This document shows, one piece after another, positions 1 through 35,990 of a stretch of DNA of 35,990 nt (position 1 is its first letter; each line of letters begins with the position of its first letter). The notes under the pieces were generated by a model. The model did no database searches. It worked only from the letters and a program-made list of their open reading frames with translations, and was not told where the DNA came from. The stretch is from Longimicrobium sp. (lineage in GTDB: Bacteria; Gemmatimonadota; Gemmatimonadetes; Longimicrobiales; Longimicrobiaceae). The DNA lies in NCBI GenBank assembly GCA_036387335.1, contig DASVTZ010000087.1, positions 1-35,990 of the forward strand, in the 5' to 3' direction. The position numbers and the translations under genes were made by a program.

Positions 1-5
1 TGCGC

Positions 6-1475
6 GTGCCGCAGCCGCTGGTGCTGGTGATCTTTGGCGGCACCGGCGACCTGGCCCGCCGCAAGCTCATCCCCGCGCTCTTTCGCCTCTGGCAGCAGCA
101 GCTTCTGCCCGAGGCGTTCGCGGTGGTGGGCGTGGCGCGCGAGCACATGGACGACGAGGAGTACCGCCGCCGCGCCCGCGAAGCGCTCGGCGAGTTCGCC
201 ACGGCCGCCACCGACGAGGAGTGGGCCGATTTCGGTCGGCGGCTCTTCTTTGGAAGCCACGTCTTCGACGACGAGGAAGGCTTCGAGCGGCTCAAGACGC
301 AGCTCCAGGGGATCGATCAGCAGTTCGGCATCCCGGGCAACCGCCTCTTCTACTACGCCGTGCCGCCGCAGGTGGTCGACGAGATCTCGCGCGACCTGGG
401 GAAGGCGGGGCTCATCTGCCCGCCGAGCTGCCCGTGCTGGACGCGCGCCATCGTGGAGAAGCCCTTCGGCCGCGACCTCGCCTCCGCGCAGGAGCTCAAC
501 AAGGCGCTGCTGGAGGTCTACGACGAGCGGCAGATCTTTCGCATCGACCACTATCTGGGGAAGGAGACGCTGCAGAACCTGATGGTCTTCCGCTTCGGCA
601 ACTCGGTGTGGGAGCCGCTGTGGACGCGCAGCCACATCGACCACGTGCAGATCACCGTCGCGGAGAAGGTGGGGCTGGAGCAGCGCGCCGACTACTACGA
701 GAAGAGCGGCGCGCTGCGCGACATGGTGCAGAGCCACCTCCTCCAGATCCTGACGCTGGTGGCGATGGAGCCGCCCGCATCGTACGACGCGGACTCGGTG
801 CGCAACGAAAAGGTCAAGGTGCTGCGCTCCATCCGCCCGCTGTTGGGCGAGGACATCGACCGCGAGACCGTCCGCGGCCAGTACACGTCCGGCGAGGCGG
901 GTCGGGGCTACCGCGAGGAGGAGGGCGCCGCCCCCGATTCGCGCACCGAGACCTTCGCGGCCCTGCGGCTTCAGGTGGAGAACTGGCGATGGGCGGGGGT
1001 CCCGTTCTACCTGCGCACCGGGAAGCGCCTTCCGGCCAAGGCGACGGAGGTGGTGATCGCCTTCCGCCCGGCGCCGCACCCGGTGATGGACCTGGTGGAC
1101 GGCGACCTCCCCTCGCCCAACGCGCTGGTCCTGCGCATCCAGCCCAAGGAGGGGATCTCGCTCTTCTTCGAGGCCAAGGTCCCCGGCCTCACCGGCCGGA
1201 TGCAGCCGGTGAGCATGGACTTCGACTACGCCACCGCCTTCGAGGGCGCCGAGTCGCCCGAGGCCTACCAGCGCCTCCTGCTGGACGCCATGCTCGGCGA
1301 CGCCACCCTCTTCGCCCGGCGCGACGAGGTGGAGGCCGCATGGACGCTGGTCACTCCGATCCTGGAGCGCTGGGAGGCCGGCGGCGAGCCCGAGGGGTAC
1401 CCGGCCGGCAGCTGGGGGCCGGACGGTGCGGACCGGCTGATGGGCGAGGACCGGAGGGGGTGGCACCAGCCGTGA
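6..1475 (+). CDS. zwf: Glucose-6-phosphate 1-dehydrogenase
   Basis: Oxidises glucose 6-phosphate to 6-phosphogluconolactone with NAD(P)+, the entry step of the oxidative pentose phosphate pathway, in the cytosol. The 489-residue protein has the N-terminal nucleotide-binding motif GGTGDLARRKL at about residues 11-21, the VEKPFG segment, and the signature RIDHYLGKE at residues 179-187. The C-terminal half carries the family stretch NALVLRIQPKEGIS. Length is normal for the family. The start is uncertain: the GTG at position 6 lies only five bases from the window edge, no ribosome site can be seen, and the real start may lie outside. The next gene makes the enzyme for the following pathway step, so the two are very likely co-regulated, although 283 bases of repeats separate them. 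Confidence 0.95.
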   Translation: MPQPLVLVIFGGTGDLARRKLIPALFRLWQQQLLPEAFAVVGVAREHMDDEEYRRRAREALGEFATAATDEEWADFGRRLFFGSHVFDDEEGFERLKTQLQGIDQQFGIPGNRLFYYAVPPQVVDEISRDLGKAGLICPPSCPCWTRAIVEKPFGRDLASAQELNKALLEVYDERQIFRIDHYLGKETLQNLMVFRFGNSVWEPLWTRSHIDHVQITVAEKVGLEQRADYYEKSGALRDMVQSHLLQILTLVAMEPPASYDADSVRNEKVKVLRSIRPLLGEDIDRETVRGQYTSGEAGRGYREEEGAAPDSRTETFAALRLQVENWRWAGVPFYLRTGKRLPAKATEVVIAFRPAPHPVMDLVDGDLPSPNALVLRIQPKEGISLFFEAKVPGLTGRMQPVSMDFDYATAFEGAESPEAYQRLLLDAMLGDATLFARRDEVEAAWTLVTPILERWEAGGEPEGYPAGSWGPDGADRLMGEDRRGWHQP

Positions 1476-1725
1476 GGGGCCCCCACCCCCAGCGTCGCTC
1501 CGCGACGCATCCCCCTCCCCCCAAACCGCCTGGGGGAGGGGGAGATGGCGGGCATCCGCGCAGTAGGCGGGGCGCGGAGCGGCGGAGGGCACGGGCGCGA
1601 TGAATCGCGCCCCTACGAGGCATCGGCGTAGCCCGCGGAGTTCCAGCCCCCTCTCTCGATAACAGAGGGCACAGCCCTCTCCTGTTATCGGGAGAGGGGG
1701 CAGTCGAGTGTAACGAGACGGGGGT
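1476..1725. repeat. Composite palindromic repeat block after zwf
   Basis: A non-coding interval of stacked inverted repeats. In order: a GGGGCCCCCACCCCC tract right after the stop codon, a GCGTCGC/GCGACGC hairpin (1492-1508), a C-rich/G-rich stem (1511-1542), a perfect GGGCGCGA-tgaa-TCGCGCCC hairpin (1593-1612) ending in CCTAC, and a long hairpin with GATAACA/TGTTATC cores (1647-1700). The last two recur at about 7.2-7.4, 14.2-14.4 and (first only) 25.2 kb. The stems could end transcription of zwf, but there is no T-run, so this is inference. Confidence 0.75.
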
Positions 1726-1758
1726 GAGGGCCCCCGCAACCACCCAAACCCAACCACC

Positions 1759-2508
1759 ATGCCCCGCATCCTCACCTTCCCCACCGCCGCCGAGGCGTCC
1801 CGCGCGTCCGCGGAGCGATTCGCGGAGCTCGCGCGCGAGGCGGTGGCGGAGCGCGGAAGGTTCACCGTGGCGCTCTCAGGGGGGACGACGCCGAGGGCCG
1901 CGTACACCATGCTCGCCGAGGAGCCGCTCCGCTCCAGCATCCCGTGGGAGCAGGTGCACCTGTTCTGGGGGGACGAGCGATGCGTGCCGCCGGGGCACGT
2001 GCGCAGCAACTTCAGGATGGCCAACGAGGCGTTCGTATCGCGCGTCCACATTCCGCCCGCCAACGTGCACCGCATGCGCGGCGAGATTGCGCCCGAGCGC
2101 GCGGCGGAGGAGTACGCGATGGAGCTGGCGGCGGACTTCGGCGAGGGGATTCCGCGCTTCGACCTCGTGCACCTGGGGCTCGGCGCGGACGGGCACACCT
2201 GCTCCCTCTTCCCCTTCGATCCGCTGCTGCTGGAGCGCGGGCGCACCGTCGCGGCGGCGCTGTACCGGCCGCTGGGGGAGCCGCGAATCACCCTCACCTT
2301 TGGCGTGATCAACGCGGCGGCGCACGTGGAGATGCTGGCGCCGGGCGGGGACAAGGCGGAAGTCGTGAAGAAGGTGCTGGAGGGGCCGCGCGACCCCCAT
2401 CGCATCCCCGCGCAGGGGGTGAGGCCGGCGAGCGGCGACATGGTGTGGCTGCTGGACGAGGCGGCGGCGGCACGGCTCGCGTCACACGGAGAGGACGTGC
2501 GCGGGTAG
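1759..2508 (+). CDS. pgl: 6-phosphogluconolactonase
   Basis: Hydrolyses 6-phosphogluconolactone to 6-phosphogluconate, the second step of the oxidative pentose phosphate pathway and directly downstream of the reaction of the preceding gene. The 249-residue protein belongs to the DevB/SOL (glucosamine-6-phosphate isomerase-like) family. Visible motifs are ALSGGTTPRAAYTML near residues 38-52, FWGDERCVPPGH near 69-80, and FDLVHLGLGADGHTCSLFP near 134-152, which holds the conserved GxDGHxxSLFP core. The ATG at 1759 is favoured because the protein then starts at the normal distance from the first motif. There is no strong Shine-Dalgarno sequence, which suggests a leader with weak initiation. Confidence 0.93.
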   Translation: MPRILTFPTAAEASRASAERFAELAREAVAERGRFTVALSGGTTPRAAYTMLAEEPLRSSIPWEQVHLFWGDERCVPPGHVRSNFRMANEAFVSRVHIPPANVHRMRGEIAPERAAEEYAMELAADFGEGIPRFDLVHLGLGADGHTCSLFPFDPLLLERGRTVAAALYRPLGEPRITLTFGVINAAAHVEMLAPGGDKAEVVKKVLEGPRDPHRIPAQGVRPASGDMVWLLDEAAAARLASHGEDVRG

Positions 2509-2610
2509 ACGGCGCGCGGCGGCACGGGCTTCGCAGCACGGCGCGGGCTTCGATCCACAAGGCGGGCACGCTTTTACCCCGCGCCCCCGCAAGCCAGAGA
2601 CCGGAGCACG

Positions 2611-4863
2611 ATGGCCCAGGCAACACTCCAGCACGACGTACGACTGATCGCCCAGGGCGAGCACACCGACCCGTTTCGGGTGCTCGGCATGCACAGAGTT
2701 TCCGTGGGGCGGGAGATCCGCCTCGTGGTGCGCGCCTTCATCCCCGGCGCCGTCGAGGTGGCGATCCTCGGCACCGGGATCGTTTCGCCGCGCACGCTGG
2801 ACCGTGTGAACGACGAGGGGTTCTTCGAGGCGGTCCTTCCGCGCGGCACCGAGCCCTTCGCCTACCAGCTTCGCGTCACGTGGGCAGACGGGTCGGTGGG
2901 CGAGTTCGCCGACGCGTACTCCTTCAAGTCCACCATCGCCGAGTTCGACCTGTACCTGATCGGCGAGGGGACGCACCTGCGCCTGTACGACGTGCTCGGC
3001 GCGCACCCGGACGAGATCGACGGCGTCGCGGGCGTGCGCTTCGCCGTGTGGGCGCCGGCCGCGCAGCGCGTGAGCGTGGTGGGCGACTTCAACCTGTGGG
3101 ACGGCCGCCGCCACACCATGCGCCGCCACCCCGGCGTCGGCGTCTGGGAGATGTTCATCCCGGACGTCCCCACCGGCACGCCGTACAAGTACGAAATCCG
3201 CGGTCCGAGCGGCGAGATCTTTTTGAAAGCCGACCCGGTCGCCTTCGCGGCGCAGCACAACCCGCTCACCGCCTCCGTCGTCGCCGACCTGCGCGGCTAC
3301 GAGTGGACGGACGCAGAGTGGATGGAAAAGCGCCGCGAGGACCCGGGCAAGGACCGCCCGATGGCCGTCTACGAGGTGCACCTGGGGAGCTGGAAGCGCG
3401 TTCCCGAGGAGGAGAACCGGCCGCTCACCTACCGCGAGATGGCGCACCAGCTGGCGGACTACGTGTGCGACATGGGCTTCACGCACGTGGAGCTCATGCC
3501 GGTGATGGAGCACCCGTACGACCCGTCGTGGGGCTACCAAGTGACCGGGTACTTCGCGCCCACCTCGCGCTTCGGGCCGCCGCAAGACTTCAAGTACCTG
3601 GTGGACCACCTGCACAGCCGCGGGATCGGGGTGATCCTGGACTGGGTGCCGGCGCACTTCCCCAAGGACGCCTTCGCGCTGCGCCGCTTCGACGGCACGG
3701 CGCTGTACGAGCACGCAGACCCCCGCCAGGGCGAGCACCCGGACTGGGGGACGATGGTCTTCAACTTCGGGCGCAACGAGGTCCGCAACTTCCTGCTCTC
3801 CAACGCGCTCTTCTGGATGGAGGAGTACCACGCGGACGGGCTGCGGGTGGACGCGGTGGCCTCCATGCTCTACCTGGACTACAGCCGCCAGCCCGGGCAG
3901 TGGGTCCCCAACCGCTACGGCGGGCGCGAGAACCTTGAGGCGATCGACTTCCTGCAGCAGCTCAACGCCACCGTGCGCGACCGCTTTCCCGGCGTGCTGA
4001 TGATCGCCGAGGAGTCGACGGCGTGGCCGGGGGTGACGCAGGCGCCGCACCTGGGCGGGCTGGGCTTCCACATGAAGTGGAACATGGGGTGGATGAACGA
4101 CTTCCTCCGCTTCGTCGAGGAGGACCCCGTCTACCGGAAGTACCACTTCAACCTGATCACCTTCTCGCTGATGTACGCCTTCAGCGAGCGCTTCGTGCTC
4201 CCCTTCTCGCACGACGAGGTGGTGCACCTCAAGGGGTCGCTGATCGGCAAGATGCCGGGCGACGCCTGGCGCAAGGCCGCCAACCTGCGCATGGCGCTCG
4301 GCTTCATGTGGGCGCACCCGGGCAAGAAGCTCCTCTTCATGGGTGGCGAGTTCGGGCAGTGGGGCGAGTGGAGCGAGGGGAGGTCGCTGGACTGGCACCT
4401 TCTGGACGAACCGCTCAACGCCGGCATCCAGCGCTTCATGCGCGACCTGAACGCGCTGTACGCACGCGAGAGCGCCTTCTGGGACTCGGACTGCACGCAC
4501 GAGGGCTTCCAGTGGATCGACTTCCACGACGTGGAGCAGACGGTGCTCTCCTTCCTGCGGCGCAGCACCGCCACTGGCGAAGAGCTGGTGTTCGCGTGCA
4601 ACTTCACCCCCATCCCGCGGCCGGATTACCGGATCGGCATACCGCGCCCCGGGAAGTACCGCGAGCTGCTGAACAGCGACGCCGCGGCGTACGGCGGCAG
4701 CAACCTGGGGAACTCGGGCGCCGTGTACTCCGAGCCGGTGCCCGAGCACGGGCGGCCGGACTCGCTGCGGCTGATGCTTCCGCCGCTTTCCATCCTGGTC
4801 CTCAAGCGGGACGAGGAGCAGCAGCCCACGGCCGGCGAGCCGGCCATCACAGACAACGACTGA
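2611..4863 (+). CDS. glgB: 1,4-alpha-glucan branching enzyme
   Basis: Introduces alpha-1,6 branches into linear alpha-glucan during glycogen synthesis. The 750-residue protein has the full bacterial architecture: an N-terminal CBM48-like half (about 1-115), a second CBM48 (about 120-215, with VRFAVWAPAAQRVSVVGDFN), a GH13 barrel (about 240-600) and an all-beta C-terminal domain. The expected catalytic residues are present: Asp414 in GLRVDAVASMLY, Glu467 in MIAEES and Asp535 in FSHDEVVH. A GGAG lies about 8 bases before the ATG. In organisms with GlgE, GlgB branches the chains that GlgE extends, and glgE lies 5.5 kb downstream on the other strand. Confidence 0.96.
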   Translation: MAQATLQHDVRLIAQGEHTDPFRVLGMHRVSVGREIRLVVRAFIPGAVEVAILGTGIVSPRTLDRVNDEGFFEAVLPRGTEPFAYQLRVTWADGSVGEFADAYSFKSTIAEFDLYLIGEGTHLRLYDVLGAHPDEIDGVAGVRFAVWAPAAQRVSVVGDFNLWDGRRHTMRRHPGVGVWEMFIPDVPTGTPYKYEIRGPSGEIFLKADPVAFAAQHNPLTASVVADLRGYEWTDAEWMEKRREDPGKDRPMAVYEVHLGSWKRVPEEENRPLTYREMAHQLADYVCDMGFTHVELMPVMEHPYDPSWGYQVTGYFAPTSRFGPPQDFKYLVDHLHSRGIGVILDWVPAHFPKDAFALRRFDGTALYEHADPRQGEHPDWGTMVFNFGRNEVRNFLLSNALFWMEEYHADGLRVDAVASMLYLDYSRQPGQWVPNRYGGRENLEAIDFLQQLNATVRDRFPGVLMIAEESTAWPGVTQAPHLGGLGFHMKWNMGWMNDFLRFVEEDPVYRKYHFNLITFSLMYAFSERFVLPFSHDEVVHLKGSLIGKMPGDAWRKAANLRMALGFMWAHPGKKLLFMGGEFGQWGEWSEGRSLDWHLLDEPLNAGIQRFMRDLNALYARESAFWDSDCTHEGFQWIDFHDVEQTVLSFLRRSTATGEELVFACNFTPIPRPDYRIGIPRPGKYRELLNSDAAAYGGSNLGNSGAVYSEPVPEHGRPDSLRLMLPPLSILVLKRDEEQQPTAGEPAITDND

Positions 4864-4874
4864 GCCGAACGTCA

Positions 4875-5510
4875 ATGGCGAAGACAGACAAGACCCGGGC
4901 GAAGGGCGCCAAAGCCGACGCCACCGCGGACGCGAAGCCGTCCAAGCGCACCGGCCGCTCCACCACCACCGCCAGGGGCGACACGAGCACCGCGGCGCGC
5001 AAAGGTGCCACCCGCACCCCGCGCACGGCCAAGGAAGAGGGCGGCGCCGTCCCCGGCGGCACTGAGGGGGGCACCACCTCCACCCGCACCGTGCGCGCGG
5101 CCGGCCCGCGCGCCGGCGTGAGCGCCAAAAAGGCGGCGGCGAGCTCGCCGCGCGCCGGCAACCGGCAGGACGCGGTGCGCCGCGACGCCAACCTGCGCGC
5201 CGACCTCCGCGAGTTCGTCAGCGCCCGCCCCAAGGGGTGGAATCACGCCGAATGGCTCCGCCTGCTGGACGACCTGAGCGGCCGCGGCCACGATGTCTCC
5301 GACGCGTCCGCCATCGGGATGTCGCTGGAGCGCGAGCGCCTGGCCGTGCACCTCGAGGCGATCCCCGGCATGGGTCCGCGCCGCGTGGAGGCACTGGTCG
5401 GCCGCTACCACACCCTCTACTCCCTGCGCCAGGCCGATGCCTCCGACCTGGCCGAGCTGCCGGGGATGAACCGGGCCCTCGCCGAGCGGGTGCATCAGCA
5501 GTTCGCCTGA
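4875..5510 (+). CDS. Helix-hairpin-helix protein with basic, histone H1-like tail
   Basis: A 211-residue protein of two unlike halves. Residues 1 to about 95 are low-complexity, rich in Ala, Lys, Arg, Thr and Gly with few hydrophobics, much like bacterial histone H1-like tails. The C-terminal 55 residues contain a tandem helix-hairpin-helix: AIPGMGPRRVEALVGRY, then DLAELPGMNRALAERV, similar to the (HhH)2 DNA-binding modules of RuvA, UvrC and ComEA. Between them is a charged helical segment (RRDANLRADLREFVSARP). The ATG at 4875 starts 11 bases after the glgB stop, so it is probably co-transcribed with glgB, and a terminator follows directly. It likely binds DNA without sequence specificity. 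I do not recognise an exact named family. Confidence 0.75.
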   Translation: MAKTDKTRAKGAKADATADAKPSKRTGRSTTTARGDTSTAARKGATRTPRTAKEEGGAVPGGTEGGTTSTRTVRAAGPRAGVSAKKAAASSPRAGNRQDAVRRDANLRADLREFVSARPKGWNHAEWLRLLDDLSGRGHDVSDASAIGMSLERERLAVHLEAIPGMGPRRVEALVGRYHTLYSLRQADASDLAELPGMNRALAERVHQQFA

Positions 5511-5528
5511 GTCCACCTGTCGTACAAT

Positions 5529-5564
5529 CGCCCCCTTCCCGGCGCGCCGGGGAGGGGGCGTTTT
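5529..5564 (+). terminator. Intrinsic terminator after the HhH gene
   Basis: A GC-rich stem of about 12 base pairs (left arm from 5529, right arm ending at 5560) with a short GC loop is followed at once by TTTT. It sits 18 bases after the stop codon and would end the transcript that includes glgB and the HhH gene. Confidence 0.85.
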
Positions 5565-5696
5565 CATGCACCGGACCAGGCGTACAAGCTTTGCATCAGG
5601 ATGGCGCGGGTTATGCGGGGGGCCTCCCGGGCTCCACCCTGTACCCGCTCCATCTTTTACCTTGCGAGGCCCTTCGTGTCGCAGCAACTTCTCTCC

Positions 5697-6311
5697 ATGC
5701 ATCCGACACATCGCTCGGTCTCGTACCTCCCTGCAGACAACACGGGTCCCGACGACGGTGCGCTGGTGCGGCGCATGGCGGCGGGAGACGAGAAGGCCCT
5801 CGGGCTCCTGTACGACCGCTGGGCCCCCCTCCTGCACTCGGTCGCGCGCCGCATCGTGGCCGATCCAAACGACGCCGAAGAGGTGCTGGAGGAGGCGTTC
5901 TGGCAGGCGTGGCGGCAGGCGGGGCGCTACGAAGAAGGGCGTGGCGGCGTCTCCACCTGGCTCACCATGATCGTGCGCAGCCGTGCGCTGGACCGGGTGC
6001 GCGCCCGCGGCCGGCTCCGCGAGGAGTCGTGGGAGAACATCCCCGAGCCCGGCTCGGGCGAGGGCGAGGGACCCGCATCGCCCGACGCCGCGGCGGAGCA
6101 GGACGAGCGCAGCCGGCTGATCGCGGCGGCGGTGGCGCAGCTTCCGCCCGAGCAGCGGGAGACGGTGGAGCTGGCCTACTTCCGCGGGCTGAGCCAGTCC
6201 GAGATCGCCGCGAAGCTGGGCCAGCCGCTGGGAACGGTGAAGACGCGCGCACGCCTGGCGCTGCAGAAGCTGAGGGAATCGCTCGTGGTTTTCCGGGAGG
6301 AGGGTGGATGA
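5697..6311 (+). CDS. ECF-family RNA polymerase sigma factor
   Basis: Alternative sigma factor of the extracytoplasmic-function type, expected to direct RNA polymerase to a small regulon when released by its anti-sigma factor. The 204-residue form begins MHPTHRSV. Region 2 is at about residues 28-98 (GDEKALGLLYDRWAPLL, DAEEVLEEAFWQAWRQ, TWLTMIVRSRALDRVR). A Gly/Glu/Pro linker follows, then region 4 at about 135-195 (LPPEQRETVELAYFRGLSQSEIAAKLGQP, GTVKTRARLALQKLR). The reading frame stays open upstream to 5601, but the extra 32 residues look non-conserved, so the ATG at 5697 is preferred. It overlaps the next gene by ATGA. Sequence and pairing resemble the SigK/RskA type. Confidence 0.92.
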   Translation: MHPTHRSVSYLPADNTGPDDGALVRRMAAGDEKALGLLYDRWAPLLHSVARRIVADPNDAEEVLEEAFWQAWRQAGRYEEGRGGVSTWLTMIVRSRALDRVRARGRLREESWENIPEPGSGEGEGPASPDAAAEQDERSRLIAAAVAQLPPEQRETVELAYFRGLSQSEIAAKLGQPLGTVKTRARLALQKLRESLVVFREEGG

Positions 6312-7159
6312 GTCTCGACACAGAGCACGAAAACGTGCAGGCGGCGCTCGCCGCGGAGGCTCTCGACGCCCTCGACGGTGAGGAGCGGCAGGCCCTGCAC
6401 GCCCACCTCGCCGGGTGCGCCGAGTGCCGCGCCGAACTGGAGTCGCTGCGCGAGGCCGCGTCGCTCCTGGCGCACACGGCCCCGCACGTCCCGCTGGACC
6501 CCGCCCGCTCGGACCGCATCCGCGCCCGCCTCCTCGCCCGCGCCGCCGCAGACGTGCGGGGCGGGGAAGCGGCCGCGCCCGTCGTGGTGCCCGCGCCGCC
6601 GGAGACGCGCGTGATCCCGATAGCGTCGCGCCGGCGCTCGGCGCTGCCTGCGTGGCTCGCCGCCGCGGCCTCGGTGCTCATCGCCATCGGCCTGGGCGCG
6701 TACGCCCTGTCGCTGCGCGGCCGGGTCGCCTCTCTCGAGCAGCGGACCGCCTCCCTCTCCCGCGACCGGGGCCGTCTGGAGTCCACGCTGGCCGAGCGCG
6801 AGGCCTCTCTGGCGGCGCTGGCCGGGCCGGAGGTGCGCGTGATCACCCTGGCCTCGACGCAGCAGCGGACGCCCTCGGGCCGGATGTTCTGGAACCCGGT
6901 CCGGCGGCGCTACACCTTTTTCGCGTACAACCTTCCGCAGGTGCGTCCGGGCCGCGAGTACCAGCTCTGGCTGATCACCCCCGCCGGCCCGGTCGCCGCC
7001 CCCACCTTCCGCCCCGGCCGCGACGGCGCCGGCAGCGTGGAGGGCGCCTACGACCTCCCCAACGAACAGATCCGCGCCATCGCCGTCACCGAGGAGCCCG
7101 CCGGCGGCCTGCCCAAGCCGACCGGCGAGGTGCTGATCGTGGGGAGCGCGGCGGAGTAG
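6308..7159 (+). CDS. RskA-like membrane anti-sigma factor
   Basis: Holds the partner sigma factor inactive at the membrane. The 283-residue protein starts at the ATG in the ATGA overlap with the sigma gene. The N-terminal anti-sigma domain has a zinc-binding pattern His33-x3-Cys37-x2-Cys40. A single membrane helix spans about residues 113-136 (LPAWLAAAASVLIAIGLGAY), followed by a coiled-coil segment (about 137-172). The extracytoplasmic domain (about 174-282) has the RskA C-terminal pattern: FWNPVRRRYTFFAYNLP, REYQLWLIT, IRAIAVTEEPAGG and PTGEVLIVG. Such proteins are released by regulated proteolysis in characterised systems. No protease gene is adjacent here. Confidence 0.9.
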   Translation: MSLDTEHENVQAALAAEALDALDGEERQALHAHLAGCAECRAELESLREAASLLAHTAPHVPLDPARSDRIRARLLARAAADVRGGEAAAPVVVPAPPETRVIPIASRRRSALPAWLAAAASVLIAIGLGAYALSLRGRVASLEQRTASLSRDRGRLESTLAEREASLAALAGPEVRVITLASTQQRTPSGRMFWNPVRRRYTFFAYNLPQVRPGREYQLWLITPAGPVAAPTFRPGRDGAGSVEGAYDLPNEQIRAIAVTEEPAGGLPKPTGEVLIVGSAAE

Positions 7160-7623
7160 GGCGGGGCCCTCACCCCCGTTCGTTCCTCGCTGCCCCCTCT
7201 CCCGATAACAGGAGAGGGCTGCGCCCTCGCCGTTATCGAGAGAGGGGGCTGAAAACGAATGGCCCCCTCCCCCCGGCCCCCTCCCCCGCCTGCGGGGGCG
7301 CAGGGCGGGTGAGGGGGAGAAACCGCGCGCTTCGCCGATGCCCCGTAGGGGCGCGATTCATCGCGCCCGTGCCCCGCGCTGCCCCGCACCCCGCCGACGC
7401 ACACCGGTACCGGTAGGGGCAGACCTGCGTGTCTGCCCGCCCTCGCCCCGGCCGTGATTGTCGCCGTTCGGCACCGACACCCGTAGGGGCCGCCCCACGT
7501 GGCTGCCCGTGCCCGCCCGCACGACGACCCACGCCCCCGCACACGGATATACGCCACCGCCCCTCCCCCAGGTAGTTTTGGGGGAGGGGCCGCGAGTTCA
7601 CGAGCGGGGGAGGGGGCCCGCGC
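7160..7623. repeat. Composite palindromic repeat block, fullest copy
   Basis: 464 bases without a gene between the anti-sigma and ETF-QO genes. It begins two bases after the stop with GCGGGGCCCTCACCCCC and holds six modules in order. A: long hairpin with GATAAC/GTTATC (7193-7248). B: CCCCCGC-ct-GCGGGGG within a C/G-rich tract (7272-7320). C: GTAGGGGC module with GCGCGATTCATCGCGC (7345-7368). D: GTAGGGGC module with AGACCTGCGTGTCT (7413-7438). E: GTAGGGGC module with CGCCCCACGTGGC (7483-7508). F: CCCCTCCCCC/GGGGGAGGGG stem (7561-7590). The same order is found in the blocks at 14.2 kb and, inverted, at 25 kb. Confidence 0.8.
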
Positions 7624-9294
7624 TTACATCCGCTTGTACGCCGGCCCGCTCCCACCCTCCCGCGGCGTCCACCGCGGCCCGATGACGTCGGTGGCCTTGC
7701 AGTCGATGCAGTTGGGGGCGTTCACCACCAGACGGTCGCCCTGGCGCTCGTAGACGTTGGCCGGGCAGAGGTGCGCGTACATGTCCGCCACCTCGCCCGG
7801 GATGTCCTGCCCCACGATCAGGTGCGACGGGATGTCGTCGCGCGTGCCGTTGCCCGACTTGAAGACCGCGTCCACCTTGCTGAACGTCAGGGTGTTGTCC
7901 GGCACGAAGGGGGTCTCCGGCGTGACCACCTTCTCGGTCTCCGCGTCCGGCTCCATGGCGATGCGGCCGGCGGGGATGCGGCCGCCCGTGACGGTGGCGA
8001 GCCCCGCCTTGATCCCGCCCACGAAGAAGCCGTCCTTGAACCCGAGCCGCATGTTGCGCGTCTTGTGCAGGTCGTCGCGGATGTAGCTGGCGTCCACCAG
8101 CTTGTCGTAGGCGCCCAGCGACGCGGCCGAGACGTCGCCCTGCTTCAGCGACTCGAAGATGGTGCGCGCGGCGTAGATCCCCGACTGCATGGCGTAGTGG
8201 ATCCCCTTGAGCGACGCCACGTCCACGAAGCCCGCCGTGTCGCCCACCATCAGCAGCCCGTCGCCGTAGCGGCGCTGCGGCAGGGCGTAGAGGCCGCCCT
8301 CGGGAATCGTCTTGGCGCCCCACTCCACCATCTCGCCCCCCTCCAGGTACTTGCGGAAGAAGGGGTGCAGCTTCATCCGCTGCAGCAGCTGGTGCACGTC
8401 CAGCGTGGTCTGGCGGTAGTCGAGGCCCACGACCAGGCCGATCGCCACCACGTTCGGCTCCAGCGGATACATGAAGCTCCCGCCGAACGCGTCGCGCGGC
8501 AGGGGCCAACCCAGCGTGTGCACCACCCGGTCGAGCGGCACCTTGGTCTCCCAGATCTCCTTGACGCCCAGTGCGTAGATCTGTGGGTTGTCGGAGGTGA
8601 TCCCCTGCCACTGGCGGTACGCCTGCCCCAGCGGCCCGCGCGTCCCCTCGGCCAGCACGGTGACGCGGGCGGTGAGGTCGGTGGCGGGCTCGTGCGTGCT
8701 CCCCGGCGTGCCGTCGCGCTTGAGGCCGGAGGGCGTCGTGCGCACGCCGATCACCTTCTTGCCATCCACCAGGAGCGAGTCCACCGGGAAGCCAGGAAGG
8801 ACGTTGACGCCCAGCTCCTCCGCCTTGCCGCCCAGCCACTGCACGATCTCGCAGATGGAGCCCACGTAGTTCCCCCGGTTGTGCATGGGGGGCGGCGTGG
8901 GGAGGCGGATCTGCCCCGTCTCCGTGAGGAAGAGCACCGATTCCGAGTCCACGCGGCCGCGGAAGGGGAAGTCCTCGTCCTTGAGGTCGGGGAAGAGCTC
9001 GCGAAAGGCGCGCGGGTTGACGACGGCGCCGCTCAGGCAGTGCTCGCCCAGCGCCTGCGCCTTGTCCAGGACGGCGATGTTGACCTCGCCCAGGGTGCCG
9101 CCGTTCTCCGCGTCCTTTTGCACGAGGCGCGCGAGCTCGATGGCGGTCGCCAGCCCGCCGGGCCCGGCGCCCACGATCACCACGTCCATCTCCAGCGCCT
9201 CGGCGTCGGGCGCCTCGGCCAGGATCATCCGTTCGCGCGGGAGGTCGGGCTGGTGCCGCACCGGGAGCACGGTACGGCGTGCGCTGTCTGCCAT
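7624..9294 (-). CDS. Electron transfer flavoprotein-ubiquinone oxidoreductase
   Basis: Passes electrons from reduced electron transfer flavoprotein to the quinone pool at the inner membrane. The 556-residue protein has an FAD-binding dinucleotide fold at the N-terminus (DVVIVGAGPGGLATAIELA, about residues 37-55), the family motif GEHCLSGAVVNPRAF, a second FAD contact (GLLMVGDTAGFVDVASLKGIHYAM), and a C-terminal ferredoxin-like domain (CPANVYE, then NCIDCKATD). Known relatives bind a 4Fe-4S cluster with four cysteines. Here Cys510, Cys529 and Cys532 are present, but the fourth place is Thr535. The start ATG at 9294 has GGAG about 7 bases upstream. The frame stays open far upstream, but those residues are not family-like. 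No etfA or etfB is in the window. Confidence 0.93.
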   Translation of the reverse strand: MADSARRTVLPVRHQPDLPRERMILAEAPDAEALEMDVVIVGAGPGGLATAIELARLVQKDAENGGTLGEVNIAVLDKAQALGEHCLSGAVVNPRAFRELFPDLKDEDFPFRGRVDSESVLFLTETGQIRLPTPPPMHNRGNYVGSICEIVQWLGGKAEELGVNVLPGFPVDSLLVDGKKVIGVRTTPSGLKRDGTPGSTHEPATDLTARVTVLAEGTRGPLGQAYRQWQGITSDNPQIYALGVKEIWETKVPLDRVVHTLGWPLPRDAFGGSFMYPLEPNVVAIGLVVGLDYRQTTLDVHQLLQRMKLHPFFRKYLEGGEMVEWGAKTIPEGGLYALPQRRYGDGLLMVGDTAGFVDVASLKGIHYAMQSGIYAARTIFESLKQGDVSAASLGAYDKLVDASYIRDDLHKTRNMRLGFKDGFFVGGIKAGLATVTGGRIPAGRIAMEPDAETEKVVTPETPFVPDNTLTFSKVDAVFKSGNGTRDDIPSHLIVGQDIPGEVADMYAHLCPANVYERQGDRLVVNAPNCIDCKATDVIGPRWTPREGGSGPAYKRM

Positions 9295-9463
9295 GGGTTC
9301 TCCGATGATCGTGTGCTGGGTCTTTTCGCGCGCCAAGATACGCGGCCCGCGCACCCAGCGCAAACCGGGCGCGGGCACGCGGTTGCGGCGTGATTCACGG
9401 GGCATGTGCCTTGCTCCGGCCCCCGGGTGACAGGGCAGAAAACCGACGGCGGAAGGGGGACGG

Positions 9464-9826
9464 ATGGAGCCGAGGAACGGGGTGGAGAACGTGGTGGGAT
9501 GGGTCAGCATCGGGGCGGGGATGGGGCTCGTGCTGGCGCCGGAGCGGGTGGGGCGAGCACTGGGGATGGAGGACTGGTCCGAGCTGATCCGCGCGTACGG
9601 CTTCCGCCAGGTCGTGGCCGGGATGGGGATACTGGCGCTGCGCCCGGGCCCCTGGGTCTGGTCGCGCCTGACCGGCGACGTGCTCGACCTCCTCACCCTC
9701 GCCACCCGCACCGGACCCGACAACCCCAGGCGCCGCCGCGTCACCACCGCAATGGCCGCCGTCTCCGGGATCGCGTTGCTGGACCTCGCCTGCTGCATCG
9801 AGCTCGCCCGCCGCCGGCGTGCATGA
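9464..9826 (+). CDS. Small integral membrane protein, unknown function
   Basis: A 120-residue protein with about four hydrophobic segments: GWVSIGAGMGLVLAP, YGFRQVVAGMGILAL, a middle amphipathic stretch around VWSRLTGDVLDLLTLA, and AMAAVSGIALLDLACCIELA. The ending RRRRA is basic and suggests a cytoplasmic C-terminus. The pattern (an LAPERVGRALG loop, then LIRAYGFRQVVAGMGIL and SRLTGDVLDL) resembles small membrane proteins that in other genomes accompany or fuse to SRPBCC/cyclase-dehydrase domains, but I cannot name a function. The ATG at 9464 follows a purine-rich GGAAGGGGGA. It is divergent from the ETF-QO gene. Confidence 0.7.
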   Translation: MEPRNGVENVVGWVSIGAGMGLVLAPERVGRALGMEDWSELIRAYGFRQVVAGMGILALRPGPWVWSRLTGDVLDLLTLATRTGPDNPRRRRVTTAMAAVSGIALLDLACCIELARRRRA

Positions 9827-9857
9827 CCGTATACGATGTGCTCCTTGCCAAGCGGAA

Positions 9858-9886
9858 TTGCATGTGGACACAGGTTCGGGTAATCT
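9858..9886 (+). promoter_or_regulatory. Candidate promoter of the PKD-like lipoprotein gene
   Basis: TTGCAT (9858-9863) and TAATCT (9881-9886) are separated by 17 bases, a good match to a housekeeping sigma-70 promoter. A start near 9893 would give a leader of about 40 bases, which includes the AAGGAG ribosome site before the ATG at 9935. Confidence 0.55.
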
Positions 9887-9934
9887 TCGGCCACGCTGGC
9901 CCGAAGACCATCCCATGCAAGGAGCAGAAGCAAG

Positions 9935-10330
9935 ATGAAGATCCGCACGCCGCTGTTCGCCCTGATCACCGCGGTCGCCCTCGCCGGCTGCGAGAGCGCG
10001 CCCACCGAGCCGCTCGCCGCGAAGCCCACCGCGGGACGCACGCTGCTCAACTCGGCGCCGGTGGCCAACATCCGCCTGAAGACCAAGAAGCCGTTCGCCT
10101 CGTACATGCACTGGGAGTTCGATGCCCAGGGCTCGTACGATCCGGACGGTGACCCGATCACCTACCGCTGGACCAGCAACTGCGTCTACATCGCCAACGG
10201 GTACAGCTACTCGTACACCGCCAACGCGGCCTGGGGCGACACCTGCTACATCGACCTGTACGTGAGCGACGGCGTGAACCCCGAGGCCTGGGACCGCGTG
10301 ACCGTGTACGACACGTCGATCACCTACTGA
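9935..10330 (+). CDS. Secreted lipoprotein with PKD-like domain
   Basis: A 131-residue exported protein. The N-terminus is a lipoprotein signal (MKIRTPLFALITAVALAGC) with lipidation expected at Cys19. After a short Pro/Thr linker comes one beta-rich domain with the PKD/Ig-like signature FDAQGSYDPDGDPITYRW, ending in IDLYVSDGVNPEAWDRVTVY. Two cysteines within that domain (in TSNCVY and GDTCYI) could form a disulfide. An AAGGAGCAG lies before the ATG. PKD domains usually mediate binding at the cell surface; no catalytic domain is attached, so its partner is unknown. It stands alone between a candidate promoter and a terminator. Confidence 0.8.
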   Translation: MKIRTPLFALITAVALAGCESAPTEPLAAKPTAGRTLLNSAPVANIRLKTKKPFASYMHWEFDAQGSYDPDGDPITYRWTSNCVYIANGYSYSYTANAAWGDTCYIDLYVSDGVNPEAWDRVTVYDTSITY

Positions 10331-10349
10331 TCGCCGGCGCCGGACAGAA

Positions 10350-10385
10350 AACGGGGGCACGGAGAACCTTCTCCGTGCCCCCGTT
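10350..10385. terminator. Bidirectional terminator between lipoprotein gene and glgE
   Basis: A perfect 17-bp inverted repeat (10350-10366 and 10369-10385) with a two-base centre lies between two convergent genes, 19 bases after one stop and 11 before the other. The arms begin and end in AA/TT only, so there is no long U-tract, but position and perfect pairing make a shared terminator likely. Confidence 0.75.
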
Positions 10386-10396
10386 CCCCGTTCCCC

Positions 10397-12475
10397 TTAC
10401 ACCAGCGTCGGCTCCATGAAGTAGTCGAACCCATGCTCCGAGCTCCGCCACGCCCGCACCCTGAAGATCCTCGCGGGCGCGCCGGGATCGAGCCGGATCC
10501 AGTGCGAGCCGCCGTGCCAGAAGTGGCGCTCGCCGGTCAGCAGCTCCTCCACCTCCCACGGGTCGTGCCAGCCGATCCCCATGTCCGGCAGGGGGAAGTG
10601 CAGCATCCCCTCGTGGGCCGAAAACGGGTCCAGGTTCACGGCCACGAAGATGAGGCTCGCCCGGTCCGGCGTCATCTTGCCGTAGAAGAGGATGTTCTCG
10701 TTCTCCGCCGGGTAGAAGCGCAGGTTGTCGTACTCCTGCAGCGCGCGGTTCTGCTTGCGGATCTCGTTGAGGCGGCGAATGAGGCCGCGGATGTTGCCGG
10801 GGCGGTCCCAGTCCCACGCCTTCAGCTCGTACTTCTCGCTGTCCAGGTACTCCTCCTTGCCCGGCGCCAGCGGCGTGCCCTCGCACAGCTCGAAGCCGCT
10901 GTAGATGCCGTAGACGGAGGACAGGGTGGTCGCCAGCACCGCGCGGATCATGAACGCGGGGCGGCCGCCGCGCTGCAGGAACTCCGGGTTGATGTCCGGC
11001 GTGTTGGGGAACAGGTTGCCGCGGAAGTAGTCCTTCATCGGCCCCTGCGTCAGCTCCTCCAGGTACTCGATGATCTCGCCCTTGAAGTTGCGCCAGGTGA
11101 AGTACGTGTAGCTCTGGCTGAAGCCGGCCTTGGCCAGCGCCCGCATCATCTTGGGGCGCGTGAAGGCCTCGGAGAGGAAGAGCACCTCCGGGTGCTGCCG
11201 CTGCACCTCGCGGATCATCCACTCCCAGAACTGCACGGGCTTGGTGTGCGGGTTGTCGACGCGGAAGATCTTCACCCCCTGCTCCACCCAGTGCAGGATG
11301 ACGTCGCGCCACTCCTTCCACTGCGCTTCCCAGTCGTCGCCGTAGAAGTTGAGGGGATAGATGTCCTGGTACTTCTTGGGCGGGTTCTCCGCGTACTTGA
11401 TGCTGCCGTCCGGCCGCACGAAGAACCAGCTCGGGTGCGCTTTGGCGTACGGGTGATCAGGGGAGACCTGGATGGCGAAGTCGAGCGCGATCTCCAGCCC
11501 GTGCTCCGCCGCCGCGGCCACCATGCGGCGGAAGTCCTTGAGCGAGCCCAGCTCGGGATGCACGTCGCGATGCCCGCCGTCCTTGCCGCCGATGGCGTAC
11601 GGCGACCCCGGCTGGTCCTTGCCGGCGCCCAGCGTGTTGTTCTTCCCCTTTCTGAACGCCAGCCCGATCGGGTGGATCGGCGGAAAGTACAGCACGTCGA
11701 ACCCCATGTCGCGCACGTACGGCAGCTTGGCGATGACGTCGTCCCAGGTGCCGTGTCGGGTGGGATCGTCGGCCATGGAGCGCGGGAAGAGCTCGTACCA
11801 CGCCGCGAAGCGCGCCGCCACCCGGTCCACCTGCACAGGGAGGACGGGCTCGAACTGCGTCAGGTCCTCGCGCAGGGGAACGCGCTCCATCACCTCGAGG
11901 AGCCCCGTGTCCAGCGCGGCGGCCACGCGCTCGGCGATGGTGCGGTCCTCGGCGGCGGCGGCGCCCTTTTCGAAGGCGGCCCACTTCCACGTCCCGGGCG
12001 CGGCCTCGTGGTCCAGCACGTCGCCGATCATCTCCGCGAGGTGCTCCAGGATCGTCTCTCGCTCGGTGTCTGGAGCGGCCGCAGCGGTGCGCGCGACGAT
12101 CTCGGCGCCCTCGAACAGCTCCAGCACCACCTCCTGGCCGGCATCGTACTTCTTGCGCAGATCGCTCTGCCAGGTGCCAAAGAAGTCGGTCCAGGCGACG
12201 ACGGTGTAGTACCAGCGGCAGTTGCGGTCGGGGGTGAACGAGCCGGTCCAGCGGTCGTTGTCCCAGAACTTCATGGGCGTCTCGCGCCACTCCTCCTCGT
12301 CCTCCGGCCGGTACCAGATGGCCGCCGAGATGGCGTCGTGCCCTTCCTTGAAGATGTCCGCGCGCACCTCGATCGTATCCCCCACCTCGCGCTTGATGGC
12401 ATACCGCCCGCAATCGAGCTGCGGCGTCACCTCTTCGATGACCACCTTCCGGCTCGCCTCGATCTGTCCCTTCAT
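10397..12475 (-). CDS. glgE: Alpha-1,4-glucan:maltose-1-phosphate maltosyltransferase
   Basis: Adds maltosyl units from alpha-maltose 1-phosphate to the non-reducing end of alpha-1,4-glucan. The 692-residue protein has the GlgE-specific N-terminal domain (about 1-200, with EVRADIFKEGHD and RWYYTVVAWTDFFGTWQ). The GH13_3 barrel follows, with RHGTWDDVIAKLPYVRDMGFDVLYFPPIHPIG written here only in part, and the hallmark FRVDNPHTKP with nucleophile Asp407. SEAFTRPKMM holds Glu436. These last two motifs separate GlgE from ordinary amylases. Maltose 1-phosphate normally comes from TreS-Pep2 or from GlgC-GlgM, none of which is in this window. GlgB, the partner, is at 2.6-4.9 kb. Confidence 0.95.
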   Translation of the reverse strand: MKGQIEASRKVVIEEVTPQLDCGRYAIKREVGDTIEVRADIFKEGHDAISAAIWYRPEDEEEWRETPMKFWDNDRWTGSFTPDRNCRWYYTVVAWTDFFGTWQSDLRKKYDAGQEVVLELFEGAEIVARTAAAAPDTERETILEHLAEMIGDVLDHEAAPGTWKWAAFEKGAAAAEDRTIAERVAAALDTGLLEVMERVPLREDLTQFEPVLPVQVDRVAARFAAWYELFPRSMADDPTRHGTWDDVIAKLPYVRDMGFDVLYFPPIHPIGLAFRKGKNNTLGAGKDQPGSPYAIGGKDGGHRDVHPELGSLKDFRRMVAAAAEHGLEIALDFAIQVSPDHPYAKAHPSWFFVRPDGSIKYAENPPKKYQDIYPLNFYGDDWEAQWKEWRDVILHWVEQGVKIFRVDNPHTKPVQFWEWMIREVQRQHPEVLFLSEAFTRPKMMRALAKAGFSQSYTYFTWRNFKGEIIEYLEELTQGPMKDYFRGNLFPNTPDINPEFLQRGGRPAFMIRAVLATTLSSVYGIYSGFELCEGTPLAPGKEEYLDSEKYELKAWDWDRPGNIRGLIRRLNEIRKQNRALQEYDNLRFYPAENENILFYGKMTPDRASLIFVAVNLDPFSAHEGMLHFPLPDMGIGWHDPWEVEELLTGERHFWHGGSHWIRLDPGAPARIFRVRAWRSSEHGFDYFMEPTLV

Positions 12476-12543
12476 CGGCTCTGGAGTTCGCTTGGATTTA
12501 GTAGCTCGGTTGGCGCGGCGGGCCGCAAGCGTCGGGCCAGGGG

Positions 12544-12576
12544 AAGTGCGTTAGTGCGTCAGTGCGTTAGTGCGTT
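12544..12576. repeat. Left inverted-repeat arm of the four-helix-bundle cassette
   Basis: Four tandem copies of an 8-bp unit close to AGTGCGTK. Read against the reverse complement of 13044-13076, 30 of 33 positions match. The same array bounds the element at 26878-27189. Confidence 0.85.
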
Positions 12577-12655
12577 GGATCCGTCGCGTGGCGCAGGCGA
12601 GAGTGTGGATGCGGGGTATCTAGTGAGACATCCACTCACCAAGGGTATCGGCGCG

Positions 12656-13018
12656 ATGAAGGTGCAGCAGTTCGAGGACCTCGTAGTCTGGCAGAGGGCG
12701 AAGGAGCTCTCGGTTCTGATCTATCAATCGAGCGCCGGAGGGCGGTTCTCGCGGGATTATGCGCTGCGCGATCAGATTCGCAGAGCCGCCGTCTCCGTGA
12801 TGTCGAACGTGGCGGAAGGCTTCGAGCGGTACAGCCGCCCCGAGTTCCGCCACTTCCTCTCGATCGCGCGGGGCTCCGCCTCCGAGGTGCGCAGCCAGCT
12901 TCACCTCGCGCGCGAGCTCGGCTACCTCACCGGAGAGGAACACCGACAGCTACACGACCACTGCGTCGAGCTCAGCCGCCTCCTCGCCGCCCTCCGTGCA
13001 TCCACCATCCCAACCTGA
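12656..13018 (+). CDS. Four-helix-bundle protein (23S rRNA intervening-sequence family)
   Basis: A 120-residue protein with the family's typical opening FEDLVVWQRAKELSVLIY and the core FSRDYALRDQIRRAAVSVMSNVAEGF, written in part, then RHFLSIARGSASEVRSQL and LSRLLAALR. This is the S23/IVP family, first seen inside intervening sequences of 23S rRNA genes and related in fold to the Avd accessory protein of diversity-generating retroelements. Its biochemical role is unknown. The ATG at 12656 fits the conserved start (MKVQQFEDL); no clear Shine-Dalgarno is seen. It is not next to an rRNA or reverse transcriptase here. It lies inside a 533-bp interval bounded by inverted AGTGCGTK arrays, which suggests a mobile cassette. 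Confidence 0.9.
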   Translation: MKVQQFEDLVVWQRAKELSVLIYQSSAGGRFSRDYALRDQIRRAAVSVMSNVAEGFERYSRPEFRHFLSIARGSASEVRSQLHLARELGYLTGEEHRQLHDHCVELSRLLAALRASTIPT

Positions 13019-13043
13019 CCGAACACGTAACTCGAAGCCTTCA

Positions 13044-13076
13044 AACGCACTCACGCACTAACGCACTCACGCACTT
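13044..13076. repeat. Right inverted-repeat arm of the four-helix-bundle cassette
   Basis: Inverted partner of 12544-12576, starting 26 bases after the gene's stop codon and followed by CTTTTATTC. Three mismatches in 33 positions against the left arm. No obvious target-site duplication outside the two arms. Confidence 0.85.
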
Positions 13077-13104
13077 CTTTTATTCGGTTTTTATTCGCAC
13101 AAAG

Positions 13105-13124
13105 TTCACACTGTGGTGTATATT
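13105..13124 (+). promoter_or_regulatory. Candidate recA promoter and operator
   Basis: The only AT-rich stretch near recA. TATATT (13119-13124) is a good -10 element about 60 bases before the start codon; the -35 is weak (TTCGCA at 13094 with a 19-base gap). An ACAC-n4-GTGT inverted repeat (13109-13120) lies just upstream of the -10, where a LexA-type repressor could bind. The link to SOS control is a guess from the gene's usual regulation. Confidence 0.35.
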
Positions 13125-13184
13125 GGTTGCGGCTCACGGGGGGTGGGCGTGCGGAGGCTTTTACCTGGGGCGGAGAGCTGAGAA

Positions 13185-14204
13185 ATGGAGCTCGTGATGA
13201 ACGCTGACAAGACCAAGGCGCTGAACGTCGCGATCGGGCAGATCGAGAAGGCGTACGGCAAGGGCGCGATCATGCGCATGGGCGTGGACGGCCCCATGGT
13301 GAAGGTGCGCGCCATCTCCACCAGCGCCATCCACCTGGACGCCGCAATCGGCGTGGGCGGGGTGCCGCGCGGCCGCATCACGGAGATCTTTGGGCCGGAG
13401 TCGTCCGGCAAGACCACGCTCTGCCTCCACCTGATCGCCAACGTCCAGGCCGAGGGCGGCATCGCGGCTTTCGTGGACGCGGAGCACGCGCTCGACATCG
13501 AGTACGCCCGCAAGCTCGGCGTGGACGTCGACAACCTCCTCGTCTCTCAGCCCGACAACGGCGAGCAGGCGCTGGAGATCACCGAGACGCTCATCCGAAG
13601 CGGCGCGGTGGACATCGTGGTGGTGGACTCGGTGGCCGCCCTCGTGCCGCGCGCCGAGATCGAGGGGGAGATGGGCGACAGCCACATGGGGCTGCATGCG
13701 CGCCTCATGAGCCAGGCACTGCGCAAGATCACCGGCGCCATCAACCGCAGCCAGACCACGCTCGTCTTCACCAACCAGATCCGCGAGAAGATCGGCGTCA
13801 TGTTCGGCTCGCCGGAGACGACCACGGGCGGGCGCGCGCTGAAGTTCTACGCTTCGCTGCGGCTGGACGTGCGACGCATCGGCACCATCAAGGACCGCGA
13901 CGTCGCCGTCGGCAACAAGACGCAGGTCAAGGTGGTGAAGAACAAGGTGGCGCCGCCCTTCAAGCAGGTCGTGTTCGACATCATGTGGGGCACCGGCATC
14001 GACCGCTTCGGCACCATCGTGGACCTCGGCGTGGAGCACGACGTGATCTCCAAGAGCGGCTCCTGGTTCAACTACGGCGACCTGCGCCTGGGCCAGGGCC
14101 GCGAGAACGTCAAGGCGTTCCTCCAGGAAAACGTCCCCCTTGCCACCGAGATCGAGGACAAGGTAAAGGTGAAGGCGGGGTTCGGGGTGGTGGAGGTGGC
14201 GTGA
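13185..14204 (+). CDS. recA: Recombinase RecA
   Basis: Forms filaments on single-stranded DNA, drives strand exchange and stimulates LexA self-cleavage. The 339-residue protein has the Walker A motif GPESSGKTT (about residues 69-77), the family signature [14 protein letters not shown], the L2 region [21 protein letters not shown] in part, and the Walker [10 protein letters not shown]. The C-terminus is short and lacks the long acidic tail of the E. coli protein. Two ATG codons are possible, 13185 and 13197 (MNADKTK), each with a GGAG at suitable spacing; the second gives the more usual N-terminus. The gene stands alone: recX and alaS do not follow. A repeat block starts at once after the stop. 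Confidence 0.97.
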
Positions 14205-14500
14205 GGGGCCCTCACCCCCGGCTCGTTACACTCGCCTGCCCCCTCTCCCGATAACAGGAGAGGGCTCCGCCCTCTGTTATCGAGAGAGGGGGCTGGGTGC
14301 CGTTCCACCGTGGTTTGCGCCGCGCGGAGGGCCCCCTCCCCCGCCTGCGGGGGCGCAGGGCGGGTGAGGGGGAGAACTCCGCTTTCGGCTGCACAGATCC
14401 CGTAGGGGCGCGATTCATCGCGCCCGTGCCTTGTGCTGCTCCGCGACCCGTCGGCGCGCACCGATACCGGTAGGGGCAGACCTGCGTGTCTGCCCACCCT
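14205..14500. repeat. Composite palindromic repeat block after recA
   Basis: Starts directly at the recA stop with GGGGCCCTCACCCCC. It carries the first four modules in the same order and orientation as the 7.2 kb block: the GATAACA hairpin (14239-14292), the CCCCCGC/GCGGGGG tract (14331-14373), the GCGCGATTCATCGCGC module (14402-14425) and the AGACCTGCGTGTCT module (14470-14495). The last two begin with GTAGGGGC. The E and F modules are missing. Confidence 0.8.
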
Positions 14501-14601
14501 TGCCGGGTTTCGATCTGTCCGGCATGAAATAGGCTCACCGCTGCACATGCCCAGATTGGCCGATCGGACGAACGCTCCGCGTCGCGCTGTGGAGGATTTC
14601 A

Positions 14602-14772
14602 GTGACACCAAACGCCTCTAGTGAAGACCCAGTTGCGGACCGAGCCTCCCACAAGGACGGACAACCGGCGCGCTCGGACGACCCGCGCGAGCGAGCAGCG
14701 TTCGACGAAGTGAGCCGACGGTCACGGCGCGCGGTCTCCGAACTCGTCAAACGGCTCGTCCGACGAGCGTAA
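14602..14772 (+). CDS. Possible small charged protein
   Basis: A 56-codon frame beginning GTG with a perfect GGAGG at 14591-14595, six bases upstream. The predicted product opens VTPNASSEDPVADRASHKDG and ends in a basic helix-like stretch (RRSRRAVSELVKRLVRRA). The strong ribosome site and the amphipathic basic C-terminus support it. Its small size, its GTG start and its place between repeat arrays argue for caution. I recognise no family. Confidence 0.35.
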   Translation: MTPNASSEDPVADRASHKDGQPARSDDPRERAAFDEVSRRSRRAVSELVKRLVRRA

Positions 14773-14793
14773 CGGGTTTCACGCAGGTAATTA

Positions 14794-14888
14794 GATGAGG
14801 TCCAAGCGGTGCTTGGACCCCATCAGAGGGCTCTACAGACCGCTTCAGCGGTCTTCGCGTGGTTCCAGCCGGGGGATTTATCCCCCGG
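14794..14888. repeat. Three consecutive perfect or near-perfect hairpins
   Basis: Three stems follow one another: 14794-14824 (GGTCCAAGC/GCTTGGACC core, loop GGT), 14837-14854 (AGACCGCT-tc-AGCGGTCT) and 14869-14888 (CCGGGGGA-ttta-TCCCCCGG). None has a T-tract. They are unlike the GTAGGGGC modules and seem to be another palindromic repeat family or the end of a decayed element. The rest of 14889-14968 shows nothing I can support. Confidence 0.7.
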
Positions 14889-14968
14889 TGTTCTCGGCGC
14901 CGGCACTCCGCCTCGGGTCGGGACGATACCCCGGCGCTCACCGGCCCCGGCGCTCGCCCCCCCGGCGC

Positions 14969-15355
14969 TCACCCCCCCGCGCTCTCGCCCGCGTCAGGCA
15001 ACTGCGCCCGGATCGCGGCGATCAGGCGGGGGGCCTGGAACGGCTTGGCGAGGAAGTCGGCGAAGCCGGCGGCGCGGGCACGGTCCGGGTCCAGGTCGCC
15101 GGCGGTGCAGGCGATTACCGGGATGCCGGCGGTCAGCGGGTCGCCGCGGAGGGTGGCGAGGGCTTCCCAGCCATCCATCCGCGGCAGGTGCAGGTCCATC
15201 AGCACCAGGTCCGGGTGGTGCTTCTGGGCCATCTCCACCCCCTCCACCCCATCATCCGCCCCAAGCACCCCGAAGCCCACCAGCTTCAGCGACATCAGGA
15301 CGGCCTGCTGGACGGAGGGGTGGTCCTCCACGTAGAGGATTGTGGGAGAGGCCAT
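14969..15355 (-). CDS. Single-domain response regulator (CheY-like receiver)
   Basis: A 128-residue receiver with no output domain. Expected phosphorylation residues are in place: acidic pair Glu10-Asp11 (ILYVEDHP), phospho-acceptor Asp54 (LVLMDLHLPRMDG), switch Thr84 (VIACTAG) and Lys104 (FLAKPF). It would act by protein-protein contact or as a phosphate relay. The kinase is unknown: the only histidine kinase in the window is 8 kb away on the other strand. The next gene upstream on the same strand is the GH84-like glycosidase, 78 bases away, so both may share a transcript. Confidence 0.92.
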   Translation of the reverse strand: MASPTILYVEDHPSVQQAVLMSLKLVGFGVLGADDGVEGVEMAQKHHPDLVLMDLHLPRMDGWEALATLRGDPLTAGIPVIACTAGDLDPDRARAAGFADFLAKPFQAPRLIAAIRAQLPDAGESAGG

Positions 15356-15433
15356 GCACCGAGCCCGGAAAGAGGACGCACCACGGAGTGTAACAGTTGC
15401 GTCACACGTACCTTCCGCGCAAGGATTGTCCGG

Positions 15434-16498
15434 CTACTGCGTCTGCACGACCTCGGCCGAAATGCGGTACTCGCCGTCCAGCCAGGCGATGATCTCGCGC
15501 GCGCCGGGATGCTCCTCGCTGCCGTAGCGCTCGCGCAGGGCCGCTTCCTTTTCCTCCAGCCGGTCCAGCCCCACGTTCTGCAGCACCAGCACGTCCTCCC
15601 ACACGCGCGTGCCGAGCGACGCGCCCAGCACGGCCATGGCGGCCGTGCGAAAGGCTTCGCCGTACGCGTAGGCGTCGCCCAGGCGGTAGCACTCCGGAAG
15701 GGTCAGCGCGGGGATCAGCGAGAGGGTGGGCTGGAGCGCCGGGTTGATGCCGTGCGCCGCCACGTGGCCTCGCAGGCTCGCCGGGCGCCCGGTGAAGGCG
15801 CGCAGGTGCAGGTACTGCGACATGCGGGGGCCGTCGTTGACCGGATAGTTGTCCCACAGGAACGGCTTGCGGCGAAGCTGCCCCGTCACGCGCTCCAGGT
15901 GGCCGGGCGTGATCTCGCGCGAGCACACCTCCTCGCCCGTCCAGAACACCTCGATCGATGGGTCGAGCGCAGTGCCGAGATGCTCCAGGTATCCGTCCGG
16001 ACGGCGGCCGAACGCGCGGTCGAGCACCGGGTCGTCGGAGTAGTAGCTGGGGCACACGAGGAGGCGGTCCGCGCGCGTCCGTTCCGCGGCCCAGTGGACG
16101 ATCTCCACCTGGCGCGCGGCGAGGTCGGGGGTGTCGCCGCGCATGTCGTCGAAGAGGATCGCCAGGTCCTGCACCCCCAGCTCGTCGAAGAAGGCGAGCT
16201 TGCGGGCGAGGGCGTCGTGCGCGGCGGCGTCGAAGCCGTTGAAGATCTCGTACGGGCTCAGCCCCACGCCGAAGCGCACTCCCGCCCGCCGGCAGGCGTC
16301 CGCGAGGGTGGCCAGGCCGCGGGCGCTCTCCTCCGGGTACTCCTCCTGCCAGCGGCGGCGCAGAAAGGTGTCCGCCTTGGGCGCGTACATGAAGAAGCGG
16401 TAGCCGTGCGGCGCGAGGAATTCCACCGTCGCGGCGCGTTCCTCCCACGTCCAGGGCTTTCCGTAGAAGCCTTCGATGATGCCGAGCTCCGGTTCCAT
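15434..16498 (-). CDS. GH84-like beta-N-acetylglucosaminidase
   Basis: Probable glycoside hydrolase removing beta-linked N-acetylglucosamine. The 354-residue protein starts IIEGFYGKPWTWEER, the classic opening of the GH84 (O-GlcNAcase/hyaluronidase-like) barrel. It continues with YAPKADTFLRRRWQEEY, GVGLSPYE and AILFDDM, where Asp117-Asp118 match the catalytic aspartate pair of substrate-assisted GH84 enzymes. The segment FLWDNYPVNDG is also typical. The protein is only the catalytic domain, and no signal peptide is visible, so it should be cytoplasmic. That suggests internal amino-sugar or glycoprotein turnover. The ATG at 16498 starts just before the conserved motif; the frame is open a little further upstream (to 16549). 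Confidence 0.85.
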   Translation of the reverse strand: MEPELGIIEGFYGKPWTWEERAATVEFLAPHGYRFFMYAPKADTFLRRRWQEEYPEESARGLATLADACRRAGVRFGVGLSPYEIFNGFDAAAHDALARKLAFFDELGVQDLAILFDDMRGDTPDLAARQVEIVHWAAERTRADRLLVCPSYYSDDPVLDRAFGRRPDGYLEHLGTALDPSIEVFWTGEEVCSREITPGHLERVTGQLRRKPFLWDNYPVNDGPRMSQYLHLRAFTGRPASLRGHVAAHGINPALQPTLSLIPALTLPECYRLGDAYAYGEAFRTAAMAVLGASLGTRVWEDVLVLQNVGLDRLEEKEAALRERYGSEEHPGAREIIAWLDGEYRISAEVVQTQ

Positions 16499-16573
16499 CC
16501 GCCGTGTCTCCGTGTTCGGGGGCAGGGTACGCGCTGCTCCTTCAGGCACAGCGAGTGCCGCGGCATCGCGATT

Positions 16574-16710
16574 GGCTCACGCGGAGACGCGGAGACGCAG
16601 AGAGACGCACAGAAAAAGCCTCACACGGAGAGGACACAGAGGGAACCGCAAGCCACAGAAAACCTCTTTTTTGCACTTTTCTCTGTGTCTCTGTGTCTCT
16701 GTGTGAGGCC
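16574..16710. repeat. GGAGACGC/CTCTGTGT palindromic repeat
   Basis: The left arm (from 16574) has tandem GGAGACGC and CAGAGAG units. The right arm (16680-16710) has CTCTGTGTCT units ending GTGTGAGGCC. The arms can pair into a long imperfect hairpin. Related sequence occurs at 26963-27139, 29266-29369 and 34869-34900. No open frame here looks real. Confidence 0.75.
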
Positions 16711-16815
16711 GCTGTTGCTGTTCCCCCACGTCACTGCGCGTGTTCGTCCACTTTGTCCTTTAACGCGGCGGCAACCGAATCTCCGCGGGGCACCCAAAGC
16801 GCCAGAATAAAGAGA

Positions 16816-16841
16816 CGGGCACCGGACTGACCCGGTGCCCG
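16816..16841. promoter_or_regulatory. Hairpin upstream of the Gly/Trp-rich lipoprotein gene
   Basis: CGGGCACCGG and CCGGTGCCCG form a perfect 10-bp stem with a six-base loop, 35 bases before the ATG. It has no T-run. It could be a leader structure or an operator; its role is unknown. Confidence 0.45.
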
Positions 16842-16875
16842 CTTCATTCGACCCACGCTTTTCCGGAGATGTCGC

Positions 16876-17130
16876 ATGCGCTTCGCCCGCTCCTTCCTCG
16901 CCCTCGCCGCTCTCTGCGCCGCCGCTGCCTGCGCCGATGGAGCGTCCCGCATCACCGCGCCCACCGACCGGTCGCACGACGAGACCGCAGTCGGCGGCGG
17001 GTGGGTCGGCTCCGACAACGTGACCGAGGATGGCGGCGGCTGGGGCGGATCCGGGAACAACACCCCGCCGCCGCCGACTGACACCACCAACAACGGCTAC
17101 GGCGGCGGATGGGGCGGTACCGGTAACTAA
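16876..17130 (+). CDS. Small Gly/Trp-rich lipoprotein
   Basis: An 84-residue exported protein. It has a lipoprotein signal (MRFARSFLALAALCAAAAC) with Cys19 as likely lipid site. The mature part is low-complexity: GGGWVGSDN, GGGWGGSGNN, a PPPPTDTT spacer and GGGWGGTGN, so a Gly3-Trp-Gly motif occurs three times. There is no catalytic motif. GGAG stands about eight bases before the ATG. The gene runs towards a reverse-strand gene, and the two stop codons overlap by four bases. Similar tiny lipoproteins of unknown function are common in this kind of genome; I cannot give a role. Confidence 0.7.
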   Translation: MRFARSFLALAALCAAAACADGASRITAPTDRSHDETAVGGGWVGSDNVTEDGGGWGGSGNNTPPPPTDTTNNGYGGGWGGTGN

Positions 17131-18461
17131 GCCACCGCGCAGGAGATACCTACGAGGAGCGAACGCGTCGGACCTTCCGGCGCGTCGTCTCTTCGTGTGC
17201 GCATTGCTCCGTAAAGAACGTCGCTCGTTGCGTTGACGTTCGAATCCAGGTCTGCATTGGTCCCGCGAGCACGGTCTCGGAATACCGCGTGAACTTCGGT
17301 CAGGTCGTCGGCGCTCACCTTCTGCACCGCCTCGAGAATCAGTTCCGCGTTGATGACCTGCTCCCCTTCCTCGCGCTGACGTGCGATGCGAAGTGCCTCC
17401 GCCGCCGCCACACCTGCACGCTCCCAGAGCCCAAGCGTCCCCGCTCCCAAGGCGATTTCGATCAGTGCTCCCGCATGCCCGATCTGCATGGGATTCTGCC
17501 GGACCAGCGCCCATGTCTCGGTCCACGCGCTCTCAAACACCGGAAGCCATCCGGCGCCTGCTGCCGCGCGTGCGAGATTTGAAAAGAGGAGCACACGCCG
17601 CCAGGGCTCCCAAAGGTAATCGGCAAGCGCGAGGAGCATCTCCGCGGCATCGACGAACCTACCCGACCTATCGATCCAGAAGTACGCAACGTCATGCGCG
17701 AGTGTGTAGATGCGTCCGTGCCCGGGCCCGTAGGCGCTGACCGCCTGACCAACGTACTCCATGGCCAGGGTATCGTCGCCGAACTCGAAGCTCATCCCCG
17801 CCAGGTCGTACAGCGCGTCGCCCTCCAGCGTGCGGAGTCCGTGAGTGCGGGCGATGCGCAGGCAGAAGCGGTGGAAGCGGCGGGCCAGGGGGAGGTTGCC
17901 GCGCTGGCGGTACAGGTTGCCGAGCCCGGACGCGCAGAGCGCCGCCACCTCCCACTGCCCGGCGGCGCGCGACTTTCCGTGCGCCCACTTGAGCCACGGC
18001 TCGGCCAGTTCGTACATCGCCAGCTTTCGCGCGAGCCGGCCGATGTGGTAGCCCAGGTGCGGCCGCTCCGGGTCCATCTCCTCCGCGAGGGCGAAGAAGG
18101 AGATCGCGGTGCGGCAGGCGCCCATCCCCTCGGCCCAGAGGCCCAGGTGCGCGCACCCCAGCACCAGCCCGTCGCGCGTGTCGTCGTCCGGGCGCGTCTC
18201 GCGCAGGAGGCGGGTCATGCCGCGCAGCGTGGTGCGCAGCTCGGGAACGGCGTCGAGGAGTTCGCCGCTTTCGCCCATCAGCAGGATTCCCGGGAGCTCG
18301 TCGCCGGCGTCGATGCGGCCGCGCACGTTGCGCAGCATCTGCCAGAGCGCGACCCCGGCATCGCCGTTCCCCGCCGCCTCCAGCTCATCCAGCACGAAGA
18401 GGTAGGGGATGCGGGCCGTGCCGTTCATTGCTTCGGGGGATGGGCGGGGAGGGTGTTCCAT
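17127..18461 (-). CDS. TPR-like repeat protein, unknown function
   Basis: A 444-residue all-helical protein. From about residue 95 it shows successive helical-hairpin repeats of TPR type, for example ACRTAISFFALAEEMDPERP, GLGNLYRQRGNLPLARRFHR and GDALYDLAGMSFEFGDDTLA. The N-terminal 90 residues (IPYLFVLDELEAAGNGDAG and later ELRTTLRGMTRLLRETRPDD) look like a separate helical module. No membrane segment or signal is seen. TPR proteins are scaffolds; the partner is unknown. Start is either ATG 18461 or ATG 18428 (MNGTAR), neither with a clear ribosome site. The last 40 residues look less structured and overlap the end of the convergent lipoprotein gene. Confidence 0.75.
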   Translation of the reverse strand: MEHPPRPSPEAMNGTARIPYLFVLDELEAAGNGDAGVALWQMLRNVRGRIDAGDELPGILLMGESGELLDAVPELRTTLRGMTRLLRETRPDDDTRDGLVLGCAHLGLWAEGMGACRTAISFFALAEEMDPERPHLGYHIGRLARKLAMYELAEPWLKWAHGKSRAAGQWEVAALCASGLGNLYRQRGNLPLARRFHRFCLRIARTHGLRTLEGDALYDLAGMSFEFGDDTLAMEYVGQAVSAYGPGHGRIYTLAHDVAYFWIDRSGRFVDAAEMLLALADYLWEPWRRVLLFSNLARAAAGAGWLPVFESAWTETWALVRQNPMQIGHAGALIEIALGAGTLGLWERAGVAAAEALRIARQREEGEQVINAELILEAVQKVSADDLTEVHAVFRDRARGTNADLDSNVNATSDVLYGAMRTRRDDAPEGPTRSLLVGISCAVA

Positions 18462-18679
18462 GAGATCGGCCGCGCGGTGTAAGGGTTGTCCCAGAATGAG
18501 TCCACAAACGCGAAAGGTAAAGGGGACGGAGTGGCCGCGCCAGAACCGCGATGTCTCGCGAACCCGGACACTCCGGACAGTCGTGGCTGTGCCATTGCCG
18601 TGCCGCGGCGGTTGAAAGCGGTGCGATGAGGCGTGGGAGCACGCGATCGCGGGGGGCGGACGGTGTTGGCGCGGAGCGG

Positions 18680-18952
18680 CGGGGAGTGTGTGGGCGGGCG
18701 TTTGCCGACCGGAACGACGGGTTCGGCGCGGGGCGGGACACGGGCGGCCACGCGGGGCCGCCCCTACGGGTTTGGTGTCCGAACGGCGGGGTTCGTGGCG
18801 CGGCGGGGGAGGGCAGACACACAGGTCTTCCCCTATGAGGTCGGTTGGAAAGCGGGGTGCGGTGAGGCGCCGGGATGGTGGCGTGGGCGGAGTGCACCCT
18901 TTCCCCCGCTAGCGGGGGAGAGGGCCGGGGAGAGGGGGAGCCCGCGTGCCAC
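18680..18952. repeat. Composite palindromic repeat block, inverted and partial
   Basis: Within the gene-less interval 18462-18992. Module E (18742-18767) and module D (18811-18836) occur here as reverse complements, ending in CCCCTAC and CCCCTAT. They are followed by a perfect CCCCCGCTAGCGGGGG palindrome (18903-18918). The order E-D is the mirror of the 7.2 kb block. 18462-18680 holds nothing I can support apart from the upstream region of the TPR gene. Confidence 0.7.
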
Positions 18953-18992
18953 GATCCCCGCCGACCGGCGCAGGGGCCCGCCCGCCGGCCCC

Positions 18993-20057
18993 TCAGTCCC
19001 CCGCCTGCTCCAGCAACGGCTGCTCCCGCGCGGCGCGGGCCTCCAGCGAGCGCTCGGCTTCCTGGCCGCTGGCGAGGCCCAGGTTGCGCAGCACCTCCAG
19101 GATCACCCCCGCACGCACGTCCGCCTCGTCCGCCTGCTGGGCGAAGCGATCCGCGGAAACGTCGCCGCCGCGGGCGCGCAGGCGGTCGGCCATGCGGCGC
19201 GAGAGGACCGCGCGCTCCTTCAGCGCCATCATCGCGGTCCACAGCGCCGACTCCACGGCGTGGCCCTGGTGCGCCAGCAGCGACTCCACCCCGTACGCGT
19301 GCCCCACGCGGCAGCGGTAGCGCACCACCTCCCCCTCCTGGATCTCGAAGAGCGAGCCGTGGCACTCCGGACAGCTGTAGCCCGCGGGGGTGCCGGGACG
19401 CTCGTCGTCCTGCATCGCGTCGAAGTCCATCACCGCGATGTCGGCCTCTTTGTCGAGTCGGTTGGGCACGGGCGGCTCCGAGTCGGGAGAGGGGCGGGTG
19501 GCGAGCTCCACCAGGGTGGCGGAAATCCGGTCGAGGGGCAGCACGTGGTCGGCGCCCACCACCGTCAGCGCCGTGGCCGGCATCCCCGGGTGCAGCGCGT
19601 CCGCCGGGTCCTGCACCACGGCGGCGCCGCCGCGCGCGCGCACCGCGCCCAGCCCGGCCGTGCCGTCGTCCAGGTTGCCGGTGATGACCACGGCGGCCAC
19701 GCGCTGGCCGTACGCGCGCGCGGCGCTGCGGAAGAGGGTGTCCACGGCGGGCCGGTGCCCGTTCTCGCGCGGGCCCCGGGTGAGGCGGATGCGCCCGTCT
19801 TCCAGCAGGAGGTGGTGGTCCGGGGGGGCCACGTAGATGGTGCCGTGCTCTATGGGGTCGCCGTCGGAAGGGTGAACGGCGGGGAGCACGCCGGCCCGGC
19901 TCAGGATGCGGGGGAGCACGCTGGTGCTGTACGGGGGGAAGTGCACGACCACGAACACCGCGGCTGGAAGGTCGGCGGGGAGCCCCGCCACGATCTGCGC
20001 CATCCCCTCCACCGCCCCCGCCGAGCCGCCCATCACGATGATGTCTCTTCCCGTCAC
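18993..20057 (-). CDS. CheB-type methylesterase with C-terminal zinc-binding extension
   Basis: A 354-residue protein with a CheB catalytic domain (about 5-185) but no receiver domain. It has the catalytic Ser motif VMGGSAGAVEG, His in VVVHFPPYS, and Asp in VITGNLDDGTAGLG. In chemotaxis, CheB removes methyl groups or amides from receptor glutamates. The C-terminal 140 residues add a putative zinc site (SCPECHGSLF and RYRCRVGHAYG, so CxxC plus CxxGH) and a helical tail. The GTG at 20057 is chosen because GGGAG lies seven bases upstream; the frame is open far beyond that point without family similarity. It is divergent from a second CheB-like gene. Confidence 0.85.
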   Translation of the reverse strand: MTGRDIIVMGGSAGAVEGMAQIVAGLPADLPAAVFVVVHFPPYSTSVLPRILSRAGVLPAVHPSDGDPIEHGTIYVAPPDHHLLLEDGRIRLTRGPRENGHRPAVDTLFRSAARAYGQRVAAVVITGNLDDGTAGLGAVRARGGAAVVQDPADALHPGMPATALTVVGADHVLPLDRISATLVELATRPSPDSEPPVPNRLDKEADIAVMDFDAMQDDERPGTPAGYSCPECHGSLFEIQEGEVVRYRCRVGHAYGVESLLAHQGHAVESALWTAMMALKERAVLSRRMADRLRARGGDVSADRFAQQADEADVRAGVILEVLRNLGLASGQEAERSLEARAAREQPLLEQAGD

Positions 20058-20163
20058 TGAGTCGCTCCCGAAAGTGTCGATCTGCACCCGCTCACCCTGC
20101 GCGGGCGGCAATTCCCATGCACGGACGTTTACAGTTGCTTGACACGGAGGGGTGCGCGGGCGA

Positions 20164-20792
20164 GTGTTACTATCTGTCCCGATTCCCACCAATCCCATTC
20201 GCCGGACCCATTTGCATTCCACGCCGCCGCCGTGCCTGGTGGTGATCGCGTCCTCGCTCGGGGGGATCCAGGCGCTGCGCCACATCCTCTCCGCGCTCCC
20301 GGCGGACCTCCCCGCCTCGGTGGTGGTGGTGCAGCACCTGGAGCCGGGGCGCCGCAGCCGGCTGGCGGAGGTGCTGGGGATGGTCAGCGCGCTCCCCGTG
20401 AGCGAGGCGCGGGGCGGCGAGGCGCTGGACGACGCGCGCGTGTTCGTGGCGCCGCCCGGCCGGCACGTGGTGGTGGACGGCGGCGGGCGGCTCCAGCTTT
20501 CGGATGCGCCCCCCGTCCGCTTCTCGCGCCCCGCGGCCGATCCGCTCTTCGCGTCGGCCGCGGAACGGTTCGGCGCGGGAGTGGTGGGCGTGGTCCTCAC
20601 CGGGTGCGACTCCGACGGCAGCCTGGGGGTGCGCGCCATTAAGGAGGCCGGCGGCATCGTGCTGGTGCAGGACCCCGCCACCGCCACCGTCGAGAGCATG
20701 CCCCGCAACGCCATCGCCACCGGAACGGCGGACGACGTGCTCCCCCTGGAGCAGATCGCCGGCCGCATCGTACAGGCCGTAACCCAGAGCGC

Positions 20793-20796
<4 letters not shown>
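20164..20796 (+). CDS. Second CheB-type methylesterase, stand-alone domain
   Basis: About 210 residues, a bare CheB catalytic domain. Visible are CLVVIASSLGGIQALRHIL (Ser-x-Gly-Gly catalytic serine), VVVQHLEPGRRS (His), VFVAPPGRHVVV and VVLTGCDSDGSLGVRAIKEAGG (Asp), all typical of CheB. It lacks the receiver domain that normally controls activity. The start is uncertain. GTG 20152 sits only one base after a GGAGG, GTG 20164 has that site 13 bases away, and TTG 20212 lies nearer the conserved fold. The stop overlaps the start of the CheR-like gene by ATGA, so both are translated together, probably as an enzyme pair with opposite actions. Confidence 0.85.
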
Positions 20797-22658
<1,862 letters not shown>

Positions 22659-22748
22659 GGCCCGCTCGCGCACCCGCTGACTGGCGCGTGCTTTGCTCGA
22701 AGGTGGACAAACCGTACAGATAGGCGGCTCGCTCCCAGCGGCGCGACA

Positions 22749-24941
22749 ATGAGCTACGATTCCGTCCTCCACGACCAGCTGCACAGCGCGCACGGCCGTA
22801 TCGAGGCCCTGCGCGCGCGCCTCGTCGCGTCCGCGGGGTCGGCGGACGTGGCCCAGGCCGCCCTGGAAGAGCTGATGACGGTGATGGAGGAGCTGCGCGT
22901 GGCGGAAGAGGAGCTTCGCCAGCAGAACGAGAGCCTCACCGCCGCGCAGCTGCTCCTGGAAGAAGAGAACCGGCGCTACGTCGAGCTCTTCGAGTACGCG
23001 CCCGTTCCTTACGTGGTGACCGACGAGGCGGGCGTCATCCGCGAAGCCAACCGCGCGGCCTGCGAGCTCCTGCGGGTGGATGGTCGGGCGCTGCGCGGCA
23101 AGCCGCTGGTGCTCTTCATAACCCAGGAGGAGGTGCGCGACTTCCGCACGCGGATGGCGCTCGCCGCCTCCATGCGCGCGCGCATCGACGAGTGGGAAGT
23201 CACGCTCGTGCCGCGCGACGGCGAGCCGATCCCCGCGGAATGCTCGGTGCAGGGCGTCCCCGCGCGCGCCGGAGAGCCGGCGGGGATGCGCTGGATGATC
23301 CGCGACGTCAGCGCACGCCGTGCCGAGGAGGCTCGCGCCGCCCTCCTTGGCGAAACGGAGCGGGGGCGCGCCTTTTTGGAAGCGGTGGTGCGGCAGATGC
23401 CCGAGGGGGTGCTGATCGGCGAAGCGCCGGACGGCCGCATCGTCCTGCACAACCCGATGGCGGAGCGCCTCTTCCGCCACCCCATCCTCCCCGAAGGCAG
23501 CACCGGCTACGTGCACCCGGACGGCCGCCCCCTCGCCGCCGCCGAGCATCCGCTGGCCCGCGTCGTCCGCCACGGCGAGAGCATCGCCGGCGAGGAGCTG
23601 CACTACCGCCGCGGCGACGGCACGCGCGCGGTGCTGCGGGTGAACGGCGCCCCCGTCGCCGACGCGGAGGGGAAGACGGTGGCTGGAGTGGTCACCCTCA
23701 CCGACGTCACGGAAGACCGCCGCCGCCGTCAGGCCGACCGCCTCCTCGCGCGCACCAGCGAACTCCTCGCCTCGTCGCTGGAGTCCGCCGCTACGCTGCA
23801 GCGCATCGCGGACATGGTGGCGGGGAGCGTGGCCGACTACTGCATCGTGCACGTGGAGGAGGGCGGGGAGCTGCGCGCGCCCGGCGTCGCCCACGCGGAC
23901 CCGCGCCGGCGCGAGATCGTGCGCGGGCTCCTGCGCCGCTTCCCGGTGGACCCCGACGGCACGCACCCCGCGGTCGTCTGCCTGCGCACCGGCGAGCCGC
24001 GCCTCATCCCGCTCATCGACGACGGCATGGTCGGCGCCATCTCCAGCGGCCCCGAGCACACGGAGATGCTGCGCGACCTGGGGCTCGCATCGGGGATGGT
24101 GGTGCCGATGCAGGCGCGCGGGCGCACGCTGGGCGCAATCTCCTTCGGCCGCACGGCGAGCTCGCCGCCCTACGAGGAGGCGGACCTGGAGGTGGCGCAG
24201 GAGCTGGCCCGCCGCGCCGCCCTGGCGGTGGACAACGCGCGGCTCTACGAGGAGGCGCAGCGGGCCTCACGCGCCCGCGAGGAGGTGCTGGCGGTGGTGT
24301 CGCACGACCTGCGCAACCCGCTCAACGCCATCGTCCTGGGCGCCGCGCTGCTGGACGACTTCTCGGCCGGCGCCGCCTGGAGCGACCGCGACCGCCAGCA
24401 GCTGCGCGCCATCCGCAACGCGTCGCAGCAGATGGCCGGGCTGATCCAGGACCTGGTGGAAGTGGTGGCGCTGGAATCGGGCGGCGCGGCTCTCTGCCCC
24501 TCCACCGTCGTCCCCGCCGACCTGGTGGACGGCGCGGTGGAGATGTTCCGCGAGATGGCCGCCCAGCGCGGCCTGACGCTGGGCACCTCCGTGGCCCCCA
24601 ACCTCCCCACGCTCCAGGCCGACGACTCGCGCATCCTGCGCGTGCTCTCCAACCTGCTGGGGAACGCACTGAAGTTCACCCCCGCGGGCGGCCGCATCAC
24701 CGTCTCCGCCGCCCCCGCCGAGGGCGCCGTCCGCTTCACGGTAGCCGACACGGGCACCGGCATCGCCCCCGAGCACCTCCCGCGCCTCTTCGACCGCTAC
24801 TGGCAGGTCCGCCGCGGCGAGAAGGAGGGGCTCGGCCTGGGCCTCGCCATCGCCAAGGGAATCGTCGAAGCCCATGGCGGCCGCATCTGGGCCGAGAGCG
24901 CCCCGGGCGAGGGCGCGACGTTCCACTTTACGCTGCCGTAG
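22749..24941 (+). CDS. PAS/GAF sensor histidine kinase
   Basis: A 730-residue soluble kinase with no membrane segment. An N-terminal coiled coil (about 10-75, ELMTVMEELRVAEEELRQQN) leads into two PAS domains (about 78-190 and 205-325), a GAF domain (about 335-495) and a HisKA dimerisation domain with H-box VVSHDLRNPLN, phospho-acceptor His519. The ATP-binding domain has its N-box NLLGNALKFTP near 635, DTGTGIAPEHLPRLFDRYWQ near 668 and GLGLGLAIAKGIVEAHGG. The gene follows the CheR-like gene by 90 bases and likely forms one unit with it. No response regulator follows; the closest lone receiver is at 15 kb. Confidence 0.93.
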   Translation: MSYDSVLHDQLHSAHGRIEALRARLVASAGSADVAQAALEELMTVMEELRVAEEELRQQNESLTAAQLLLEEENRRYVELFEYAPVPYVVTDEAGVIREANRAACELLRVDGRALRGKPLVLFITQEEVRDFRTRMALAASMRARIDEWEVTLVPRDGEPIPAECSVQGVPARAGEPAGMRWMIRDVSARRAEEARAALLGETERGRAFLEAVVRQMPEGVLIGEAPDGRIVLHNPMAERLFRHPILPEGSTGYVHPDGRPLAAAEHPLARVVRHGESIAGEELHYRRGDGTRAVLRVNGAPVADAEGKTVAGVVTLTDVTEDRRRRQADRLLARTSELLASSLESAATLQRIADMVAGSVADYCIVHVEEGGELRAPGVAHADPRRREIVRGLLRRFPVDPDGTHPAVVCLRTGEPRLIPLIDDGMVGAISSGPEHTEMLRDLGLASGMVVPMQARGRTLGAISFGRTASSPPYEEADLEVAQELARRAALAVDNARLYEEAQRASRAREEVLAVVSHDLRNPLNAIVLGAALLDDFSAGAAWSDRDRQQLRAIRNASQQMAGLIQDLVEVVALESGGAALCPSTVVPADLVDGAVEMFREMAAQRGLTLGTSVAPNLPTLQADDSRILRVLSNLLGNALKFTPAGGRITVSAAPAEGAVRFTVADTGTGIAPEHLPRLFDRYWQVRRGEKEGLGLGLAIAKGIVEAHGGRIWAESAPGEGATFHFTLP

Positions 24942-25290
24942 GGCCCCCTCCCCCGCTCGGTCCTCGCGGCCCCTCCCCCAAACCTGCTGGGGGAGGGGCG
25001 TTTGGCGTGGGCTGGTGCCGGGTCCGCGTGGACCGCGCGCGGGCGGGCACGGGCAGCCACGTGGGGCGGCCCCTACGCGGATCGGTGTGCGTGAGCGGGC
25101 GTCGTGGCGGGGGCAAGGGTGGGCAGACACGCAGGTCGGCCCTACGGCATCCCTTTCGAACGCGGGCGGCGCGGCACGGGCGGGCACGGGCGCGATGAAT
25201 CGCGCCCCTACAGGATCTGTGCGGCGCAGAGGGAGTTCTCCCCCTCACCCGCCCTGCGCCCCCGCAGGCGGGGGAGGGGGCCGGGGGGAG
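24942..25290. repeat. Composite palindromic repeat block, inverted
   Basis: Starts directly after the kinase stop codon. Modules occur as reverse complements in mirror order of the 7.2 kb block: F (24970-24998, CCCCTCCCCCA/TGGGGGAGGGG), E (25051-25076), D (25121-25145), C (25188-25211) and B (25238-25282). Module A is missing. Modules E, D and C end in CCCCTAC or GCCCTAC. The first stem may terminate the signalling operon. Confidence 0.8.
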
Positions 25291-25376
25291 GGGGCGGTTG
25301 CACCCCTTCCCGCGAAGGTTAGATTCCCGCGCCCGCACCAAAACGCGGTACGGCACACCCCAGAACAGGGCGGATC

Positions 25377-26873
25377 ATGGCGGACAAGTTCAGGAACTTC
25401 ATCGGCGGCGAGTGGGTGGAGCCGTCTTCGGGCGAATACTTCGAGAACCGCAACCCGGCCCGCTGGTCGGAGGTGATCGGGCTGTGGCCGCGCTCCGGCC
25501 AGGAAGACGTGGACCGCGCCGTCGCCGCCGCCAAGGAGGCGTTCCCGGCCTGGGCGCGCACGCCCGCGCCGGACCGCGGCAACATCCTACGCCGCGTGGG
25601 GGACCTGCTCAGCGAGCGCAAGGACGAGATCGCCAGGGCCGCCACGCGCGAGATGGGCAAGGTGCTCACCGAGACGCGTGGCGACGTGCAGGAAGGGATC
25701 GACACCGCCTACTACGCCGGCGTCGAGGGGCGCCGCCTCTTCGGCAAGACGGTACCGTCGGAGCTTTCCAACAAGTGGGCCATGACGTACCGCCGCCCCA
25801 TCGGCGTGTGCGGGCTCATCACCCCGTTCAACTTCCCGCTCGCAATCCCCACCTGGAAGATGTTCCCGGCGCTGGTGTGCGGGAACACGGTGGTCATCAA
25901 GCCGGGCGAGGACGTACCGCACACGGTCCAGCTCCTGGTGGAGATCCTGGAGGAGGCCGGCATCCCCAGGGGCGTCGTCAACCTGGTCCACGGCGAGGGC
26001 GCGACGGGCGCGGCCATCGTCAACCACCCGGACGTCGCGGCGATCTCCTTCACCGGCTCCACGGCGACGGGCAGCATCATCGGGCGCGCGTGCGGCGAGT
26101 CGCACAAGCGGCTGTCGCTGGAGATGGGCGGCAAGAACGCGCAGATCGTGATGGCAGACGGCGACCTGGACCTGGCGCTCGAGGGCGTGCTCTGGGGCGC
26201 GTTCGGCACCACGGGGCAGCGCTGCACCGCCACCAGCCGACTCCTCCTCCACGACTCCATCCACGACGAGTTCCTGGAGCGCCTGGTGGAGAAGGCGAAG
26301 GGGCTGAAGCTCGGCTACGGGCTGGAAGACGGCCCCGAGGTCGGTCCGCTGATCAACGAGCGGGCGCTGGAGAAGGTGAAGAGCTACATCGAGATCGGCC
26401 GCTCTGAGGCGCGCCTGGTGATCGGCGGCGAGCGCGCCACGGGCGGGGGTCTGGACGACGGCTGGTTCTTCCAGCCCACCATCTTCGCCGACGTGAAGGC
26501 CGGTTCGCGCCTGGCGACGGAGGAAATCTTCGGCCCGGTGCTCTCGGTGATCCGCTTCAGCGACGTGGACGAGGCGTTCCGCATCAACAACGAGGTGAAG
26601 TATGGCCTCTCGAGCTCCGTCTACACGCGCGACGTGAACATCTCGTTCCGCGCGCTGCAGTACCTGGACAACGGCATCACCTACGTGAACGCCCCCACCA
26701 TCGGCGCCGAGGCGCACCTCCCCTTCGGCGGCGTGAAGCAGACGGGCAACGGGCACCGCGAGGGCGGCTGGGAAGTGTACGAGTTCTATTCGGAGACCAA
26801 GGTCTGCTACGTGGACTACTCCGGCAAACTCCAGCGCGCCCAGATCGACAACTACGGCGGATCTCCGTACTGA
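25377..26873 (+). CDS. NAD(P)-dependent aldehyde dehydrogenase
   Basis: Oxidises an aldehyde to a carboxylic acid. The 498-residue protein shows FNFPLAIPTWKMFPALVCGN and VVIKPGEDVP (cofactor binding), FTGSTATGSIIG, catalytic Glu in LSLEMGGKNAQIV, catalytic Cys in GTTGQRCTATSRLLLH, EEIFGPVLSVIRF, and LPFGGVKQTGNGHREGG near the end. The GQRCTATSR motif is seen in semialdehyde-oxidising members such as alpha-ketoglutarate semialdehyde dehydrogenases and ALDH7-like enzymes, but substrate cannot be read from sequence. The ATG at 25377 has AGGGCGG nearby. The gene stands alone, between a repeat block and a MITE-like element. Confidence 0.93.
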   Translation: MADKFRNFIGGEWVEPSSGEYFENRNPARWSEVIGLWPRSGQEDVDRAVAAAKEAFPAWARTPAPDRGNILRRVGDLLSERKDEIARAATREMGKVLTETRGDVQEGIDTAYYAGVEGRRLFGKTVPSELSNKWAMTYRRPIGVCGLITPFNFPLAIPTWKMFPALVCGNTVVIKPGEDVPHTVQLLVEILEEAGIPRGVVNLVHGEGATGAAIVNHPDVAAISFTGSTATGSIIGRACGESHKRLSLEMGGKNAQIVMADGDLDLALEGVLWGAFGTTGQRCTATSRLLLHDSIHDEFLERLVEKAKGLKLGYGLEDGPEVGPLINERALEKVKSYIEIGRSEARLVIGGERATGGGLDDGWFFQPTIFADVKAGSRLATEEIFGPVLSVIRFSDVDEAFRINNEVKYGLSSSVYTRDVNISFRALQYLDNGITYVNAPTIGAEAHLPFGGVKQTGNGHREGGWEVYEFYSETKVCYVDYSGKLQRAQIDNYGGSPY

Positions 26874-26877
26874 ACGG

Positions 26878-27189
26878 AAGTGCGTGAGTGCGTTAGTGCG
26901 TGAGTGCGGGGCGGCGTCGCGAGATGCCGCCCCTGGCTGTATTCGAAAAAACCAACTGCAATCTCACGCGGAGACGCGGAGACGCAGAGAGAACAACCTG
27001 AGAAAAGCCTTACACAGAGAACACAGGAGGAACTGAAAGCCACAGAGAAAACCTCTGGCTGTTCTTCCTCTGTGGCTCTGTGTCTCTGTGTGAGCCATGC
27101 AGTCGCGGTTCTCTCTGCGCCTCCGCGTCTCCGCGTGAGCCCCGCTGTTCAGTCCCTCCGCACTCACGCACTAACGCACTCACGCACTT
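26878..27189. mobile_element. MITE-like nested palindromic element
   Basis: A 312-bp gene-less element. Its ends (26878-26908 and 27159-27189) are a perfect 31-bp inverted repeat made of the 8-bp unit AGTGCGTK. Inside lies a second inverted repeat (26963-26994 and 27108-27139) of GGAGACGC/GCGTCTCC units with one mismatch in 32. A third, imperfect pair (CACAGAG and CTCTGTG stretches) lies inside that. The ends match those of the four-helix-bundle cassette at 12.5-13.1 kb. It starts five bases after the aldehyde dehydrogenase stop. No transposase and no clear target duplication are seen, so mobility is inferred. Confidence 0.6.
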
Positions 27190-27276
27190 TCTTTCCCGGA
27201 ACGGGCCCAAACCTCGCGTGTACGTACCAAACCGGGCATCCAGCCCCACCTGCGGTACCGCGGCACCGAGCTCACG

Positions 27277-28050
27277 ATGGAAGAACTGCATTCCCCGCAT
27301 CCCTTGGACGGCCAGCCCCCCGCCGAGCGCCGCGTGACGGTCGCCGATCCGCGCGGCTCCGTCTCCACCGGAAGGTGGATGTGGGAGTGGACCAAGGCCA
27401 TCTGCACCGCCATCCTCCTCTTCCTGGGGATACGCACCTTCCTGGTGGAGGCGTACAAGATCCCCACGGGGTCGATGGAGGGAACGCTCCTGATCGGCGA
27501 CTTCCTCCTCGTCAACAAGGCCGTGTACGGCGCGGAGATCCCCGTCACCCACACGCGCCTCCCGGCCTTCTCGCACCCCAAGCGCGGCGACGTGCTGGTG
27601 TTTCTGCCGCCCCACGATCCGCACCGCAACTACGTGAAGAGGCTGGTCGGAGTGGGCGGCGACACGCTGGAGATGCGCGACAAGGTGCTCTTCAGGAACG
27701 GAAAGCCGCTGGACGAACCGTACGCCCGCCACGTGGACCCGCTCAGCGATCCGCGCGAGCCGCGGATGATCTGGCAAAAGGACTTCCTGGCCGGCACCCT
27801 CCGCGAGCGCCGCCGCTACCGCCCCACTCGCGACAACTGGGGTCCCATCGTGGTGCCTCCTGGCAAGCTGTTCGCGCTCGGCGACAACCGCGACAACTCC
27901 GAAGACTCGCGCTACTGGGGCTTCTTCGACGAGAGCGCGGTCAAGGGACGGCCCATGTTCGTCTACTATTCGTTCGAAAAAGACATCACCCAGCAGTTCT
28001 CGTGGCTCACCGCCGTCCGCTGGACGCGGATCGGGGAAGTGATCCGATAG
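27277..28050 (+). CDS. lepB: Signal peptidase I
   Basis: Cleaves signal peptides from exported proteins at the outer face of the inner membrane. The 257-residue protein has an N-terminal cytoplasmic stretch, one membrane helix (about 38-56, WTKAICTAILLFLGIRTFL) and the catalytic Ser-Lys pair: Ser66 in IPTGSMEGTLLIGD and Lys121 in NYVKRLVGVGGDTLEM. The box E motif GDNRDNSEDSRYWGF is intact. Only one transmembrane helix precedes the catalytic domain, as in Gram-positive and many non-proteobacterial enzymes. The ATG at 27277 gives the expected topology. The next gene is a sigma factor with its own promoter. Confidence 0.95.
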   Translation: MEELHSPHPLDGQPPAERRVTVADPRGSVSTGRWMWEWTKAICTAILLFLGIRTFLVEAYKIPTGSMEGTLLIGDFLLVNKAVYGAEIPVTHTRLPAFSHPKRGDVLVFLPPHDPHRNYVKRLVGVGGDTLEMRDKVLFRNGKPLDEPYARHVDPLSDPREPRMIWQKDFLAGTLRERRRYRPTRDNWGPIVVPPGKLFALGDNRDNSEDSRYWGFFDESAVKGRPMFVYYSFEKDITQQFSWLTAVRWTRIGEVIR

Positions 28051-28065
28051 AGAGGCGAGGAAAGG

Positions 28066-28104
28066 AAGCGGGCGCGAGGATCATCCTCGCGCCCGCTTCT
28101 TACT
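28066..28104 (+). terminator. Intrinsic terminator after lepB
   Basis: A long perfect stem (AAGCGGGCGCGAGGAT, from 28066, pairing to 28098) with a minimal loop is followed by CTTACTTTC. It lies 15 bases after the lepB stop codon. Confidence 0.8.
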
Positions 28105-28215
28105 TTCGGGTCACCTGGTGCACCCTCCGTGTTACACGATCCGGAAAAAAGTGCGTGCAGAATCGGCCAGCGCGTTGAAAACTCCCGTTGTCAAGTCTTT
28201 TGTTTCGGCCGGGGG

Positions 28216-28244
28216 TTGACACCTTCCGGAGGCTTGTCCATACT
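28216..28244 (+). promoter_or_regulatory. Promoter of the sigma-70 factor gene
   Basis: A consensus TTGACA (28216-28221) is separated by 17 bases from CATACT (28239-28244). Transcription should start near 28251, leaving a leader of about 145 bases before the ATG at 28396. Confidence 0.7.
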
Positions 28245-28395
28245 CAACGCGTGACCCGGTGGATGGACGCTCGTGTCCTTCCAACAGGCCTCGCGGCCTC
28301 TCACCGCCTTCCCCTTTGGCGACGCCGCGTACCCGCCCGGTGTCCTCCGCAGAACCCCACACTCTGCGTTGTCTGCTTCGCCCCGGAGCACCCCC

Positions 28396-29253
28396 ATGAC
28401 GTTCAGCCCCGCCAAACGCGTCTCCTCCGAATCCGAATCGCTGGACCAGTACCTTCGCGAGATCAGCGTGTACCCGCTGATCGACCGGAACGAAGAGGCG
28501 CGGCTCGCGCGCCTGATCCGTGACGGCGCGCCCGACGCGCTGGAGCACCTCGTGCGCTCCAACCTGCGCTTCGTGGTGGCGGTCGCCAAGAAGTACCAGA
28601 ACCAGGGCGTGTCGCTCTCGGACCTGATCAACGAAGGGAACATCGGGCTGATCCGCGCCGCGCGGAAGTTCGACGAGACCAAGGGGATCAAGTTCATCTC
28701 GTACGCCGTCTGGTGGATCCGGCAGGCGATCCTGCAGGCGCTTGCGGAGCAGTCGCGCATCGTGCGCGTGCCGCTCAGCCGCGCGGGCGCCGTGCACCGC
28801 ATCGGCCGCCGCTCCTCGGCCATGACGCAGGAGCTGGGGCGCGAGCCGACGCTGCAGGAGATCGCGAGCGAGCTGGAGGTGCCGGAGGACGAGGTCAGCC
28901 ACGCGCTGGCGATGTCGCAGGTCTACCTCTCGCTCGACGCCCCGCTCGTTCCGGGCGAGGACGGACAGCTCCTCGACTACCTCTCCGACCAGTTCTCTCC
29001 CGGGCCGGACGAGGAGGTCTACGAGGACGCCCTCAAGCGCTCCATCGACGAGGCGCTGGGGACCCTCACCGAGCGCGAGTCGCGGGTGCTGCGCCTCTAC
29101 TTCGGCCTGGGCGACGCGGAGCCGATGACGCTGGAGCAGATCGGGGAGAAGTTCGGCATCACGCGCGAGCGCGTGCGGCAGATCAAGGAGAAGGCGTTGC
29201 TCCGCCTCCGCCACCAGTCGAGGGCGCGGTTCCTGGAGACGTTCCTGACCTGA
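28396..29253 (+). CDS. Sigma-70 family RNA polymerase sigma factor, short RpoD-like
   Basis: A 285-residue sigma factor lacking region 1.1. Region 1.2 is at about 15-45 (LDQYLREISVYPLI). Region 2 at about 50-120 includes NLRFVVAVAKKYQNQGVSLS, INEGNIGLIRAARKFDETKG and FISYAVWWIRQAILQAL, which closely match primary sigma factors. Region 3 is at about 125-205 and region 4 at about 220-280 (VLRLYFGLGDAEPMTLEQIG, then ITRERVRQIKEKALLRLR). This size is typical of primary sigma factors in Bacteroidota and of group 2 factors elsewhere, so which role it has is open. ATG 28396 has GGAG seven bases upstream; the frame is open from 28273, but that part contains the leader. Confidence 0.93.
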   Translation: MTFSPAKRVSSESESLDQYLREISVYPLIDRNEEARLARLIRDGAPDALEHLVRSNLRFVVAVAKKYQNQGVSLSDLINEGNIGLIRAARKFDETKGIKFISYAVWWIRQAILQALAEQSRIVRVPLSRAGAVHRIGRRSSAMTQELGREPTLQEIASELEVPEDEVSHALAMSQVYLSLDAPLVPGEDGQLLDYLSDQFSPGPDEEVYEDALKRSIDEALGTLTERESRVLRLYFGLGDAEPMTLEQIGEKFGITRERVRQIKEKALLRLRHQSRARFLETFLT

Positions 29254-29265
29254 GGAACCACGGGG

Positions 29266-29369
29266 CCTCACGCGGAGACGCGGAGACGCAGAGGAACTGA
29301 AGGGGCTCACACAGAGACACAGAGGCACGGAGAGAGGTTCTCTCGGTGCCTCTGTTCTTGTGTGACCCC
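29266..29369. repeat. GGAGACGC repeat and terminator-like hairpin
   Basis: A GGAGACGC tandem (29266-29293) is followed by a long imperfect hairpin (29302-29369) with arms around GGGGCTCACACA and TGTGTGACCCC, then CAGAGGCA and TGCCTCTG. It lies between convergent genes and could end both transcripts. It belongs to the same family as 16574-16710. Confidence 0.7.
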
Positions 29370-29386
29370 TAGTGTTCGGGCGCCGT

Positions 29387-30673
29387 TCAGGGCGTGGGGA
29401 ACCAGATGACGGCATCGTCCAGCGGAACGGTATTCGTCTGCTCGGACGGAGCCCCGGCCGGGTGATGGCGCCCGAGCACCCGGTAGCGGTCGAACACGTA
29501 CGGCTGCCCCTCCGAGCCGTTCAGCGACGGAGTGTCGCCGACGTGGAAGTGCAGGTGCGGTCCGACGCTGTTCCCGGAGTTGCCGAGTCTTCCCAGGACG
29601 GCTCCGCGCCGCACACGCTGCCCCGGCCGCACGCGGATGGAGCCGGGAATGAAGTGGGCGTAGAACGCGTAGCGGCCGCCCCCCAGGTCCAGCGCCAGCC
29701 AGTTCCCCGAAACCGTCTTGTTGGTCAACGGCACGGGCATGATGGTCCGTCCATCGGCTCGCGGGACGTTTTCGGCGATCCCGTCCTGAACGGAAACGAT
29801 CACGCCGTCCGCGACCGCCAGCACCTCGGCTCCATACCCGTAGAACATCTCGTTCGTGATGTCGTTCGGAAACGGGCTCGGAAGGCTGTTTCCGGTGGAG
29901 TCCACGCGAATGAAGTCACAGCCGAACCGCTGCGGCACCCGCATGCGGGAATCGCGTATCACCAGCGCCGCGTGCCCGTTGCTCAGCGCGAGCCCGTTGC
30001 CGCAGCGCCAGTTGCCGCCGCGAAGGGGAGGCCCCAGCACCAGAGGGGGCCGCCGCTCCACGAGCGTAACCTCGGAGGTAGCCACCAGCGCCTCCGAGAC
30101 GCCTCCACTCTCCGTTTGCAGCCGGATCGTGGAATCGCTGTCCAGGGAGATCCGGTGGACGAGGGTGGAGGGCGCCGGCGCGGCGGGGGCGAGGGAGATC
30201 ACCACCGCGACCGTGGCGGTGCGGCCAGCCGGCAGCGTACGGTTGGCCGGCGTGATCGAGTCGCTCTCGATGTATTGGGTCGTCCGCTGCCGCCGGGGAT
30301 CGGAGAGCGAGGTGGAATCGTACGCCGCGAGCACGGCGCCGGTGGTCCCATCGAGCACTTCCACCGATCGAAAGCGCAGGTCCACGTCGGCCCAGCTGGT
30401 TACGAACAGGCGGTAGACGAGGTAGAGCTGGGCATCCTCGGCACGGACGGGCTGCGGCACCGGCCGAGCCACCACGTCGAGGGGAAGACTCATGTAGGTG
30501 GTGACCCGCCGCGGGGCCGCGGGAGGCGTCTGGGTCTCCGCGGCGGACGTGCTCCCCATGCACCACGCCAGGAGCGCACAGGCGAGGCGGCGCGCGCGGC
30601 GGAGGGAGAGAACGCGCTCCCGGCGCGGCCCCGGACCTGGTCTACAGAGGAGGACGGCGGTTGGATCTCTCAT
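29387..30673 (-). CDS. M23-like peptidase, exported
   Basis: A 428-residue exported protein with a C-terminal LytM/M23 fold. The N-terminus is Arg-rich with a hydrophobic segment ending in CALLAWCMGSTSAAET, a likely signal. The middle (about 65-200) is a beta-rich domain of unknown role. The M23 domain (about 235-400) shows YGYGAEVLAVADGVIVSVQDG, YAFYAHFIPGSIRVRPGQRV, and GNSGNSVGPHLHFHV with the metal-binding HxH. The usual first His of HxxxD is Arg (RFGCD); an upstream His (NGHAAL) may serve. GGAAG lies before ATG 30673; a GTG at 30703 is the alternative. Activity on peptidoglycan is not certain. Confidence 0.85.
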   Translation of the reverse strand: MRDPTAVLLCRPGPGPRRERVLSLRRARRLACALLAWCMGSTSAAETQTPPAAPRRVTTYMSLPLDVVARPVPQPVRAEDAQLYLVYRLFVTSWADVDLRFRSVEVLDGTTGAVLAAYDSTSLSDPRRQRTTQYIESDSITPANRTLPAGRTATVAVVISLAPAAPAPSTLVHRISLDSDSTIRLQTESGGVSEALVATSEVTLVERRPPLVLGPPLRGGNWRCGNGLALSNGHAALVIRDSRMRVPQRFGCDFIRVDSTGNSLPSPFPNDITNEMFYGYGAEVLAVADGVIVSVQDGIAENVPRADGRTIMPVPLTNKTVSGNWLALDLGGGRYAFYAHFIPGSIRVRPGQRVRRGAVLGRLGNSGNSVGPHLHFHVGDTPSLNGSEGQPYVFDRYRVLGRHHPAGAPSEQTNTVPLDDAVIWFPTP

Positions 30674-30722
30674 GGCTGCTTCCACGTCGGGGGGATTGTC
30701 CACCTACGTCGCGAACCACCTG

Positions 30723-33374
30723 CTACTCGCCGCGGAGGGCCTCCATGGGATCGGCGCTGCTGGCGCGGCGGGCGGGTAGCCAGCTTGCGCCGAGTGCCAC
30801 TACCGTGAGGATGGTGCAGACCCCCAGGTAGGTGGCGACGTCGGTCGGGCGCACGCCGTACAGGAGCGCGGACATCCCCTGCGTGGCGGCGAAGGCGAGC
30901 GCCAGGCCGAAGGCGAGGCCCCAGGCGGTGATCCGCGCGGCCTCGCGCGCCACCATGCGGCGGATCTCGCCCGTGCCGGCGCCGAGGGCCATGCGGATGC
31001 CGAACTCGCGACGGCGCTGCGCCACGCCGTACGCCAGCACGCCGTAGATGCCGATGCAGGCGAGGAGCAGCGCCACGCCCGCGAAGCCGCCCAGCAGCGA
31101 GGCCGTGAAGCGCTGCGGGGCCACCGAGCGCTCGAACACCTCGTCCATCGTCTGCACCTCGCTCACCCCGAGGCCGGGGTCGATCTCCGCGATGGCGGAG
31201 CGCAGCGCGCGGATCACGGGAGCGGTGGGGCCGTCCATGCCAACTACGAGGATCATCGAGTTCCAGGTGTCCTGCGCATGCGGCACGTACACCAGCGGGC
31301 CAATCTCGTCGCCCGCGCCCATGTAGCGCACGTCCTCGGTCACGCCCACGATCTCGCGCAGCAGGTTCTCGTCGCGCCACGAGCGGATGCGCTTGCCGAT
31401 GGGATCTTCGTTGGGGAACATGCGCCGCGCGAACTCGCGGTTCACTACGGCCACGGGCGTCGCGCCCTTCCGGTCCGCGGCCGTGAACTCGCGCCCGCGC
31501 ACCACTGGCAGGCGCAGGGTGGCGAAGTACCCTGGCGTGACCACCGTCCAGTTGCCGCTCACCTCCGTCCCCGCCGGCGGCTCCGGCCGCCCGTCCGCCA
31601 GAAACGAGCGCCCGAGGTAGAACCCTCCGCCGCCCAGCGGCAGCGCGGACGCCGCGGCCGATGCGCGGACGCCGGGCAACGCCGCGACGCGGTTCACGAT
31701 CTCGCTGATGGCCGCCACGTTCGCCGATGCGCTGTCGTACCGCTCGCCCTGCAGCACAACGGACGCGGTCGCAACCCCCGCGGTCTGGAAGCCGGGATCG
31801 ACCGAGTAGAGCTGCGCCAGGCTCTTGAGCAGCAGCGCGGAGCCCACCAGCAGCACCAGCGAGAGCGCGATCTCTCCCGACGCGAGCGCCTTGCGCACCC
31901 TCCGCCCGCGCACGCCCGCGGTGCTGCGCCGATCCTCCTCGCCCAGCGTGGGCGAGAGCACCGCGCGGCGGGCCATGCCGATGGCGGGCGCCAGGCCAAA
32001 GAGCACCGCCGATAGGATGGAAACCGCCAGGGCGAAGAGCAGGGCGCGCGGGTCCAGCGAGAGCTCCTCCATGCGCGGCGTGCCCTCGGGCGCGGTCAGC
32101 GCCAGGGCGCGCACGCCGGCGTAGGCGAGCGCCGACCCCAGCACCCCGCCGGCCACGGCCAGGATCAGGCTCTCGGTAAGGAGCTGGCGCACGAGCCGCC
32201 CGCCCCCCGCGCCCAGGGCGATGCGCACGGCGAGCTCGCGCCCCCGCCCGGCCGCGCGGCTCAGCAGCAGGTTGGCGACGTTCAGGCATCCGATGGCGAG
32301 CACCAGGCTCACCGCGCCCATGAGCAGCCAGAGCGTGAGCGGCAGGTCCTCGCCCACCACGTAGTCGATGAGGGGGACCGCCGTGATCGTCACCCCCTTG
32401 CGGGCGACCGGGTGCTCCTGCGCCACGCGCCGCGCGATCGATCCCAGCTCGGCGCGCGCGCGGCGGAGCGGCTCGTCCGGCTTGAGCCGAGCGATGGCGC
32501 TGAAGATGAAGTTGTCCCGCCGCTCCATGTCCGGGCGGTCGGCGGCGGAGACGCGAAGCGGCGCCCAGAGAGCCGCCTCGCGAGGGAACGCCATCCCGCG
32601 CGGCGCCACGCCCACCACCTGACGCGGCCGCCCCCCGATCCGCAGCGTCTTTCCCACGATCGCGCGGTCGCCGGCGAACATGCGCTGCCACAGCTCGTAC
32701 GAGAGGACGACGACGCGGGGCGATTCCGGGTCGAACTCCTCGGACACGAAGAAGCGGCCCAGGGTGGGCGCCATCCCCAGCGTGGCAAAGAAGTCGGGAG
32801 TCACCGCCGCGCCCGTGAGCCGCTCCGCCTCCCTCTCGTCCGCGACGTTCCAGTCGACGGGCTGGTACACGGCCGCGCGGGCGAAGACTCCGTTCGACTT
32901 CCAGTCCTCGTAGTCCGCGTAGGTGACGTTCCACTGGCTGCCGTCTTCCATGCTGCGCGCCTGCGGCACCACCAGCCGCTCGGAGGCGGGGAAGGGGAGC
33001 GGGCGCAGGAGCACGTGGTTCACTGCCGAAAAGATCGCCGTCATCGCGCCGACGCCGAGGGCGATGGTGCCGATGGCCACCAGCGTGAAGCCCGGCGCAC
33101 CGCGCAGCACGCGCACGGCGTAGCGCGTGTCCTGCCCCAGGTCTTCGAGGAGGCGGGGGCGCGCCTCGTCGCGCACGGCCTCCTTGTGCCGCTCCACCCC
33201 GCCGAACTCCACCAGCGCCGCCCTCCGTGCCTGGGCGGGCTCCATCCCCGCGCGCACGTTCTTTTGCGTCAGCTGCTCGATGTGGAAGCGCATCTCCTCG
33301 TCCACGCCGCCGTCCAGCTCGTCGCGCCGCATGGAGTTGCGCAGCCGGTGCCAGAGTTCACGGATCAGCCTCAT
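30723..33374 (-). CDS. ABC transporter permease, ADOP type (MacB/FtsX family)
   Basis: An 883-residue membrane protein of the acidobacterial-duplicated-orphan-permease type. Residues 1-80 form the cytoplasmic prefix domain (MRRDELDGGVDEEMRFHIEQ, AQARRAALVEFGG). A first helix (about 95-118, FTLVAIGTIALGVGAMTAIF) leads to a MacB-like periplasmic domain. Three FtsX helices follow (from about 345, LWLLMGAVSLVLAIGCLNVA), then the unit is repeated: another helix, periplasmic domain, and three helices near the C-terminus (LLGGFAGVALLLACIGIYGV, ARITAWGLAFGLALAFA). These permeases have no fixed ATPase gene beside them, as here. The PadR gene lies 13 bases upstream on the same strand and forms an operon with it. 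Confidence 0.93.
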   Translation of the reverse strand: MRLIRELWHRLRNSMRRDELDGGVDEEMRFHIEQLTQKNVRAGMEPAQARRAALVEFGGVERHKEAVRDEARPRLLEDLGQDTRYAVRVLRGAPGFTLVAIGTIALGVGAMTAIFSAVNHVLLRPLPFPASERLVVPQARSMEDGSQWNVTYADYEDWKSNGVFARAAVYQPVDWNVADEREAERLTGAAVTPDFFATLGMAPTLGRFFVSEEFDPESPRVVVLSYELWQRMFAGDRAIVGKTLRIGGRPRQVVGVAPRGMAFPREAALWAPLRVSAADRPDMERRDNFIFSAIARLKPDEPLRRARAELGSIARRVAQEHPVARKGVTITAVPLIDYVVGEDLPLTLWLLMGAVSLVLAIGCLNVANLLLSRAAGRGRELAVRIALGAGGGRLVRQLLTESLILAVAGGVLGSALAYAGVRALALTAPEGTPRMEELSLDPRALLFALAVSILSAVLFGLAPAIGMARRAVLSPTLGEEDRRSTAGVRGRRVRKALASGEIALSLVLLVGSALLLKSLAQLYSVDPGFQTAGVATASVVLQGERYDSASANVAAISEIVNRVAALPGVRASAAASALPLGGGGFYLGRSFLADGRPEPPAGTEVSGNWTVVTPGYFATLRLPVVRGREFTAADRKGATPVAVVNREFARRMFPNEDPIGKRIRSWRDENLLREIVGVTEDVRYMGAGDEIGPLVYVPHAQDTWNSMILVVGMDGPTAPVIRALRSAIAEIDPGLGVSEVQTMDEVFERSVAPQRFTASLLGGFAGVALLLACIGIYGVLAYGVAQRRREFGIRMALGAGTGEIRRMVAREAARITAWGLAFGLALAFAATQGMSALLYGVRPTDVATYLGVCTILTVVALGASWLPARRASSADPMEALRGE

Positions 33375-33387
33375 GGTGCCCTCGCGA

Positions 33388-33729
33388 TCAGCGGGTGTCT
33401 GTGGCGAGCACCAGGTTGACCGCCCGCGACAGGCGCTCCCAGTGGCTCCGCTCCTCCACGAAGCGCTCCTTTCCTTCCTCAGTCAGCGCGTAGTAGCGGG
33501 CGCGGCGGTTGTTCTCCGTCGTGCGCCACTCCGAGCGGATCAGTCCCTGCCGCTGCAGGCGGTAGAGCGCAGGGTAGAGCGAGCCCTGGTTCATCTGCAG
33601 CACGTTCCCTGACCACTGCTCGATGCGCTCGGTGATCCCCCACCCATGCATCGGCTCCAGCTGCAGCGCCTTCAGCACCAGCATGTCCAGCGTCCCCTGG
33701 ATCAGGTCGCCGCGATCCTTGTCCGTCAA
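33388..33729 (-). CDS. PadR-family transcriptional regulator
   Basis: A 113-residue winged-helix regulator. Family features are LIQGTLDMLVLKALQLEPMHGWGI, written in part, then QGSLYPALYRLQRQGLI (recognition helix region) and RRARYYALTEEGKERF (wing). The C-terminal helix is the short dimerisation type. The start is a TTG at 33729, with a strong AGGAGG five bases upstream; no ATG is near. It probably represses itself and the downstream permease, since PadR-permease pairs usually share an operon. An inverted repeat overlapping the ribosome site is the likely operator. The inducer is unknown. Confidence 0.93.
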   Translation of the reverse strand: MTDKDRGDLIQGTLDMLVLKALQLEPMHGWGITERIEQWSGNVLQMNQGSLYPALYRLQRQGLIRSEWRTTENNRRARYYALTEEGKERFVEERSHWERLSRAVNLVLATDTR

Positions 33730-33736
33730 TCCAACC

Positions 33737-33790
33737 TCCTTTCGATGGTCGAAAGGAACAGTACGTGCCTCTCCTTTCGATTGTCAAGAG
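33737..33790 (-). promoter_or_regulatory. Candidate PadR operator
   Basis: A perfect 9-bp inverted repeat, TCCTTTCGA-tgg-TCGAAAGGA (33737-33757), lies 8 bases upstream of the PadR start and covers its AGGAGG. A second, partial copy starts with the same TCCTTTCGAT (33772-33781). Two copies near the start suit a self-repressing regulator. Confidence 0.65.
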
Positions 33791-33898
33791 AAGCGTGTCT
33801 GGTCGCCGACCCAGAGAAGAGCGGTAGGGACCACATAGAGACACAGCGGCGCACGGGAAAGGCGTCCTATGTCCCGCTGTTGGCGTATGTTACGCGCG

Positions 33899-33927
33899 TT
33901 GACGTTTGCTGTGGAGAAGGGCATCTT
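33899..33927 (+). promoter_or_regulatory. Candidate promoter of the antitoxin-toxin operon
   Basis: TTGACG (33899-33904) and CATCTT (33922-33927) are 17 bases apart. A GCGTA-tgt-TACGC repeat (33883-33895) lies just upstream. An imperfect repeat GTGTGGC/GCCTCACAC (33929-33949) lies between the -10 and the ATG and may be the antitoxin's operator. Confidence 0.45.
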
Positions 33928-33961
33928 TGTGTGGCAACATGCCTCACACCGAAAGGGAACC

Positions 33962-34348
33962 ATGCCTCGTAAGAAAGCCACCCCGCGCGTCCGGGAAGCG
34001 CACGCTGCGTACGCGGCCGAAGCCCCAGCCTCGGAATCGATCCCGGAGCCGGAGGCGCAGGGCGAGGCGCGCCTCAGCTTCCGCATCGACCCCGAGCTCA
34101 AGGAGCTGATCGAGCTCGCCGCGATTCATACGGGGCAGACGGTGAACTCATACGCCATCTCGACGCTTATCCGAGACGCGCGTCGGATCATTCAGGACCA
34201 GCACATTACTTACCTCTCCGAACGCGATTGGGAGATCTTCATGGATCTCATGGACAACCCGCCGCCGCCCAACGATGCGCTTATCAGGGCGATGCAGCAC
34301 CACCGCGAGTTCGTAAGGTCACATGATCGCTCGGGCGAGGAGTCGTGA
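33962..34348 (+). CDS. DUF1778-family antitoxin (TacA-like)
   Basis: A 128-residue antitoxin predicted to neutralise the acetyltransferase encoded next and to repress the operon. An N-terminal basic and Ala/Glu-rich extension (about 1-35) precedes a ribbon-helix-helix DNA-binding domain (LSFRIDPELKELIELAAIHT, then VNSYAISTLIRDARR). The C-terminal toxin-binding tail (about 85-128) has the family ending LSERDWEIFMDLMDNPPPPN followed by ALIRAMQHHREF. ATG 33962 is favoured, with GAAAGGGAA upstream; the frame extends to 33869 but through the promoter region. The stop overlaps the toxin start by four bases, which couples their translation. Confidence 0.9.
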   Translation: MPRKKATPRVREAHAAYAAEAPASESIPEPEAQGEARLSFRIDPELKELIELAAIHTGQTVNSYAISTLIRDARRIIQDQHITYLSERDWEIFMDLMDNPPPPNDALIRAMQHHREFVRSHDRSGEES

Positions 34349-34860
34349 ACCCGATCTCCGTCGATGTCGCGCCGCTCGAACGCCGGCACGATCGTGCGTC
34401 ATTCGATAGCGGCGAGCCAGCGCTGGACACGTTCTTCCGGAGGAATGCTCGCCAGAACCAGGACCGCGGATTCAGCCGCACCTACGTAGCGACAGTGCAG
34501 GGTGTAAGCCGGGTCGTGGGTTTCTACACGCTCGCGAGCGGTATGGTGTCGGCCGCAATCCTGCCCGAAGCGGAGCGTCGGCATCTGCCCCGTTATCCGG
34601 TACCGGCGGTGCAGCTGGCGCGCCTTGCGGTAGATCGCGCCGTACATGGTGGCGGAGTCGGAAAATCGCTGCTGTCGGATGCCCTTCGTCGTTCCATCCG
34701 GGCGGCCGAGATCATTGGCATCTACGCGGTTGAAGTGCATGCCAAGCACGACACTGCGGCGGCATTCTACCGCCGGTTTGGCTTCGCACCACTGGAAGAC
34801 GACCGCCTGCACCTCTATTTGCCTATCCATACGATTCCCACGACACCCGGCTCGCTCTGA
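34345..34860 (+). CDS. GNAT acetyltransferase toxin (TacT-like)
   Basis: A 171-residue Gcn5-related N-acetyltransferase. In characterised TacT-type toxins, the enzyme acetylates the amino group of aminoacyl-tRNA and blocks translation. Features include the family opening FDSGEPALDTFFRRNARQNQ, the acetyl-CoA segment QLARLAVDRAVHGGGVGKSL, and AAAFYRRFGFAPLEDD with the expected catalytic Tyr142. It begins with GTG inside the antitoxin stop (GTGA overlap) and ends cleanly. Both this gene and its partner have somewhat lower GC than their neighbours, consistent with acquisition, but this was judged by eye. Confidence 0.9.
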   Translation: MNPISVDVAPLERRHDRASFDSGEPALDTFFRRNARQNQDRGFSRTYVATVQGVSRVVGFYTLASGMVSAAILPEAERRHLPRYPVPAVQLARLAVDRAVHGGGVGKSLLSDALRRSIRAAEIIGIYAVEVHAKHDTAAAFYRRFGFAPLEDDRLHLYLPIHTIPTTPGSL

Positions 34861-34868
34861 GCGCCCTC

Positions 34869-34900
34869 TCCTCCGCGTCTCTGCGTCTCCGCGTGAGGCC
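34869..34900. repeat. Single arm of the GGAGACGC repeat family
   Basis: Tandem GCGTCTC/TGCGTCTCC units ending CGCGTGAGGCC, directly after the toxin gene. It is one arm only; no partner is close by. Confidence 0.65.
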
Positions 34901-34959
34901 AAGGGGATGCCCGCGTCGGTAGAGACGCCGTGGAAGTGCGCAAAACCCGGCGCCACGAC

Positions 34960-34988
34960 TTGACACCCGCACGGAAGTTGGGTATCCT
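34960..34988 (+). promoter_or_regulatory. rplM: Promoter of the rplM-rpsI operon
   Basis: TTGACA (34960-34965) and TATCCT (34983-34988) are separated by 17 bases, the best sigma-70 match in the window. Transcription should start near 34995, leaving a leader of about 120 bases. Confidence 0.8.
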
Positions 34989-35015
34989 TTCGGGCTGTAG
35001 TGTTCCACGCTATGC

Positions 35016-35048
35016 CCGCCCCGGAGCTTCCGGAGGCGGAGATTTTTT
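35016..35048 (+). terminator. Possible attenuator in the rplM leader
   Basis: CCGCCCCGGA (35016-35025) can pair with TCCGGAGGCGG (35029-35039) with a one-base bulge, and TTTTTT follows at 35043-35048. This looks like an intrinsic terminator about 20 bases after the predicted transcription start and 70 before the start codon, so it could control readthrough into rplM. Confidence 0.5.
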
Positions 35049-35116
35049 CTACTATCACAGCCGGCGCGTGGCCGGCATTCCGCGCGCTCAACGGGCGCGG
35101 CGGAGTGGGGAGCATC

Positions 35117-35545
35117 ATGAAGACGTATGCCGTAAAGGCCGGCGAGATCGAGCACAAGTGGTACGTGGTGGACGCCGGCGGCAAGGTTCTGGGCCGCATC
35201 GCCACCGAGATCGCCCGCGTGCTGCGCGGGAAGCACAAGCCGACCTACACGCCGCACCTGGACACCGGTGACTACGTAATCGTCATCAACGCCGACAAGG
35301 TCCAGCTCACCGGCAACAAGGCCGACCAGAAGGCCTACTTCAAGCACACCGGGTACATGGGGCACGAGAAGTTCATCCCCTTCAAGGAGATGATCGCCCG
35401 CCACCCCGAGCGCGTCATCGAGCTCGCGGTGAAGGGAATGCTCCCCAAGAACGCCCTGGGGCGCCAGATGCGGAAGAAGCTCAAGGTGTACGCCGGGGCC
35501 GAGCATCCGCACGTCGCGCAGAACCCGGAAACACTCACCTTCTGA
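35117..35545 (+). CDS. rplM: Large-subunit ribosomal protein L13
   Basis: Structural protein of the 50S subunit, 142 residues as expected. Recognisable motifs are [40 protein letters not shown] and [12 protein letters not shown], then [25 protein letters not shown] and [15 protein letters not shown]. The ATG at 35117 follows GGGGAGCATC and gives the family's MKTY start; the frame stays open upstream through the leader. It is followed by rpsI after 16 bases, the standard L13-S9 operon. In some bacteria L13 represses its own message through the leader. Confidence 0.98.
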
Positions 35546-35561
35546 GATCGGCACCTAGACA

Positions 35562-35954
35562 ATGGCCACTGAACAGTTCCACGCCATCGGGCGCCGCAAG
35601 ACGTCGGTGGCGCGCGTGTACCTTCGCCCCGGCAACGGCGCGTGGGAGATCAACGGGCGCACCATCGAAGACTACCTTCCCCGCCACGTCCTCCGGCAGA
35701 GCGCGCAGCGCCCGCTGGTGGCCACGGAGAACGAAGGGAAGTTCGACGTCAAGGTGAACGTCAACGGCGGCGGCCTCCGCGGCCAGGCGGACGCGATCCG
35801 GCTGGGCGTCGCGCGCGCGCTGCTGGAGGTCGACGAGACCAACCGCACCCGCCTGCGCCCCGAGGGCCTGCTGACCCGCGACCCGCGCGAGGTGGAGCGG
35901 AAGAAGCCCGGCCGTCCGGGCGCCCGCAAGAAGTTCCAGTTCTCCAAGCGCTAA
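35562..35954 (+). CDS. rpsI: Small-subunit ribosomal protein S9
   Basis: Structural protein of the 30S subunit, 130 residues, complete. It has the N-terminal FHAIGRRKTSVARVYLRPGNG, written in part, GGGLRGQADAIRLGVARALL and the conserved basic C-terminal tail ending FQFSKR, whose last residues reach the ribosomal P site. It is co-transcribed with rplM. The remaining 36 bases of the window hold no feature I can support. Confidence 0.98.
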   Translation: MATEQFHAIGRRKTSVARVYLRPGNGAWEINGRTIEDYLPRHVLRQSAQRPLVATENEGKFDVKVNVNGGGLRGQADAIRLGVARALLEVDETNRTRLRPEGLLTRDPREVERKKPGRPGARKKFQFSKR

Positions 35955-35990
35955 CCGGTGGCGCTGGAAGCGCGCGGTGCCCGCCCCCGG

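Follow-up and report, generated by a model that had tools for sequence, protein, structure and literature searches.

Several described systems come close to the element reported here, a block of DNA (12544-13076) within the window, i.e. the whole stretch of 35,990 nucleotides that was analysed. Intervening sequences (IVSs) in 23S rRNA, as found in Leptospira and Coxiella burnetii, have been a loose end since 1990. In the portion of PMC4990558 drawn on here, the Coxiella IVS is described with a 28-bp terminal stem and with three GACAGAT heptamers in tandem, located in the stem region ahead of the S23p open reading frame (ORF); its mobility is discussed in that portion, while the generality of the heptad arms is not. 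The second system is RAYT/REP/BIME (PMC2817692), in which a gene lies between two inverted repeats, many gene-less copies exist, protein and repeat co-vary, and repeat abundance is linked to the cognate gene.

The third group consists of tandem heptamers, namely the STRR of Calothrix, GGGAATC of Xanthomonas and GGGGA(C/T)T of Nostoc (PMC4692102), and TAACTGA of Beggiatoaceae (PMC4679880). As far as the parts of these two papers used here go, they are intergenic arrays with a unit of about 7 bp, as in our element, and those of Xanthomonas often form convergent inverted pairs, like the cassette arms. X. campestris has 70 such pairs, generally with no association with mobile elements (PMC4692102), and no evident mechanism of spread is given for TAACTGA (PMC4679880); PF05635 genes are not mentioned in the same parts of either paper. 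By eye, the words of Calothrix, Xanthomonas, Nostoc and Beggiatoaceae fit R-G-n-n-n-T-n.

PF05635 proteins, so far met chiefly in rRNA insertions, are widespread without a known function, and tandem heptamers occur in several genera without a known origin. The bAvd accessory proteins of diversity-generating retroelements are pentameric four-helix bundles of the same broad fold; the window locus is unlike their setting in that no retroelement is present and reverse transcriptases do not track the arrays. A single testable architecture would join PF05635 proteins, tandem heptamers and rRNA intervening sequences, and the resulting cassette system would parallel RAYT/REP while having no recognisable transposase.

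The cassette between glgE and recA

The window cassette shares with the rRNA IVSs the protein family and the terminal inverted repeats, here of 33 bp, which form a stem around the S23p/IVP ORF (Table 1). On the other hand, it lies in the glgE-recA interval instead of 23S rRNA, its 8-bp unit has a different sequence, and hundreds of gene-less copies of its array exist. As with RAYT/REP, two inverted copies of a genome-dispersed repeat surround the gene, and the abundance of the repeat is linked to the cognate gene, with exceptions; unlike RAYT/REP, PF05635 is not a Y1 HuH transposase, and each arm is a tandem array and not a palindrome.

Table 1. Position and strand, in window numbering, of the cassette and of the other arrays discussed in the text.
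Feature	Position	Strand	Remarks
Left arm of cassette	12544..12576	+	One base and four AGTGCGTT/C units (12545-12576); matches right arm at 30/33 positions
Leader, left arm to start codon	12577..12655	+	
PF05635 gene (23S_rRNA_IVP, four-helix bundle)	12656..13018	+	120 aa; profile match 127 bits
Right arm of cassette	13044..13076	-	Four AGTGCGTK units in inverse orientation (13044-13075)
Further ACGCGGAG/CACAGAG-type arrays	16579-16603/16680-16704; 29270-29293/29309-29333; 34871-34894		
Gene-less AGTGCGTK hairpin, left outer arm	26879..26910	+	
Inner array ACGCGGAG, left	26966..26990	+	Word type of the PF13366 gene arms
Innermost ACACAGAG-type array, left	27012..27026	+	Read from sequence
Innermost CACAGAG-type array, right	27068..27091	-	
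Inner array TCTCCGCG, right	27112..27136	-	
Gene-less AGTGCGTK hairpin, right outer arm	27157..27188	-	

The match of the protein to the PF05635 profile (E 4e-37) is far above the curated cut-off of 33.8 bits and places it in the family; in the profile search PF05635 was the only hit, and no nuclease, recombinase or Y1 HuH transposase family was matched. The neighbouring genes are glgE (PF11896/PF21702) on the minus strand and recA on the plus strand with its start at 13185. Since these two are divergent, the hairpin is not a terminator of convergent genes. Among the AGTGCGT-armed cassettes compared, leaders of about 80 bp are recurrent, and their sequence is poorly conserved. An earlier note on this DNA had placed the gene between inverted AGTGCGTK arrays and had reported a second pair of such arrays with no gene; both claims were borne out, the second pair being the 26879-27188 element, inside which there is no PF05635 gene.

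The two-unit AGTGCGTK pattern has 13 matches in the window compared with 0.05 expected by chance. In the 5.8-Mb draft genome from which the window was taken (G000), 471 + 517 overlapping two-unit matches were counted; the genome-wide figures come from pattern searches and from a 726-kb sample that partly consists of regions picked for their arrays. In this sample, the arrays were oriented (+) then (-) in 22 pairs compared with 1 neighbouring pair oriented otherwise, the interiors of the pairs measured 15-491 bp, and the only PF05635 gene found inside a pair was that of the window. Twelve of the 17 interiors of at least 40 bp either contain a TGTCATCCTGAG palindrome or resemble interiors that do. 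Since most sampled pairs hold other palindromes, the arrays are not private to the PF05635 gene; a one-to-one link between array and gene was rejected, and the tie to this gene alone that the earlier note implied was too narrow. The bases outside the arms are non-random, with CGGA ahead of the first unit being the commonest on both sides, which suggests that the elements have defined ends.

In most AGTGCGTK hairpins the loop holds a further palindromic element (TGTCATCCTGAG...TCAGGATGACA; L004, L005, L011, L013, L015, L307). Hairpins of different words are also nested within one another, and the 26879-27188 element has two nested inverted arrays, of ACGCGGAG and CACAGAG units, inside its outer arms.

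Inverted arrays around PF05635 genes of many phyla

We scored the arms by aligning each left flank locally with the reverse-complemented right flank. The window genome has three PF05635 genes, and all three are enclosed by inverted tandem arrays with a different word each, the words of the other two being GGGGAAT (L001) and AGTGCCW (L002). In the bacterial family, 23 of the 29 PF05635 loci score at least 40, compared with 0 of 337 control positions placed at even intervals in the window genome. A cut-off of 40 was used in the family because 25 is too loose in the G+C-rich window genome, where 67/337 control positions pass it. For the class, genes were picked by protein score alone; among 42 PF05635 genes from 11 genomes, 32 score at least 40 and 38 at least 25, and genomes with several such genes show a different arm word at each. 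Across many phyla, 76% of 76 PF05635 loci score at least 25, the threshold kept for the cross-phylum conclusion, with nulls for that set of 5.4% (each flank paired with a flank from a different locus) and 2.5% (shifted windows). It was found that the arms, with a median length of 34 bp, match themselves at 0.54 for lag 7, 0.49 for lag 14 and about 0.26 for most other lags. The dominant period is 7 or 14 in 43 loci and 8 in 11 loci, 8 bp being the length of the window's own unit. The pattern of a gene between inverted short tandem arrays therefore holds for PF05635 genes across bacteria, more broadly than had been claimed for the window.

About one quarter of the cross-phylum PF05635 loci are without clear arms. 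Five PF05635 genes in cyanobacterial plasmid operons (L177, L178, L179, L182, L187) also have no detectable arms and possibly represent a domesticated branch. We count both against the cassette model. The cassettes of certain genera of the class end in long irregular inverted repeats with scores above 75 and not in clean tandem words (L274, L277, L278, L291, L292). Among the fetched loci, searched with six rRNA motifs, no PF05635 cassette lies inside 23S rRNA.

If the arrays were just common intergenic repeats and the gene happened to fall between two of them, the many AGTGCGTK pairs of the genome, most without a gene inside, would be accounted for. Such a coincidence would leave unexplained that each of the three PF05635 genes is enclosed with a word of its own; it is refuted by the two cross-phylum nulls together with the control positions, and we give it practically no chance of being right.

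Presence and absence at corresponding sites

The closest relative of G000 is G013, whose recA-glgE flanks are 93-95% identical. Its alignment with the window runs up to 12546 and starts again from 13083, and the whole block is absent; in place of the cassette stands a CACAGAG-array hairpin about 90 bp long. The glgE-recA interval of the closest relative therefore lacks the block, but it is not a clean empty site. At another site (L038), an AGTxCTA cassette is present in G013 with its left boundary at most 5 bp from the arm, while G000 has REP-type palindromes (L306). Two other G000 cassettes are common to G013 at the same sites.

Similar comparisons were made in cyanobacteria. In Anabaena sp. 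90, a cassette with long AGGTGAC/AGGGAAC arrays lies between cas6 and cas4, where a 98-99% identical Dolichospermum plasmid has another palindromic repeat. Picosynechococcus PCC 7003 has a cassette between cas10 and cmr3, and PCC 7002 has a 12-bp gap there. In Nostoc edaphicum a cassette lies between nrdB and nrdA, and Calothrix NIES-4105 is without it. PF05635 genes in cas loci have been listed among CRISPR-Cas-associated functions (PMC3936711); the cas-locus cases compared here are cassettes that are absent from a close relative, which would change the reading of such genes. An IVP gene common to two Calothrix plasmids was not accepted as a recent jump, because the neighbouring annotated genes also correspond and a larger plasmid segment is probably shared.

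AGTGCGT-armed cassettes with a PF05635 gene also occur in G009 and G017; they are at non-orthologous loci, since only gene and arms match the window, so that cassettes with these arms stand at different places in three species. The earlier note had proposed that the gene travels as a unit; block-wise presence and absence and the same-arm cassettes elsewhere support this, but transposition itself was not observed. No target-site duplication is visible at the compared junctions (85-99% identical), and the loci and genomes compared showed no transposition event, no excision product and no catalytic partner. The inverted repeats are there, but among the sampled loci there is no transposase-bearing element with AGTGCGTK ends. 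Because another palindrome stands at several of the "empty" sites, exchange or loss fits as well as insertion. Our conclusion is that PF05635 genes make up hairpin cassettes which appear and disappear as units, and that the 23S rRNA IVSs are a special case that landed in an rRNA gene.

The arms could instead serve the gene as a device for RNA processing or regulation, for instance an RNase III stem, with presence and absence reflecting occasional loss and ordinary horizontal gain. The cassette transcript is predicted to fold into a long stem (z -4.8 compared with shuffles), and RNase III cuts the stems of rRNA IVSs, according to the part of PMC4990558 used here. Such a device would explain neither the hundreds of gene-less hairpins with the same word nor the clean block-wise gain between operon genes where the relative has only a 12-bp gap, and we consider it quite improbable.

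Arm words, a proposed mechanism and companion hairpins

When the 7-bp words of 79 loci are aligned in phase, a common R-G-T-n-n-T-n appears, with G at position 2 in 88%; the information of the words is 1.93, while 20 shuffles average 1.46 and reach 1.56 at most. Word similarity tracks protein similarity, as indicated by a Mantel r of 0.39 overall (P<0.001), 0.29 for pairs below 70% identity and 0.29 for loci outside the phylum, with 0/2000 permutations reaching the observed r in each of these three tests; for pairs below 55% identity, r is 0.14 (P 0.0015). This co-variation shows that word and protein are inherited together as a unit, and it fits recognition of the arms by the protein, short of proof.

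Where the cognate gene is present, dispersed arrays are commonest. Of the 21 family genomes, 3 have GGYTATC arrays, with 43, 8 and 3 matches, such counts being inflated by overlapping matches for long arrays, and all three carry an IVP gene of that subfamily as judged from the sequences (Fisher P 0.003). For example, G006 has GGCTATC arrays and a GGCTATC-armed gene, and in G003 both are GGTTATC. AGTGCC arrays have 46-232 matches in the six genus members with an AGTGCC-armed gene and 0-46 in the four without (P 0.009 within the genus), where gene absence is uncertain because many genomes are incomplete drafts; there are none in eleven genomes of other genera. The abundance of AGTGCGTK arrays shows the same trend more weakly (P 0.028). 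Orphan arrays without a cognate gene also exist (AGTxCTA hairpins in G000; AGTGCGTK in G015, which has no IVP match) and are counted against the cassette model. From co-variation and abundance we infer that the protein or another factor recognises the arms, as the earlier note had supposed.

The reading that we favour, with confidence somewhat better than even, is that the block is an IVP cassette, a hairpin-type element found throughout bacteria with a PF05635 gene as its sole gene and inverted arrays of a 7-8 bp word as its ends, whose proteins would bind the arrays and promote the spread of the hairpins. The solved relatives 2GSC and 2RLD have five chains each, and XCC0516 (2GSC) is a homopentamer with its four-helix bundles in a ring, as given in the part of PMC4990558 used here. 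A PF05635 protein built like this ring of five could bind the arrays with perhaps one subunit per word; that the median arm corresponds to about five 7-bp words is suggestive only. The array-bound protein would then promote the copying or insertion of hairpins that carry its word, and the gene-less hairpins would be non-autonomous derivatives, as REPs are for RAYT transposases. Cutting and joining must come from elsewhere, because the PF05635 protein matches no nuclease or recombinase family; host replication and repair or a partner factor may supply them. In its widest form, to which we give a little less than an even chance, IVP proteins would be the sequence-recognition factors of very widespread transposase-less mobile hairpins with their own 7-8 bp word in each subfamily, and the rRNA IVSs as well as the heptamers of Xanthomonas, Nostoc, Beggiatoaceae and others would all be their products. 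Taken together, the comparisons suggest that PF05635 cassettes are a class of selfish DNA element that has gone unnoticed, and that bacterial tandem repeats which have long been a puzzle may have arisen from them.

Recombinational exchange between the dispersed arms is still a serious alternative. The arrays would spread by a general process such as slippage, template switching or hairpin repair, and the gene would move passively between the dispersed arms with no part for the protein. We consider this unlikely on balance. It agrees with sites that swap one class of hairpin for another, with the diverse and nested contents of AGTGCGTK arms, with hundreds of scattered arm copies about 30 bp long, and with a protein that has no catalytic domain; but it explains neither why most phyla have their PF05635 genes enclosed when ordinary positions lack such arms, nor the word-protein co-variation, nor the way dispersed arrays follow the cognate gene.

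The favoured IVP cassette is not the only gene-plus-hairpin system in these genomes. Twelve of the 17 loci with PF13366 (GxxExxY, PDDEXK-like) genes in the bacterial family are enclosed by inverted ACGCGGAG/CACAGAG-type arrays (e.g. L192-L202, L208), and gene-less hairpins with such words are common. This system is like the PF05635 cassettes in that a gene stands between inverted short tandem arrays and gene-less hairpins occur in the same genomes; it is unlike them in its unrelated protein family and its 8-9 bp words of another kind. The architecture of the PF13366 arms is not described in the open literature searched, and reports elsewhere are possible. As a required partner, the PF13366 nuclease was rejected, since it was not found in the draft genome G006 despite the IVP arrays there. 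In the genomes studied, RAYT (Y1_Tnp) genes lie between inverted REP-type palindromes (L293, L295-L298), and where G013 has an IVP cassette, G000 has palindromes of this REP type. The three systems (PF05635, PF13366 and RAYT) therefore coexist, nested in the same intergenic sites.

The RAYT genes with their own REP-type flanks, and the presence of such palindromes at a cassette site in a relative, would suit a conventional mobilizer acting in trans: the hairpins would be moved by RAYT (Y1) transposases or by a reverse transcriptase, with the PF05635 gene carried along as cargo. Arrays are nevertheless present without Y1_Tnp in G006, G019 and G010 and without RVT_1 in G009, G014 and G015, although drafts may miss genes, and a gene captured by chance would not turn up again and again at the majority of PF05635 loci in many phyla. 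As the presence of Y1_Tnp or RVT_1 does not track the arrays, RAYT and reverse transcriptase were rejected as movers, and we regard a mobilizer of this kind as slightly more improbable still than the RNA device.

Words of the PF13366 type form the inner arms of the window's 26879-27188 element and the hairpin at the recA site of G013. The further ACGCGGAG/CACAGAG-type arrays of the window (Table 1) are probably gene-less hairpins of the PF13366 type. The window also contains a 42-bp tandem repeat of about 5 copies (22054-22259) inside an ORF on the minus strand (18993-22217) with a CheB_methylest domain; this coding repeat is probably a coiled-coil stretch.

Follow-up and report, generated by a model that had tools for sequence, protein, structure and literature searches.

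The window analysed here, a 35,990-nucleotide stretch of a Longimicrobium sp. genome, contains a long hairpin lying, as the initial annotation had placed it, between an aldehyde dehydrogenase gene (25377-26873, + strand) and the signal peptidase gene lepB (27277-28050, + strand). That annotation described a perfect 31-bp outer inverted repeat at 26878-27189; the repeat is real and measures 32 bp without a mismatch (26878-26909 with 27158-27189), within a wider pair of 38 nt that is 95% complementary (26872-26909/27158-27195). The second pair it reported, with one mismatch in 32, lies at 26963-26994/27108-27139, and its further inner layer corresponds to pairs at 27009-27020/27083-27094 and 27038-27050/27065-27077. 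Beyond what had been seen before, the outer arms are tandem arrays of 8-mers, AGTGCGTG/AGTGCGTT: the left arm (26878-26909, + strand) is an AGTGCGTK array reading inward, the right arm (27158-27189, - strand) is its perfect inverted partner, and the order of variant units in one mirrors that in the other. Inside them lie a GC-rich, terminator-like hairpin with no clear T-run (26908-26933) and a 177-bp palindromic repeat, here called type A (26963-27139), whose own arms, the next inward of the outer pair, are arrays of ACGCGGAG-type 8-mers and enclose an inner palindrome of ACACAGAG-type 8-mers (27009-27094).

The expectation that the whole would fold into one long hairpin was borne out by calculation. 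Folding energies for the 324 nt at 26872-27195 are -205.8 kcal/mol for RNA (z -17.6) and -120.7 kcal/mol for DNA (z -17.0); none of 100 shuffles equalled either value. No Rfam family matched anywhere in the window, and the hairpin does not lie in a 23S rRNA gene. A draft genome in 265 contigs invites the suspicion of chance or faulty assembly, which we reject as scarcely credible: across 1,000 shuffles of 26600-27500 the longest perfect inverted repeat averaged 10.6 bp and never exceeded 20 bp, none coming near the observed 32, and the same class of array recurs at the same sites in independent assemblies.

The window holds further repeats. Array hairpins or halves of the ACGCGGAG and ACACAGAG kinds, some with mixed arms, occur at 16576-16710, 29267-29366 and 34868-34917, and a different composite repeat, with identity of up to 100% over 60 nt, occupies four intergenic places (1563-1734, 7190-7530, 14205-14504 and 25036-25295). 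Nine in-register 21-nt repeats (22013-22277) lie within an open frame at 20793-22658. At 33869-34860 a gene for a GNAT acetyltransferase comes after an antitoxin-like (TacA1/HicB) gene, and the two probably form a toxin-antitoxin pair.

The 312-bp structure is a composite of separate layers and not, as the initial annotation read it, a single element, a reading we dropped because the layers are found apart: the inner repeat occurs elsewhere without the arms, and the hairpin at 26908-26933 has a homologue in a relative, G007, that lacks them. The 177-bp repeat is present in at least 40 places in the genome at 78-89% identity, a lower bound since 40 of 678 candidates were scored, and an AGTGCG array was absent within 200 nt of all seven other copies examined. 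The outer-arm array pattern has 769 genomic matches at up to one mismatch, against 261 for the backwards pattern, so that the prediction of many copies holds for both the end array and the inner repeat. Each has many non-coding copies with terminal inverted repeats, as expected of miniature inverted-repeat elements (MITEs).

Comparison of the orthologous aldehyde dehydrogenase-lepB site in 19 relatives, the contig of one (G004) ending before it, showed several arrangements. The sister genome G006, about 95% identical, has a short ACACAGAG-type hairpin only, and G007 has the homologue of 26908-26933 together with a short ACACAGAG-type hairpin; the outer arms are absent from both, and the inner palindrome of the window resembles these stand-alone hairpins. 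Other array types occupy the site in G003, G008, G001, G011 and G009, and plain hairpins are found in the more distant G014, G015, G020 and G018 as well as in the same-genus G002. The gene that follows at that place is not lepB in G005, G009 and G002. Far from being a unique locus arranged alike in all relatives, then, the structure has many copies of its parts and an armless counterpart in G006. Because G007 keeps the hairpin without arms and G006 is armless, we conclude that the outer arms surround older sequence. A simple insertion fails to explain arms placed around an older hairpin, which counts against reading them as the ends of an insertion unit.

The outer ends are shared with a cassette elsewhere in the window (12543-13082, + strand), in which a four-helix-bundle S23/IVP gene (12656-13018, + strand; PF05635, E 1.8e-36) lies between AGTGCGTK array arms at 12545-12576 (+ strand) and 13046-13077 (- strand). 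As had been noticed earlier, these ends match those of the hairpin: 13046-13077 is complementary to 26877-26908 over 32 nt at 100%. The suggestion that the hairpin is a non-autonomous relative of the cassette survives for the outer ends, which are common to both, and fails for the 312 bp as one element. Shared ends of this kind are also what a MITE has in common with its autonomous element, for which the cassette is the candidate here. Both have a long stem of complementary ends; the S23/IVP frame is found in the cassette and is lacking in the hairpin. In G006 the cassette is missing as a block, the matches to 12000-12542 and to 13083-13600 being separated by about 108 bp of a different inverted array, and in G004 it is decayed. 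The genome of the window has three genes of PF05635, a family with two relatives of solved structure (2gsc, 2rld). Each is flanked by inverted arrays of a short tandem unit, and the unit differs from gene to gene: AGTGCGTK at 12543-13082, GGGGAAT at L009 and AGTGCCT/AGTGCCA at L010. Arrays with inverted partners in 200 kb of this genome are of the AGTGCGTK, GGGGAAT and ACGCGGAG kinds, or a mixture of AGTGCTA, AGTCCTA and AGTGCCA.

The association of S23/IVP genes with convergent inverted tandem arrays is well supported in a broad sample. We aligned locally the 300 nt upstream of each gene with the reverse complement of the 350 nt downstream, using the best 80 of 561 genome-collection loci, a choice biased to proteins resembling the S23 of the window, together with 29 phylum loci and our own 3; 109 of these 112 were testable, three at contig edges (L147, L154, L177) being left out. 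Inverted flanks scoring at least 30, a threshold picked after the scores were seen, occurred at 80 of 109 loci versus 11 of 1,423 shifted windows of the same loci, and flanks scoring at least 40 at 52 of 109 versus 3 of 1,423. Within the same genome-collection contigs, 53 of 78 S23 genes had such flanks compared with 11 of 266 other ORFs. Positives came from 20 of 20 phylum-like groups, labelled by hand and one of them an unassigned bacterium. The other 29 of the 109 loci scored below 30, which counts against the insertion-unit reading set out below. We rejected the idea that cassettes without detectable arms are 23S insertions, as the 17 low-scoring S23 loci tested had no rRNA. In a separate sample of plasmid loci (16 of the 25 records from another search, 14 of the 16 cyanobacterial), 10 scored at least 29, the maximum among 63 control windows being 30, and four of the six low-scoring ones (L304, L305, L306, L308) show heptad arrays by eye. 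At one locus, on a Pseudanabaena plasmid (L315), the S23 gene is flanked upstream and downstream by TTTTAGC/TTTTGGC heptad arrays of great length.

The same test recovers a known case, scoring at least 77 at 6 of 6 Y1 transposase loci, and this bears on whether the arrays could be REP/BIME sequences mobilised by REP-associated (Y1, RAYT) transposases. Y1 transposase genes are present in 9 of 10 genomes of the genus, with two in the genome of the window, and REP-RAYT systems likewise combine many short intergenic palindromes with a gene carrying them at its ends. All six RAYT-like loci examined (L347-L352), however, are flanked by REP-like palindromes of a quite different, two-hairpin form with no tandem arrays, and the gene family is another one. 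We rejected such an origin on these differences of sequence and structure and regard it as highly improbable.

What the arms of S23 loci have in common is a period and a polarity. Over the 80 positives, mean self-identity of the arms peaks at lags 7 (0.67) and 14 (0.65); at lags 4-6 and 8-13 it stays within 0.22-0.36, and 48 control arms are flat at 0.24-0.34. The best lag was 7 or 14 in 58 of these loci and 8 in 15. Aligned period-7 units (n = 56) give the consensus AGTNNNG (A in 38, G in 40, T in 51, three free positions, G in 39); the unit of S23 arms is mostly 7 nt and differs between lineages, while that of the hairpin at 26878-27189 is 8 nt. G exceeds C on the inward-reading strand in 66 of 80 positives, and among the array matches listed for G337 and G334, read by hand, 22 of 22 opposite-strand neighbours within 600 bp converge. 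The outer arms at 26878-27189 belong to this widespread class of convergent tandem-array inverted repeats, the gene-bearing form of which carries S23/IVP.

Arms and gene are also coupled. Over 89 loci, the more alike two S23 proteins are, the more similar their arms, a trend absent below 50% identity. Cross-phylum pairs with arm similarity above 0.6 make up 23 of 188 at S23 identity of at least 0.6 versus 2 of 348 below 0.5, a Fisher odds ratio of 24 on pairs that are not independent. In a set of 31 genomes, at least 3 AGGACTG arrays were present in all 8 genomes whose S23 gene has that arm and in 5 of 23 others, a contrast that weakens at a minimum of 10 arrays (4 of 8 versus 3 of 23, p 0.05); at least 10 AGTGCTG arrays were present in 6 of 6 genomes with the corresponding arm and in 3 of 25 others. 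These counts include a few matches from the cassettes' own arms, and the backwards control pattern is itself an AGTCAGG array and so an unclean control for G313, G315 and G324. High counts with no matching arm at the S23 locus examined were found for AGGACTG at L086, L097 and L141 and for AGTGCTG at L084, L086 and L117.

This coupling has limits. In 100 kb each, there were no inverted-partner arrays in S23-positive G100, G074 and G220 and one in G154; four closed genomes that lack S23, drawn from a single family, also gave none, and 200 kb each of G000 and G009 yielded 11 and 7. G002 has no PF05635 match, yet 63 matches to a query that includes the arrays. From G002 and the array-poor S23-positive genomes it follows that arms-only arrays are possible without a resident S23, and S23 without many arms, both of which count against the insertion-unit reading. 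That such arrays follow from S23 in every genome is, given G100, G074, G220 and G154 as well as G002, unsupported. A palindromic repeat with TTTGTCATCCTGAG and CTCAGGATGACAAA ends, dispersed in the genus, sits inside several array pairs (L234 at 9170-9440, L015, L021).

Insertion of S23 units is well supported by empty sites, from which we infer it. Six genomes (G000, G006, G005, G003, G001 and G008) have the L010 cassette in the gap from pdhA to pdhB; the site is cleanly empty in G004, G002 and G009, with a few bases separating stop codon from start codon, and G007 gave no match to it. By eye, the G008 cassette is seen to be flanked by a direct repeat of 13 bp, the pdhA stop codon being part of it. 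There is no general or fixed-length target duplication among 66 S23 cassettes, 4 of which have a direct match of at least 8, compared with 2.7% of mismatched pairs, a result that counts against insertion units. The S23 gene at the pdhA-pdhB site is under purifying selection: five intact genes, compared in 10 pairs, give dN/dS of 0.06-0.21, G003 with its broken frame being left out. The initial annotation took perfect arms to imply recent origin or ongoing conversion; of these, conversion between arms finds support here, as, read by eye, the two pdhA-pdhB arms of G008 share the series C,A,C,C at the variable base and those of G001 have C throughout, the arms being alike within a genome and different between orthologues. 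Such concerted change fits conversion between arms, or selection for their pairing.

The arrays might instead be host intergenic features, such as hairpins at 3' ends or transcript boundaries, maintained and homogenised by selection and slippage, with S23 landing in their loops as a tolerated place. This would suit a further site (site 1) at which four genomes have three inverted array types: AGTGCGTT in G000, with a short related hairpin in G004, ACACAGAG in G006 and AGTGCCT in G005. It would also suit the match of S23 arm units to arrays abundant in the same genome, the variable interior of arms-only copies, and the 83% of Xanthomonas heptamer repeats that, as described in PMC4692102, keep their gene context. 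It sits badly, however, with similar S23 proteins of different phyla sharing an arm unit, with the lack of any array in the empty pdhA-pdhB sites and with the rarity of such flanks around other ORFs (11/266). We consider it possible and, on balance, rather improbable.

The neighbours of S23 genes bear both on the insertion-unit reading, which their shared direction favours, and on another alternative. At 65 genome-collection loci neither neighbour is more than 400 nt away; the neighbours are co-directional in 54, convergent in 9 and divergent in 2, and S23 runs with its co-directional neighbours in 51 of the 54 and against them in 3. Plasmid S23 genes are found inside CRISPR-Cas operons, between cas6 and cas4 (L311, L315) and between cmr2/cas10 and cmr3 (L317), and one adjoins ribonucleotide reductase genes (L307). 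An element acting at the RNA level, its stem excised by RNase III and the unit moved by reverse transcription with the help of an Avd-like S23, would agree with this shared direction, with the resemblance of PF05635 to Avd of diversity-generating retroelements (DGRs) described in PMC10053308, and with the RNase III cutting of S23-bearing 23S insertions with complementary ends described in PMC4990558. The shared direction may equally reflect selection for expression, though, and a fixed duplication is absent; we think this route distinctly unlikely.

The explanation towards which we lean, by a little, places the outer arms at 26878-27189 in a family of insertion units akin to 23S rRNA intervening sequences, as a member with arms and no gene. 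The gene-bearing members of the family have the form (AGTNNNN)n - S23 - (NNNNACT)n. Here the arms would enclose a resident GC hairpin and an independent palindromic repeat. As we propose it, a unit sits between co-directional genes, whose transcript would read through it; the arms would fold into a long stem that RNase III could cut, as it does in 23S rRNA intervening sequences, and insertion would be tolerated because the stem can be cut in this way. S23 might recognise the paired arrays, with their AGT every 7-8 nt, and help the unit to be copied or kept. Each pair of arms would stay uniform through slippage and copying from one arm to the other, even as the repeat sequence drifts apart in different lineages, and arms without a gene could spread in trans or simply persist. 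More tentatively, and with our own doubts outweighing our belief, PF05635 could be the carried gene of a class of mobile units whose ends follow no fixed sequence and are set by their convergent polarity and by the period, an AGT every 7-8 nt. S23 would then drive array copying, heptameric intergenic repeats would be arms-only descendants, and 23S rRNA intervening sequences would be the same unit in rRNA.

These results point to an overlooked, apparently mobile genetic unit in many bacterial phyla, and tie an abundant orphan family, whose members bear no annotation beyond four helix bundle or S23 protein, to heptameric intergenic repeats of unexplained origin. If the proposal is true, the S23 protein gains a genetic context and a candidate substrate, the way in which intervening sequences could reach 23S rRNA is explained, and a repeat class missed by ordinary transposon searches is exposed; such searches would miss it since its ends vary in sequence and are constant in period and polarity. 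As some units lie inside operons (pdhA-pdhB, cas6-cas4, cmr2-cmr3), they may alter operon expression.

Heptameric intergenic repeats have been known in cyanobacteria since about 1990, the STRR being of this kind. They resemble the arms described here in being intergenic 7-nt arrays, the hairpin at 26878-27189 differing in its 8-nt unit. The repeat GGGAATC is described in Xanthomonas and Nostoc (PMC4692102), with 70-75 convergent inverted pairs of heptamers in Xanthomonas, and Rehm et al. report no general link of heptamer repeats to mobile elements. TAACTGA is described in Beggiatoaceae (PMC4679880); reverse-complemented and rotated it reads AGTTATC, which fits AGTNNNN. The relevant passages of both papers name no linked gene, and 'S23' and 'four helix' occur zero times in their main texts. 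Searching an open-access library, which lacks most subscription papers, turned up no paper that connects PF05635 with such arrays.

Other known systems share some traits with these units. MITEs also have no gene, terminal inverted repeats and ends common to a gene-bearing element; unlike theirs, the ends here are tandem arrays with a unit that differs between lineages, and there is no fixed target duplication. The fold of PF05635 is related to that of the DGR accessory protein Avd (PMC10053308), whereas we identified no DGR parts. The 23S rRNA intervening sequences differ in location, the units here lying between protein genes, and in their ends, which here are 7-8 nt tandem arrays. In Coxiella and Leptospira an S23/IVP frame, which not all members have, lies between the complementary ends of these sequences; the ends pair into a long stem, RNase III cuts it, and the frame was at one time suggested to play a part in mobility (PMC4990558). 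The units have in common with them an S23 gene within a unit whose complementary ends form a long stem.
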